Virus record (IMG/VR): IMGVR_UViG_3300006735_000062
Coordinates: 1 to 46,080 of that record
Source: a virus
DNA: 46,080 nucleotides
Strand: one strand, 5' to 3'
Below are positions 1-46,080 of this stretch, piece by piece (positions within the stretch are counted from its first letter, which is position 1; every line of letters starts with the position of its first letter). A model generated the notes under the pieces. It had not been told where the DNA came from. It did not search any database and worked only from the letters and a program-made list of their open reading frames with translations. A program made the translations under genes and the position numbers.

Positions 1-1
1 C

Positions 2-187
2 GATGGGGGAGTATCAGACTCTGGTGAAGGTCGTTGGACTCTTCACGCTGCTGTGGATCTTGGTGTACCCACACCTGTTATCTCTGCCGCACTATTTGAA
101 CGCTTTAATTCTCGCAGACTGGGGGAATTCGGAAACAAAATCCTGAACGGTATGAGGTACATGTTCGGGGGACATAATGTTAGGTGA
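2..187 (+). CDS. gnd: 6-phosphogluconate dehydrogenase, C-terminal part (cut by window start)
   Basis: Only the last 61 codons are present; the reading frame enters at base 2 and stops at 185-187. The residues spell GEGRWT..AAVDLGVPTPVI..ALFERF, then a terminal MRYMFGGH. This is the C-terminal helical domain of decarboxylating 6-phosphogluconate dehydrogenase, which makes ribulose-5-phosphate and NADPH. It sits directly before zwf, so the two oxidative pentose-phosphate dehydrogenases are neighbours, as in many cyanophages. The likely role is to supply NADPH and pentose for phage nucleotide synthesis. The catalytic N-terminal part lies outside the window. Confidence 0.88.
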   Translation, partial: DGGVSDSGEGRWTLHAAVDLGVPTPVISAALFERFNSRRLGEFGNKILNGMRYMFGGHNVR

Positions 188-305
188 AGCACTCAAATGG
201 TTGGCCATACCGTTTGTACTTTCCACGGTATATTTCGGGTTACGAAAAGGTGAAAATGTCTACTATGAAAGCGACAAATACAATGGAAACGGAACAGCTC
301 ACTAG
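177..305 (+). CDS. small predicted membrane protein overlapping gnd and zwf
   Basis: A 42-codon frame begins at ATG 177 after a strong purine-rich site (GGGGG at 167-171) and ends at TAG 303-305. Residues 5-22 (ALKWLAIPFVLSTVYFGL) form one membrane-spanning segment followed by a charged tail. It overlaps the gnd stop by 11 bases and the zwf start by about 50 bases, so translation of the three genes may be coupled. No function is recognised. Support comes from the good ribosome site and coherent amphipathic composition rather than a known domain. Confidence 0.55.
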   Translation: MLGEALKWLAIPFVLSTVYFGLRKGENVYYESDKYNGNGTAH

Positions 306-1626
306 ACGCATAGTTATCTTCGGTGCTACTGGAGATCTATGCAAAAAGAAATTAATTCCAGCACTCTATGAGTTATGGAAGAAAGGTCTTATCCCTGAAG
401 GACTCCTAATTGTGGGTGCATCTCGCAGAGAACTTCCAAGAGAAACTTGGTTAAGTGATCTTGGTGATTACCCAGAGGAGTTTACTGATTGGTTAGACTT
501 CGTTTCATGCGATCTTGATTGTCAAGAGAGTTTGAACAAACTACACGATAAAAGTGTAGATACAACATACTTCTTATCTGTCCCACCAGAGAGGTACGAA
601 AATGCAATTATCAATCTTAAAGAAGCTGGGTTCTTGGATGACCCAGAACACTCCAGAGTGGTTATCGAAAAACCCTTTGGCCACGACTATAAATCTGCTC
701 ATCATCTACAGTCAGTGGTGGAGCGACATCTACGGGAAAAACAAGTTTATCGCATTGACCATTATCTCGGTAAAGATACTGTTAATAACATCCTTGCCAC
801 CCGCTTTAGCAATATTCTACTGGAACCGCTTTGGAACAGGAACTATGTAGAAGAAGTTCAGATTTATGCAACCGAGACTATTGGTTGTGAGGGTAGGTCT
901 CAATACTACGAAACTTCTGGAGCAGTTCGGGATATGCTTCAGAATCATATTCTTCAGGTTCTGTCCCTGATTGCTATGGAAGCACCATGCCGAATGTCAG
1001 CAACTGAAGTCAGACGAGAGAAGACAAAAGTGTTGGCAGCGACTAGAATGTCACCGACCATCGTTCTTGGACAATATGAATCTTATCGTTCTGAAGAGGG
1101 CGTTGATCCTCACAGTACCACTCCTACCTATTTTGCTGGTACTCTATTCATCGATAACTGGCGTTGGGAAGGAGTTCCTTTTAACGTGATGACTGGTAAG
1201 AAGATGCCTTATGGATGCGTTGAAGTTGTGATCAAACTAAAAGCACCACCGCTAAATCTCTATGAAGGGGAAGTCAATGATCGCATATGCATGCGTTTAC
1301 AACCTAATCCACATCTTGATATTCGGATGGATATTAAGTCCCCTGGTCTTAACGACGACTTGGAGCGAGCAACACTATCCCACGAATATCCAGTCGATAG
1401 AGCGATAGACGGATATGAAAAACTATTCTATGATGCTATCCGCAATGATCAATCACACTTTGTTCATGCTGATGAAGTGATGGAGTCTTGGAGAATTGTT
1501 GATGATCTTCTCTGTGAAGGTGATCAATGTCAAATTCGTACAGTGCCCTACATCTATAAAGAAGGTAATTGGGGTCCTTGGCATAAGTTAGATCAACTAG
1601 GAATCGATTGGGATTATCCAGCATGA
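256..1626 (+). CDS. zwf: glucose-6-phosphate 1-dehydrogenase
   Basis: The protein oxidises glucose-6-phosphate to 6-phosphogluconolactone and makes NADPH, the first step of the oxidative pentose-phosphate pathway. The Rossmann motif GATGDL is near residue 23, EKPFG follows the first third, and the active-site signature RIDHYLGKD is near residue 167 (His169 predicted catalytic). At 456 residues it is close to full length. The frame is open upstream to a GTG at 184, but ATG 256 is preferred because AAAAGG lies five bases before it and because homology begins just after. It lies directly downstream of gnd. Cyanophages carry zwf and gnd as host-derived metabolic genes. Confidence 0.93.
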   Translation: MSTMKATNTMETEQLTRRIVIFGATGDLCKKKLIPALYELWKKGLIPEGLLIVGASRRELPRETWLSDLGDYPEEFTDWLDFVSCDLDCQESLNKLHDKSVDTTYFLSVPPERYENAIINLKEAGFLDDPEHSRVVIEKPFGHDYKSAHHLQSVVERHLREKQVYRIDHYLGKDTVNNILATRFSNILLEPLWNRNYVEEVQIYATETIGCEGRSQYYETSGAVRDMLQNHILQVLSLIAMEAPCRMSATEVRREKTKVLAATRMSPTIVLGQYESYRSEEGVDPHSTTPTYFAGTLFIDNWRWEGVPFNVMTGKKMPYGCVEVVIKLKAPPLNLYEGEVNDRICMRLQPNPHLDIRMDIKSPGLNDDLERATLSHEYPVDRAIDGYEKLFYDAIRNDQSHFVHADEVMESWRIVDDLLCEGDQCQIRTVPYIYKEGNWGPWHKLDQLGIDWDYPA

Positions 1627-1772
1627 CACACACAGTTCTAATGTTTGTTAGACACACCATGGAAACCCCATGGTCACTAGGATTTTTATGCCTCATTCTA
1701 ATCGTAGTTCCCATTATAGGGATGGACCTAGTACATAAATACGGTTGGGAACACTGGCAACCGTTTAAATGA
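1623..1772 (+). CDS. small single-pass membrane protein
   Basis: A 49-residue protein starts at ATG 1623, overlapping the zwf stop as ATGA. Residues 19-34 (LGFLCLILIVVPIIGM) form a clear hydrophobic segment flanked by polar ends. The stop at 1770-1772 overlaps the ATG of the next gene at 1769. No domain is recognised. The tight coupling at both ends supports it as a real gene in the zwf operon. Confidence 0.6.
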   Translation: MTHTVLMFVRHTMETPWSLGFLCLILIVVPIIGMDLVHKYGWEHWQPFK

Positions 1773-1927
1773 GTTTACATAAACGCCACGGTCCTTTAAG
1801 TGGTGAAGAAGTACAAGAACAAAGAGAACTAAGAAAACAATTACGCGAACGTATAAAGCAACTTCGCATGCAACAATACATTGATGATGATGAAGAACCA
1901 GATATTTTTATAGGAGCAGGTATATGA
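1769..1927 (+). CDS. small charged hypothetical protein
   Basis: A 52-residue protein begins at ATG 1769, overlapping the preceding stop. It is rich in Glu, Gln and Arg across residues 12-34, which suggests a single amphipathic or coiled helix, and ends in an acidic DDDEEPD patch. Its stop (1925-1927) overlaps the ATG of the next gene (1924). No family is recognised. Its standing rests on perfect four-base overlaps with both neighbours. Confidence 0.55.
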   Translation: MSLHKRHGPLSGEEVQEQRELRKQLRERIKQLRMQQYIDDDEEPDIFIGAGI

Positions 1928-2130
1928 ATCTACTCCTTCGACCATTAGAGAATAACAACGATCCCGTCTGGAGTGTGATCATCTCGATCATGCTGCTCCT
2001 GGCGGGAGTTTTTTATGTTGTCGTCTATATATTAGGCATTGACGAGAGAGAATCCCATGGGAGCGATGACCCCACCAAACAGGAAGAGTTGTTACAACTT
2101 TCGAGTGACGGAGATAAACCGTGTTCTTGA
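1924..2130 (+). CDS. small membrane protein
   Basis: A 68-residue protein with an N-terminal polar segment, a strong transmembrane stretch at about residues 17-37 (VIISIMLLLAGVFYVVVYIL) and an acidic, soluble C-terminus. TAGGAGCAGG lies seven to sixteen bases before the ATG and gives a good ribosome site. The 3' end overlaps the nuclease gene in another frame. No function is known; small membrane proteins in this position recur in T4-like cyanophages, but I cannot name the family. Confidence 0.65.
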   Translation: MNLLLRPLENNNDPVWSVIISIMLLLAGVFYVVVYILGIDERESHGSDDPTKQEELLQLSSDGDKPCS

Positions 2131-2515
2131 CGGCGATACTATTGATGTCACCATTGATCTTGGGTTTGACTTATACAAGAAAGAAAGAGTTAGAATTGCA
2201 GGAGTTGATACGCCAGAGAAAAGAACAAGAGATCTGGAGGAGAAGGCACTGGGACTAGATGCCACCAATTGGATGAAAGAAAAATTGGAAGGGGCAATTG
2301 CTGGTGAAGATGATCTTGTTATTCGCACTGAACTAGTCGGTGGTATGGGTAAATATGGTCGTCTTCTAGGATGGTTATATATTGGGGACGCACCAGTCTC
2401 TCTCAACGAAATGATGATTGAGGAAGGTTATGCTTGGGCATACGACGGTGGAACCAAGCAGAAAAACTTTGAGGAGTTAAGAGAAATCCGCCGCACACAT
2501 GGAACACTAGTATGA
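2057..2515 (+). CDS. staphylococcal-nuclease-like protein
   Basis: The protein is 152 residues from ATG 2057; an upstream in-frame TTG at 2039 is less likely. It has the SNase/thermonuclease (TNase) fold signature: VLDGDTIDV, then RVRIAGVDTPEKR, then KYGRLLGWLYIG and NEMMIEEGYAWAY. The Asp of DGDT and of GVDTPE are the usual calcium ligands and the Arg residues fit the active site. There is no signal peptide, so it should act in the cytoplasm. It is just upstream of the terminase gene. It could degrade or trim host or phage nucleic acid; the true substrate is not shown by the sequence. Confidence 0.8.
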   Translation: MGAMTPPNRKSCYNFRVTEINRVLDGDTIDVTIDLGFDLYKKERVRIAGVDTPEKRTRDLEEKALGLDATNWMKEKLEGAIAGEDDLVIRTELVGGMGKYGRLLGWLYIGDAPVSLNEMMIEEGYAWAYDGGTKQKNFEELREIRRTHGTLV

Positions 2516-2727
2516 GAACAGAATTAATTCGTGCTTTAAAAGCACACGCCACTGGGCATATTGCTAAGCACAAAGCAAACATCGAAATTTATTTAAAAAA
2601 TCCCGTTGGCATCGGAGAACATTCGGATCTTATCGAAGCAATGGAAAAAGAATTAGATGAAATTGCTCGCTACCATGATCAACTTGAAGTCATCAGTAAA
2701 TATCTAAGCGACAAGCAGTATGAATAA
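2512..2727 (+). CDS. conserved small helical protein before terminase
   Basis: A 71-residue soluble protein, mostly predicted helix, with charged heptad-like stretches (for example IEAMEKELDEIARYHDQLEVI). It overlaps the nuclease stop by four bases (ATGA) and the terminase start by eight bases. T4 places the small terminase gp16 just upstream of gp17, but this protein is too short for a normal gp16 and no gp16 features are visible. I treat it as a hypothetical protein, possibly packaging-related from its position only. Confidence 0.65.
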   Translation: MRTELIRALKAHATGHIAKHKANIEIYLKNPVGIGEHSDLIEAMEKELDEIARYHDQLEVISKYLSDKQYE

Positions 2728-4366
2728 CGATCAGTACCTTGGTAATCCCAATCTAAAGAAAGCAAATACAGCAATCGACTTCACACCAGATGAGGTTGCT
2801 GAGGTATTGAAGTGTTCAGAAGATCCTGTATATTTCATCAAAAACTATATCAAGATTGTTTCTCTTGATAAGGGTTTGATTCCTTTTGACATGTATCATT
2901 TCCAAGAGGAGATGGTGGAAAAGTTTCATGCTGAGAGATTTAATATTGCAAAACTACCACGACAGAGTGGTAAATCTACCATTGTTACTTCATACCTGTT
3001 ATGGTATGTACTATTCAATCCGAATGTTAACGTAGCAATCCTAGCAAACAAAGCAGCAACCGCAAGGGAAATGCTGCAACGCTTACAACTATCATATGAA
3101 AACCTCCCCAAGTGGCTCCAGCAAGGAATCCTCCAATGGAACAGGGGCAGTCTGGAACTGGAGAACGGCTCTAAGATCATGGCTGCTTCTACTTCAGCTA
3201 GTGCCGTCAGGGGTATGTCTTTTAATGTCATATTTCTGGACGAATTCGCGTTCATTCCGAATCACATTGCTGACCAGTTCTTTAGTTCTGTTTATCCTAC
3301 TATCTCATCTGGTAAATCTACCAAGGTTATTATCATTTCTACCCCACACGGGATGAACATGTTCTACAAACTCTGGCATGATGCAGAGCGTGGATCAAAT
3401 GAATATGTTCCCACTGAAGTGCATTGGTCAGAAGTACCAGGTAGAGATGAAGTATGGAAAGAACAGACGATCAAGAACACATCAGAACAACAGTTCCGAG
3501 TTGAGTTTGAGTGTGAGTTCTTAGGATCTGTTGATACATTGATCTCTCCTAGTAAGTTGAGAATCATGCCGTATCATGATCCTATGAAGGAACACAAAGG
3601 TCTTGCTGTATTTGAACAAGCAATCCCAGAACACAATTATGTTCTTACTGTGGATGTATCACGAGGTGTAGGAAGTGACTATTCAGCATTTACTGTCATG
3701 GATACAACCACTGTCCCATATAAAATGGTTGCTAGATATAAGAACAATGAAATAAAACCTATAGTCCTACCAAATATTATCACTGATGTAGCAAGAAACT
3801 ATAATCAAGCATACATTTTGTGTGAAGTAAATGACATTGGTGGTCAGGTAGCAGATATTATTCAGTATGATTTAGAGTATGAGAATCTATTGATGTGCTC
3901 CATGCGTGGTCGTGCAGGACAACAATTAGGTCAAGGATTCTCTGGTAAGAAGACTCAACTTGGAATTAAGATGTCAACTGCAGCAAAGCAAGTTGGTTGT
4001 TCTAATCTCAAAGCATTGATTGAGGATGATAAACTCCTTATAAATGATTACGATACTATTGCAGAATTAACAACATTCATTGCAAAGGGGCAAACGTTCC
4101 AAGCAGAAGAAGGATGTAATGATGACTTGGCAATGTGCTTAGTTATTTTTGCTTGGATGGCAATGCAACCTTACTTCAAAGAGATGCATGATAATGATGT
4201 AAGACAGAGAATATATGATGACCAACGTGACGCGATTGAACAGGACATGGCTCCGTTTGGATTCGTCACTGACGGAATGGAAGACGAGTATTTTGCAGAC
4301 GCTCAAGGGGATGTTTGGAGGGTCGCGGAATATGGTGATAAGTCCTATATGTGGGAGTTTAGGTAA
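2720..4366 (+). CDS. gp17: terminase large subunit (gp17), DNA packaging motor and nuclease
   Basis: This is the ATPase and headful nuclease that pumps DNA into the prohead through the portal. The N-terminal ATPase domain has Walker A PRQSGKST at residues 80-87 and Walker B IFLDEF with Asp174-Glu175. The C-terminal RNase H-like nuclease starts with VDVSRGVGSDYS, where Asp312 is the first metal ligand, and a later NDDLAM supplies another. The length of 548 residues is a little below the T4 protein (610). It is followed by a late promoter and the sheath gene. Confidence 0.95.
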   Translation: MNNDQYLGNPNLKKANTAIDFTPDEVAEVLKCSEDPVYFIKNYIKIVSLDKGLIPFDMYHFQEEMVEKFHAERFNIAKLPRQSGKSTIVTSYLLWYVLFNPNVNVAILANKAATAREMLQRLQLSYENLPKWLQQGILQWNRGSLELENGSKIMAASTSASAVRGMSFNVIFLDEFAFIPNHIADQFFSSVYPTISSGKSTKVIIISTPHGMNMFYKLWHDAERGSNEYVPTEVHWSEVPGRDEVWKEQTIKNTSEQQFRVEFECEFLGSVDTLISPSKLRIMPYHDPMKEHKGLAVFEQAIPEHNYVLTVDVSRGVGSDYSAFTVMDTTTVPYKMVARYKNNEIKPIVLPNIITDVARNYNQAYILCEVNDIGGQVADIIQYDLEYENLLMCSMRGRAGQQLGQGFSGKKTQLGIKMSTAAKQVGCSNLKALIEDDKLLINDYDTIAELTTFIAKGQTFQAEEGCNDDLAMCLVIFAWMAMQPYFKEMHDNDVRQRIYDDQRDAIEQDMAPFGFVTDGMEDEYFADAQGDVWRVAEYGDKSYMWEFR

Positions 4367-4377
4367 CGTTTCAAAAA

Positions 4378-4385
4378 TATAAATA
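4378..4385 (+). promoter_or_regulatory. T4-type late promoter for gp18
   Basis: A perfect TATAAATA lies in the gp17-gp18 gap, 46 bases before the gp18 ATG. This is the gp55 recognition motif of T4 late promoters. A good ribosome site (AGGAG at 4417-4421) follows. Confidence 0.75.
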
Positions 4386-4430
4386 ATCCTAGACATCTGA
4401 TGTTGGAATCACTCTAGGAGAATTTTAAAC

Positions 4431-6683
4431 ATGGCAGCCAATCAATTATCGCCAGGTGTAGTCATTCAGGAAAGAGACCTGACGACTATCACCACATTAT
4501 CAACCGCAAATATTGGCGTGCTCGCAGCACCCTTTGAACTCGGTCCCGTAGAAGAAGTAATCGAAATTTCGAGCGAGCGAGATCTCGCGCAGCGTTTTGG
4601 AAAACCCAATGACGCTAACTATGAGTATTGGTATACTGCTGCTCAATTCCTCTCCTACGGTGGTCTCCTAAAAACTATTCGTGTAAATTCTTCTGCACTT
4701 AAGAACGCGGTTAACACTGGCACTGCTCCTCTGGTTAAAAATCTCCAAGATTATGAAACCACATACGAGAGTGCTGTAAATACTTGGACCTGGGCAGCGA
4801 GAACTGCTGGTACTAAGGGTAACTCTATCGGTGTCTTCGTAACTGATTCTGGCGCTGATCAGATTGCTGTCATTCCTGCTCCTGGATCTGGTAACGAACC
4901 TGAGTTCGTTGCTGATGAAGCGGTTTCTGCAACATCTGGTGCTGCTGGTAAAGTATTCAAGTACAGCATTGTCCTGACTGTTGATACAGTTGTCGGTGAC
5001 TTTGTTCCTGGTACTTCTACTACAATCGCAATTGGTGGTTCTAACGAGACAATTAATGTTCTTGCATGGGATCCCGCAAACAAAAAACTTGAAATCGGTC
5101 TTCCTTCGGGTGGTGTTACTGGTATCATCGCTGATGCTCAGGTTGTCACCCAAGGCACTAACACCTGCGCTATCGCTGCTTCTGGCATCGAGCGCCGTCT
5201 GTATGTTGCACTGAATAAGTCTAGCATCGACTTCGCTGCTTCTGACAGTGTAAATGATACTAACAGCAACGCTTCTGTAATTACTTCAGTTCGTGCTGAG
5301 TATGCTGAGCGTGAGTATCTGCCTGGTTCTAAGTGGATCAACGTTGCTTCCCGCCCTGGTACTTCCCTGTATGCATCTAATGCAGGTGGTCACCGCGACG
5401 AAATGCACATCCTCGTAATCGACGTTGATGGCAAGATCACTGGTACAACTGGTGCTGTCCTTGAGCGTTTCATCGGTGTTTCTAAAGCATCCGACGCTAA
5501 GACTTCCGTTGGTGAAGTTAACTTCTATAAGGAAGTAATTAAGCAGAGATCTGAGTATCTGTTCTGGGGTAAGCACGAGGCAGGTTTATTCGCTGCTACT
5601 GCAACTGCTTCTGATGGTAACTGGGGATTGACTGCTAACTCACGTCAGTTCAACCTGCTCCGTTCTACAACTGGTTCTACTTCCTATCCTGAAGGACGTA
5701 CAACTTTAGGTTCTAAGAACAACGCTACTTTCTACTATCGTCTTGAGAGTGGTGCTGACTATGCAGCAAGTGGTGGTAGCTACAGCATTTCTAACGCTGA
5801 TCTTTCTACCGCATACGAACTGATCGAAGATCCTGAGTCACAGACCGTTGATTACATCCTCACTGGTCCTTCTGGTGTTGATGATTCTTCAGCAATCGCT
5901 AAAGTAACTTCCCTGGTCAATATCGCTGAAGAGCGTAGAGACTGCATGGTATTTGTTTCTCCTCGCCGTGGCAATGTCATCGGTGTTAGCAACACTACCA
6001 CAATCACTGACAACATGGTTGGATTCTTTAACCAGTTGCCTAGTTCTTCTTACCTGGCATTTGACTCGGGTTATAAGTACATCTATGATAAGTACAACGA
6101 TGTATATCGTTACGTTCCTTGTAACGGTGACGTTGCTGGTCTTTGCCTGCAAACCACTGAGACTGCAGAACCTTGGTTCTCTCCCGCTGGTTTCCAACGT
6201 GGCATCCTGAGAAATGCAATCAAACTTGCATTCACTCCTACTAAGACACAGCGTGATCGTCTGTATGCTGCTCGCATCAACCCGATTGTTTCTTTCCCTG
6301 GTCAAGGCGTAGTCCTGTTCGGTGATAAGACTGCTCTCGGTTTCGCATCAGCATTCGATAGAATCAACGTCCGTCGTTTGTTCCTGACTATCGAGCGTGT
6401 CATCAGTGGTGCTGCTAAGTCTCAACTGTTTGAACAGAACGATGAGTCACAGCGTTCCTTGTTCCTCAACATTGTTGAACCTTACATGCGTGACGTTCAA
6501 GGTCGTCGTGGTGTAACCGACTTCCTGATCAAGTGTGATAGCGACAACAACCCACCTGAGGCAGTTGATAGAGGCGAATTCTTCGCGGAGATCTTCGTGA
6601 AACCAACACGCACAATTAACTTCATTACTCTGACATTCGTTGCAACCAGAACTGGTGTTGCATTCAGCGAAGTCGCTCAGTAA
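4431..6683 (+). CDS. gp18: contractile tail sheath protein (gp18)
   Basis: The sheath polymerises around the tail tube and contracts to drive infection. The N-terminus (LSPGVVIQERDLTT) is typical of sheath proteins, as is the C-terminal domain with DRINVRRLFLTIERVI and NPPEAVDRGEFFAEIFVKP. At 750 residues it is longer than T4 gp18 (659). The middle part, about residues 140-260, is rich in Gly, Thr, Ser and Val and is probably the surface-exposed variable domain. Codon use here is more GC- and CT-biased than in neighbouring early genes, as expected for a highly expressed structural gene. An intrinsic terminator follows. Confidence 0.95.
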   Translation: MAANQLSPGVVIQERDLTTITTLSTANIGVLAAPFELGPVEEVIEISSERDLAQRFGKPNDANYEYWYTAAQFLSYGGLLKTIRVNSSALKNAVNTGTAPLVKNLQDYETTYESAVNTWTWAARTAGTKGNSIGVFVTDSGADQIAVIPAPGSGNEPEFVADEAVSATSGAAGKVFKYSIVLTVDTVVGDFVPGTSTTIAIGGSNETINVLAWDPANKKLEIGLPSGGVTGIIADAQVVTQGTNTCAIAASGIERRLYVALNKSSIDFAASDSVNDTNSNASVITSVRAEYAEREYLPGSKWINVASRPGTSLYASNAGGHRDEMHILVIDVDGKITGTTGAVLERFIGVSKASDAKTSVGEVNFYKEVIKQRSEYLFWGKHEAGLFAATATASDGNWGLTANSRQFNLLRSTTGSTSYPEGRTTLGSKNNATFYYRLESGADYAASGGSYSISNADLSTAYELIEDPESQTVDYILTGPSGVDDSSAIAKVTSLVNIAEERRDCMVFVSPRRGNVIGVSNTTTITDNMVGFFNQLPSSSYLAFDSGYKYIYDKYNDVYRYVPCNGDVAGLCLQTTETAEPWFSPAGFQRGILRNAIKLAFTPTKTQRDRLYAARINPIVSFPGQGVVLFGDKTALGFASAFDRINVRRLFLTIERVISGAAKSQLFEQNDESQRSLFLNIVEPYMRDVQGRRGVTDFLIKCDSDNNPPEAVDRGEFFAEIFVKPTRTINFITLTFVATRTGVAFSEVAQ

Positions 6684-6708
6684 TAACACATAACATAATA
6701 CATTACGG

Positions 6709-6741
6709 TTTCAGGGGTTCGCAAGAACCTCTGAAATTTTT
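6709..6741 (+). terminator. intrinsic terminator after gp18
   Basis: A 12-base stem (6709-6720 with 6725-6736, one G-T pair) closes a GCAA loop and is followed by five T. It separates the sheath transcript from the gp19 promoter that begins seven bases later. Confidence 0.85.
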
Positions 6742-6747
6742 CATTTG

Positions 6748-6755
6748 AATAAATA
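6748..6755 (+). promoter_or_regulatory. late promoter for gp19
   Basis: AATAAATA lies 28 bases upstream of the gp19 ATG and just after the gp18 terminator. It matches the late consensus in seven of eight positions. Confidence 0.65.
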
Positions 6756-6782
6756 TTTCGGAACGGAGAACTTACAAAAACA

Positions 6783-7367
6783 ATGGCAAAAAGAGGCACC
6801 CTCGACGATTTTAAGGCAAATGTCGCTTCAGACTTTGCGCGTCCTAATCTATTCCAAGTGGATCTCGCATTCCCTTCAGGAATTATCAATAATGCATCCT
6901 TAGTAGAACTCGGTAAGTTTACTGTTCGCGCAGCAAACCTTCCTGCTTCTCAGATCGGTGTTATTGAAGTTCCGTTCAGAGGTCGTGTATTGAAGATTGC
7001 TGGCGACAGAACGTTTGAACCTTGGACCATCACGATCCAAAACGACAGTAAGTTCACCCTTCGTACTGCGTTTGAATTGTGGGCATCTTCAGTTCAGGCA
7101 TATAACGAGAACTTTACATCTGCTGCTGGTCTTGGTGATGCAGACGATGCAACTGGTTACTTTGCAGACATGACTGTTCATCAGTTAGCAAGAGACATTA
7201 AGGATGGCGAGAAGCCTAAGATTCTTAAGTCTTACAGATTCTACAACGTATTCCCCAGTGCAATCGCTGCGATTGATCTGGACTTCGGTAACAACGATGC
7301 TATCGAAGAATTTACAGTTGAACTTCAGACACAATACTGGACTCCAATCAGTTCTGTAGATTCCTGA
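6783..7367 (+). CDS. gp19: tail tube protein (gp19)
   Basis: A 194-residue protein that forms the inner tube through which DNA passes. Its length and position between sheath and portal match T4 gp19 (163). It has an N-terminal DDFKANVASDFARPNLFQVD and the beta-sandwich body PASQIGVIEVPFRGRVLKIAGDR typical of the tail-tube fold. GGAGAA lies about a dozen bases before the ATG. The stop codon overlaps the late promoter of gp20. Confidence 0.93.
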   Translation: MAKRGTLDDFKANVASDFARPNLFQVDLAFPSGIINNASLVELGKFTVRAANLPASQIGVIEVPFRGRVLKIAGDRTFEPWTITIQNDSKFTLRTAFELWASSVQAYNENFTSAAGLGDADDATGYFADMTVHQLARDIKDGEKPKILKSYRFYNVFPSAIAAIDLDFGNNDAIEEFTVELQTQYWTPISSVDS

Positions 7368-7373
7368 TAAATA
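7366..7373 (+). promoter_or_regulatory. late promoter for gp20
   Basis: GATAAATA overlaps the gp19 stop codon (TGATAAATA) and lies 28 bases before the gp20 ATG. The spacing matches the gp19 promoter. Confidence 0.62.
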
Positions 7374-7400
7374 GAACAGGACCAATAAGCATATAACATA

Positions 7401-9002
7401 ATGTCGAATCAGCTCTTCGGTTTTTCACTTGAAAGAGCAAAGAAGGTCCCCAAGGGGCCTTCTTTTGTTCAAAAAGATAGCATGGATGGTTCGCAACCTA
7501 TTGTAGGTGGCGGATACTATGGATACTCTGTCGATTTTGATGGAACTGTCCGTAACGAATACGAACTAATTACTCGATACCGAGAGATGGTTCTGCAACC
7601 CGAGTGTGATAGTGCAGTCGATGATATCGTAAATGAAACTATTTGCGGTAATTTTGATGATGTACCTGTGGAGGTTGAGTTATCCAACCTAAAACAATCG
7701 GACAAAATTAAAAAATTAATCAGGGATGAGTTTAGTAATATCCTCCGCCTGCTTGATTTTGAAAATAGATCTTATGAAATCTTCCGTCGTTGGTATGTAG
7801 ATGGAAGATTATTTTATCATAAAGTAATTGACCCCCAAAATCCTAGGGGTGGTCTTACGGAACTTAGATATATCGATCCCCGTAAGATTCGCAAGGTCAC
7901 TGAGTATCAGGAAAAGCGCCCAGAGCAACTGCGTGGGGTTGATCTCAATACTCAACTTACTCAGAAATCTGCAGAATATTTTCTGTACAACCCAAAGGGT
8001 CTGAAGAATTCTACGAATCAAGGTATCAAGATTGCCTCTGATTCCGTCACCTATTGTCATTCTGGTATTCAGGATCTCAATAAGAACATGACCCTTTCTC
8101 ACCTACATAAAGCAATCAAAGCAGTTAACCAACTGCGAATGATTGAAGATTCTTTGGTAATCTATCGTTTGAGTAGAGCACCAGAACGTAGAATCTTCTA
8201 TATTGATGTAGGTAATCTTCCCAAGAACAAAGCAGAACAATATCTGCGTGAAGTCATGGGACGCTATCGTAACAAGATGGTTTATGATGCTAACACGGGT
8301 GAGATCAAGGATGACAAGAAGTTCATGTCCATGTTGGAGGACTTCTGGTTACCCCGTCGCGAGGGAGGGCGCGGCACTGAAATTTCTACCCTTCCTGGCG
8401 GGCAAAACCTCGGTGAATTGGAAGATGTAAAATACTTCCAGAAGAAGCTATACAAAGCTTTGAACGTGCCCTCATCGAGACTTGAAACTGAGACTACATT
8501 CAATATTGGTCGTGCTGCTGAAATTACTAGGGACGAAGTAAAGTTCCAGAAATTTATTGCACGTCTCCGTAAAAGGTTCTCTGAACTCTTTATGGATCTC
8601 CTTAAAACTCAACTCGTTCTCAAAGGCGTTATGTCTATTGAAGAATGGGAAGACGTTAAGGAGCATATTCAATTCGACTTTATTGCGGACAACTACTTCA
8701 CTGAACTGAAGGAAATTGAAATCCGTAATGAGCGTATGAATCAAGTTAACACTATGGATCCTTACGTCGGCAAGTATTTCTCTATTGATTACATGCGTCG
8801 TCAAGTCCTGAAACAAACGGAACAGGAGATCAAGGAAATTGACAAACAAATCGATTCTGAACGCGAAGCAGGTCTTATTGTTGATCCAAATGCAGAGATG
8901 GATCCCGCTATGGATCCTGGCGCTGCCCCAGAAGCAGATGATATGTCCGCTCAAGAGGCACCCGCTATAGACGCGGGAGATCTCCGAAGAGGAGAATTCT
9001 AA
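7401..9002 (+). CDS. gp20: portal protein (gp20)
   Basis: Twelve copies form the portal vertex that starts head assembly and through which DNA enters and leaves. The 533 residues compare with 524 in T4. Recognisable stretches are MVLQPECDSAVDDIVNE, LRYIDPRKIRKVTEY, RLSRAPERRIFYIDVGNLP, and the region around TLPGGQNLGELEDVKYF. The C-terminus is Asp/Ala/Pro-rich and probably disordered. This gene is the marker commonly used for cyanomyovirus diversity surveys. Confidence 0.95.
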   Translation: MSNQLFGFSLERAKKVPKGPSFVQKDSMDGSQPIVGGGYYGYSVDFDGTVRNEYELITRYREMVLQPECDSAVDDIVNETICGNFDDVPVEVELSNLKQSDKIKKLIRDEFSNILRLLDFENRSYEIFRRWYVDGRLFYHKVIDPQNPRGGLTELRYIDPRKIRKVTEYQEKRPEQLRGVDLNTQLTQKSAEYFLYNPKGLKNSTNQGIKIASDSVTYCHSGIQDLNKNMTLSHLHKAIKAVNQLRMIEDSLVIYRLSRAPERRIFYIDVGNLPKNKAEQYLREVMGRYRNKMVYDANTGEIKDDKKFMSMLEDFWLPRREGGRGTEISTLPGGQNLGELEDVKYFQKKLYKALNVPSSRLETETTFNIGRAAEITRDEVKFQKFIARLRKRFSELFMDLLKTQLVLKGVMSIEEWEDVKEHIQFDFIADNYFTELKEIEIRNERMNQVNTMDPYVGKYFSIDYMRRQVLKQTEQEIKEIDKQIDSEREAGLIVDPNAEMDPAMDPGAAPEADDMSAQEAPAIDAGDLRRGEF

Positions 9003-9004
9003 AT

Positions 9005-9012
9005 AATAAATA
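9005..9012 (+). promoter_or_regulatory. late promoter before the prohead core genes
   Basis: AATAAATA lies two bases after the gp20 stop and 19 bases before ATG 9032. AGAGGA then supplies the ribosome site. Confidence 0.55.
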
Positions 9013-9031
9013 ACAATGTGAGAGGATTATT

Positions 9032-9367
9032 ATGCCTAGCGAAATTGCACAACAAATCGTACAACAAATTTTCGGAGACGACAAAGCGAAAGCTATCGAT
9101 TCCGTAAATGATGCTTTGAGTGCTGCTGCATTTGACGCAATTCAACAACGTAAAGTTGACTTTGCCCAGAGTATGGGGTTTGAATTGGATGATACTGCAC
9201 AGGATTCTGCAGATGAAATTGCGGATAACTTACCTGACGGTACTGAAGAACCTGAAACTGTAGAAGTTGATGGTCGCAAACCTGAAGATCCTCCCGCCGA
9301 TGAGGTGGAGCAACCTACCGCTGAACTAGAACAACCTGAGGAACAAACCGATGAGACTGATAGCTGA
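9032..9367 (+). CDS. acidic prohead core protein, positional analogue of T4 gp67/gp68
   Basis: A 111-residue protein lies between portal and prohead protease, the place of the small core proteins gp67 and gp68 in T4. The N-terminal half is helical (ALSAAAFDAIQQRKVDFAQS). The C-terminal half is very acidic and proline-rich (PEDPPADEVEQP), as for scaffold-core proteins. It overlaps the start of gp21 by 17 bases. The role is inferred from position and composition and could be checked by structural comparison with gp68. Confidence 0.7.
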   Translation: MPSEIAQQIVQQIFGDDKAKAIDSVNDALSAAAFDAIQQRKVDFAQSMGFELDDTAQDSADEIADNLPDGTEEPETVEVDGRKPEDPPADEVEQPTAELEQPEEQTDETDS

Positions 9368-9995
9368 AGAAATCACTAGTGTCGATTTTCTCTGTGAGGA
9401 GAATGAAGGCAAGAAAAATTACTTCATCGAAGGTATCTTCCTGCAATCGGAAATCAAAAACCGTAACAACAGGATGTATCCCCAGAAAACTTTGGCGCGT
9501 GAAGTTGCTAAATATGATGAGAACTACATTCAAAAAGGGCGTGCTCTTGGCGAATTAGGTCATCCTGATGGTCCTTCCATCAACCTTGACCGCGTTTCAC
9601 ATAAGATTCTTTCTCTTAAGGAAGACGGGAATAACTTTATCGGTAAGGCAAAGTTACTCGAAACTCCTATGGGTAAGATCGCAAAAGACCTCTTAAGTGA
9701 GGGTGTGCGTTTGGGTGTTTCATCCAGAGGCATGGGTTCTATCCGTAAGGAAGAGAACTGTAATGTTGTTATGGACGACTTCATGCTTGCAACTGCTGCT
9801 GATATCGTCGCTGACCCCTCAGCACCTGATGCTTTCGTCGATGGCATCATGGAAGGTAAGGAGTGGGTTTGGGATAATGGTATCCTAAAAGAGTCTGCAG
9901 TAGCAGAAATTAAACAAGAAATTGATCAAGCAACACTTATCAATCTGCAGGAGCGTAAAATCTCCGCGTTTGCAGCATTTTTAAAGAGTTTGTGA
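9351..9995 (+). CDS. gp21: prohead core protease (gp21)
   Basis: A serine protease of the herpesvirus-assemblin type that trims the scaffold and capsid proteins during head maturation. The predicted catalytic His is in GELGHP (about residue 69) and the Ser is in GVSSRGMG (about residue 123). It has 214 residues, as in T4 (212). It precedes its substrates gp22 and gp23. The start at 9351 overlaps the upstream gene; homology begins at once (LIAEEI..VDFLCEE), supporting it. Confidence 0.93.
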   Translation: MRLIAEEITSVDFLCEENEGKKNYFIEGIFLQSEIKNRNNRMYPQKTLAREVAKYDENYIQKGRALGELGHPDGPSINLDRVSHKILSLKEDGNNFIGKAKLLETPMGKIAKDLLSEGVRLGVSSRGMGSIRKEENCNVVMDDFMLATAADIVADPSAPDAFVDGIMEGKEWVWDNGILKESAVAEIKQEIDQATLINLQERKISAFAAFLKSL

Positions 9996-9997
9996 TT

Positions 9998-10005
9998 TAT
10001 AAATA
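9998..10005 (+). promoter_or_regulatory. late promoter for gp22
   Basis: A perfect TATAAATA starts two bases after the gp21 stop codon, 45 bases before the gp22 ATG. A second ATAAATAA register overlaps it (TATAAATAAATA). Confidence 0.72.
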
Positions 10006-10042
10006 AATAAAGACAACGCAAAGTATAACGGAGTTTTTACAA

Positions 10043-11071
10043 ATGTCTGAGACCCTCGATAAAGAGTTAGATAATATGGAGCAAGTGGACGAAGGCTCTA
10101 ACCCTGTCACCAAAAACGCAAAACCTGGTGAGAAAATTGACACCTCTAAAGGTGGCGCAACCAAAGTTATCGACGTTAACACCGATTCGGAAGAAGGTGC
10201 TAAAGGTACGAAGAACGCTGGTGCATCTGCTGCAAACGCAGTGAAGCACGAAGGTTCTAAATCTTTGAGCACGAAACCTTCTGCCGCATCATCTAAAATG
10301 GAGGACGTAGAGGAAGATGGCGAAGAAACAATCGCTGAAACCAAGTACGACTTTACTGAAGATGTTAACGCTCTTGTCGCTGGTGAAGACCTCTCAGAAG
10401 AATTCCGAGAGCGTGCTGCAACAATCTTTGAAGCAGCAGTAACCGCTAAGGTTAACGACGAAGTAAAAGCGTTGCAAGAAGCGTTTGAAACCACGCTGAC
10501 TGAAGAAGTCGAAAAGGTTCAAACAGAATTGGCCGAGAAGGTTGACGATTATCTCTCTTATGCCGCTGAGAACTGGATGAAGGAAAATGCTCTCCAGATC
10601 GAACACGGCATTAAGACCGAGATGGCAGAATCGTTCTTCAACGGTCTAAAAGGTCTTTTCATCGAACACAATTTCAGTGTTCCTGAGGAGAAGTTTAACC
10701 TGCTAGATGGAATGGCAGGTGAGCTTGATGATATGGAAGCTAAACTCAACGAGCAAATCGACACCAACGTATCTTTGAACAAGAGAATTGGTGAGTTTGT
10801 CAAAATGGAAATTGTGAACGAATGCGCTACGGGACTCGCTGAGACCCAGAAGGAGAAGCTTGCTTCTCTCGCAGAGGGTGTTGAGTTTGAAACTGAAGAA
10901 GATTTTCGTAAGAAAGTCGAAACGATTAAGGAATCCTACTTCACTAGAAAGGCTGAACTTGCTGAGTCAGTAAGCGACCCCTCTGAAGAAGCAGCGGAAC
11001 CCCTTGTCGAAGAAACAGTTAGCGGCTCGATGTCGAAATACGTCGATGCTCTCGCTCGCTGGTCCAAATAA
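10043..11071 (+). CDS. gp22: prohead scaffold protein (gp22)
   Basis: The main scaffold of the prohead core, cleaved away by gp21. At 342 residues it is longer than T4 gp22 (269). The first 110 residues are low-complexity Lys/Ala/Ser/Gly. The rest is highly charged helical coiled coil (for example EEVEKVQTELAEKVDDYL and ELDDMEAKLNEQI). The C-terminus KYVDALARWSK matches the end of the T4-like scaffold family, which contacts the shell. It lies between protease and major capsid genes. Confidence 0.9.
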   Translation: MSETLDKELDNMEQVDEGSNPVTKNAKPGEKIDTSKGGATKVIDVNTDSEEGAKGTKNAGASAANAVKHEGSKSLSTKPSAASSKMEDVEEDGEETIAETKYDFTEDVNALVAGEDLSEEFRERAATIFEAAVTAKVNDEVKALQEAFETTLTEEVEKVQTELAEKVDDYLSYAAENWMKENALQIEHGIKTEMAESFFNGLKGLFIEHNFSVPEEKFNLLDGMAGELDDMEAKLNEQIDTNVSLNKRIGEFVKMEIVNECATGLAETQKEKLASLAEGVEFETEEDFRKKVETIKESYFTRKAELAESVSDPSEEAAEPLVEETVSGSMSKYVDALARWSK

Positions 11072-11107
11072 TTAACTTTACTACTAACTTTCGGAGTAAC
11101 AAATCAA

Positions 11108-12493
11108 ATGGCTGATTTAAAGCAACTCCAAGAGAAGTGGGCACCCGTTCTGAATCACGACGCTCTCCCTGAGATCGAAGATTCCCATAAGCGCGGCGTT
11201 GTTGCACAACTCCTGGAAAACCAAGAAAAAGCACAAGTCGAAGAGGGTCAAATCCTCAATGAGACTTTACAAACAACTGGCTACACTGGTAGCAGCACAG
11301 CGACTGGTCCTGTTGCAGGTTTCGACCCTGTACTGATCTCACTGATCAGACGCTCTATGCCCCAACTGATCGCTTACGATATCGCAGGCGTTCAACCGAT
11401 GACTGGTCCTACTGGACTGATCTTCGCAATGCGTACCAACTATGGTGCTGAAAGAGATCCTAATGCAGGCGGTTACGACGAAGCATTCTTCAACGAGCCC
11501 AACGCTGGATTCTCTGGTGGCGCAGGTAACGCATACGATCCTGGCGCTTCTAGCTCCGCTAACAACGATGCTGAGGGTAACAACCCTGGTCTTCTCAACG
11601 ATTCCCCTGCTGGAACCTATGAGCTGACTGGCGATGCTCAAGGCATGTCAACATCAACCGCTGAAGGACTTGACGACAGCAACGCAACCAACACGGCATT
11701 CCGTGAGATGGGTTTCTCAATCGAGAAAGTCACCGTTACTGCGAAGTCTAGAGCACTGAAAGCTGAGTACAGCATCGAACTCGCACAAGACCTGAAGGCG
11801 ATTCATGGTCTGGATGCTGAGCAAGAGCTTGCTAACATCCTCAGCACTGAGATCCTGGCAGAAATCAACCGTGAAGTTGTTCGTACAATCTTCACCAACG
11901 CTGTTGCTGGTGCTCAGAACAATACCGCTAACGCTGGTATCTTCGACCTGGACGTTGACTCCAACGGCAGATGGTCTGTTGAGAAGTTCAAAGGACTTCT
12001 GTTCCAGATCGAAAGAGATGCTAACGCAATCGGTCAGCAAACTCGTCGCGGGAAGGGCAACATCCTCATCTGCTCTGCAGACGTTGCTTCTGCTCTCGGC
12101 ATGGCTGGTGTTCTTGACTACACCCCTGCTCTTGCTGGTAACAACGGTCTGACTGCAGTTGATGATACCTCCAGCACTCTGGTTGGTACGCTCAACGGTC
12201 GCATCAAGGTCTATGTTGATCCTTATTCTGCAAACGTTGCTGATAAGCACTTCTACGTTGCAGGTTATAAGGGTACTTCTCCTTATGACGCTGGTCTGTT
12301 CTATTGCCCTTACGTTCCTCTTCAGCAGGTTCGTGCGATCAACCCGAACACCTTCCAGCCCAAGATTGGCTTCAAGACCCGCTACGGCATGGTCTCCAAT
12401 CCCTTCTCTGGTGGTCTTACTCAAGGCAGTGGCGCTCTTACCGCTAATGCTAACAAGTATTACCGTCGTGTGCAGGTCGCAAACCTCATGTGA
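11108..12493 (+). CDS. gp23: major capsid protein (gp23)
   Basis: An HK97-fold shell protein of 461 residues (T4: 521). The N-terminal DLKQLQEKWAPVLNH and the block PVAGFDPVLISLIRRSMP, then GVQPMTGPTGLIFAMR, are the classic T4-like gp23 signature. A prohead-protease-type site (I/L-x-E) could be ILNE around residue 53; this is a guess. Codon use is strongly biased as in gp18. It is followed by an intrinsic terminator. No clear nTAAATA promoter lies in the 36-base gap before it, so it may be read from the gp22 promoter. Confidence 0.96.
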   Translation: MADLKQLQEKWAPVLNHDALPEIEDSHKRGVVAQLLENQEKAQVEEGQILNETLQTTGYTGSSTATGPVAGFDPVLISLIRRSMPQLIAYDIAGVQPMTGPTGLIFAMRTNYGAERDPNAGGYDEAFFNEPNAGFSGGAGNAYDPGASSSANNDAEGNNPGLLNDSPAGTYELTGDAQGMSTSTAEGLDDSNATNTAFREMGFSIEKVTVTAKSRALKAEYSIELAQDLKAIHGLDAEQELANILSTEILAEINREVVRTIFTNAVAGAQNNTANAGIFDLDVDSNGRWSVEKFKGLLFQIERDANAIGQQTRRGKGNILICSADVASALGMAGVLDYTPALAGNNGLTAVDDTSSTLVGTLNGRIKVYVDPYSANVADKHFYVAGYKGTSPYDAGLFYCPYVPLQQVRAINPNTFQPKIGFKTRYGMVSNPFSGGLTQGSGALTANANKYYRRVQVANLM

Positions 12494-12499
12494 TAAATA
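12492..12499 (+). promoter_or_regulatory. late-promoter-like motif at the end of gp23
   Basis: GATAAATA overlaps the gp23 stop (TGATAAATA), the same arrangement as at the gp19 stop. An intrinsic terminator begins only 22 bases downstream, so any transcript would be very short unless the terminator leaks. Confidence 0.4.
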
Positions 12500-12520
12500 T
12501 CTCAAGTTCGAGATGGATCA

Positions 12521-12547
12521 AGAGACCCTACGGGGTCTCTTTTTTTT
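12521..12547 (+). terminator. intrinsic terminator after gp23
   Basis: AGAGACCC (12521-12528) pairs with GGGTCTCT (12533-12540) around a TACG loop, followed by seven T. It ends the capsid transcript. Confidence 0.9.
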
Positions 12548-12657
12548 GTTAACATACTTTCATGTAGTAATGAATACAAAAATCACATGTTGTTTAGTCA
12601 AGTCAGAAAACGCACACAACTTGCATAAGTAGTAATAGAATTAAGCGAGGTGGAAAA

Positions 12658-12738
12658 ATGATCCCTAACCTTACCTATATTATTGATACCAGATACGGAG
12701 TGAGATCATGCACAACATACTTTCGCGCAACCAGTTAG
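12658..12738 (+). CDS. possible 26-residue peptide upstream of 12708 gene
   Basis: A short frame starts at ATG 12658, five bases after GAGGTGG, a very good ribosome site, and stops at TAG 12736-12738 inside the next gene. The product (MIPNLTYIIDTRYG and a short tail) shows no domain. It may be a leader peptide that couples translation to the 12708 gene, or chance. The rest of the 12494-12707 gap holds only the terminator. Confidence 0.28.
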   Translation: MIPNLTYIIDTRYGVRSCTTYFRATS

Positions 12739-12881
12739 ACGAATGGCGTCACTTTGAAGGCACCATCGACGAAGTTGAGATCGAAAATCAAAAACTCAAT
12801 GACTACTATGAATGTCTGATTGAATGCGACATATCAAATCAAACTCAATGCAAAAGAATATGTAAGGGGGTTCTTATGTAA
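12708..12881 (+). CDS. small conserved-looking hypothetical protein
   Basis: A 57-residue soluble protein from ATG 12708, with GGAG seven bases upstream. It is acidic in the middle (GTIDEVEIENQKLNDYY) and has four Cys in the last 25 residues (ECLIECD, then QCKRICKG). The Cys spacing could bind a metal or be a coincidence. It lies between two terminators downstream of gp23. No family is recognised. Confidence 0.55.
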   Translation: MHNILSRNQLDEWRHFEGTIDEVEIENQKLNDYYECLIECDISNQTQCKRICKGVLM

Positions 12882-12890
12882 TCAAAGCTC

Positions 12891-12898
12891 CATAAATA
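12891..12898 (+). promoter_or_regulatory. late-promoter-like motif before a terminator
   Basis: CATAAATA lies ten bases after the 12708 gene, and an intrinsic terminator starts 25 bases later. This repeats the motif-then-terminator layout seen at the end of gp23. Confidence 0.4.
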
Positions 12899-12922
12899 CT
12901 CTTACCGTGTGAAGGAAGTACC

Positions 12923-12949
12923 GAGGGGTTTCGCCACCCCTCTTTTTTT
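12923..12949 (+). terminator. intrinsic terminator
   Basis: GAGGGGT (12923-12929) pairs perfectly with ACCCCTC (12936-12942) around a six-base loop and is followed by seven T. Confidence 0.9.
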
Positions 12950-12952
12950 ATG

Positions 12953-12959
12953 CTAAATA
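12953..12959 (+). promoter_or_regulatory. late promoter (CTAAATA form)
   Basis: CTAAATA lies just past the terminator and 24 bases before ATG 12983. The same heptamer precedes several other late genes in the window. Confidence 0.5.
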
Positions 12960-12982
12960 TTTTCATACCTGATATTTACATC

Positions 12983-13180
12983 ATGGATTATAAACCCTAT
13001 TCCCCTGAGTGGCATCGCAAGAGATACCTGAAAGAAGCACTAGATAAGTATCTCGACGAATACGTCCCGAACCAAGTAATTTGTGATGACATCTTGAGTA
13101 TTCTCTCTGAAAGATCTGAGTCAGCATATGCTGAATGGAATAAAACAGAAGAACTCTCTGAGATGATTCATTCTAAATAA
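12983..13180 (+). CDS. hypothetical protein, 65 residues
   Basis: A soluble, charged protein starting at ATG 12983; an earlier in-frame ATG at 12950 lies over the terminator T-run and promoter and is unlikely. It starts MDYKPYSPEWHRKRYLKEAL and is mostly helical. No domain is recognised. It opens a run of small genes between gp23 and uvsY and has its own late promoter motif. Confidence 0.65.
   Translation: MDYKPYSPEWHRKRYLKEALDKYLDEYVPNQVICDDILSILSERSESAYAEWNKTEELSEMIHSK
13173..13179 (+). promoter_or_regulatory. late promoter (CTAAATA form)
   Basis: CTAAATA overlaps the stop codon of the 12983 gene and lies 22 bases before ATG 13202. Confidence 0.45.
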
Positions 13181-13201
13181 CACTGTATCTGGTGTAAACT
13201 T

Positions 13202-13516
13202 ATGCTTTCAACAGCGTACAGACTCCGCTTGGAGTCTATTTGTAGGTGTATCGCTAACAACGAAGAAGTCCCGTTAGAGGACATGATATGGGCAGAGAAA
13301 CTTGCCAAGTCTTATACAACTGCTAGAGAATGGTTGCAAAAAGCACGTCGACAATCTTCTCAGAATATTCAAGAAGGCAGTATGGATGATTTTATGAATA
13401 GGATGGGACTAGGTGACCCCGACCCATCCAATCACAAAACGGGGTTCGGTGGTGCTGATGAAATTGTTGATTGGTTTCAACGCGACAAACCTGATGACTG
13501 GAGGCAACGTGATTAA
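13202..13516 (+). CDS. hypothetical protein, 104 residues
   Basis: A soluble protein. The first 60 residues are helical and basic (YRLRLESICRCIANNEEVPL, then WAEKLAKSYTTAREWLQKAR). After a DDFMNRMGLGDPDPSN linker comes a C-terminal tail ending DWFQRDKPDDWRQRD. The shape, a helical body with an acidic tail, is common among small T4-like late proteins, but no function is visible. Its stop overlaps the GTG start of the next gene. Confidence 0.65.
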   Translation: MLSTAYRLRLESICRCIANNEEVPLEDMIWAEKLAKSYTTAREWLQKARRQSSQNIQEGSMDDFMNRMGLGDPDPSNHKTGFGGADEIVDWFQRDKPDDWRQRD

Positions 13517-13715
13517 AATTACACCCCAAACATATATCGATATGAACAAAGAGTTTGAAGAAGAGGGGACTGCTGTTAGAATTGAAGTACCTACACAGGA
13601 ACAGATTGATGCATGGAAAGATCGTATAGATCCAGACATGCATAAAAGAACTGTTGAACCTGTGGATATGGTACAACAAATGTGGGACGCTATCGGAGGC
13701 AGACCTAATGAATGA
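13509..13715 (+). CDS. hypothetical protein, GTG start
   Basis: A 68-residue protein. GTG at 13509 is chosen because a strong GGAGG (13500-13504) lies four bases before it and because it overlaps the previous stop by eight bases; no ATG is well placed. It begins (M)IKITPQTYIDMNKEFEEEGT and is acidic and helical. No domain is recognised. Confidence 0.6.
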   Translation: MIKITPQTYIDMNKEFEEEGTAVRIEVPTQEQIDAWKDRIDPDMHKRTVEPVDMVQQMWDAIGGRPNE

Positions 13716-13893
13716 AGATCCAAGAGAAAGGAACGAACGAAAATGGCAAGAGGCAACTAACAAAGTTATTGCTGCCAATTTAGTTGACAACTTAGAAAAA
13801 CTTTTAGATGGTAAAGCAGCACAGTATGTGTGCTCTGACAAATACACAACCCATGAAAAAATTGTAATCACCTACAACCACCAGAAAAAATGA
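13708..13893 (+). CDS. hypothetical protein, 61 residues
   Basis: It starts at ATG 13708, overlapping the previous stop, with GGAGG eleven to seven bases upstream. The product is a charged helical protein (RNERKWQEATNKVIAANLVD, then KLLDGKAAQYVC). Its stop (13891-13893) overlaps the ATG of the glutaredoxin-like gene, so the small genes 13202-14129 appear translationally chained. Confidence 0.6.
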   Translation: MNEDPRERNERKWQEATNKVIAANLVDNLEKLLDGKAAQYVCSDKYTTHEKIVITYNHQKK

Positions 13894-14129
13894 AAGCAAT
13901 TATCTACAGCAACGGCAATCAAGAATGCGAGCGGTCAGAAGCATTGTTAGAAGCAGTGCATCAAGATACTATTGTTTATAAATTAGGTCAGGATTTTACT
14001 GAGACACAGTTTCGTGATGAGTTTGGAGATGAGGCAGAGTACCCTATGATTGCTTTGGGGATGCACTACCGTGGAACTCTCAAAGAAACTCTGCATTACA
14101 TGGGTGAAAAAGGAATGCTTTTGGTGTGA
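13890..14129 (+). CDS. monothiol glutaredoxin-like protein
   Basis: A 79-residue thioredoxin-fold protein. The strand IIYSNGNQ leads into CERS, placed where glutaredoxins have CPYC, so only the first Cys is kept (CxxS form). The cis-proline strand EYPMIALG and the following hairpin and helix (HYRGTLKETLHYMG) also fit. T4-like phages often carry glutaredoxins that serve ribonucleotide reductase. A CxxS protein would instead work by a monothiol route or bind glutathione or Fe-S. The identification is moderately sure; the function is open. Confidence 0.6.
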   Translation: MKAIIYSNGNQECERSEALLEAVHQDTIVYKLGQDFTETQFRDEFGDEAEYPMIALGMHYRGTLKETLHYMGEKGMLLV

Positions 14130-14136
14130 CTAAATA
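14130..14136 (+). promoter_or_regulatory. late promoter (CTAAATA form)
   Basis: CTAAATA lies directly after the glutaredoxin-like stop and 27 bases before ATG 14157. Confidence 0.5.
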
Positions 14137-14156
14137 ACTATACCGACACCTAGATT

Positions 14157-14789
14157 ATGATTACTGATATTCAATTTGAAGACTTCATCGGTATCTTCGA
14201 TACTGAATTCAATCCTGCAGAATTCATCAATTACTTTGATCACTGTAAGGAATGTAATATTGCTTTCGACCGAAAAGGATTTGTCCAGAACGGAAAGAAA
14301 TTAGCAGACAGTAGAAAAGATGCTTGTCTTCCTATTGATTATTTCATGGATGAAACTAATGCTCCACCTGAGATGGAGACTTTCATGATTGATAAAAACT
14401 TGAATGCACTGTATTTGAAAAGATACAATCAAGTTTTAAATCAAGCAATGAATGAATATGCAGCAAAGTATGAACGTCTAACGTCATACCAATTACAATC
14501 CGCATATCTGAATATCCAAAAGACTCCAAAGACTGGAGGATATCATTACTGGCATTGTGAGGATTCCAGTCAGGGATCTACCAGAAGAGTTCTGGCACAT
14601 ATGATGTATCTAAATGATGTAGAGGAAGGAGGAGAAACCGAATTCCTATATCTCTCTAAGAGATACAAACCTATCAAAGGAAGACTATTGATTTGGCCAG
14701 GTGGATTTACACACACCCATAGAGGCAATCCCCCTCTCAGTGGTGATAAGTATGTTGCAACTGGTTGGGTAGAAAACGTCAAACTCTAA
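14157..14789 (+). CDS. 2OG-Fe(II) oxygenase, prolyl-4-hydroxylase type
   Basis: A 210-residue protein whose C-terminal half has the double-stranded beta-helix core: GGYHYWHCED with the first iron ligands, [21 protein letters not shown] with the distal His, and a 2-oxoglutarate-binding Lys in GDKYVATGW. The first iron pair reads HCE here, where the related gene at 40442 has HVD, so the motif is HxE rather than HxD. It uses oxygen and 2-oxoglutarate to hydroxylate an unknown target. It shares a clear block with the 40442 protein, so the two are paralogues. Confidence 0.8.
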   Translation: MITDIQFEDFIGIFDTEFNPAEFINYFDHCKECNIAFDRKGFVQNGKKLADSRKDACLPIDYFMDETNAPPEMETFMIDKNLNALYLKRYNQVLNQAMNEYAAKYERLTSYQLQSAYLNIQKTPKTGGYHYWHCEDSSQGSTRRVLAHMMYLNDVEEGGETEFLYLSKRYKPIKGRLLIWPGGFTHTHRGNPPLSGDKYVATGWVENVKL

Positions 14790-14793
14790 GGAA

Positions 14794-15342
14794 ATGGCAA
14801 ACTGGTATCAAGACCAACTAACAAATAAAAATTACCTTTCTCCTATCGGGTTTATCTTTATGCTCGAAAAGGCAACTAAGGCATCGTTTTTATGTCAGAA
14901 GGCAGAGATTCCCACGATGAGTTTGGGTGAAGTTAACATTCCAACTCGTGGTTTAGTACCGATCCCTGTTGAGGGAAACATGAGGTATGGAGATCTTACT
15001 ATCACATTCATTGTGGATGAAGATCTTAGGAACTACATGGAACTGCATAACTGGATGAGAGCACTGGGTACTCCTCAAGAGTTATCAGAAAGAGGTAGGT
15101 GGAGAGACGCAAATAGAAATGATGGATCACAGGATCCTAGGTTCTCTGATGCAACCTTACAAATTTTGAATAACAATAACAACGTGAATTTTGATGTTGT
15201 GTTCAAAAGTTTGTTCCCTGTAGAGTTATCCACACTTTCATTTGATGTCACGGGAGGCGATAATGAATACTTCACCGCAACCTGTACCTTCAAATACACA
15301 ATCTTTGAAGTAAGGAATAAGAACAGTCAGACAAAACGATGA
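14794..15342 (+). CDS. tail-tube-fold protein (gp19/gp54-like)
   Basis: A 182-residue protein that looks like a second member of the T4 tail-tube family: SPIGFIFMLEKATKASFLCQ, then IPTMSLGEVNIPTRG, PVEGNMRYGDLTITFIVDED and a C-terminal strand STLSFDVTGG..YFTATCTFKY. Gp19 and the baseplate tube initiator gp54 share this fold. At 182 residues it is much shorter than T4 gp54 (320). It probably caps or starts the tail tube in the baseplate; this is inferred. Confidence 0.7.
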   Translation: MANWYQDQLTNKNYLSPIGFIFMLEKATKASFLCQKAEIPTMSLGEVNIPTRGLVPIPVEGNMRYGDLTITFIVDEDLRNYMELHNWMRALGTPQELSERGRWRDANRNDGSQDPRFSDATLQILNNNNNVNFDVVFKSLFPVELSTLSFDVTGGDNEYFTATCTFKYTIFEVRNKNSQTKR

Positions 15343-15503
15343 TAGAATGGAGACAGTATATGCTAGACAATTGGGTTCTTGATCCTAGAGAAAGAAAACT
15401 TCTACAGGATGGACCCAAGAGTTTAGCACAAGCATGGCATTTGCAAGCACTTAAGTATCGTTATGAATCTAGAAAACCTTCAGGAGATGTGGAAGAAAGA
15501 TAG
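15339..15503 (+). CDS. small hypothetical protein overlapping uvsY
   Basis: A 54-residue frame begins at ATG 15339, overlapping the previous stop, and runs 41 bases into uvsY. It is basic and helical (MIEWRQYMLDNWVLDPRERK). No strong ribosome site is visible, but it fills an otherwise empty 120-base gap and is coupled to the upstream stop. Confidence 0.5.
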   Translation: MIEWRQYMLDNWVLDPRERKLLQDGPKSLAQAWHLQALKYRYESRKPSGDVEER

Positions 15504-15891
15504 TAAGATCGATAACGATCTCTACTGTGAAGAATCCACAAAGATCCCACAACTTCATATGAGATATATGGAGTTTTTTAATACCTTCTCACTAATGAAG
15601 AAAGAACGTGAGTTGGAAATGCGTCGAATGACGAAAGAAAAATGGTTGTACTACAAGGGTAAAGCACCTGCCCAGAAGTACAAAGAGATGCCCTTTGATT
15701 TGAAGTTAACTACAAGGGAAGAGATCTCTATGTTTATTGATGCCGATGAGGACATCACAAAATTACAGTACAAAATAGACTACATAGAAACAGTTCTAGC
15801 ATTCCTAGAAGGGGTGTTGCGGCAGATCAACAACCGCAATTTTCAAATCAAGAATGCTATTGAATGGGAGAAATTTAAAAGTGGTTTCTAA
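15463..15891 (+). CDS. uvsY: UvsY recombination mediator
   Basis: UvsY loads the UvsX recombinase onto gp32-coated single-stranded DNA. The N-terminus MNLENLQEMWKKDSKID aligns with T4 UvsY (MRLEDLQEELKKD), fixing this start. The middle KEKWLYYKGKAP and the C-terminal LAFLEGVLRQINNRNFQIKN also fit. It has 142 residues (T4: 137). It precedes uvsW, with one oxygenase gene between them. Confidence 0.88.
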   Translation: MNLENLQEMWKKDSKIDNDLYCEESTKIPQLHMRYMEFFNTFSLMKKERELEMRRMTKEKWLYYKGKAPAQKYKEMPFDLKLTTREEISMFIDADEDITKLQYKIDYIETVLAFLEGVLRQINNRNFQIKNAIEWEKFKSGF

Positions 15892-16436
15892 TGAATTATG
15901 GACTGTACTACAAAGAAGTAGAATTTAATCAGCAAGCGAAAAAGATTGTAAATGATGCGATCTCTGGTGACTTGAATTGGAATAGAGGTAAGTTACACAG
16001 TAGTCAGAGATCTACAAGGAGTTCAGAAGTAGCATGGTTGGGAGATCAAAATCTTCTAGCCATGCTTTTGCGTATGGTTAAATCTGTCAATAGAACTGCA
16101 CACTGGAATTTAAATATTGGTGGCATAGAACCAGTTCAATTTGGTATCTATGGTGAGGGAGACTTTTACGACTGGCATGTGGATCAACATCCAAAACCTG
16201 TCAGGGGAATGGTGAGAAAGATTAGTATGACTCTCTTCTTAAATAATGATTACGAAGGAGGCGAGTTTGATTTGGAGATATATAGACCAGATGCAGACCC
16301 AAGGTATAAAACTTTTAAGTTAAAACCTTGGTCTGCTATTTTTTTCCAAGGGGATCAATGGCATAGGGTTCGCCCTATCACCTCTGGAGTTAGAAAGTCA
16401 ATTGTAGCATGGTTTTATGGACCTCCTTATTCGTAA
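15891..16436 (+). CDS. 2OG-Fe(II) oxygenase, PKHD type
   Basis: A 181-residue double-stranded beta-helix dioxygenase. The iron site is DWHVDQH (His, Asp) plus the distal His in GDQWHRV, and Arg in GVRKSIVAWF binds 2-oxoglutarate. The core strand KISMTLFLNNDYEGGEF is typical of PKHD hydroxylases. It starts on the last base of the uvsY stop and overlaps uvsW by 20 bases, so it is embedded in the recombination operon. The substrate is unknown; a phage or host protein residue, or a nucleic acid base, are possibilities. Confidence 0.85.
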   Translation: MNYGLYYKEVEFNQQAKKIVNDAISGDLNWNRGKLHSSQRSTRSSEVAWLGDQNLLAMLLRMVKSVNRTAHWNLNIGGIEPVQFGIYGEGDFYDWHVDQHPKPVRGMVRKISMTLFLNNDYEGGEFDLEIYRPDADPRYKTFKLKPWSAIFFQGDQWHRVRPITSGVRKSIVAWFYGPPYS

Positions 16437-17889
16437 GAAGAATGAAGTGTATTTGCAGGTTGAGGCAGAACCTCACATCAATTATGAACTAGCAGACTTC
16501 TTCACCTTTGAAGTTGAGTCTGCAAAATACATGCAGAAAGCAAGAAGATATAAAGGATGGGATGGTAAGATCCGTCTCTATTCGCCAGGTACAGGAGAGA
16601 TCTATTGTGGTCTTATTGACTACTTAATGGATTGGGCGGATGAGAAAGGATACAAATATGCAATGGAGGACTCAAAGTATTTTGGTCATCCACTAAGTGA
16701 GAATGGGATGATTACTCCCAAGTCGGTTGTAGGGTTCGTAAAATCACTGCACCTACCCCCGAGTCTGAAGGTAAGGGACTATCAATATAAAGCGATCTAC
16801 GAAGCACTGAAACATAATAGAAGGTTGCTGCTGTCGCCCACAGCATCAGGCAAATCGTTAATGATTTATGCATTGGTGAGATTTCATACTAATGTTAACA
16901 GGAACGTTCTAATCGTAGTACCTACTACTTCTCTCGTCGAGCAGATGTATAAGGACTTTGAAGAATACGGATGGATGGCGACCAAAGACTGCCACAAAAT
17001 ATATGCGGGGCAAGAAAAATATACGGATCATAGCGTGGTAATTACCACTTGGCAATCTATCTACAAGGAACCTAGAAAGTGGTTCGATAGGTTCGATGTA
17101 GTGATTGGGGATGAGGCGCACCAGTTCAAAGCTAAGTCTTTGACTACGCTGATGTCTAAGTTGCATGAGTGCAAATACAGAATTGGTTTTACAGGAACAT
17201 TGGACGGTGCAAACGTCAATCAACTTGTATTAGAAGGATTGTTCGGACGTTGCTCTCAGGTCACAAGAACTAACCAGTTGATGAAAGCGGGGCATGTCGC
17301 CAAATTAAAAGTCAAAATCATTCTCCTCAAACATGAGGAACAACTTTTTGAGGGTTATCAGGATGAGATTGGATATCTAGTTGAGCATGAAGGACGGAAT
17401 AAATTTATCCGCAATCTTGCATGTGATCTAAAAGGGAATACTCTCATCCTTTTCAACTATGTAGAACGTCACGGAGTTCCCCTTTACGAGTTGATAAATA
17501 GTAACACAGATCAACCTGTACATTTTGTACATGGTGGAGTTGATGTTGATGATAGAGAAGAGATCCGCAGACTAACTGAGGTATCTGATAACTCTATTAT
17601 TATTGCATCCTATGGCACCTTTTCCACTGGGATCAACATCAAAAGATTACACAACGTTATTTTTGCTAGTCCTTCTAAGTCCCGAGTGAGGAACCTTCAA
17701 TCTATAGGTCGTGTTCTGAGGAAAGGCGAAAACAAATCACAAGCAACATTATATGATATTGCTGATGACATCTCCACGGACAGAGGCAACAACTATACCC
17801 TCAATCATCTAATGGAGAGAGTCAAAGTTTATAACGAAGAAAAATTTAATTATGAAATCATAGATGTAAAAGTAAAAACTTATGATTAA
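16417..17889 (+). CDS. uvsW: UvsW superfamily 2 DNA helicase
   Basis: A 3'-5' helicase that unwinds R-loops and branched DNA and stops origin-dependent replication late in T4 infection. The N-terminal about 90 residues (KARRYKGWDGKIRLYSP) are the UvsW DNA-binding domain. Helicase motifs follow: Q-motif-like RDYQYKAI, Walker A SPTASGKS ending near residue 147, DEAH at 232-235, GFTGT, and motif VI QSIGRVLRKG. It has 490 residues (T4: 503). It starts inside the upstream oxygenase gene. Confidence 0.95.
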   Translation: MDLLIRKKNEVYLQVEAEPHINYELADFFTFEVESAKYMQKARRYKGWDGKIRLYSPGTGEIYCGLIDYLMDWADEKGYKYAMEDSKYFGHPLSENGMITPKSVVGFVKSLHLPPSLKVRDYQYKAIYEALKHNRRLLLSPTASGKSLMIYALVRFHTNVNRNVLIVVPTTSLVEQMYKDFEEYGWMATKDCHKIYAGQEKYTDHSVVITTWQSIYKEPRKWFDRFDVVIGDEAHQFKAKSLTTLMSKLHECKYRIGFTGTLDGANVNQLVLEGLFGRCSQVTRTNQLMKAGHVAKLKVKIILLKHEEQLFEGYQDEIGYLVEHEGRNKFIRNLACDLKGNTLILFNYVERHGVPLYELINSNTDQPVHFVHGGVDVDDREEIRRLTEVSDNSIIIASYGTFSTGINIKRLHNVIFASPSKSRVRNLQSIGRVLRKGENKSQATLYDIADDISTDRGNNYTLNHLMERVKVYNEEKFNYEIIDVKVKTYD

Positions 17890-18316
17890 TTACGCACGAC
17901 ATGATGAAGAGTTCTACGGTATTTTCAAATTAGTTAACGGTGAGGAAGTTCTCGGCAAAGCAGTTGCAACAGAAGACAATGGTGAAACATTGATCTTCAT
18001 ACAGGATCCTGTCTCTGTACATGCTGTTACCAAAGAGGTTGGTGAGACAAAGGTTGTTCGCGGTGTAGGTTTTGCGAAGTGGATGCAGATGTCTGATGAA
18101 GAGTTTTTCATTCTTAGAGAAAAAGATATCATCACCGTCGCGTCTATGAGCAAAGAAGTCATACTCATGTATGAAGCATACATTCTAGGTGAAGATGTCG
18201 CGTCCAAAAAAATGTCCCAGAACCAAGCGGATATCAAACAAACCGCAGGGTATCTAGGAAAAATAAATGAAGCGCGTGCTCTCTTTGAAAAGATGTATAA
18301 AGGAAATAATAGCTAA
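17882..18316 (+). CDS. LSm-like small protein (paralogue 1 of 4)
   Basis: A 144-residue protein. Its first half reads FKLVNGEEVLGKAVATEDNG then a beta strand and later a hydrophobic strand with KEVILMYEAYI. The pattern, a Gly-Glu turn, long bent strands and a hydrophobic C-terminal strand, resembles Sm/LSm proteins. The same pattern occurs in the products at 28571, 36232 and 36548. Here a charged helical tail of 40 residues is added. It overlaps uvsW by eight bases. Function is unknown; RNA or protein binding is inferred. Confidence 0.65.
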   Translation: MINYARHDEEFYGIFKLVNGEEVLGKAVATEDNGETLIFIQDPVSVHAVTKEVGETKVVRGVGFAKWMQMSDEEFFILREKDIITVASMSKEVILMYEAYILGEDVASKKMSQNQADIKQTAGYLGKINEARALFEKMYKGNNS

Positions 18317-18355
18317 GACAACCCTTGAACCCTTACAGTGTTATTGTACTTGGAA

Positions 18356-18383
18356 TTGACAAGTTTGTCAAGTATGTTATAAT
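18356..18383 (+). promoter_or_regulatory. sigma70-type promoter for gp55
   Basis: TTGACA (18356-18361) and TATAAT (18378-18383) are separated by 16 bases. Both are perfect host consensus hexamers. They lie in the only sizeable gap of this operon, 22 bases before the gp55 ATG, so the late sigma factor gene can be read by host RNA polymerase. Confidence 0.85.
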
Positions 18384-18405
18384 GTAAACAACGCAAAAGA
18401 TTTAT

Positions 18406-18876
18406 ATGAAATCGGCACCCAAGAAAAAACAACACTACGTTGATAACCAAGAATTCCTTGCTGCTATCATCAAATACAAGGAAAAGGTTGAGATCGCCAA
18501 GATCAAGGGTCTGCCGAAACCTCGTGTGAATAATTACATTGGTGGTTGCTTCCTGAAGATTGCAACTCACTTGTCATATAGACCAAACTTCATTAACTAC
18601 ATGTACAAGGATGACATGGTTTGTGATGGTATTGAAAACTGTATTCAGTACATCGATAACTTTGATCCTGCAAAAAGTAGAAACCCATTCGCGTATTTTA
18701 CACAGATTGTATATTATGCCTTCCTGAGACGGATCGCTAAAGAGAAGCGTCAGATGGATATCAAGGACAAGATTCTGGAGAAATCAGGTTACGATCACGT
18801 CTTTACCGTTGACGGGGACGCACATTCCGACTATAATCATATCAAGTCCCGTGTTGAGATGAACAGCAAACGCTGA
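18406..18876 (+). CDS. gp55: late transcription sigma factor (gp55)
   Basis: A small sigma factor that directs host RNA polymerase to TATAAATA promoters, working with the sliding clamp gp45. The block DGIENCIQYIDNFDPAKSRNPFAYFTQIV is the sigma region 2-like core, and FLRRIAKEKRQ follows. It has 156 residues (T4: 185). The late motifs upstream of gp18, gp19, gp20 and gp22 are its expected targets. It has its own strong host-type promoter. Confidence 0.93.
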   Translation: MKSAPKKKQHYVDNQEFLAAIIKYKEKVEIAKIKGLPKPRVNNYIGGCFLKIATHLSYRPNFINYMYKDDMVCDGIENCIQYIDNFDPAKSRNPFAYFTQIVYYAFLRRIAKEKRQMDIKDKILEKSGYDHVFTVDGDAHSDYNHIKSRVEMNSKR

Positions 18877-19523
18877 TGTACCCCATTCTTATCCAAGATA
18901 ATTTCTTTGATTATCCCGACAGGGTAGTTGAGTATGCAAACTCACTACCCTTTTTCCCTGGAAATGGGAACTGGCCAGGCAAGCGCACTGCGCCACTGAA
19001 CACTATTAATGAAGTTCTTCATCAGGAGATTTGTACCAGCATACTAAAGATCTTCTATCCAGAAGACAACTACATGTATGTTGCCGAATTGTGTTTCCAA
19101 AAGATTGAACCCTTTAGTGAAGATCAATACGATATCAAAAACAGGGGATGGATTCATCGAGACGAGAACTATCAGTTTGGTGGTATCATTTATCTGAATA
19201 AAGATCCTGAACCCGATACTGGTACGTCAGTATATGAATCCAAAACATTGACAGGTAATCGCTCAAATATTGATGAAGACTGTAAGGTTCGATTCTATCA
19301 AGGGCAACCAGTTTCTGACGAAGAGTATGAAAGACATTTTTATTCGACGCCTGATAAGTGGAAAGAAACTGTAAGAGTTGAGAATGTTTATAATAGATTG
19401 TTTATGTTCAATAGTAAAACTTTCCATGGAGTTAACACCTTTGGCACTAGGGAAAGATTGACCTTATCCTTTTTCTTTAAAGAAGTTTGTTCTAGTAAAT
19501 TTACTCCTCCTGGAATTCGTTAG
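18876..19523 (+). CDS. 2OG-Fe(II) oxygenase-like protein (DUF6445 type)
   Basis: A 215-residue protein. An N-terminal DNFFDYPDRVVEYANSLPF leads to the core: GWIHRDENYQFGGIIYLN supplies His and Asp, and FHGVNTFGTRERLTLSFFF supplies the distal His and an Arg. It starts on the last base of the gp55 stop (TGATG) and precedes gp47 by one base. It resembles the DUF6445 family of putative dioxygenases. The substrate is unknown. It is the third oxygenase in the window. Confidence 0.75.
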   Translation: MYPILIQDNFFDYPDRVVEYANSLPFFPGNGNWPGKRTAPLNTINEVLHQEICTSILKIFYPEDNYMYVAELCFQKIEPFSEDQYDIKNRGWIHRDENYQFGGIIYLNKDPEPDTGTSVYESKTLTGNRSNIDEDCKVRFYQGQPVSDEEYERHFYSTPDKWKETVRVENVYNRLFMFNSKTFHGVNTFGTRERLTLSFFFKEVCSSKFTPPGIR

Positions 19524-19524
19524 T

Positions 19525-20559
19525 ATGAAAACCCTTTTGATCACTGACCAACATTTTGGTGTTCGTAACGACAACCAACACTTTTTGGATCACTACAAAA
19601 AATTCTATACTGAAATTGTGATACCCTTTATCAAGGTATCTAAGATTGATACTGTGTTATGTCTGGGTGATACGTTTGATAAACGTAGATCAATTAACTT
19701 TATGTCGCTAGAAGCGGCAAAGGAAATGTGGTTTAACCCTCTTGAAGAGATGGGTGTGACAATGCACATGCTTGTGGGTAATCATGACATCTACTACAAA
19801 AACACTTTACGAGTTAATGCCCCAAGTGAATTACTGGGAGCATATGGGAACATCACAGTCTATGATGTCCCTACTACCGTTACTATTGGTGGTCTTCCTA
19901 TACTTTTTCTGCCTTGGATATGTGACGAGAATAGAGAAGAATCCCTCAGAACTATTAGTGAAAGTCCTGCTACTGTCGCTATGGGGCATCTTGAGCTTAA
20001 TGGATTTGAAGCTCACCCTGGTCATATGATGCACAATGGCATGGACTCAAACATGTTCAAACGGTTTGAGAAAGTGTTCAGTGGGCACTATCACATGAAA
20101 TCAAAACGAGATAATGTTCACTATCTCGGTAATCCTTATCAACTTTATTGGAATGACTACGGATGTAAAAGAGGATTCCATGTCTTTGACACAGAGACTC
20201 TTAAAACTACTTTTTACAGAAATCCCTTTGACACTTTTCATAAGCTCCATTATAATGGTGGAGTTAGCATACCGTCTGCGGACGAAATTAAAGGGTCCTT
20301 CGTCAAACTAATTGTCGAAGAGAAAGGTGATCATGCCAAGTTTGATTATGCAGTAAGACAACTGCAGGATCTGGGACTTGCTGATCTAAAAATCATCGAA
20401 GATCTAAGTGTTGATCTGGAGAATGGTGACGCGGTTCTGGAAACCGAAGACACCTTAACACTCCTTGACAACTACATAGATGAGATAGATTTGAAAGTTG
20501 ATAAAAACAACATTAAAGCTGTTATGAGATCTTTGTACATCGAAGCTTCAGAACTCTAA
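19525..20559 (+). CDS. gp47: recombination endonuclease subunit gp47 (SbcD/Mre11-like)
   Basis: The nuclease subunit of the gp46-gp47 complex, which processes DNA ends for recombination and host DNA breakdown. Metallophosphoesterase motifs are in order: DQHFGV, CLGDTFDKR, VGNHDIYY, GHLELNG and FSGHYHMKS. It has 344 residues (T4: 339). One small gene separates it from gp46. Confidence 0.95.
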   Translation: MKTLLITDQHFGVRNDNQHFLDHYKKFYTEIVIPFIKVSKIDTVLCLGDTFDKRRSINFMSLEAAKEMWFNPLEEMGVTMHMLVGNHDIYYKNTLRVNAPSELLGAYGNITVYDVPTTVTIGGLPILFLPWICDENREESLRTISESPATVAMGHLELNGFEAHPGHMMHNGMDSNMFKRFEKVFSGHYHMKSKRDNVHYLGNPYQLYWNDYGCKRGFHVFDTETLKTTFYRNPFDTFHKLHYNGGVSIPSADEIKGSFVKLIVEEKGDHAKFDYAVRQLQDLGLADLKIIEDLSVDLENGDAVLETEDTLTLLDNYIDEIDLKVDKNNIKAVMRSLYIEASEL

Positions 20560-20810
20560 TGTTTATTTTAACCGACGTATCCAGTGGTGGCATTTACGCC
20601 ACTACAGACAATTACGACAGAAAAGTCGTACATATCTTTGAGCAAGAAGAAGACGCTCAGAGATACATTACCCAATTGGCAGCAGATGATTATGAAGATG
20701 ATTTAGAAATTATGGAAGTTGAGCGTGAAGTTATTGCAATTAACTGCAACAACTATGGGTATCAATATTCCATCGTAACAAAAGACGACCTTGTAATTCC
20801 TCCACAGTAA
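20559..20810 (+). CDS. conserved small protein between gp47 and gp46
   Basis: An 83-residue acidic alpha/beta protein (MFILTDVSSGGIYATTDN, then HIFEQEEDAQRYITQL and a C-terminal YSIVTKDDLVIPPQ). It shares single bases with the stops and starts of gp47 and gp46 on both sides, so it is translated with them. No named family is recognised. A small partner or regulator of the gp46-gp47 complex is possible from position. Confidence 0.72.
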   Translation: MFILTDVSSGGIYATTDNYDRKVVHIFEQEEDAQRYITQLAADDYEDDLEIMEVEREVIAINCNNYGYQYSIVTKDDLVIPPQ

Positions 20811-22531
20811 TGATTACTTTTGAAACTATTCGTTGGAAGAACTTTCTTTCAACAGGTGACCAATGGACCGAAATTGAATTAAACGAATCTCAATCAACCT
20901 TGATTGTTGGTACAAACGGTGCGGGTAAATCAACCATGCTCGATGCTTTGTGCTTTGCTTTGTTTAATAAACCCTTTCGTAAAATCAATAGGGGTCAATT
21001 AGTCAATAGTATCAACGAAAAAGGAACTAAGGTAGAAGTTACTTTCTCTATTGGTAATGATGACTATCGTGTATTCAGAGGAATCAAACCTAATGTATTT
21101 GAACTTTATCGCAATAACAAACTGGTTGATCAGGATGCTGCTGCCAGAGACACGCAAAAATACCTGGAGCAATCAATCCTCAAACTCAACTTCAAAAGTT
21201 TTACTCAAGTTGTCATACTGGGATCATCAACTTTTGTCCCCTTCATGCAACTCTCCACAAGTCACAGGCGAGAAGTTATTGAAGATCTACTCGATATCAA
21301 CATCTTCTCAAACATGAATCAGTTGCTAAAGGATCGTGTTCGTACTTCTGTTGCTCAGAGTAAGGATTGTGATCACTTAGTTAACAGTGCAGAAGAAAGA
21401 GTACAGTCTCAAAGAAAGTTAATCTCATCTCTACAAGAGGTTAATGAAACTAGACAGAAAGAAAAGCAACAAAGAATTGCAACTAACCAATCAAGAATTG
21501 AAGAAGAGAAAAGTAATAAGTTAGATTTTGTTAAAGAACTTTCTCAAGTTGAGGAGTCGGTTGAAGGTGTTGATGATCAAAGAGATCTACTGAATGATCT
21601 TAGACAAAAGCAATCTGATGTTAATGCAGAACTGAAGTCTGCAGCAAAGGAACTTAAGTTCTTCAAAACACATGATGAGTGTCCTACTTGTTCTCAACAG
21701 ATCGAACCAGCATTCCAGAATGCTGTGATTGGATCTCTAACTGGTAGGGGTACGATACTCACCAAAGAGTTCAAAGAATTGACAGAACAAATTGCTGATG
21801 CAGTTGCTGTCATTGAGAAGATTGATGATATCTCTAGAAAATCTTTTGAACTTCAAAGTAAAATCTCTCGTAGTGATAAAGAAGTCGTTCGTTTGGAATT
21901 TGAAAACCTGGAGATTCAAAAAGAACTGACTAGTCTCATGACAGACACTCCTAATATCAGTGCCGAAGTTGAAACTCTTACAGCACTTGAGAAACAACTT
22001 GACGGAACTCTGAAAGAATGTGGTGAGGTTCGTAAAACTCTTGCTGAGTATCAGGTAGTATCAAATCTCTTGAAAGATTCTGGTATCAAGAGTCAGATCA
22101 TTAAAAAATATGTACCTATTTTCAATAATTTAATTAATAAATATCTGCAAAGTATGGACTTCTTTGTCAACTTTACCCTTGACGAAGAGTTTGGCGAAGT
22201 TATCAAAAGCAGATTTAGAGATGAATTTTCATATTCATCTTTCTCTGAGGGTGAGAAACAAAAGATTGACTTGGCACTATTATTCACTTGGCGCGAAGTT
22301 GCTCGTATGAAGAATAGTGTTGCTACAAACCTTCTGATTCTTGATGAAGTGTTTGATAGTTCCCTCGATGCCGCTGCTACTGGAGAACTTTTATCCATTC
22401 TTCGCAGTCTCGGTACTAGTACAAATCTATTTGTTATTAGTCACAAGGGTGAAATCTTAGTTGACAAGTTCCTCAGAACAATTAAATTTGAAAAGGTGAA
22501 TGATTTTTCAAAAATGTCGGACGATTCTTAG
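20810..22531 (+). CDS. gp46: recombination endonuclease subunit gp46 (SbcC/Rad50-like)
   Basis: The ATPase subunit of the gp46-gp47 complex. The N-terminal half-domain has Walker A GTNGAGKST at residues 34-42. Two long coiled coils flank the zinc hook CPTC (291-294). The C-terminal half has the signature SFSEGEKQKIDLALLF and Walker B LLILDEVFDS, then the H-loop in VISHKGE. It has 573 residues (T4: 560). It ends within the start of the next small gene. Confidence 0.95.
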   Translation: MITFETIRWKNFLSTGDQWTEIELNESQSTLIVGTNGAGKSTMLDALCFALFNKPFRKINRGQLVNSINEKGTKVEVTFSIGNDDYRVFRGIKPNVFELYRNNKLVDQDAAARDTQKYLEQSILKLNFKSFTQVVILGSSTFVPFMQLSTSHRREVIEDLLDINIFSNMNQLLKDRVRTSVAQSKDCDHLVNSAEERVQSQRKLISSLQEVNETRQKEKQQRIATNQSRIEEEKSNKLDFVKELSQVEESVEGVDDQRDLLNDLRQKQSDVNAELKSAAKELKFFKTHDECPTCSQQIEPAFQNAVIGSLTGRGTILTKEFKELTEQIADAVAVIEKIDDISRKSFELQSKISRSDKEVVRLEFENLEIQKELTSLMTDTPNISAEVETLTALEKQLDGTLKECGEVRKTLAEYQVVSNLLKDSGIKSQIIKKYVPIFNNLINKYLQSMDFFVNFTLDEEFGEVIKSRFRDEFSYSSFSEGEKQKIDLALLFTWREVARMKNSVATNLLILDEVFDSSLDAAATGELLSILRSLGTSTNLFVISHKGEILVDKFLRTIKFEKVNDFSKMSDDS

Positions 22532-22757
22532 AGTTTGGAAATATGCACTGGGTTCGTTCTCTGATGAGAAGACCGAGAGGTATGACAATGCTATTGTCAT
22601 TGTACGATCTATCGTGTTTTTCAGTTATCTCATTACTAATTGCTTCATTGTTGCTGGAGTGGTCCGCCACTGGGACAGTAACCAAAGTGTCCCCATAGTG
22701 TCCCCACACCTTGACGACGGTGCTATACTAGAATCAAACAAACGAAAGACCGAATGA
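22500..22757 (+). CDS. small membrane protein between gp46 and the VWA gene
   Basis: An 85-residue frame starts at ATG 22500, after AAAAGG, inside the end of gp46 (32-base overlap) and ends by ATGA overlap with the next gene. The part WKYALGSFSDEKTERYDN is followed by a transmembrane stretch (IVIVRSIVFFSYLITNCFIV). The C-terminal 25 residues overlap the promoter region of the next gene, which explains their polar, unstructured look. The function is unknown. Confidence 0.65.
   Translation: MIFQKCRTILRVWKYALGSFSDEKTERYDNAIVIVRSIVFFSYLITNCFIVAGVVRHWDSNQSVPIVSPHLDDGAILESNKRKTE
22582..22600. repeat. perfect 8-base inverted repeat
   Basis: ATGACAAT (22582-22589), a GCT loop, then ATTGTCAT (22593-22600). 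It lies in the 22500 coding frame, about 120 bases before the promoter of the VWA gene. It may be an operator or RNA hairpin, or simply coding sequence. Confidence 0.4.
22686..22729 (+). promoter_or_regulatory. regulated promoter of the VWA/peptidase gene
   Basis: Two direct repeats AGTGTCC(CC) start at 22686 and 22697, exactly 11 bases (one helical turn) apart. They end where the -35 element would be. An extended -10 box TGCTATACT follows at 22721-22729. The gene's ATG is 24 bases further on. The promoters at 25048 and 44714 share this layout. Confidence 0.6.
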
Positions 22758-24904
22758 TCAACCAGGAAGTCAAAGGCACTCTTGCCAAACTCCTCGCCAC
22801 CGAAAACCTTACTGTAGAGCATCGTAAGGTCAGCACGGCATGCTTTGACGTGGATACACGTCTGTTGATCCTCCCTATCTGGAAGACCGCTTCTAACACC
22901 GTGTATGACCTCCTGGTGGGGCATGAGGTGGGACATGCTCTCTATACCCCCAACCAGTCCTATGAACCCGCTCCTAAGGCGTTTGTGAATGTCCTAGAGG
23001 ATGCTCGTATCGAGCGTATGATGAAGGTGACCTATCCTGGTCTTCGCAAATCTTTCTTCTGCGGATACAAAGAGTTGTGGGATGATGATTTCTTTGGGGT
23101 TCGTGATGAAGATATGAGCACCCTTTCTCTGATTGATCGTATCAATCTTTACTACAAGGGTAATGCTCAGATTCCTTTCACTGAAGAAGAGAAGGTTTGG
23201 GTCAAGCGCACTAACGAAACTACATCATTTGATGATGTCATCAATCTGGCAATCGAATTGTATGAGTATGCTTGTGATAAGCAGCAGGAAAAAGAATCTA
23301 TCCCTGCTGAAGTGACACCTGATGGTGAGAAGTCTGCTGATAAGCAAGAGACAGTCACCAATGAAGGTGGTGAGTTGGAAGATGAAATGACCCACGAAGA
23401 GATGCTTGAAGAAGCAGCAAGGCGTGAGGGTGAATGGGATGATGAGAGAGACAGTGATGCTGATCTGGAAACACCTTCCTATGGTGGCACCAGCATGGAT
23501 GAGACCGTATCGATCACTGATGCTGCTCTACAGGAATCACTTCAGAGTCTTGTAGATGAGAATGCAAAGGAGTGGATCTATCTTTCTCTTCCTAAAGTGG
23601 ATGTTGATAAGTGTATTATCAGTCATGGTGAAATTCAAAAGGAACTGAATGAGTGGTTCTATACAAGAGAGTATGGTGATGATGAGACTAGAATCTATCA
23701 ACTGAATGCTGTTGATTATGGAATCAAGAAATACAATAGTTACAAGAAGTCTGCTCAAAAATCTGTTAACTACCTAGTCAAACAGTTTGAGATGAAGAAG
23801 TCTGCAGACAATTACAAGAGAACAGCAGTTGCAAAGACAGGTGTTATTGATACTAACTCTCTGTACAAGTACAAACTTACTGATGATATCTTTAAGAAGA
23901 TGACCATCACACCTGATGGTAAGAATCATGGTCTGATCATGTATCTTGACTGGTCTGGTTCTATGTCAGATGTTATGTTGGATACTCTGAAGCAAACTTT
24001 CAACCTGGTTTGGTTCTGTAAGAAAGCAGGTATTCCTTTCCGTGTCTATGCATTCCAAAGTGGCATCCATTCTTTCTATGGATCTGACAAGGATGTGCAT
24101 CCTGGTTTTGAAAGAAAGGACAATGTTCTCTCTTCTACCAGTGACTTCCGACTTCTAGAGATGTTCTCTTCTCGTCAGAATGCTCGCTCTCTTGAGAAGT
24201 CTATGCAACTTGTTTTCCTACAAGTATTCTCTTTCAACGGATGGAGACTTCCTACCTGCCGTACTTACAATCTTGGCGGTACTCCTTTGGCAGAAGCAGT
24301 TCTTTGCACCCGTGATTTGGTTACTAAGATCAAACGACTTGAGAATGTACAGAAAGTAAATGTTGTTGCTTTGACTGATGGTGAAGCGAATCCAATGTCT
24401 TTCTTGTCACCTTATCCTGAAGGCATGAATGTTATGGACAGGGATTTCCGTTCCAACTATCTTTGCCATCATCACCACAAAGTATTCTTCCTGAAGGATC
24501 CTAAGACTGGATACACTCGTAAACTTAACAACAGTCCCTACGAAACTACCAAAGAGATTGTGAGTTTCTATCGTGAGATCACTGACTACAATTGGATTGG
24601 AATTCGTATCTGCTCTAAAGCAGAACTTGGTAGGGTTGTTCGTGGTCTTCCCTTCATGGATGGTGAAGCAATTGATAAGCAATGGAAGAAACAACGCTTT
24701 GCTTCTATCAAGAATGAAGTAGGATTCACTGAGTCTTTCTATATGCCTGATAGGGGAATTGGAATGGGAACTCAAGACTTGGAAGTAAAGACTAAGAAAG
24801 AAGTTGCTACCAAGGCAGAACTCGCCCGTGCATTCAAAAAGCACATGGGTTCTAAAATGACAAACAAAACTATCCTCAATGCATTCATTGAGCAAATCGC
24901 ATGA
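22754..24904 (+). CDS. VWA-domain protein with HEXXH metallopeptidase motif (CobT-like)
   Basis: A 716-residue protein. Near the N-terminus is HEVGH (57-61), a zinc-peptidase HEXXH motif, followed by NVLEDARIERMM, which can give the third ligand. An acidic linker covers about 185-245. The C-terminal VWA domain has a complete MIDAS: DWSGS (Asp399, Ser401, Ser403), Thr510 in LGGTPLAEA and Asp542 in LTDGE. The closest named relative is CobT, partner of CobS in cobalt chelation, and a CobS-type ATPase lies downstream. Unlike a plain CobT, the peptidase motif is intact. It may be a MoxR-VWA chaperone or protease rather than a B12 enzyme. Confidence 0.8.
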   Translation: MINQEVKGTLAKLLATENLTVEHRKVSTACFDVDTRLLILPIWKTASNTVYDLLVGHEVGHALYTPNQSYEPAPKAFVNVLEDARIERMMKVTYPGLRKSFFCGYKELWDDDFFGVRDEDMSTLSLIDRINLYYKGNAQIPFTEEEKVWVKRTNETTSFDDVINLAIELYEYACDKQQEKESIPAEVTPDGEKSADKQETVTNEGGELEDEMTHEEMLEEAARREGEWDDERDSDADLETPSYGGTSMDETVSITDAALQESLQSLVDENAKEWIYLSLPKVDVDKCIISHGEIQKELNEWFYTREYGDDETRIYQLNAVDYGIKKYNSYKKSAQKSVNYLVKQFEMKKSADNYKRTAVAKTGVIDTNSLYKYKLTDDIFKKMTITPDGKNHGLIMYLDWSGSMSDVMLDTLKQTFNLVWFCKKAGIPFRVYAFQSGIHSFYGSDKDVHPGFERKDNVLSSTSDFRLLEMFSSRQNARSLEKSMQLVFLQVFSFNGWRLPTCRTYNLGGTPLAEAVLCTRDLVTKIKRLENVQKVNVVALTDGEANPMSFLSPYPEGMNVMDRDFRSNYLCHHHHKVFFLKDPKTGYTRKLNNSPYETTKEIVSFYREITDYNWIGIRICSKAELGRVVRGLPFMDGEAIDKQWKKQRFASIKNEVGFTESFYMPDRGIGMGTQDLEVKTKKEVATKAELARAFKKHMGSKMTNKTILNAFIEQIA

Positions 24905-25044
24905 AGTGTAAAGTACAACTGTTCATCGCTGGCACCGTATTTGATGAGATCGTAGTTGCAAGAGACTACGATCATGCCAGAAAGATCGCTCTCGCTCGCA
25001 ACCCTGAAGCAACCGTGATGGGTGTGACAGCAGTGTTCGATTAA
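24901..25044 (+). CDS. small hypothetical protein between the VWA gene and cobS
   Basis: A 47-residue protein starts by ATGA overlap with the VWA gene. It reads as a short beta-alpha-beta unit (KVQLFIAGTVFDEIVVARDY, then HARKIALARNP). It is too short for a named domain. A promoter element for cobS begins four bases after its stop. Confidence 0.6.
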   Translation: MKCKVQLFIAGTVFDEIVVARDYDHARKIALARNPEATVMGVTAVFD

Positions 25045-25047
25045 ATA

Positions 25048-25090
25048 ACTGTCCCAGGACTGGCACAAACCCCAGTCCATCTGCTATAAT
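25048..25090 (+). promoter_or_regulatory. regulated promoter of cobS
   Basis: ACTGTCC at 25048-25054 lies 37 bases before TATAAT (25085-25090) in an extended -10 TGCTATAAT. Between them an inverted repeat GGACTGG (25057-25063) and CCAGTCC (25072-25078) covers the -35 region. This looks like an operator or activator site. The cobS ATG is 34 bases after the -10 box. Confidence 0.65.
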
Positions 25091-25123
25091 AAACACATAC
25101 AAACAAAACAATCCGAGAATCCA

Positions 25124-26203
25124 ATGCCTTTCGCTCCAAACCCAGTCACCACCGAACAACTCGTAGAGTATCTTACTGATAAAGTTGGCACTGAAGTCGG
25201 ATGTAACAACATTCGGGAAGCAGCAGATTCTCTGAATGTATCCTATGCTACTGCCTGTAAGCGCCTGAAGGATTATAAATCAGGTACGGGTAAGTGGAAT
25301 CTCTCTGCTCAAGAAATTGCGCGAGCATATGAGGCACCTTCCGCTGCCCCTGCAATCGAAGTATCCTACGTTCCTAATAAAGATGGTTCCTATGTCCCTT
25401 TTGGTAACTTCAGCAATGTTCGCAAAGTTATCTCCTCTCGTCAATTCTACCCTGTCTTTATCACAGGACTTTCGGGAAATGGTAAAACCCTGTCCGTTGA
25501 GCAGGCTTGTGCTGCAACGAATCGCGAGTTGATTCGTGTCAACATCACAATCGAAACGGATGAGGATGATCTTATTGGTGGTTTCCGTCTCGTCAATGGC
25601 GATACTGTTTGGCACAATGGTCCTGTCATCGAGGCTCTGGAGAGGGGAGCTGTACTTCTTCTAGACGAGATCGACCTTGCTAGTAACAAGATCCTGTGTC
25701 TGCAGTCTGTCCTTGAGGGTAAGGGTGTCTTCCTGAAGAAGATTGGTAAGTATATCCAACCCAAAGAAGGATTCAATGTTATTGCTACTGCCAATACCAA
25801 AGGCAAGGGTTCTGATGACGGTCGCTTTGTGGGAACCAATATCCTGAACGAAGCGTTCCTTGAAAGGTTCCCAATCACATTTGAGCAGGATTATCCTTCT
25901 GCTGCCATTGAGCATAAGATTCTTATGAACTCTGGTTGTGATGAGATCTTTGCAGACAATCTGATCAAGTGGGCAGGTGTGATTCGTAAGACTTTCTTTG
26001 ACGGTGGTGTTGATGAAGTTGTTACTACCCGTCGTCTTGTTCATATCGTTCGTGCCTTTGAAATCTTTGGTGATCGCATGACAGCAATTACCACTTGCAC
26101 CAACCGATTTGATGAAGATACTAAGCAATCTTTCCTTGATCTCTATACGAAGGTTGACGCAGGAGAAGATTCGGAATATAATGAAGTTGAAGAAACCCTC
26201 TGA
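25124..26203 (+). CDS. cobS: MoxR-type AAA+ ATPase, CobS-like
   Basis: A 359-residue ATPase. The N-terminal about 75 residues contain a helix-turn-helix-like stretch (NIREAADSLNVSYATACKRL). Then come Walker A GLSGNGKT (115-122), Walker B LLLDEID (Asp181-Glu182), a sensor in VIATANTKGKG and an Arg-bearing NEAFLERFPITF. In bacteria CobS with CobT inserts cobalt into the corrin ring. Cyanophages widely carry this gene, and a role in host B12 synthesis has been proposed. The neighbouring VWA/peptidase suggests instead, or in addition, an AAA+ remodelling machine. It has its own promoter. Confidence 0.88.
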   Translation: MPFAPNPVTTEQLVEYLTDKVGTEVGCNNIREAADSLNVSYATACKRLKDYKSGTGKWNLSAQEIARAYEAPSAAPAIEVSYVPNKDGSYVPFGNFSNVRKVISSRQFYPVFITGLSGNGKTLSVEQACAATNRELIRVNITIETDEDDLIGGFRLVNGDTVWHNGPVIEALERGAVLLLDEIDLASNKILCLQSVLEGKGVFLKKIGKYIQPKEGFNVIATANTKGKGSDDGRFVGTNILNEAFLERFPITFEQDYPSAAIEHKILMNSGCDEIFADNLIKWAGVIRKTFFDGGVDEVVTTRRLVHIVRAFEIFGDRMTAITTCTNRFDEDTKQSFLDLYTKVDAGEDSEYNEVEETL

Positions 26204-26205
26204 TT

Positions 26206-26490
26206 ATGAAATACAATGAAGAAGAGCTCCTTCGGGAGCTCAAAGACTATATCATTGGCACATACAATCAGCACTATGCAACTGGCGATGATAGTGTCCA
26301 GACGCTAGATCTGATTGATGCCTGTGGAGATGCTGAGGCATTCTGTAGGAGCAACATCCTAAAGTATGCTTCTCGATATGATAGGAAAGGAACTGCCCGT
26401 CGTGACATCATCAAGATCCTTCACTACGGTCTTCTCCTTCTTTACTTCAGCGACAAATCTGCACCCCCTACTGAAACGTATCCTCAATGA
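26206..26490 (+). CDS. DUF3310-like small protein
   Basis: A 94-residue protein. The block NQHYATGDDSVQTLDLID..., AFCRSNILKYASRYDRKGT and the C-terminal RDIIKILHYGLLLL resembles DUF3310 (His-Tyr near the start, then N-x-x-KYxxRxxxKG). That family is common in phages and sometimes listed as a putative nucleotide kinase, without proof. It lies two bases after cobS and overlaps the clamp gene by four bases. Confidence 0.65.
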   Translation: MKYNEEELLRELKDYIIGTYNQHYATGDDSVQTLDLIDACGDAEAFCRSNILKYASRYDRKGTARRDIIKILHYGLLLLYFSDKSAPPTETYPQ

Positions 26491-27152
26491 CCGTAATTAC
26501 CCGCCCAACAATTGAAGTCCTCAAGAACTTTTGTTCAATCAATAAATCTATTGTCATCAAACCTGGCAATACAATTGCTACTCTTAGTATCAACAAAAAC
26601 ATTCTTGCTATCGCTAAAGTCGAAGAGCAGTTTGATTCGCAGATTTCTATTTACGATCTGGGTGTATTCCTTGGCGGTCTGTCTCTCTTTGATGCGCCGA
26701 AGATCGATACTACCGAGTCCAATTACGTCACTGTAAGTGATACAGCAGGCAAGTCGAAGACTCGTTTCTTCTATGCTGACCCTGATATCATCACTCAACC
26801 ACCTGAGAAAGAGATCAACCTTCCTAGTTGTGATGTAGATTTCGTTCTCCCTGCTACGGCATTGCAGCAACTGCAACGTGCTGCTAGTATCTATCAACTG
26901 CCTGACCTGTGTCTTCATGCTGACGGTGCTCAGATGTTCCTATCTGTGACTGATCGTAAGAACGATACTTCCAACAGTTACTCTGTTCAGGTTGAAGGTA
27001 TGCCTATGGAGGACACTGATCGGTTCTGCTATTGCTTCAAAGTGGAGAATCTGAAACTCCTGCCTGGTGGATACAACGTTTACATTAGTAAGCAGAACGT
27101 TGCTAGGTTTGAGGGTGAAAACATTAAATACTTTATTGCACTAGAACCGTGA
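26487..27152 (+). CDS. gp45: sliding clamp (gp45)
   Basis: A trimeric DNA clamp that tethers the polymerase gp43 and, with gp55, activates late promoters. It has 221 residues (T4: 228). The start TRPTIEVLKNFCSINKSIV and the later DVDFVLPATALQQLQRAASIYQ match gp45. It is first in the clamp and clamp-loader run 45-(speD)-44-62, preceded by a DUF3310-like gene. Confidence 0.92.
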   Translation: MTVITRPTIEVLKNFCSINKSIVIKPGNTIATLSINKNILAIAKVEEQFDSQISIYDLGVFLGGLSLFDAPKIDTTESNYVTVSDTAGKSKTRFFYADPDIITQPPEKEINLPSCDVDFVLPATALQQLQRAASIYQLPDLCLHADGAQMFLSVTDRKNDTSNSYSVQVEGMPMEDTDRFCYCFKVENLKLLPGGYNVYISKQNVARFEGENIKYFIALEP

Positions 27153-27158
27153 CCCATT

Positions 27159-27500
27159 ATGCGACACATCATATTCACACTGAAAGGTTGCCCCTTTCCG
27201 CTTTGTGATGATGAATCGCACATCCGCACTATGCTTGTGAATGCTGCTGTAATGTCCAACAGCACATTACTAGATGTGTCCTCCCATAAGTTTGAACCTT
27301 ATGGTGTAACCGCTATCGCACTTCTTGCTGAATCACATATCAGCATCCATACATGGCCAGAGAAGTGCCTGGCGGTATGTGACGTGTTCACCTGTGGCGA
27401 ACACACTCTCCCTCAATCAGCAGCACAATACATGTTTGAACGCATGGAAGCAACTGACTGGGTGGGAACTGAAATTAAACGACCTTTAGATGATGAATGA
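27159..27500 (+). CDS. speD: S-adenosylmethionine decarboxylase proenzyme
   Basis: A pyruvoyl enzyme that makes decarboxylated SAM, the aminopropyl donor for spermidine. The 113-residue prokaryotic form has the self-cleavage site ESHISIHTWPE; cleavage before Ser59 would create the pyruvoyl group. The conserved Cys of VCDVFTCGEH is also present. It lies inside the clamp operon between gp45 and gp44 and overlaps gp44 by 11 bases. Cyanophages are known to carry speD. Polyamines may help DNA packing or translation. Confidence 0.9.
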   Translation: MRHIIFTLKGCPFPLCDDESHIRTMLVNAAVMSNSTLLDVSSHKFEPYGVTAIALLAESHISIHTWPEKCLAVCDVFTCGEHTLPQSAAQYMFERMEATDWVGTEIKRPLDDE

Positions 27501-28434
27501 TTTTTTGTGGGTAGAGAAGTATCGTCCTCAGACTGTGGATGAATGCATTCTCCCCGAATCCGTGAAAGACACCTTTAAAAGTTTTATTGAGCAGGGTGAA
27601 ATTCCCAACCTCCTGCTTACTGGAACTGCTGGTGTTGGTAAGACTACTATTGCTAAGGCACTCTGCAATGAATTGGGAGCAGACTACTATGTTATCAATG
27701 GGTCCGATGAAGGTAGATTCCTGGACACTGTACGCAATCAGGCAAAGAACTTTGCCTCTACTGTGTCTCTCACTTCTACTGCTCGTCACAAAGTTCTTAT
27801 CATTGATGAGGCAGATAACACGACGCCAGATGTACAACTTTTGCTTCGTGCAAGTATCGAAGAGTTCCAGAAAAACTGTAGGTTCATATTCACTTGTAAC
27901 TTCAAAAACAAGATTATTACACCGCTACATAGCAGAACAACAGTAGTTGAATTTAATGTCCGTGGGCAAACTAAACAACAGTTGGCAGCGTCTTTCTTCG
28001 ATCGCTGCAGAGATATCCTCGAACGCGAGAAGGTCACCTTTGCGCCACGAGTTGTGGCAGAAGTCGTACAAAAATACTTCCCAGATTTCCGACGCACCCT
28101 CAACGAACTGCAGCGATATTCAAGCACAGGGTCTATTGACACTGGCATTCTGGCGGCGCTAGGTGATGCTAATATCGATTCTCTAGTTGAGAGTCTGAAG
28201 AACAAAAAGTTCAACGATGTTAAGAAGTGGGTAACCCAGAACCTTGATTCTGATCCTGCTGCCATCATGCGTAAACTCTATGACAATCTGTCTAGTGTGA
28301 TGGATGGTCCTAGTGTTGCTGCTGCTGTATTGATCATTGCAGAGTATCAATATAAGTCTGCCTTTGTGGTAGATCAAGAGATCAATCTTCTTGCTTGTCT
28401 TACACAACTAATGCTGGAGTGTAACTTCAAATGA
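27490..28434 (+). CDS. gp44: clamp loader large subunit (gp44)
   Basis: An AAA+ ATPase that opens gp45 and loads it on primed DNA with gp62. It has WVEKYRPQTVDECILP at the start, Walker A GTAGVGKTT, Walker B VLIIDEADN, sensor 1 FTCNFKNKI and an arginine-finger region in PLHSRTTVVEF. It has 314 residues (T4: 319). ATG 27490 and 27493 are both possible starts. Confidence 0.95.
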   Translation: MMNDFLWVEKYRPQTVDECILPESVKDTFKSFIEQGEIPNLLLTGTAGVGKTTIAKALCNELGADYYVINGSDEGRFLDTVRNQAKNFASTVSLTSTARHKVLIIDEADNTTPDVQLLLRASIEEFQKNCRFIFTCNFKNKIITPLHSRTTVVEFNVRGQTKQQLAASFFDRCRDILEREKVTFAPRVVAEVVQKYFPDFRRTLNELQRYSSTGSIDTGILAALGDANIDSLVESLKNKKFNDVKKWVTQNLDSDPAAIMRKLYDNLSSVMDGPSVAAAVLIIAEYQYKSAFVVDQEINLLACLTQLMLECNFK

Positions 28435-28574
28435 TCAAACAAATCAAGTCACATTGGTATTATGTTTTCTGGGGTGCTGCTACAGTTGCTGTAGTTGCAG
28501 GTCAGATTTACATCGGATCTGGTTACTACCAGATGTCAAATTCTATTAATTCTATCGTGGAGAAACTTAAATGA
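28431..28574 (+). CDS. small membrane protein
   Basis: A 47-residue protein starts by ATGA overlap with gp44 and ends by ATGA overlap with the next gene. One transmembrane segment (YYVFWGAATVAVVAGQIYIG) has a short basic N-terminus, giving a probable N-in topology. No function is known. Confidence 0.65.
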   Translation: MIKQIKSHWYYVFWGAATVAVVAGQIYIGSGYYQMSNSINSIVEKLK

Positions 28575-28873
28575 CTGTACAGTACATCCGTCTAATCAGT
28601 GGAGAGAATGTCGTTGCTGATATTCTTGAGGACACTGCAGAAGGTATCACTGTATGTGATGCTATTACCGCTGTCCCTGCTAACGCTGAAGGCACACAAC
28701 TGGGATTTGTCCCTTTCGCACCTCTACAAGATCCTGACGAAAAAGAACTTACAATTCCTAGACAGTTTGTAATGTTCGTGGTCAAACTTGCACCCAACCT
28801 GGAAGAACAGTATAATAAGATGTTCAATCGCACCAGTGTGATCTCTGCTCCGACTAAGAAACTGATTCTATGA
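28571..28873 (+). CDS. LSm-like small protein (paralogue 2 of 4)
   Basis: A 100-residue protein. IRLISGENVVADILEDTAEG, a strand with CDAITAVPA, a loop LGFVPFAPL, a strand FVMFVVKL and the C-terminal PNLEEQYNKMF match the pattern of the proteins at 17882, 36232 and 36548. The Gly-Glu turn after the first strand and the closing hydrophobic strand suggest an Sm/LSm-type beta barrel. It lies between clamp-loader and dam genes. The function is unknown. Confidence 0.68.
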   Translation: MTVQYIRLISGENVVADILEDTAEGITVCDAITAVPANAEGTQLGFVPFAPLQDPDEKELTIPRQFVMFVVKLAPNLEEQYNKMFNRTSVISAPTKKLIL

Positions 28874-29703
28874 CATCTTTGAAAACTCCTCTTCGTTATC
28901 CTGGTGGTAAGTCCCGTGCTGTCAAAAAGATGGCACAGTTCTTTCCACTCTTTTCTGACTATAAAGAGTTTCGCGAACCTTTCCTTGGCGGTGGTTCTGT
29001 AGCACTGTACATCACACAGATGTATCCTCATCTAGATATCTGGGTGAATGATCTGTACGAACCTCTATACACATTCTGGACCCAACTACAGGAGAATAGT
29101 AATGAAATTAGGTCCCAACTCATCCAACTTAAACAAAGGCACCCTGACCCCAGTTCGGCAAAATATCTTTTCCTGGAGTCTAAAGAATATCTTGCCAAAC
29201 CCTGCAGACAGACTGATGCTACGGCTCGTGCTGTCAGTTTCTATATTGTTAACAAGTGCTCTTTTTCTGGTCTCTCTGAGTCCTCCTCGTTCAGCAAGCA
29301 GGCGTCAGACTCAAACTTTAGTGTGCGAGGAATTGAAAAACTCCCCTACTATGGACAACTCATCAAGGACTGGAGAATCACTAATCTGTCGTATGAAGAA
29401 TTGATGACAGACGACAAGTCTGCATTTGTTTATCTGGATCCTCCTTATGAAATTAAATCCAACCTATACGGGAAGAGAGGCGACATGCATAAGGGATTTG
29501 ATCATGACAAGTTTTCTTTTGATTGTGATAAGTTCAAATGTGATCAAATGGTTTCATACAATTCTTCCAACCTGATTAAGTCTCGTTTCTTAGATTGGAA
29601 ACCGTATGAATATGATCATACATATACGATGAGATCGGTGGGTGAATATATGAAAGAGCAGCAACAACGTAAAGAACTTCTCCTCCTGAATTATGTCGTA
29701 TGA
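28870..29703 (+). CDS. dam: DNA adenine methylase (Dam type)
   Basis: A SAM-dependent N6-adenine methyltransferase, class alpha. The N-terminal TPLRYPGGKSRAV and FREPFLGGGSVAL (SAM site) are followed by the catalytic YLDPPYE near residue 190. It has 277 residues, normal for Dam (T4 Dam: 259). The usual target of this family is GATC, which cannot be read from the sequence alone. It may protect phage DNA from host or phage nucleases, or mark strands. It overlaps genes on both sides by four bases. Confidence 0.9.
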   Translation: MTSLKTPLRYPGGKSRAVKKMAQFFPLFSDYKEFREPFLGGGSVALYITQMYPHLDIWVNDLYEPLYTFWTQLQENSNEIRSQLIQLKQRHPDPSSAKYLFLESKEYLAKPCRQTDATARAVSFYIVNKCSFSGLSESSSFSKQASDSNFSVRGIEKLPYYGQLIKDWRITNLSYEELMTDDKSAFVYLDPPYEIKSNLYGKRGDMHKGFDHDKFSFDCDKFKCDQMVSYNSSNLIKSRFLDWKPYEYDHTYTMRSVGEYMKEQQQRKELLLLNYVV

Positions 29704-30311
29704 ACACACAGTTAATTGATAACTATCATGTTTATATTCCTCAATTAATCAGCGAGGAAGAAGCAGTTAGTTATGCTGATGAATTTATTAAATTTGATGA
29801 GCAGTATCATTATCCAACAGATGATAAATTGCTGCATGCAATGAATTCAATGGAATCTACAGCAGCATCTCTGTACAATCAAATTGGTGCAGTAGAATTA
29901 CTGTGTAGATTGACACCGCAGATTAGTTCTATCGTTGAAGAGACTGTTGTTCCTTCATATTCATTTGCTAGAATATATCGTAACAACGATTTCTTACCTC
30001 CACATGTAGATCGTGCCGCGTGTGAAATCTCACTGACTCTGCATATGAAAGGGGACCACAGTTGGCCCTTTGAAATTGAAAAACCTGATGGTACAATACA
30101 ATCATTTGAATTGAATCGTGGTGATGCTGTATTGTATTTGGGTCCTGTTGCTTTCCATAGCAGGAACACTAAGTATCAAGGAACTGAGTATGTACAGTTC
30201 TTCCTGCACTATGTAAGAAGCAGGGGTATCTACTGCAACGCTGTATTTGACAGCATGGCAGTTATGAATGATCATGAAACACTATTGAAAGAATACCATG
30301 CCTTACGATGA
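29700..30311 (+). CDS. 2OG-Fe(II) oxygenase-like protein
   Basis: A 203-residue protein. Core motifs are LPPHVDRAACEISLTLH with His and Asp, NRGDAVLYLGPVAFHSRN with the distal His, and a closing strand EYVQFFLHYV. A canonical 2-oxoglutarate Arg is less clear than in the other members. It starts in the dam stop (ATGA) and overlaps gp62 by 14 bases. It is the fourth oxygenase in the window. Confidence 0.75.
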   Translation: MNTQLIDNYHVYIPQLISEEEAVSYADEFIKFDEQYHYPTDDKLLHAMNSMESTAASLYNQIGAVELLCRLTPQISSIVEETVVPSYSFARIYRNNDFLPPHVDRAACEISLTLHMKGDHSWPFEIEKPDGTIQSFELNRGDAVLYLGPVAFHSRNTKYQGTEYVQFFLHYVRSRGIYCNAVFDSMAVMNDHETLLKEYHALR

Positions 30312-30699
30312 ACGCTATCCTCTAAAGGATTATTTGAACTCTATCAATCTGACTAAAGATTATTTGATGGATGAAGATCCCCTTTGGGAAAAGAACTATC
30401 CCGTGTATGTAGTTAACAGGTGTATGTCTCAACACCTAGATACTATCATGGTCGCTAATGAAATGAACCAGAATTCTCATCTGGACAAGAAATTACAATA
30501 TGATTTCTTTATAAATACGGTGAGACCCCGCAAGAGATTTTCTCCTTGGGGTAAAAAACAAAAGGTTGATGATCTTGAACTTGTCAAGCAATATTATGGA
30601 TACTCCAATGAAAAGGCAATACAAGCACTTAGGATTCTCACTCCAACTCAAATCGATTTCATTAGAACTAAACTGAATACAGGGGGTAAGAAACGATGA
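30298..30699 (+). CDS. gp62: clamp loader small subunit (gp62)
   Basis: The partner of gp44. It starts YPLKDYLNSINLTKDYLMDEDPLWEKNYP and has NRCMSQHLDTIMVANEMN, close to the T4-like gp62 pattern. Then comes YDFFINTVRPRKRFSPW. At 133 residues it is shorter than T4 gp62 (187), as is usual in cyanophages. It overlaps regA by four bases. Confidence 0.88.
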   Translation: MPYDERYPLKDYLNSINLTKDYLMDEDPLWEKNYPVYVVNRCMSQHLDTIMVANEMNQNSHLDKKLQYDFFINTVRPRKRFSPWGKKQKVDDLELVKQYYGYSNEKAIQALRILTPTQIDFIRTKLNTGGKKR

Positions 30700-31124
30700 A
30701 CGAAGTGAAAGAAGTCCAATGGACTAAAGATGATATGGTTGAGGTCAATCTCAAAGAACCTGATGATTTTCTGAAGGTGCGTGAGACTCTTACTCGTATT
30801 GGTGTTGCTTCTCGTAAAGAGAAAAAATTATATCAGTCCTGCCACATTCTACATAAAAAAGGACAGTATTATATTGTACATTTCAAAGAACTGTTTGCTC
30901 TAGATGGTAAGAAGGCGAACCTTTCTGAGAACGATGTACAAAGACGCAATAGAATTATTAAATTGTTATCTGACTGGGGACTTGTAGAGATCGTAAAAGA
31001 ATCTGCAATCAAAGATGCTGCACCACTCAGTCAAATTAAAGTTATCTCGTATAAAGATAAGGGTGAATGGACGCTAGAATCTAAGTACAACATTGGCAAG
31101 AAAAGACAGGTTCCAGAATCCTAA
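30696..31124 (+). CDS. regA: RegA translational repressor
   Basis: An RNA-binding protein that blocks ribosome binding on many early T4 mRNAs, including its own operon. The block EPDDFLKVRETLTRIGVASRK, then LYQSCHILHKKGQYYIVHFKE, matches T4 RegA almost residue for residue. It has 142 residues with a 15-residue N-terminal extension compared with T4 (122); a later start is not excluded, but no good ATG lies there. Confidence 0.94.
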   Translation: MNEVKEVQWTKDDMVEVNLKEPDDFLKVRETLTRIGVASRKEKKLYQSCHILHKKGQYYIVHFKELFALDGKKANLSENDVQRRNRIIKLLSDWGLVEIVKESAIKDAAPLSQIKVISYKDKGEWTLESKYNIGKKRQVPES

Positions 31125-31127
31125 ATA
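31121..31127 (+). promoter_or_regulatory. late promoter (CTAAATA form) and nearby TATAAT
   Basis: CTAAATA overlaps the regA stop and lies 24 bases before ATG 31151. A TATAAT sits at 31137-31142; if used, its transcript would begin almost at the ATG, which has no ribosome site of its own. Confidence 0.45.
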
Positions 31128-31150
31128 GAGCTGCCGTATAATGCAGATAT

Positions 31151-31570
31151 ATGTCAGAAGAAGTAAAAAAGGAGGAACCTAAAAAGAAGGGTATTCTCGG
31201 AAAACTTAAAGAGGCAGCCGATGATAAAGAAGAGCAACTTGCTATTCTTTCTACCTTTGTTAGACTCGGTATTCTTGTTTGGAGCGGCGGAATCCTGACC
31301 CTGGCATACATCAAACTACCACCTGCTTTGGGTATTCCAGAGCAGAAACTCGATCCGACTTTTATAGCCTCGGTGTTTACTGGGGTTTTAGCTACCTTCG
31401 GGGTTCAGGCAGCGAAGGGTAAAGAAGGTGGTGGTAATGGTGGTGGTATCACTAAAGAACAGATGGAGAGACTAATTGAAAAGGCAGCACAAACTGCTCC
31501 TTCTCAAACAATTAGAATCGAACAAGCACCTGTTCAGATCACAACTAAAGATGACTCATACAAAATGTAA
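31151..31570 (+). CDS. membrane protein with two hydrophobic segments
   Basis: A 139-residue protein. A charged N-terminus (KKEEPKKKGILGKL) is followed by hydrophobic segments around residues 40-56 (LGILVWSGGILTLAYI) and 70-85 (FIASVFTGVLATFGV). Then come a Gly-rich linker and a soluble C-terminus. Two helices and size would allow a holin-like or virion-membrane role, but no family is recognised. It starts the + strand half of the island between regA and hsp20. Confidence 0.75.
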   Translation: MSEEVKKEEPKKKGILGKLKEAADDKEEQLAILSTFVRLGILVWSGGILTLAYIKLPPALGIPEQKLDPTFIASVFTGVLATFGVQAAKGKEGGGNGGGITKEQMERLIEKAAQTAPSQTIRIEQAPVQITTKDDSYKM

Positions 31571-31575
31571 TTACT

Positions 31576-31854
31576 ATGCAAAAAATTATTAATGTATTAG
31601 CAGTCCTATCATTCGCTGGTGTCGCAGGCATCGTGGGTGGTGGGACTTATGTGTATCTACAGAAAGATGCACTTATCGAATCCGCTAAGGAAAAGGTTGC
31701 TGCTGCCGCAGCAGAAGCGATTGCAGGAGCACTCCCTGGCATGATGGGTGGTGCTTTGCCTAAGACAACTGGTGGTGCAATCCCTCTACAAGGCACACAG
31801 GCACCCACTAGCGGGATGGGACTACCATTAGGAGGGGGAATTCCTGGAATGTGA
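31576..31854 (+). CDS. small membrane-anchored Gly/Ala/Pro-rich protein
   Basis: A 92-residue protein. One N-terminal hydrophobic segment (LAVLSFAGVAGIVGGGTYVY) is followed by an Ala-rich helix (KEKVAAAAAEAIAGAL) and a low-complexity Gly/Met/Pro tail. No domain is recognised. The composition suggests an extended, structural protein. It ends within the start of the next gene. Confidence 0.7.
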   Translation: MQKIINVLAVLSFAGVAGIVGGGTYVYLQKDALIESAKEKVAAAAAEAIAGALPGMMGGALPKTTGGAIPLQGTQAPTSGMGLPLGGGIPGM

Positions 31855-32414
31855 TGAAACCTGTAACTCTATTTGCTGTTGTTGCTGGAGGTATCTTAGG
31901 TATCTCCCATATTGGTATGATTGGGATGTTATACAATTCCAGAAAATTGCCAGTTATCGATCCACCTGTAGGTGAATATTCATCCTATAAGGCAGAGGTT
32001 GGCACTAACGGATACAAAATAGAATACAAGGGTAATGATCCCAAGACCATGGAAGTCGAAAAATTTGTAGATAAGAAGAATGGATTCTTTGGTATTGGTG
32101 GTAAATCTATTGTAACCTTTAAAGAAGAATACACTATGGATGGTGCTCGCCATCTGGGAGCGAACTCCGAGGGAAAGTTAACCGCTGCCAACGTGGCATG
32201 CATCGAAGCGGTGGGCGGTGGCAAACAGACTGGTCGTGTCGTCGGCGCTAGCATGGGTGCCGCTGCTGCTGGTTATGTCACAGGCATACCCTTCGTAGGA
32301 CCCGTCCTAGGCGGTCTGGTTGCCCTCTTCGGCGCTGATAAGGGTGCTGATGTGGGTGGTGAACTTGCTACTGAACTGAGTGAGGACTGTGAGGATGGAG
32401 ATACAAAAGATTGA
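31854..32414 (+). CDS. glycine-zipper membrane protein
   Basis: A 186-residue protein from ATG 31854 (TGATG overlap; an in-frame GTG lies three bases earlier). It has an N-terminal hydrophobic anchor (residues 4-26), a soluble beta domain, and a C-terminal glycine zipper (GRVVGASMGAAAAGYVTG, then VGPVLGGLVALFGADKGADV). Such zippers form membrane helix pairs in outer-membrane or surface proteins. It overlaps the next gene by 20 bases. The role is unknown. Confidence 0.7.
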   Translation: MKPVTLFAVVAGGILGISHIGMIGMLYNSRKLPVIDPPVGEYSSYKAEVGTNGYKIEYKGNDPKTMEVEKFVDKKNGFFGIGGKSIVTFKEEYTMDGARHLGANSEGKLTAANVACIEAVGGGKQTGRVVGASMGAAAAGYVTGIPFVGPVLGGLVALFGADKGADVGGELATELSEDCEDGDTKD

Positions 32415-33177
32415 TATCCCTCGTAGGGAGGTGGGCGTACAACCGATTCCTAGGGTATATACCCCTGAATGGTTAAAGAGCGCCCCCACAGTCCTCCCTC
32501 CGAACCCTCCAGTGACTACTCAGATTGGTGTGCCTATCATCAATATGCCTGGGTGTGTTGAGGCACACGAACAGAATTCTGGTAGGGAGAAGAGTGGTAT
32601 TCTGTCTGCAGATGACCCGAAAGGTGTGAAGGTCTTCTGTGACTCTGGTATGCCCTCGTTCAATCCTATTAATTACGATAAAGATAAATTAAAGTTTCCA
32701 CAGAAAAAGGTAGAACCTCCAAAGATTCCACCCCCTGAACCTTTAGAACCACCTACAGCACCTAAGGTTCCTGATAAATTACCACAATGTCCTACAGAAG
32801 TGCAGAAGCTTGAAGCACCAGTAGGGACATTAACTGATGCTGGTAGGAAGAAGATTGTTGAATACAGGATGGTTGAAAAACAATGTGTCGCAATCAAAGA
32901 TGATTTAGAGATTGTTGATCAGGTTGTCAAAGCAATTCCATCAACAGGACAAGTTGTAACTACAGCATCAATTACTATTATTGCAACCGCTGCAGCAACA
33001 GCAACTCCTTTCTTATTGAAGGCTGTCAAACCTATCGTCAAACAGATAATCAAAAAAATTAAGAAGAAACTAGGAAAAGAACCTCCTAAGTTAACTGCTA
33101 ATGAGATTCGTGCTAATCAATATAGACAAAAGAAAGGGTTGCCTGAACTCAAGCAACCCAAGAAGAAGAAAAAATAA
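32395..33177 (+). CDS. proline-rich protein with basic C-terminus
   Basis: A 260-residue protein from ATG 32395; an upstream GTG at 32380 is possible. The first half is Pro-rich with repeated P-P-x-P-like runs (for example PPKIPPPEPLEPPTAPKVP). A hydrophobic segment lies near residues 186-202 (ASITIIATAAATATPFLL). The Lys-rich C-terminus ends QPKKKKK. The stop abuts the stop of the opposing gene. It contains the terminator of that opposing operon. It may be a virion or envelope-spanning protein; no family is named. Confidence 0.72.
   Translation: MEIQKIDIPRREVGVQPIPRVYTPEWLKSAPTVLPPNPPVTTQIGVPIINMPGCVEAHEQNSGREKSGILSADDPKGVKVFCDSGMPSFNPINYDKDKLKFPQKKVEPPKIPPPEPLEPPTAPKVPDKLPQCPTEVQKLEAPVGTLTDAGRKKIVEYRMVEKQCVAIKDDLEIVDQVVKAIPSTGQVVTTASITIIATAAATATPFLLKAVKPIVKQIIKKIKKKLGKEPPKLTANEIRANQYRQKKGLPELKQPKKKKK
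33127..33159 (-). terminator. intrinsic terminator of the minus-strand operon
   Basis: Read on the minus strand, GGGTTGC (33159-33153) pairs with GCAACCC (33142-33136) around a ten-base loop and is followed by TTTCTTTT. It begins about 20 bases past the stop of the 33178 gene and lies inside the coding end of the opposing + gene. Confidence 0.7.
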
Positions 33178-33852
33178 TTAAGGTTTAGATATTGGTAGTA
33201 AATCTTCTGCTGTACCAGTAGGAATCGTATGACTATGTTGAGCAACACCAGTTATATTTTGAACTGATACGTCTCTGCAGATATTCGCATAAGGACTCCA
33301 AGATGCGAAGGAGATACCTTTCTTCGCTAACTCACCACATTTGGTTAATCTTGTAAGTTCAAACTCTAATCTACGATTGGCAAGAATCTGACCACGCAAT
33401 TCATTATGATGTTGTGCTGCTTCCTTACAAAGTTCTTGCTGCTTACCATCTAATGGCCATGAGATTGTTGCTGAGAATCCTGCATTCCAGTTGTGGTTAT
33501 CTTTTTGCCCAGTTCGTATGTTCCGATAATAGAGGACTTCTCCTGGCTTGTCAGGAATTCCGTCAGGAATAGGGTTGCCATCGTCATCAAAAGCACCACT
33601 AAGGTCAAGCATATTATATACAGGGTCATCATAATGACTCTCATAGGGATGCTGCCAACTAAAACTTCGTGTAACATATGGCGTAAAATTCATTGTTGGT
33701 CCTTGACAAGCAATACCATCTCCGTATTGATTTGTAATATAAGGACCTTGTAAAACCTGAATAGCTTGATTGGTGACTGAGCCTGAACTATTCGCAACGG
33801 GAGCAGCAGTTGCACTTACTCCCCCTACAGTTTCCGCAACCGCAGGTGTCAC
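33178..33852 (-). CDS. exported protein, last gene of minus-strand operon (start uncertain)
   Basis: The coding part is clear from its composition: TPAVAETVGGVSATAAPVAN, then QGPYITNQYGDGIACQGPTM, a later CKEAAQHHNELR helix, and a C-terminal NICRDVSVQ. The frame upstream of GTG 33852 keeps a signal-peptide-like stretch (KYLYPIVLCLTQLTNVTPAVA, Ala-x-Ala end), but no ATG, GTG or TTG lies there until a TTG near 34017 and ATG 34050, deep in the previous gene. The coordinates given use GTG 33852, the first ordinary start. The real start may be unusual or reached by frameshift. The function is unknown. Confidence 0.65.
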   Translation of the reverse strand: MTPAVAETVGGVSATAAPVANSSGSVTNQAIQVLQGPYITNQYGDGIACQGPTMNFTPYVTRSFSWQHPYESHYDDPVYNMLDLSGAFDDDGNPIPDGIPDKPGEVLYYRNIRTGQKDNHNWNAGFSATISWPLDGKQQELCKEAAQHHNELRGQILANRRLEFELTRLTKCGELAKKGISFASWSPYANICRDVSVQNITGVAQHSHTIPTGTAEDLLPISKP

Positions 33853-33878
33853 ATTGGTGAGTTGTGTTAGACATAAAA

Positions 33879-34349
33879 CTATTGGGTAAAGATACTTGTG
33901 GTGTCTGTTACGCTTTGAATCGTCGTTGTTCTTTCGATGATTGTATGGTTCGAGAGACCTGGTGCCATGTAAGATTCTACGAAGGAGAACTGACCGCCTG
34001 GAGTTGACTGCTTCCAACTTGGTTTCGTTCCCATATTCATTCCTGTCCATGTCGAAGAAATTCCATTACTATTAGTTGATGATGAAGGTGCTTGTACGTT
34101 GATTGACTCAGTGCCACTAGGGTTTATGTTTCCGCCTGTAGGTTCTACTCCATGCCCACTTACAGAATATGTATATCCTGTGTTGTAGTCCATAGAATTG
34201 ATTACCTCGACCACTTCTGAGGTTGTCTCCGTGTGAGTCGTCATTTGGCCCTGCTGGAAATTTGGGACCACGGGGACCGCCCGTGCAGGAGCAAGTATGA
34301 AACTTGCACCCGCCACAGCAATCACAGATGTAACTATCTGGATTCTCAC
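33879..34349 (-). CDS. exported Ser/Thr/Gly-rich protein
   Basis: A 156-residue protein with a Sec signal peptide (residues 1-24, hydrophobic IVTSVIAVAGASFILA, cleavage near ARA). The mature part is rich in Ser, Thr, Asn and Gly and mostly polar (VEVINSMDYNTGYTYSVSG). It resembles surface or fibre material, but no family is named. It lies 11 bases downstream of the 34361 gene. AAGGAGGA on the minus strand, about eight bases before its ATG, is a very good ribosome site. Confidence 0.78.
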   Translation of the reverse strand: MRIQIVTSVIAVAGASFILAPARAVPVVPNFQQGQMTTHTETTSEVVEVINSMDYNTGYTYSVSGHGVEPTGGNINPSGTESINVQAPSSSTNSNGISSTWTGMNMGTKPSWKQSTPGGQFSFVESYMAPGLSNHTIIERTTTIQSVTDTTSIFTQ

Positions 34350-34360
34350 AAGGATCCTCC

Positions 34361-34846
34361 TTATTTGATGATGAGCTCACTAGAGAACTGTCCGATAGCA
34401 CTTGTTCCAGCGCCACCTGCCGTCAGCGCCATGGTTCCCGCTGAATCTATGGTTCCAGCTAGGTTTCCAGCGGTTCCAGCTGCATTACTTGTCATGTTGC
34501 CGAAGTTCTGAATTTCTCCAGTAGTCGCTGCACTAGTGGGGATGACATCAGCTTGTGTAAAACTGGCACTAAAACTGAATGCTTCTCCTGCAGTTTTTTG
34601 GGTTGCTGCAATAGCACCTGGAGAATATACGCCAGAGGTGACAGCACCTGTGGAGATGGTTCCTGCAGTTGTACCGTCTGTTGTGTTTACATTGTTCCCA
34701 GAAATCGAGTAGGAATTTCCGAGTCTTGTAGCTTGCGTTGCTGCTGAATTCACTTGCAGTTGAACGCTAGACGATAGACGATGGGTGATGTCTGCATATG
34801 CAGGCGATGCCATCAATAACATAACGATAGGTAAGAATCTCTTCAT
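34361..34846 (-). CDS. exported Ala/Thr/Ser/Gly-rich protein, first gene of minus-strand operon
   Basis: A 161-residue protein with a textbook signal peptide: MKRFLPIVMLLMASPAYA followed by DITHR. The mature part is low-complexity Ala/Thr/Gly/Ser (for example AAGTAGNLAGTIDSAGTMAL) with pseudo-repeats, predicted beta-rich. It is the leader gene of a three-gene minus-strand operon, the only minus-strand genes in the window. It is divergent from hsp20; the 158-base gap between them (34847-35004) should hold both promoters. Confidence 0.78.
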   Translation of the reverse strand: MKRFLPIVMLLMASPAYADITHRLSSSVQLQVNSAATQATRLGNSYSISGNNVNTTDGTTAGTISTGAVTSGVYSPGAIAATQKTAGEAFSFSASFTQADVIPTSAATTGEIQNFGNMTSNAAGTAGNLAGTIDSAGTMALTAGGAGTSAIGQFSSELIIK

Positions 34847-34946
34847 TTTTCCATCGATAGGGTGTCCTAATATATGTAGGTGGGGGCAACCTTACAAAAT
34901 AGTTCGGAATGTACCCACGAATATTACAGGATAATACTGTTAAATA

Positions 34947-34969
34947 TATGTGATTGCCTTCGGGGATCA
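34947..34969 (+). promoter_or_regulatory. hairpin in the hsp20 leader
   Basis: TGTGATTGCC and GGGATCACA form a stem around a TTCG tetraloop, with one bulged G. No T-run follows, so it is not a standard terminator. It lies about 30 bases before the AAGGAG ribosome site of hsp20 and just after a GTTAAATA late-like motif. Confidence 0.4.
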
Positions 34970-35004
34970 CACATACAAACTCGCTTATAAAAGGAGCATA
35001 ACAA

Positions 35005-35496
35005 ATGACTGGACTTAGAAAGTTCACCAGTAAAGATCTTGGTGCCATCGTAGATGCTACACAACGCTACAGTGTAGGCATGGACGATTTATTTTACAGA
35101 CTGCATTCCTATGGGACGGGATCAGTTAACGAATCATATCCCCCATATAACATTGTCAAAGAATCAGAAATCAAGTGGAGAATTGAATTAGCACTTGCTG
35201 GTTGGGCAAAAGAAGATATCGAAGTTACCACTGAAAGTAATGTTCTTGTGGTAAAATCTAAGAAAGATAAGAAGGTCGAAGAAGAGTATCTACATAAGGG
35301 TGTGTCATCTCGCACGTTCGCAAGAGGATTCAACTTATCAGATGATGTCGAAATCGGCACAGTCACTTTCGATAATGGATTGCTTGTGATAGAATTGAGA
35401 AGGATTATCCCTGATCACCAGAAGCACAAAGTTTATGAGATCCAAAATTCTGCATTACCTGAAGGTGATGCTGATGCATCCAGTGACGCACTTTAA
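35005..35496 (+). CDS. hsp20: small heat shock protein (HSP20/alpha-crystallin)
   Basis: An ATP-independent chaperone of 163 residues. The alpha-crystallin domain runs from about residue 50 (KWRIELALAGWAKEDIEV) through VEEEYLHKGVSSRTFARGFNLSDDVEIG to FDNGLLVIELRRIIP. An oligomer-type N-terminus and short C-terminal tail flank it. Cyanophages commonly carry hsp20 and it may protect phage or photosystem proteins. AAGGAG lies nine bases before the ATG. Confidence 0.93.
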   Translation: MTGLRKFTSKDLGAIVDATQRYSVGMDDLFYRLHSYGTGSVNESYPPYNIVKESEIKWRIELALAGWAKEDIEVTTESNVLVVKSKKDKKVEEEYLHKGVSSRTFARGFNLSDDVEIGTVTFDNGLLVIELRRIIPDHQKHKVYEIQNSALPEGDADASSDAL

Positions 35497-35650
35497 TATC
35501 CTGTCTGTAGGAATGTTGATCATGATCGGACTGCTGCATAACCATGCTCATTTTCATATGAGTAATGATGCAGATGCTTATGTCAGACAATGGTGTAAGT
35601 CTTCAGATGAAAACATGGCGACGTGTAAAAGTTATGGCGGCGACTGGTGA
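35474..35650 (+). CDS. small His-rich membrane protein
   Basis: A 58-residue protein. ATG 35474 is chosen because AAGG lies eight bases upstream; ATG 35468 or 35435 are alternatives. A hydrophobic segment (FNILSVGMLIMIGLL) is followed by HNHAHFH and a soluble tail with two Cys (QWCKSS..MATCKSY). The His run could bind metal. It overlaps the end of hsp20. Confidence 0.6.
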   Translation: MHPVTHFNILSVGMLIMIGLLHNHAHFHMSNDADAYVRQWCKSSDENMATCKSYGGDW

Positions 35651-35652
35651 TA

Positions 35653-35658
35653 TATAAT
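35653..35658 (+). promoter_or_regulatory. probable -10 box for ferredoxin gene
   Basis: TATAAT lies 26 bases before the ferredoxin ATG. No good -35 hexamer is visible. The gene has no clear ribosome site. Confidence 0.4.
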
Positions 35659-35683
35659 GATGCTTGTGTCACAAAATTAACCT

Positions 35684-35971
35684 ATGAACGTAACTATTAA
35701 GCAACCTGACGGCACCGCCACAACTTTTGAATGTCCAGAAGATGAATATATCTTAGATGCTGCTGAAGAAGCAGGAATTGATATGCCATATTCCTGTCGT
35801 GCTGGTGCATGTTCTACATGTGCTGGTAAAATCGAAAGCGGTACAGTTAACCAGGAAGATCAATCCTTCCTTGATGATGATCAAATTGAAGCAGGATTCG
35901 TTTTGACCTGTGTCGCATACCCAACATCTGATGTTGTAATCTTTAGCGAACAGGAAGAATCACTTTATTGA
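35684..35971 (+). CDS. petF: plant-type [2Fe-2S] ferredoxin
   Basis: An electron carrier of 95 residues. The cluster ligands are CRAGACSTC (C-x4-C-x2-C) and a distant Cys in FVLTCVAYP, 29 residues later. This is the photosynthetic type that takes electrons from photosystem I. Cyanophages often carry petF, and it may feed phage or host reductases such as ribonucleotide or bilin reductases. A terminator follows. Confidence 0.94.
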
Positions 35972-35991
35972 TTGCTATATAATGTACAACT

Positions 35992-36022
35992 AAAGAGACC
36001 ACCCTGACGGGGGTCTCTTTTT
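35992..36022 (+). terminator. intrinsic terminator after ferredoxin gene
   Basis: GAGACC-A-CCC pairs with GGG-G-GGTCTC around TGAC, with one mismatch, and is flanked by A and T runs. A TATAAT at 35978-35983 lies just before it and probably is incidental. Confidence 0.85.
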
Positions 36023-36035
36023 ATTTGAGGTTAGT

Positions 36036-36266
36036 ATGAACATCTACCTAAACCTAAAACCGAATAATTATGATGGAGAATCGGATCTCCTGACATTAGA
36101 CTTGCCAGCAAGTTACTTAGATGATATAATGCGTTATGTCAGACCTATTGCTGAGCAAAAAGAAGTCGCGGACTACAAAGTCCTGAAAGACATTATTAAA
36201 GAATCAGCACTTGAAATTTCACGGAGGAGCTATGAGCGTAAGGGTCGTAAGAACAAGAAACGGTGA
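36036..36266 (+). CDS. hypothetical protein, 76 residues
   Basis: A soluble protein, helical, with an acidic first half (DGESDLLTLDLPASYLDDIM) and a very basic C-terminus (RRSYERKGRKNKKR). It lies after the terminator and overlaps the next gene by 35 bases. A nucleic-acid-binding tail is possible; no family is recognised. Confidence 0.65.
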   Translation: MNIYLNLKPNNYDGESDLLTLDLPASYLDDIMRYVRPIAEQKEVADYKVLKDIIKESALEISRRSYERKGRKNKKR

Positions 36267-36597
36267 AGATGTCATTTGTGACATCCGAGAAATCTCTGCA
36301 GAAGGAGAGCAAAAAGTTCTTGGTTATCAACTGATTTGTCCTTACACAATTTGGATCTCAGAAGGAATGACCGCTGAAGATGACGATGGTAACATCCACA
36401 AGATCAGTAACCCTGAGATTACTATGGAACCATATGCACCTTTAGCAAAGGAACATAAACTCATCGTTCGATACGATGAGATCATTAGTGCATACGAAAC
36501 ACATGACGATGTACTCAAAAAATATCAAGAACTGGTGGAGGCAACTCATGGAATCGAATCTGAAGATAATCCTGTTGAAGAACGGGAATCTGTCTGA
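36232..36597 (+). CDS. LSm-like small protein (paralogue 3 of 4)
   Basis: A 121-residue protein from ATG 36232, chosen by the GGAGG five bases upstream. VRVVRTRNGEDVICDIREIS, a strand around LICPYTIWIS, the MEPYAPLAKEHKLIV block and DDVLKKYQELV correspond element by element to the 28571 protein. A loop of about ten residues is added. It lies in tandem with paralogue 4, upstream of the DNA polymerase gene. Confidence 0.68.
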   Translation: MSVRVVRTRNGEDVICDIREISAEGEQKVLGYQLICPYTIWISEGMTAEDDDGNIHKISNPEITMEPYAPLAKEHKLIVRYDEIISAYETHDDVLKKYQELVEATHGIESEDNPVEERESV

Positions 36598-36802
36598 TTA
36601 TCTAATTGGCAAAGTAACACAGTTGGATGAGGAACCCGCTGTATTGATTGAAGGATGCTATCGCGTCCTGGAGGGTGGTGCCCTTGAGCAGTACCCATTG
36701 CACTCGTCACAACGTGACTTGTTCTTGACAAGTGAAGCACTTTTCACTATAGTAGATCCGTCAGAACAAATCGCAGACGAGTACAAAAAAATCAATGGGT
36801 AG
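36548..36802 (+). CDS. LSm-like small protein (paralogue 4 of 4)
   Basis: An 84-residue protein from ATG 36548 with GGAGG seven bases upstream. LKNGNLSDYLIGKVTQLDEE, IEGCYRVLEGG, LEQYPLHS, a strand LFTIVDP and EQIADEYKKIN follow the same order as the other paralogues. It overlaps paralogue 3 by 50 bases and gp43 by eight bases, so it is co-translated with the polymerase. Confidence 0.65.
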   Translation: MESNLKIILLKNGNLSDYLIGKVTQLDEEPAVLIEGCYRVLEGGALEQYPLHSSQRDLFLTSEALFTIVDPSEQIADEYKKING

Positions 36803-39293
36803 ATTCTACACGAACGTTCAACTAGCAGGGAATACTATCCTCTATCGTGGGTATGAGAACGGACAACCAGTCCAATCTCGTGCCCATTTTTCACCTACGT
36901 TGTTTGTTCCTTCTAACAAGAAGGAGAAGCATCGCACCTTGAATGGTGAGTATGTGAAACCCATTAAGTTTGATACCGCAAGAGAAGCGAGAGACTTCAT
37001 CCAACAGTATGAAGGCGTTGAGGGATTCAACGTCCATGGATATGAACGCTATGTTTATCAGTTTATCTCTCAGGAGTTTCCTGATGAAGTTAACTATGAC
37101 ATCAGTCAGATGAAGATCTTTGCACTTGATATTGAGGTGCAGTGTGAGAATGGGTTCCCCAACGTAGAAGAAGCAGCAGAAGAAATGCTTTCTATCACCA
37201 TCAAAGATATGGTGACCAAACAGTATTATTGCTGGGCAACTCGTGAGTTTGAAGCACCCAAGGGTGTTGAAACTAATATCTTCTGGACAGAGAATGAAAT
37301 GCTGAACCACTTCATTGGGTGGTGGGCGCAGAATACACCTGATATCCTTACGGGTTGGAACGTGAATCTATATGACGTTCCATACATCGCCCGTAGGGTT
37401 AATCGTGTGCTTGGGGAGAAATGGATGAGAAGTCTGTCTCCCTGGAACCGTGCAAATGAGAGGGAAATCTATGTCCAAGGTCGGAAAAATTATGCTTACG
37501 ATATCTCTGGTGTCAATATTCTTGACTATCTGGATCTATATCGCAAGTTTACATACTCAAATCAAGAATCTTACAGACTGGACCATATCGCTTTCGTCGA
37601 GTTGGGGCAGCGAAAGGTTGATCACTCTGAATACGAAAACTTCAAAGACTTCTATACCTCTGATTGGCAGAAGTTCATGGAGTACAACATCCAAGACGTT
37701 GAACTAATCGACCGATTGGAAGACAAGATGAAGTTGCTTGAACTAGCAATCACCATGGCCTATGATGCTAAGGTGAATTTTGAAGATGTGTATAGTCAGG
37801 TCCGTATGTGGGACACGATGATTTATAACTATCTAAAAGATCGCAACGTTGTCGTTCCTCAGAAGAAACGTGAGAAGAAAGATGAAAAGTACGCGGGGGC
37901 GTATGTTAAAGAACCGAAACCTGGACTCTATAATTGGGTTGTCTCTTTTGACCTCAATAGCCTGTATCCTCATCTTATTATGCAATACAATATCTCCCCA
38001 GAGACCTTACGGGAAACTAGACATCCGTCGGCTACAGTTGATCGAATCCTTGAACAGGAACTAGATATTGATGGGGATTATTGTGTCTGTGCAAACGGAG
38101 CACAATACCGAAAAGATATCCACGGGTTCTTACCCGAAATGATGCAACAAATCTATGATGAACGAACCATCTACAAGAAGAGGATGCTTGCCGCTAAGCA
38201 AAATCTTGAGCATGCCACCACACCTGCAGAGACCGCATCACTACAAAAGGATGTGTCCAAATTCAACAACATCCAAATGGCAAGAAAGATCCAACTCAAC
38301 AGTGCCTATGGTGCCATCGGAAACCAATACTTCCGATATTACAATCTGGCAAATGCTGAGGCGATCACTCTCTCGGGTCAAGTCTCGATTCGTTGGATCG
38401 AAGGCAAAGTAAATAGTTACCTAAACAAACTACTAAACACGGAGGACCATGATTACGTTATTGCCAGTGATACTGATAGCATCTACATCTGTCTTGATTT
38501 ACTTGTCAGTAGTGTATTTCCTTCACCAGATGTTCCTTCGGAGAGGATCGTTAACTTCCTTGACACCGCATGCAAAGAACGCATCGAACCCTTCATCGAC
38601 AAATCTTATCAAGAACTAGCATCATACGTTGGTGCCTATGAGCAGAAGATGTTCATGAAGCGAGAGAACATCGCTGAGAAGGGGATCTGGACTGCAAAGA
38701 AACGATACATCCTCAATGTCTGGGACAGCGAGGGTGTCCGCTATGAGAAACCAAAACTCAAGATGATGGGCATTGAGGCAGTCAAATCCTCTACACCTGC
38801 TGCATGCAGGACATCCATTAAGGATTGTTTGACTGTGATCATGAACCAGGATGAAGAGGCGGCACAGAAGTTTATCTCTGACTTCAGGGAAAGATTTTCA
38901 TCATTGCCGATTGAAGATATCTCTTTCCCTCGTGGATGCAATGGCATAAATAAGTGGTCGAACCCATCGACCATCTATAGCAAGGGCACACCCATTCATG
39001 TCAGAGGAGCACTGCTGTACAACTTCCATAACAAGAAGAACAAACTAACTCATAAGTATCCCTTGATTCAGGACGGAGAGAAAATCAAGTTTGTGTATCT
39101 GAAGACACCTAATAAGATTGGCGAGAATGTGATCAGTTATCTGAACACGTTCCCAAAGGAGTTTGCACTTGACAAACAGGTGGATTATGATCTACAATTC
39201 TCAAAGAGTTTCCTTGATCCCATCAAAGTTATTATGGATACAATCGGTTGGCAACCTGAAAAAGTAGCATCACTGGAGTTTCTATTCGGATGA
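36795..39293 (+). CDS. gp43: DNA polymerase (gp43), family B
   Basis: The replicative polymerase with 3'-5' exonuclease. Exo I is FALDIEVQ, then NVNLYDVPYIARR, with VNILDYLDLYRKFT following. The polymerase motifs are A SFDLNSLYPHLIM, B KIQLNSAYGAIGNQYFRYY and C ASDTDSIYI. The C-terminal [10 protein letters not shown] is the clamp-binding tail. It has 832 residues (T4: 898), and no intron or split is visible. It overlaps LSm-like paralogue 4. Confidence 0.97.
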   Translation: MGRFYTNVQLAGNTILYRGYENGQPVQSRAHFSPTLFVPSNKKEKHRTLNGEYVKPIKFDTAREARDFIQQYEGVEGFNVHGYERYVYQFISQEFPDEVNYDISQMKIFALDIEVQCENGFPNVEEAAEEMLSITIKDMVTKQYYCWATREFEAPKGVETNIFWTENEMLNHFIGWWAQNTPDILTGWNVNLYDVPYIARRVNRVLGEKWMRSLSPWNRANEREIYVQGRKNYAYDISGVNILDYLDLYRKFTYSNQESYRLDHIAFVELGQRKVDHSEYENFKDFYTSDWQKFMEYNIQDVELIDRLEDKMKLLELAITMAYDAKVNFEDVYSQVRMWDTMIYNYLKDRNVVVPQKKREKKDEKYAGAYVKEPKPGLYNWVVSFDLNSLYPHLIMQYNISPETLRETRHPSATVDRILEQELDIDGDYCVCANGAQYRKDIHGFLPEMMQQIYDERTIYKKRMLAAKQNLEHATTPAETASLQKDVSKFNNIQMARKIQLNSAYGAIGNQYFRYYNLANAEAITLSGQVSIRWIEGKVNSYLNKLLNTEDHDYVIASDTDSIYICLDLLVSSVFPSPDVPSERIVNFLDTACKERIEPFIDKSYQELASYVGAYEQKMFMKRENIAEKGIWTAKKRYILNVWDSEGVRYEKPKLKMMGIEAVKSSTPAACRTSIKDCLTVIMNQDEEAAQKFISDFRERFSSLPIEDISFPRGCNGINKWSNPSTIYSKGTPIHVRGALLYNFHNKKNKLTHKYPLIQDGEKIKFVYLKTPNKIGENVISYLNTFPKEFALDKQVDYDLQFSKSFLDPIKVIMDTIGWQPEKVASLEFLFG

Positions 39294-39445
39294 AGAAGAC
39301 AAGATTTATTGTGACTTACCAAAGTGCTTTTGGTTTCTCACCTAGAGAAGAAAAAGTATTTGAAGATCACAAAGAAGCAGAATGGTTTGAACGTGCCATG
39401 AAACGTTCTAATTACATCACAACATTATTGGAGGTCAACGAGTGA
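39290..39445 (+). CDS. small hypothetical protein between gp43 and uvsX
   Basis: A 51-residue basic alpha/beta protein ([20 protein letters not shown], then [20 protein letters not shown]). It starts by ATGA overlap with gp43 and its stop overlaps the GTG of uvsX. It is not recognised; the layout resembles the small protein at 24901. Confidence 0.62.
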
Positions 39446-40452
39446 ATTTTTTGCAAGATGTAGTCAAGGAGATTGGCAATGAATATGCAGGACTTGTTAG
39501 CGATGGTGTCGCAGCAGGAGACACTTCTGGTTACATTGATACTGGTAGTTACATTTTCAATGCTCTGGTTAGTGGTTCAATCTATGGTGGAGTCCCCTCA
39601 AACAAGATCACTGCTATCGCAGGCGAGTCTTCTACTGGCAAGACTTTCTTTTGCCTTGGGATTGTACAGCATTTTCTTGAATCAAATCCCGATGCTGGAG
39701 TAATCTATTTTGAATCTGAGTCTGCTATCTCTAAGCAGATGATTGAAGATCGTGGTATTCCATCTGATCGTATGATGATTGTACCTGTATCTACTATCGA
39801 AGAATTTCGTACTCAGTCGTGCCGTATCCTTGACAAGTATATGGAACAAGACAAAGAAGATCGGCAACCCATGATGTTTGTTCTTGATTCTTTGGGTATG
39901 CTTGCGAGCAACAAAGAGGTTGAGGATGTTGCGAACGATAAGCAGGTTCGTGATATGACAAAATCTCAGTTGATTAAGGGTGCGTTCCGTGTGTTAACGT
40001 TAAAACTTGGTAAAGCAAATGTCCCAATGCTGGTTACCAATCATACATATGATGTAATCGGTTCGTATATTCCTACCAAGGAAATGGGAGGTGGCAGTGG
40101 ACTCAAGTACGCTTCATCAACAATTATATATCTATCAAAGAAGAAGGAAAAGGATGGTACAGAGGTTGTTGGTAATATTATCAAATGCAAAGCACACAAA
40201 TCAAGACTGACAAAGGAGAACTCACAGGTTGAAACACGTCTTTATTACGACCGTGGATTGGACAGGTATTACGGACTACTGGAACTGGGTGAGAAATACG
40301 GAGTATTCGAGAAGCGGGGGAATAGGATCGTTGTTGGTGAATCTACTGTTTATCCTAAGTCTATACTCTCTAATCCCGAAAAATACTTCACGCCAGAAGT
40401 AATGCAAGCACTCGATGAAGCGGCATCTAAGGAGTTCCGCTATGGAAACTAG
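39442..40452 (+). CDS. uvsX: UvsX recombinase (RecA-like)
   Basis: A strand-exchange ATPase central to T4 recombination-dependent replication. Walker A is GESSTGKT (61-68) and Walker B is [11 protein letters not shown]. The DNA loop region [15 protein letters not shown] and [21 protein letters not shown] are also typical. It has 336 residues (T4: 391). GTG 39442 is the start, with TTGGAGG about ten bases upstream, and it overlaps the previous stop. Confidence 0.94.
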
Positions 40453-41035
40453 TTTCGATAAACTGTCTGACTATATCAAAATCTATGATGTCAATCAGAA
40501 TGGTGAATCAACAGAATTTTGTCACGACATTATCGCAAACTTTGAGTATGAAGATCACAACCAATCACCTGTAGATAGGGACAAGCGTCCCACGTTTACA
40601 GAGATGAATATATCTCAGCAATATAATGAGAGGAATAGCCGTTGGATGGATATTCAGAAACAAACTCAGGATGTATTCGTCAAAGTCATCAATCAGTATA
40701 TGGATGAATTGGATCTCCGTACAATGGATTTCCCTGCCAAGTATTGTTTTGAGGAATTTAGAGTCAAACGTTACCTAGACAATGGTAAAGATGAGTTTGC
40801 TGATCATGTTGATGTGGGTGACCACTCTTCTGCCAGGAGATTCTTGGTTGTCATGATGTATCTCAACGATGTCGAAGAAGGTGGTACTACAGATTTTCCA
40901 AAATTGGATATTGTGATTCCTCCCAAGTGTGGTAGAATAGTTGTGTTCCCTCCAACTTGGATGTATCGTCACGCAGGTCGCCCAGTAATCAAAGGAGCAA
41001 AATACATTCTTGGAACTTATTTGCACTACCTATGA
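40442..41035 (+). CDS. 2OG-Fe(II) oxygenase, prolyl-4-hydroxylase type
   Basis: A 197-residue protein from ATG 40442, with AAGGAG seven bases upstream. The core has [10 protein letters not shown] (His-x-Asp), [17 protein letters not shown], the distal His in MYRHAGRP and Lys in [13 protein letters not shown]. It is a paralogue of the 14157 protein (shared [11 protein letters not shown]) but keeps the normal HxD. It lies between uvsX and gp41 and overlaps both. The substrate is unknown. Confidence 0.82.
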
Positions 41036-42411
41036 ATCTAGAAGCTACTATCTTGAGCAATCTCATTTGTAATGAGAAGTATGCTAGGAAGGTTCTGCCT
41101 TTCCTTAAGTCGGACTATTTCAACAATCGTCCCTATAAGATTATCTTTCTTGAGATTCATGAATACATCAGTCAATATGATGCATGTCCCAGTCTCAACG
41201 CAATTAGTATAGAATGTCAGGAGAGAACTGATCTCAATGAAGAACAGTTCAAAGAAATTATTCAGGTTTTAAATGTCCTTTCCGATGATCCCGCAGACTA
41301 CGATTGGCTCGTTGATACTACGGAAAAGTGGTGTCAAGAACGTGCGATCTACCTATCTCTTATGGAGAGTGTCAAGATTGCTGACGGGCAAGATTCCACG
41401 AGGGATAAAGGTGCTATTCCTCAAATCCTTTCGGAAGCGTTAGCAGTAGGATTCGATCAGAACGTTGGTCATGATTACATGGACAATGCTGAAGAACGAT
41501 TCGATTACTACCACCGCAAAGAAGATAAGATCCCCTTTGACCTTGAGTTCTTTAACAAGATTACTAAAGGTGGTTTGGTCAATAAGTCATTGAACATTGC
41601 TCTCGCTGGCACAGGTGTTGGTAAGTCTTTGTTCATGTGTCATGTTGCATCTGCATGTCTGCTTCAGGGCAAGAATGTTTTGTACATTACTTGTGAGATG
41701 GCAGAAGAAAAGATTGCAGAACGTATTGACGCTAACCTTTTGAACATCAATATTCAGAAACTTGCAGATCTTCCTAAGTCAATGTTTAAGAAGAAGATTG
41801 CAAACCTTTCTAGCAAAACTCAGGGCAAACTTATAATTAAAGAATACCCTACGGCATCTGCACATGTCGGACATTTTAAGTCTCTTATTTCTGATCTTGC
41901 TCTTAAGCGGAGCATTAAACCAGATATTATCTTTGTGGATTACCTCAATATCTGTGCTTCCCAGAGATATAAAGGGAGCGTTGTCAATTCATACACATAC
42001 GTCAAATCAATCGCAGAAGAACTTCGGGGCATGGCAGTTGAGTGTAACGTACCTATTGTATCTGCTACGCAAACCACCCGTTCAGGTTTCGGTAGCACTG
42101 ATGTTGACATTACTGACACTTCTGAATCCTTCGGTCTCCCTGCTACTGCTGATCTTATGTTTGCCCTTATTAGCACGGAGGAGCTTGAGGGTATGAATCA
42201 AATCATGGTCAAGCAACTCAAGAATCGTTATAATGATCCGACGATGAACAAACGATTCTGCATAGGGATTGACAGAGCGAAGATGAGGTTGTATGATGTA
42301 GAGGAATCTGCACAAGAAGACCTAGTTGATGCTGGTCAAGAACAAGAAAAAGCAGATCTAGTAAAACGTTTCACAGCAAAAAAATCTTTTAAAGAACTTA
42401 AGTATGACTAA
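41032..42411 (+). CDS. gp41: replicative DNA helicase (gp41), DnaB-like
   Basis: The 5'-3' hexameric helicase of the primosome. The N-terminal domain starts [23 protein letters not shown], as in T4 gp41. The RecA-type core has Walker A GTGVGKS (193-199), ITCEMAEEKIAERID, Walker B IIFVDYLNICAS, and SATQTTRSGF. It has 459 residues (T4: 475). ATG 41032 overlaps the oxygenase stop. A longer frame upstream to 40957 is not supported. Confidence 0.94.
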   Translation: MNLEATILSNLICNEKYARKVLPFLKSDYFNNRPYKIIFLEIHEYISQYDACPSLNAISIECQERTDLNEEQFKEIIQVLNVLSDDPADYDWLVDTTEKWCQERAIYLSLMESVKIADGQDSTRDKGAIPQILSEALAVGFDQNVGHDYMDNAEERFDYYHRKEDKIPFDLEFFNKITKGGLVNKSLNIALAGTGVGKSLFMCHVASACLLQGKNVLYITCEMAEEKIAERIDANLLNINIQKLADLPKSMFKKKIANLSSKTQGKLIIKEYPTASAHVGHFKSLISDLALKRSIKPDIIFVDYLNICASQRYKGSVVNSYTYVKSIAEELRGMAVECNVPIVSATQTTRSGFGSTDVDITDTSESFGLPATADLMFALISTEELEGMNQIMVKQLKNRYNDPTMNKRFCIGIDRAKMRLYDVEESAQEDLVDAGQEQEKADLVKRFTAKKSFKELKYD

Positions 42412-42814
42412 GAAAGTAAACACTGATGCCTATCTGGAATTTGTCAATGCAGTTACATCACAACCATCCAAAGATCATGAAGCGTTTGTCTATCGTATTC
42501 AAGAACTCAATGGGCAGGATTTTCATGCTGAAAGACTGCTTACTGCTGCAGTTGGTGCGTGTGCCGAAGCTGGTGAATTCACTGAGATTGTGAAGAAGAT
42601 TGTATTCCAAGGCAAACCTGTCAATGAAGACAATCTGTTTCATATGAAACGTGAATTGGGTGACATCATGTGGTATGTTGCTCAAGCATGCATGGCACTG
42701 AATGTTAGTATTGATGAGATCATTGCTATGAATGTAGAGAAACTTGCAGCACGATACCCTGATGGTGCATTTGATGTGTATCATTCAGAGAACCGTCAGA
42801 CAGGAGATGTATAG
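42404..42814 (+). CDS. mazG: MazG-type nucleotide pyrophosphohydrolase
   Basis: A 136-residue all-alpha NTP pyrophosphatase. The metal motif is EAGEFTEIVKK and, in the next helix, ELGDIMWYVA (E-x-x-D), then SIDEIIAMNVEKLAARYP. Cyanophages widely carry mazG. It may hydrolyse dGTP/dCTP-type nucleotides freed from host DNA; an earlier idea was ppGpp control. It overlaps gp41 by eight bases. Confidence 0.87.
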   Translation: MTKKVNTDAYLEFVNAVTSQPSKDHEAFVYRIQELNGQDFHAERLLTAAVGACAEAGEFTEIVKKIVFQGKPVNEDNLFHMKRELGDIMWYVAQACMALNVSIDEIIAMNVEKLAARYPDGAFDVYHSENRQTGDV

Positions 42815-42854
42815 TCTCTGGATACACCTAGTAGCATTCTTTCAGGTGGTTGTC

Positions 42855-43013
42855 ATGAATTGTGTTCAACCTGTTAACTGGAAGTATTGCTACAGGGTGG
42901 ATCAATGGTTAGTCCCTGAGGTGATTGAAGGTTATCAAATCTGGTCAGGGCAGAAACAAATATACCAGACTGAAGAAGATTATCTAAATAGTCTGGACGA
43001 CCCTTTAGAGTAG
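42855..43013 (+). CDS. small conserved-looking protein
   Basis: A 52-residue protein. ATG 42855 is preferred (AGGTGG six bases upstream) over an in-frame ATG at 42807 that overlaps the mazG stop. It reads MNCVQPVNWKYCYRVDQWLV with a C-terminal EEDYLNSLDDPLE. It is aromatic-rich and soluble. No family is recognised. Confidence 0.6.
   Translation: MNCVQPVNWKYCYRVDQWLVPEVIEGYQIWSGQKQIYQTEEDYLNSLDDPLE
42984..42990 (+). promoter_or_regulatory. late promoter (CTAAATA form)
   Basis: CTAAATA lies 24 bases before ATG 43015, inside the end of the previous small gene. The distance equals that at 31121 and 12953. Confidence 0.42.
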
Positions 43014-43014
43014 A

Positions 43015-44703
43015 ATGACTGTCGCACAAGACTTAAAAGACAATCTTGATAAGATTTTTAAGGGACCTTATAGTCTTAAAAAGTTTTTTGATTCTGTATC
43101 TACATCTGGAGAAAGAGAAATTGACAGTTGGGATTCAGAATCCACAGAGATGGTAAAGACTCCCTCTGGTACTAAGTTAATTTTAGTTCCACGCATCAAA
43201 GTAAAGACTGAAAGAAACTGGTTGCGTGGAAAGATTAAAGAATTTTGTGAAGAGAATCAACAGAATATTATTACTAACATCAGAGAAGTTGTAAAACTTG
43301 AAGGTGTATATGACTGGAAGTTTTACGAAGATGTTATTGCAGGAACTGGATTAAAATCTTTTATTATTACTGGCACTCTTGAGGGTAAAGCAAGACCTGC
43401 TCTCACGATTGCATTTCAATCCAAAGGTCTCTCTAATGGCGCTGGTGGCAAGAGAGAAGATCCTCATGAATTGATGACTGCATGTTTGATTCTCATGAAA
43501 AAGAAAGTTGATTTCAATTCAATCAACGGTAAGAAAGATGGTGAAAGATATCAAGCATATAAACAAATCGTAGATCAATTATCTGCTACTGCTACTCAGA
43601 TTGTTGGAGCAGCAGGACTGGCAGGATTTTATATTGATCCTAGAGAGAAACAAGAACCTGATCTTGTTAACTTAGCAAAGGCAATCTCTGTATCAAACTA
43701 TGTGATTGATTTGCTTGGCGGTGCTAAGGTAGAAGCAGTCTGGCAGACAGGAACAAAGTGGGCACAAGAGATTAAAAAATATGATGTTGGACCAAGTACA
43801 ATTAAAAATTACAACTCTTCTGATATCATCGTAAAATTTACCACTGCTGGAAAGGGTGGTGCTACTCATTACTGGGGATTGTCACTTAAGAAAGCAGGTA
43901 TCAAAGATCCAGAACCAACGCTGTTGAACAAACCTGCATTTGGTTCAAAGGGATTCATTGAGAAGAAGATGGAACCTTCTGATGTAAAGAAAGTAGAGGA
44001 TGCTAAGAAGAAATTTTTTGCTGGTGCTCTAAAAATTAAGACAGGATCAACAACACTTAAAAAGAAAAGAATTGATGGTTTGCCTATTAAGGAACTATTG
44101 AAAGAAGCGAACAATATGTTCACTGATACAGAAGAAAAGAGTGAGATGCTAACGGGACGTGGTAAATACCAACCCAATAAGAACATCTACTTTGAAGCAA
44201 TGCATAAGGCATTCATGAAGTTTGATAATGATAGAGAATTCTTTGAAGAGTTTCTAGATACTATCTTCAAAATTAACTTACAAACATATCTACAAGATAC
44301 TTCATTTCATTTTAGTTTAATCACTGGCCGCGGCGACTATAAGGATGGTAAAATCTTAGAAGTCACTCCACCTAGTGAGAAAGAAGGTAGAACTACTTCC
44401 GAAGTATTCAGACAAATTTTTGGTGACTCTGATAATACACAGTTCCGATTGATTCCCAATAGAACTAATAAATCAGATATGAAAAAGATGGCATTTGAAG
44501 AAGGTGCAACAGCAGCAAAACTTTTTTATGAGATGGCAATCGGTCCTAAGAATAGGGAGCATAGTATTGTAATGTTAGAGGTAAGATATAAGGGTGCGTT
44601 AACATCAGAACCTCAGTTTCAGGTGTTCATGAGTACAAAGAAGAATGGATTCTCGGATCTGTATAAAAAGTACGTCAAGGCGAACGCTATCCAACGCTGG
44701 TGA
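43015..44703 (+). CDS. large unknown protein, possible PD-(D/E)XK-like nuclease
   Basis: A 562-residue soluble protein, Lys-rich, of no family I recognise with confidence. The segment SSDIIVKFTTAGKGGATHYWGLSLKKAG has the shape of a PD-(D/E)XK nuclease hairpin (Asp, then x-S-L-K on the next strand), but the acidic residue before Lys is replaced by Ser. A second block near residue 105 (GLKSFIITGTLEGKARPALTIAF) could be a beta sheet. It is followed by ligase-like and nucleotidyltransferase genes. A nucleic-acid role is inferred only from this context. Confidence 0.7.
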   Translation: MTVAQDLKDNLDKIFKGPYSLKKFFDSVSTSGEREIDSWDSESTEMVKTPSGTKLILVPRIKVKTERNWLRGKIKEFCEENQQNIITNIREVVKLEGVYDWKFYEDVIAGTGLKSFIITGTLEGKARPALTIAFQSKGLSNGAGGKREDPHELMTACLILMKKKVDFNSINGKKDGERYQAYKQIVDQLSATATQIVGAAGLAGFYIDPREKQEPDLVNLAKAISVSNYVIDLLGGAKVEAVWQTGTKWAQEIKKYDVGPSTIKNYNSSDIIVKFTTAGKGGATHYWGLSLKKAGIKDPEPTLLNKPAFGSKGFIEKKMEPSDVKKVEDAKKKFFAGALKIKTGSTTLKKKRIDGLPIKELLKEANNMFTDTEEKSEMLTGRGKYQPNKNIYFEAMHKAFMKFDNDREFFEEFLDTIFKINLQTYLQDTSFHFSLITGRGDYKDGKILEVTPPSEKEGRTTSEVFRQIFGDSDNTQFRLIPNRTNKSDMKKMAFEEGATAAKLFYEMAIGPKNREHSIVMLEVRYKGALTSEPQFQVFMSTKKNGFSDLYKKYVKANAIQRW

Positions 44704-44713
44704 CACCTGACAA

Positions 44714-44756
44714 ACTGTCCTAAATCATGACCGACTCGACCCTGACGTGCTATAAT
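44714..44756 (+). promoter_or_regulatory. regulated promoter of the ligase-like gene
   Basis: ACTGTCC (44714-44720) lies 37 bases before TATAAT (44751-44756) in an extended -10 TGCTATAAT. Sequence and spacing match the cobS promoter. The -10 box lies after an in-frame ATG at 44727, which argues for the later TTG start of the gene. Confidence 0.62.
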
Positions 44757-44780
44757 AATGGTATAGACACAGAGGAACAC

Positions 44781-45704
44781 TTGCCTAACAAGCACCTAGA
44801 CCACCTGGAAGATCTGATCTTCGTAGGTCGCAAGGAAGCATTGAATGCAGTCCGTACTGCTCTCAGCAAACCCAAACTCAGCGTCAAGTGGGACGGTGCT
44901 CCTGCTATCGTGTTCGGTACTAACCCTGCAAATGGCAAATTCTTCGTCGGAACCAAATCCGTTTTCAATAAGGTCAAGGTCAAGATCTGTTATTCTCAGG
45001 AAGATATTGACCAACTTTACAAAGGCAACGTTGCGGACATTCTTCGCTTATGCCTTCACAATCTTCCTCGTCTCAGTGGAATTTTCCAGGCTGACTTCAT
45101 CGGAGTCGGAGGCGGCAGTGTGTATCGCCCTAATACTCTGGAGTATCGCTTTTCCACTCCGACTTCTCGCGATATTATCCTTGCTCCACATACTTCTTAT
45201 ACCGAAGTTTCTCCGACTGCTGATGGGCGTGGCGGCGTCAATCTACTGTCTGCATTGGGCACTCACTTTGTAGGTCTCGATGAGGCAAATGCAAAGATCA
45301 GAAAGAATCCTAAATTCAACTGGATCAAGTTTCTCTTCATGTTAACTCAGTGCAAGATTCCTAGTGCCAGTGCTCGCCCACATATATACAAGCATATCAA
45401 TAAGTTCATTCGTTCAGGATCGCTGCCCTCAGCAGAAGTTTTGTGCGATACGCTACCTGATAAATATAAGTGTGAAGTTAATCAAACCACTTTTCAAGTG
45501 TGGTATATGATCTTCCTATTGAAACAGTCTTTGCTTTCAAACATTGTTGTCGATGGTACTGTGAAATGTTTTCTGAATGGCAAACCTGCTCAACACGAAG
45601 GGTTTGTTACTGTTTCAGATAAACCTTACAAGATTGTAGATAGACTGACCTTTAGTAAAGCAAACTTCAACCTAGATAAAAATTGGACGAATGAAAAAAT
45701 TTAG
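44781..45704 (+). CDS. ligase-like nucleotidyltransferase (KxDG motif)
   Basis: A protein of 307 residues with the fingerprints of covalent nucleotidyltransferases (DNA or RNA ligases): motif I KWDG with the probable nucleophile Lys36, a later FQADFIG, motif IV HEGFVT (Glu273) and motif V PYKIVD (Lys284). TTG 44781 is taken as start because GAGGA lies six bases before it, the product begins (M)PNKHLDHLEDLIF, and the promoter's -10 box lies downstream of the only ATG (44727). It overlaps the next gene by 14 bases. It may seal RNA or DNA nicks; this is inferred. Confidence 0.72.
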   Translation: MPNKHLDHLEDLIFVGRKEALNAVRTALSKPKLSVKWDGAPAIVFGTNPANGKFFVGTKSVFNKVKVKICYSQEDIDQLYKGNVADILRLCLHNLPRLSGIFQADFIGVGGGSVYRPNTLEYRFSTPTSRDIILAPHTSYTEVSPTADGRGGVNLLSALGTHFVGLDEANAKIRKNPKFNWIKFLFMLTQCKIPSASARPHIYKHINKFIRSGSLPSAEVLCDTLPDKYKCEVNQTTFQVWYMIFLLKQSLLSNIVVDGTVKCFLNGKPAQHEGFVTVSDKPYKIVDRLTFSKANFNLDKNWTNEKI

Positions 45705-46080
45705 TGCTTTCCTAACTGAAGCCGAGCGTTCCTTTGCATCAAAGAGCGCAGAACAATTAAAACTTAAGCATATTGGGTATGGTAGATATGCGGACCCTTC
45801 GGGGAACATTACCCATATGTCTAAGGATGGAAAATTAGTAAGAATTGATCCGAATAATGACCCAGGACCCCAACAATCAGCAGGCGGAGAAGAAACTGCA
45901 GATGGCGAGGGTTCGGTCGATCAAGGTGCAATATCTATTACATTTGGAAGATTTAATCCACCGACTGTTGGGCACGAGAAACTTCTTGCAAAAGTAGCAA
46001 GAGAGGCAAAATCAAGTGGAGGAGAGTATAGAATATACCCCTCAAGGTCGCAGGATCCTAAGAAGAACCCCCTCGACCCA
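45691..46080 (+). CDS. TxGH nucleotidyltransferase, N-terminal part (cut by window end)
   Basis: The first 130 codons of a gene that continues outside. After a short MKKFSAFLTEAE leader, seen on many T4-like cyanophage proteins, comes a Gly/Asp/Gln-rich linker. The motif ISITFGRFNPPTVGHEKLL then gives the (H/T)xGH signature (residues 92-95) of the cytidylyltransferase/NMN-adenylyltransferase superfamily. It overlaps the ligase-like gene by 14 bases. Possible jobs are NAD synthesis or nucleotide transfer; the C-terminal SxTxxR motif cannot be seen here. Confidence 0.8.
   Translation, partial: MKKFSAFLTEAERSFASKSAEQLKLKHIGYGRYADPSGNITHMSKDGKLVRIDPNNDPGPQQSAGGEETADGEGSVDQGAISITFGRFNPPTVGHEKLLAKVAREAKSSGGEYRIYPSRSQDPKKNPLDP

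Follow-up and report, generated by a model that had tools for sequence, protein, structure and literature searches.

A MoxR-type ATPase and a VWA protein with a zincin-like domain: a candidate remodelling machine beside the replication genes of a cyanophage

Most surveys of marine viruses place cobS among the auxiliary metabolic genes for vitamin B12. The pair of genes described here is not new, as both cobS and the gene of its VWA partner are core genes of the large T4-like cyanophages (cyanomyoviruses, Kyanoviridae). Two readings of such pairs have been published: Liu 2021 regarded the cyanophage 'peptidase' as a mis-annotated CobT (PMC8651126), and Iyer 2021 described a chaperone pair of MoxR and a metallopeptidase-VWA protein in jumbo phages (PMC7824862). 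The results for conservation, fold, homology and distribution given below reconcile these two readings. The original prediction for this locus was of a protein-remodelling or proteolytic machine. The components stand, as a MoxR-type AAA+ ATPase is accompanied by a VWA partner with a strictly conserved zincin-like domain, but neither the 'peptidase' label nor the idea of MoxR with a metallopeptidase-VWA protein is novel, as both can be found in databases and published papers (PMC7824862, PMC8651126).

The window, i.e., the whole stretch of viral DNA analysed, is 46,080 nt long, and all features below lie on its + strand. The VWA partner gene (22754..24904; 716 aa) is CobT-like and a full-length match to PHROG 459, 'peptidase' (1013 bits). 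It is followed by a 47-aa ORF of unknown function (24901..25044; PHROG 685) and by the gene for the MoxR-type AAA+ ATPase 'CobS' (25124..26203; 359 aa; PHROG 249). Upstream of the pair are the genes of a recombination nuclease (19525..22531), gp47/SbcD-like (19525-20559) and gp46/SbcC-like (20810-22531), and downstream (26487..28434) are those for the gp45 sliding clamp (26487-27152) and the gp44 clamp loader (27490-28434). Both sets flank the pair in other Kyanoviridae as well. Across relatives the two genes show strict pairing: cobS followed the VWA gene in 141 of 157 loci and was absent from no locus with room downstream, while the VWA gene preceded cobS in all 32 of the CobS loci with room upstream.

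Relatives of the pair adjoin replication genes also in unrelated phages and phage-plasmids. A dnaE gene lies downstream of related pairs in phages or plasmids of Rhizobium, Pseudomonas, E. coli, Klebsiella, Acinetobacter and Stenotrophomonas, and in ICP2 the downstream genes are a primase and a helicase. This distribution bears on a role in virion assembly. Large myoviruses process their head proteins, a task that a zincin could perform. For the group 2.2 jumbo phages, the MoxR-VWA pair of Acidianus two-tailed virus served as the analogy for a proposed virion-assembly chaperone with processing of structural proteins (Iyer 2021, PMC7824862). However, the genes next to the pair across Kyanoviridae and unrelated phages are for replication and recombination, not for heads or tails, and relatives are also carried by phage-plasmids and by Gordonia, Vibrio and archaeal siphoviruses, the virions of which are very different, so that this role appears improbable. 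The gene position, together with the DNA-binding-like N-termini of the ATPases, suggests that the target is located on phage DNA or at the replisome, although placement in the replication module could reflect merely a common timing of expression. The timing of expression of the pair was not found in papers on cyanophage transcription, and scans of the surrounding sequence for promoters, terminators and late-promoter-like sequences gave results that were close to chance or uninformative. No defence-system model scored above noise.

The ATPase matches AAA_5 (E 1e-19) and carries the Walker motifs that had been read from its sequence, Walker A as GLSGNGKT (residues 115-122; 25466..25489) and Walker B as LLLDEID (residues 178-184; 25655..25675). 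With these and the adjacent VWA gene encoding a full MIDAS, the prediction of a MoxR AAA+ protein paired with a VWA protein was borne out. A probable helix-2 insert (LIGGFRLVNGDTVWHNGP; 25571..25624), a mark of the MoxR clade of AAA+ proteins, was assigned from the alignment family and not from structure. Residues 1-75 form an HTH-like N-terminal extension (25124..25348), which is conserved in the alignment and matches HTH_23 at E 0.0022, below the Pfam cut-off. The corresponding ATPase of an Acinetobacter plasmid begins with a segment resembling a Ros/MucR zinc finger (E 6.9e-6, above cut-off), with weaker matches elsewhere; an N-terminus of either kind was not found in bacterial CobS.

The motifs originally noted in the VWA partner all occur at the places given for them. 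HEVGH (residues 57-61; 22922..22936) lies within a predicted helix (48-64), and LEDARIE (residues 81-87; 22994..23014) is on the next predicted helix (75-93), where R85 is invariant. The MIDAS is made up of DWSGS with D399, S401 and S403 (23948..23962), T510 (24281..24283) and D542 (24377..24379). In an alignment of 101 sequences, H57, E58, H61, E82, D83, E87, D399, S401, S403 and D542 are 100% conserved, and T510 is 95% conserved. The chance expectation of HEXXH in a protein of this composition is about 0.02. All 154 full-length relatives from IMG/VR carry HEVGH or HECGH with ED.R[IV]E after it, and D.SGS is kept in 157 of 157. Modal conservation is highest in the N-domain (0.71), lower in the VWA region (0.52) and lowest in the linker (0.30).

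The N-domain (residues 1-182; 22754..23299) was modelled by AF2 with a pLDDT of 88.8 and a pTM of 0.85. The top 11 Foldseek matches of this model in the PDB were all zincins, among them ArdC, selecase, PprI/IrrE, M61, abylysin and jannalysin, each match being weak (best E 0.088, prob 0.90) and none reaching E < 0.05. In the model, the HEXXH helix is followed by a predicted helix with a Glu, a gluzincin-type arrangement, and E82 is a candidate third zinc ligand. Searches of Pfam (with the single sequence and with a 75-member query) and of PDB profiles gave no peptidase family for the domain; PF04298 was matched in one relative, below threshold (E 0.0025), and the window protein has no Pfam family. 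Zinc is very probably bound by the N-domain, which may cleave a remodelled target or provide a metal-dependent grip on it.

Three relatives, from Pseudomonas phage nickie, an Acinetobacter plasmid and Stenotrophomonas phage ANB28, have lost HEXXH and kept the rest of the pair, so catalysis is inessential to the wider system. The site could then be a structural metal site or a relic, and the pair a pure unfoldase or remodeller. The MIDAS and ATPase retained in the HEXXH-less relatives, and the degenerate domain of bacterial CobT, are consistent with this, but the catalytic-type Glu (E58) is invariant, as is HEXXH among the cyanophage-type members, and a purely structural zinc site needs no E58. 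We consider this explanation possible, though on the unlikely side.

Between the N-domain and the VWA domain is a poorly conserved acidic linker (residues 183-255; 23300..23518), much of it at pLDDT < 50. A long helix and loop (KTGVIDTNSL) modelled just before the VWA core form a candidate 'finger' for the ATPase pore (residues 310-387; 23681..23914), and this segment aligns with the R.GkL...L segment of the CobT-like proteins of phage-plasmids. A finger is present in NorD (PMC13036017). The best PDB fold match of the modelled VWA domain (residues 388-670; 23915..24763) is the VWA domain of NorD in NorQD (9qhe_G, E 6.4e-4), and the MDN1-MIDAS was also matched. The protein finishes in a conserved helix ending FIEQIA (24812..24901), a candidate docking segment by analogy with the C-terminus of NorD.

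By profile comparison, the cyanophage partner matches CobT-like proteins of phage-plasmids (prob 97.8, E 1e-12, 376 columns), and these match bacterial CobT (prob 100, E 9e-44, 570 columns). The link to CobT rests on these intermediates, because the cyanophage partner compared directly with bacterial CobT gave no significant match (prob 9.6), nor did a direct profile comparison of the two N-domains (E 0.14; reversed control 0.56). Judged from these profiles, the 22754 product is a distant, full-length homologue of CobT, and bacterial CobT has the equivalent, degenerate N-domain from which HEXXH has been lost. With the curated NCBIfam models, the partner gave no CobT hit (TIGR01651), and the ATPase scored 66.7 bits against a CobS cut-off of 558.55 (TIGR01650). 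The similarity of the ATPase to CobS has an E of 7e-19. This chain of homology would suit a hijacked cobaltochelatase, in which phage CobS and CobT join host CobN and more cobalamin is made, e.g., for a B12-dependent ribonucleotide reductase (Liu 2021, PMC8651126; earlier AMG literature). A vacancy for a phage CobT does exist, since S. elongatus, a cyanobacterium of the control set, carries CobN and has no CobT match.

The sub-threshold score of the ATPase and the missing CobT hit of the partner count against a chelatase, and true CobT is without the HEXXH site, so its strict conservation in the phage protein needs another reason. Around 1,000 plasmid records carry CobST-like pairs, many from E. 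coli and Klebsiella, and to our knowledge E. coli makes no corrin ring. The B12 pathway had to be imported into that species (PMC6249242). A CobN match is missing in 97 of the 193 CobT-bearing alphaproteobacterial genomes sampled. Given the E. coli phage-plasmids and the missing CobN in half of these genomes, homology to CobST does not imply cobalt chelation, and we assign the hijacked chelatase a low probability. Relatives of the cyanophage type were found neither in plasmids nor in 241 alphaproteobacterial genomes, a set without a positive control. As originally noted, other cobalamin genes are absent from the scanned ORFs of the window, and CobN was not found in it, but this is weak evidence because related phages have genomes of about 170-200 kb, of which the window would be a fragment of 46 kb. 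Insertion of cobalt into a corrin is thus not the best reading, as had been argued at the outset, but given the distant full-length homology to CobT, HEXXH by itself is no sufficient argument against a CobST-like role. In Staphylococcus phage K, the gene labelled 'porphyrin biosynthesis' has no adjoining VWA gene and was set aside.

The sequence, fold and distribution agree better with a machine that remodels proteins in connection with viral DNA replication than with a vitamin B12 role. The best reading, to which we give about an even chance, is a finger-in-ring MoxR-VWA machine that acts near phage replication and has a zinc-binding, possibly proteolytic N-domain. It builds on the observed homology, invariance, fold match, pairing and neighbourhood, and we infer the ring-finger contact, the zinc, proteolysis and the target. 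By analogy with NorQD, six ATPases would form a ring, with the VWA protein as co-chaperone; its finger would enter the pore while the conserved C-terminus docks onto the ring, and the MIDAS metal would grasp an acidic site on the target. Driven by ATP, the VWA domain could then turn against the N-domain and so remodel the target, and the N-domain, as a putative minimal zincin with its HEXXH helix and a following helix bearing the invariant E82, might cut it or serve as a metal-dependent grip. A bolder version, unlikely as it stands, is that an AAA+ zincin machine linked to replication removes or cleaves DNA-bound proteins of phage or host DNA, and that bacterial CobT arose from a machine of this kind when the zincin active site was lost. 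Should the pair prove to be a remodelling machine, the B12 label of cobS would be wrong, as would the ecological conclusions based on it, and one of the core functions of cyanophages, with a putative active site, would await assignment.

Among known systems, the window belongs with the Kyanoviridae core pair, 'peptidase' (T4-GC 146) and CobS (T4-GC 150, 485 bits), both matched at full length, and it shares their gene order and genome place with no notable difference. The group 2.2 jumbo-phage pair, by its published description, likewise joins a MoxR ATPase to a vWA protein with an N-terminal metallopeptidase domain, but it was published for jumbo phages and with virion assembly proposed (PMC7824862). 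CobS-CobT (TIGR01650, TIGR01651; PDB 9ujv, 9uka) is a distant relative, by the ATPase and, via intermediates, by the full length of the VWA partner; it differs in that the phage pair falls far below the family cut-offs, the CobT N-domain is without HEXXH, and the ATPase of the phage is extended by an HTH-like N-terminus. NorQ-NorD (PDB 9qhe, 9qh6) shares the VWA domain with MIDAS, the candidate pre-VWA finger and the conserved C-terminus, whereas the N-domain of NorD is not reported to be a zincin and the target is nitric oxide reductase. The minimal zincins (ArdC, selecase/minigluzincins and PprI/IrrE) are the best fold matches of the N-domain and have in common with it the HEXXH helix and a next helix with an acidic ligand, but sequence similarity to them is undetectable and the phage domain is fused to a VWA domain.

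The window is a fragment of a T4-like cyanophage. Its left part carries genes for terminase, sheath, portal, scaffold and major head proteins, and to the right of these lie UvsW, gp55, gp47, gp46, the VWA partner (22754–24904, + strand, 716 aa), the MoxR-type ATPase (25124–26203, + strand, 359 aa), gp45, gp44, gp62, RegA, DNA polymerase, UvsX and a DnaB-type helicase. The pair is thus flanked by gp46/47 (recombination nuclease) and gp45/44 (clamp and clamp loader). On re-reading the sequence, both ORFs and every motif of the pair were at the positions originally reported. A 47-aa ORF (24901–25044, PHROG 685) lies between the two genes and overlaps the stop of the VWA gene. The phage also encodes a glucose-6-phosphate dehydrogenase (zwf, 184–1626), with the terminase gene downstream. 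An ORF at 29700–30311 matches PHROG families called 'ferrochelatase' (E 2e-48) and has no Pfam match; this label may be wrong.

The pairing was already known, and so was the metallopeptidase-VWA architecture: CobS was named among the cyanophage core genes in 2010 (PMC3037559), the PHROG database labels the VWA partner 'peptidase' (PHROG 459, 1013 bits over its full length) and the ATPase porphyrin biosynthesis (PHROG 249, 485 bits), and a MoxR and N-terminal metallopeptidase-vWA pair was described in group 2.2 jumbo phages, with a proposed role in virion assembly (Iyer 2021, PMC7824862). Relatives of the VWA partner are encoded in 463 phage records, of which almost all are cyanophages. The function of the pair is regarded as open by PMC11288001 and PMC5083919, where the cobaltochelatase subunits cobS/cobT are confused with late-step enzymes of the same name.

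The full-length VWA partner was modelled with a pLDDT of 81.7 (pTM 0.74). The N-domain (residues 1–182) is predicted to have three strands plus helices, with HEXXH on helix 48–64 and LEDARIE on helix 75–93. After it the model runs through an acidic, disordered linker, a long helix with a loop, the VWA domain and, C-terminally, a further helix. Among PDB entries the full-length model comes closest to the VWA domain of NorD in NorQD (9qhe_G, E 6.4e-4), then to further NorD entries and MDN1-MIDAS. Sequence-profile searches matched the N-domain to no peptidase family. Modelled alone (pLDDT 88.8, pTM 0.85), its first 11 PDB rows are all zincins, including ArdC, selecase, PprI/IrrE, M61 aminopeptidase, abylysin and jannalysin. 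These matches are individually weak (best E 0.088, probability 0.90), and the weight of this model-based evidence is in the agreement of the list.

The HEXXH motif is intact: across 101 aligned IMG/VR members H57, E58 and H61 are unchanged, and E82, D83 and E87 are likewise invariant, as are D399, S401, S403 and D542 of the MIDAS (T510, 95%). Modal conservation in the alignment is higher in the N-domain (0.71) than in the VWA region (0.52) or linker (0.30), and reaches 0.91 in the HEXXH helix. The catalytic-type E58 varies no more than the histidines do, and this speaks for more than a structural role of the putative metal. The two genes co-occur, with no partner absent where the sequence leaves room to see it.

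The cyanophage proteins and the phage-plasmid CobT-like proteins share an alignment of 376 columns that runs from HEXXH into the VWA domain (probability 97.8, E 1e-12); between the phage-plasmid proteins and bacterial CobT the alignment spans 570 columns (probability 100, E 9e-44). For the N-domain only, the second comparison gave E 3.5e-5 (reversed control 0.39), and cyanophage versus bacterial CobT directly was not significant (E 0.14). Bacterial CobT has a SMALR-like sequence at the HEXXH position and VEQARVE in place of LEDARIE. HEXXH is present in relatives from Ochrobactrum, Rhizobium, SSU5-like E. coli and Klebsiella elements, Gordonia and ICP2, and absent from Pseudomonas phage nickie, an Acinetobacter plasmid and Stenotrophomonas phage ANB28; we infer that the motif was lost in these and in CobT. 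At locus L333 (− strand), the VWA partner of an adjoining CbbQ/NorQ-type ATPase contains an LP-strand and a helix that resemble the zincin N-domain, but lacks HEXXH. The NorD/CbbO N-domain is possibly a zincin relic.

The pair falls well short of the family cut-offs for CobS and CobT. Phage-type CobT-like genes are found in about 1,000 plasmid records, mainly Klebsiella and E. coli plasmids of 100–115 kb; that E. coli does not make a corrin ring is well established. CobT is present in 193 of 241 sampled alphaproteobacterial genomes, and 97 of the 193 have no CobN match, some of which may be explained by incomplete genomes. CobST without the catalytic subunit is therefore common even in cells, and cellular CobST probably also has a role beyond B12 synthesis. 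Alternatively, the cyanophage pair might join host CobN as a hijacked chelatase, in keeping with S. elongatus in the control set, where CobN is present and CobT was not matched.

The pair adjoins replication genes in unrelated lineages. In Kyanoviridae and an Ochrobactrum phage these are gp46/47 and gp45/44, in ICP2 they are the primase and replicative helicase genes, and in elements of Rhizobium, Pseudomonas, E. coli, Klebsiella, Acinetobacter, Pararhizobium and Stenotrophomonas the neighbour is dnaE. It follows the pair directly in the E. coli, Klebsiella and Acinetobacter phage-plasmids (pairs at L171:4965–8404, L172:4956–8660 and L173:5001–8312). Common expression timing is an alternative explanation for this neighbourhood. 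Phage MoxR ATPases also carry additional N-termini of differing DNA-binding-like types, Ros/MucR zinc finger or HTH (L173:7068–7307, L088:4533–4772 and window 25124–25348). That of the Acinetobacter plasmid is a Ros/MucR zinc finger above the cut-off (E 6.9e-6), with weaker matches in its relatives, and that of the cyanophage is HTH-like but sub-threshold (HTH_23, E 0.0022). Gene position and ATPase N-termini together support a target near DNA better than one in the virion.

By analogy with NorQD (PMC9976466, PMC13036017), the ATPase would form a hexameric ring, with a finger of the VWA partner inside its pore and the partner docked by its C-terminus. The MIDAS would grip an acidic site on the target and ATP would drive twisting, while the zincin N-domain, with its putative zinc, could be a second contact and possibly a protease. 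The cyanophage VWA partner is a homologue of bacterial CobT but, unlike it, has its zincin site intact, so that both published readings, a mis-annotated CobT (Liu 2021) and a MoxR and metallopeptidase-vWA chaperone pair (Iyer 2021), are partly right; the phage ATPases, in turn, differ from bacterial CobS in their extra DNA-binding-like N-terminus.
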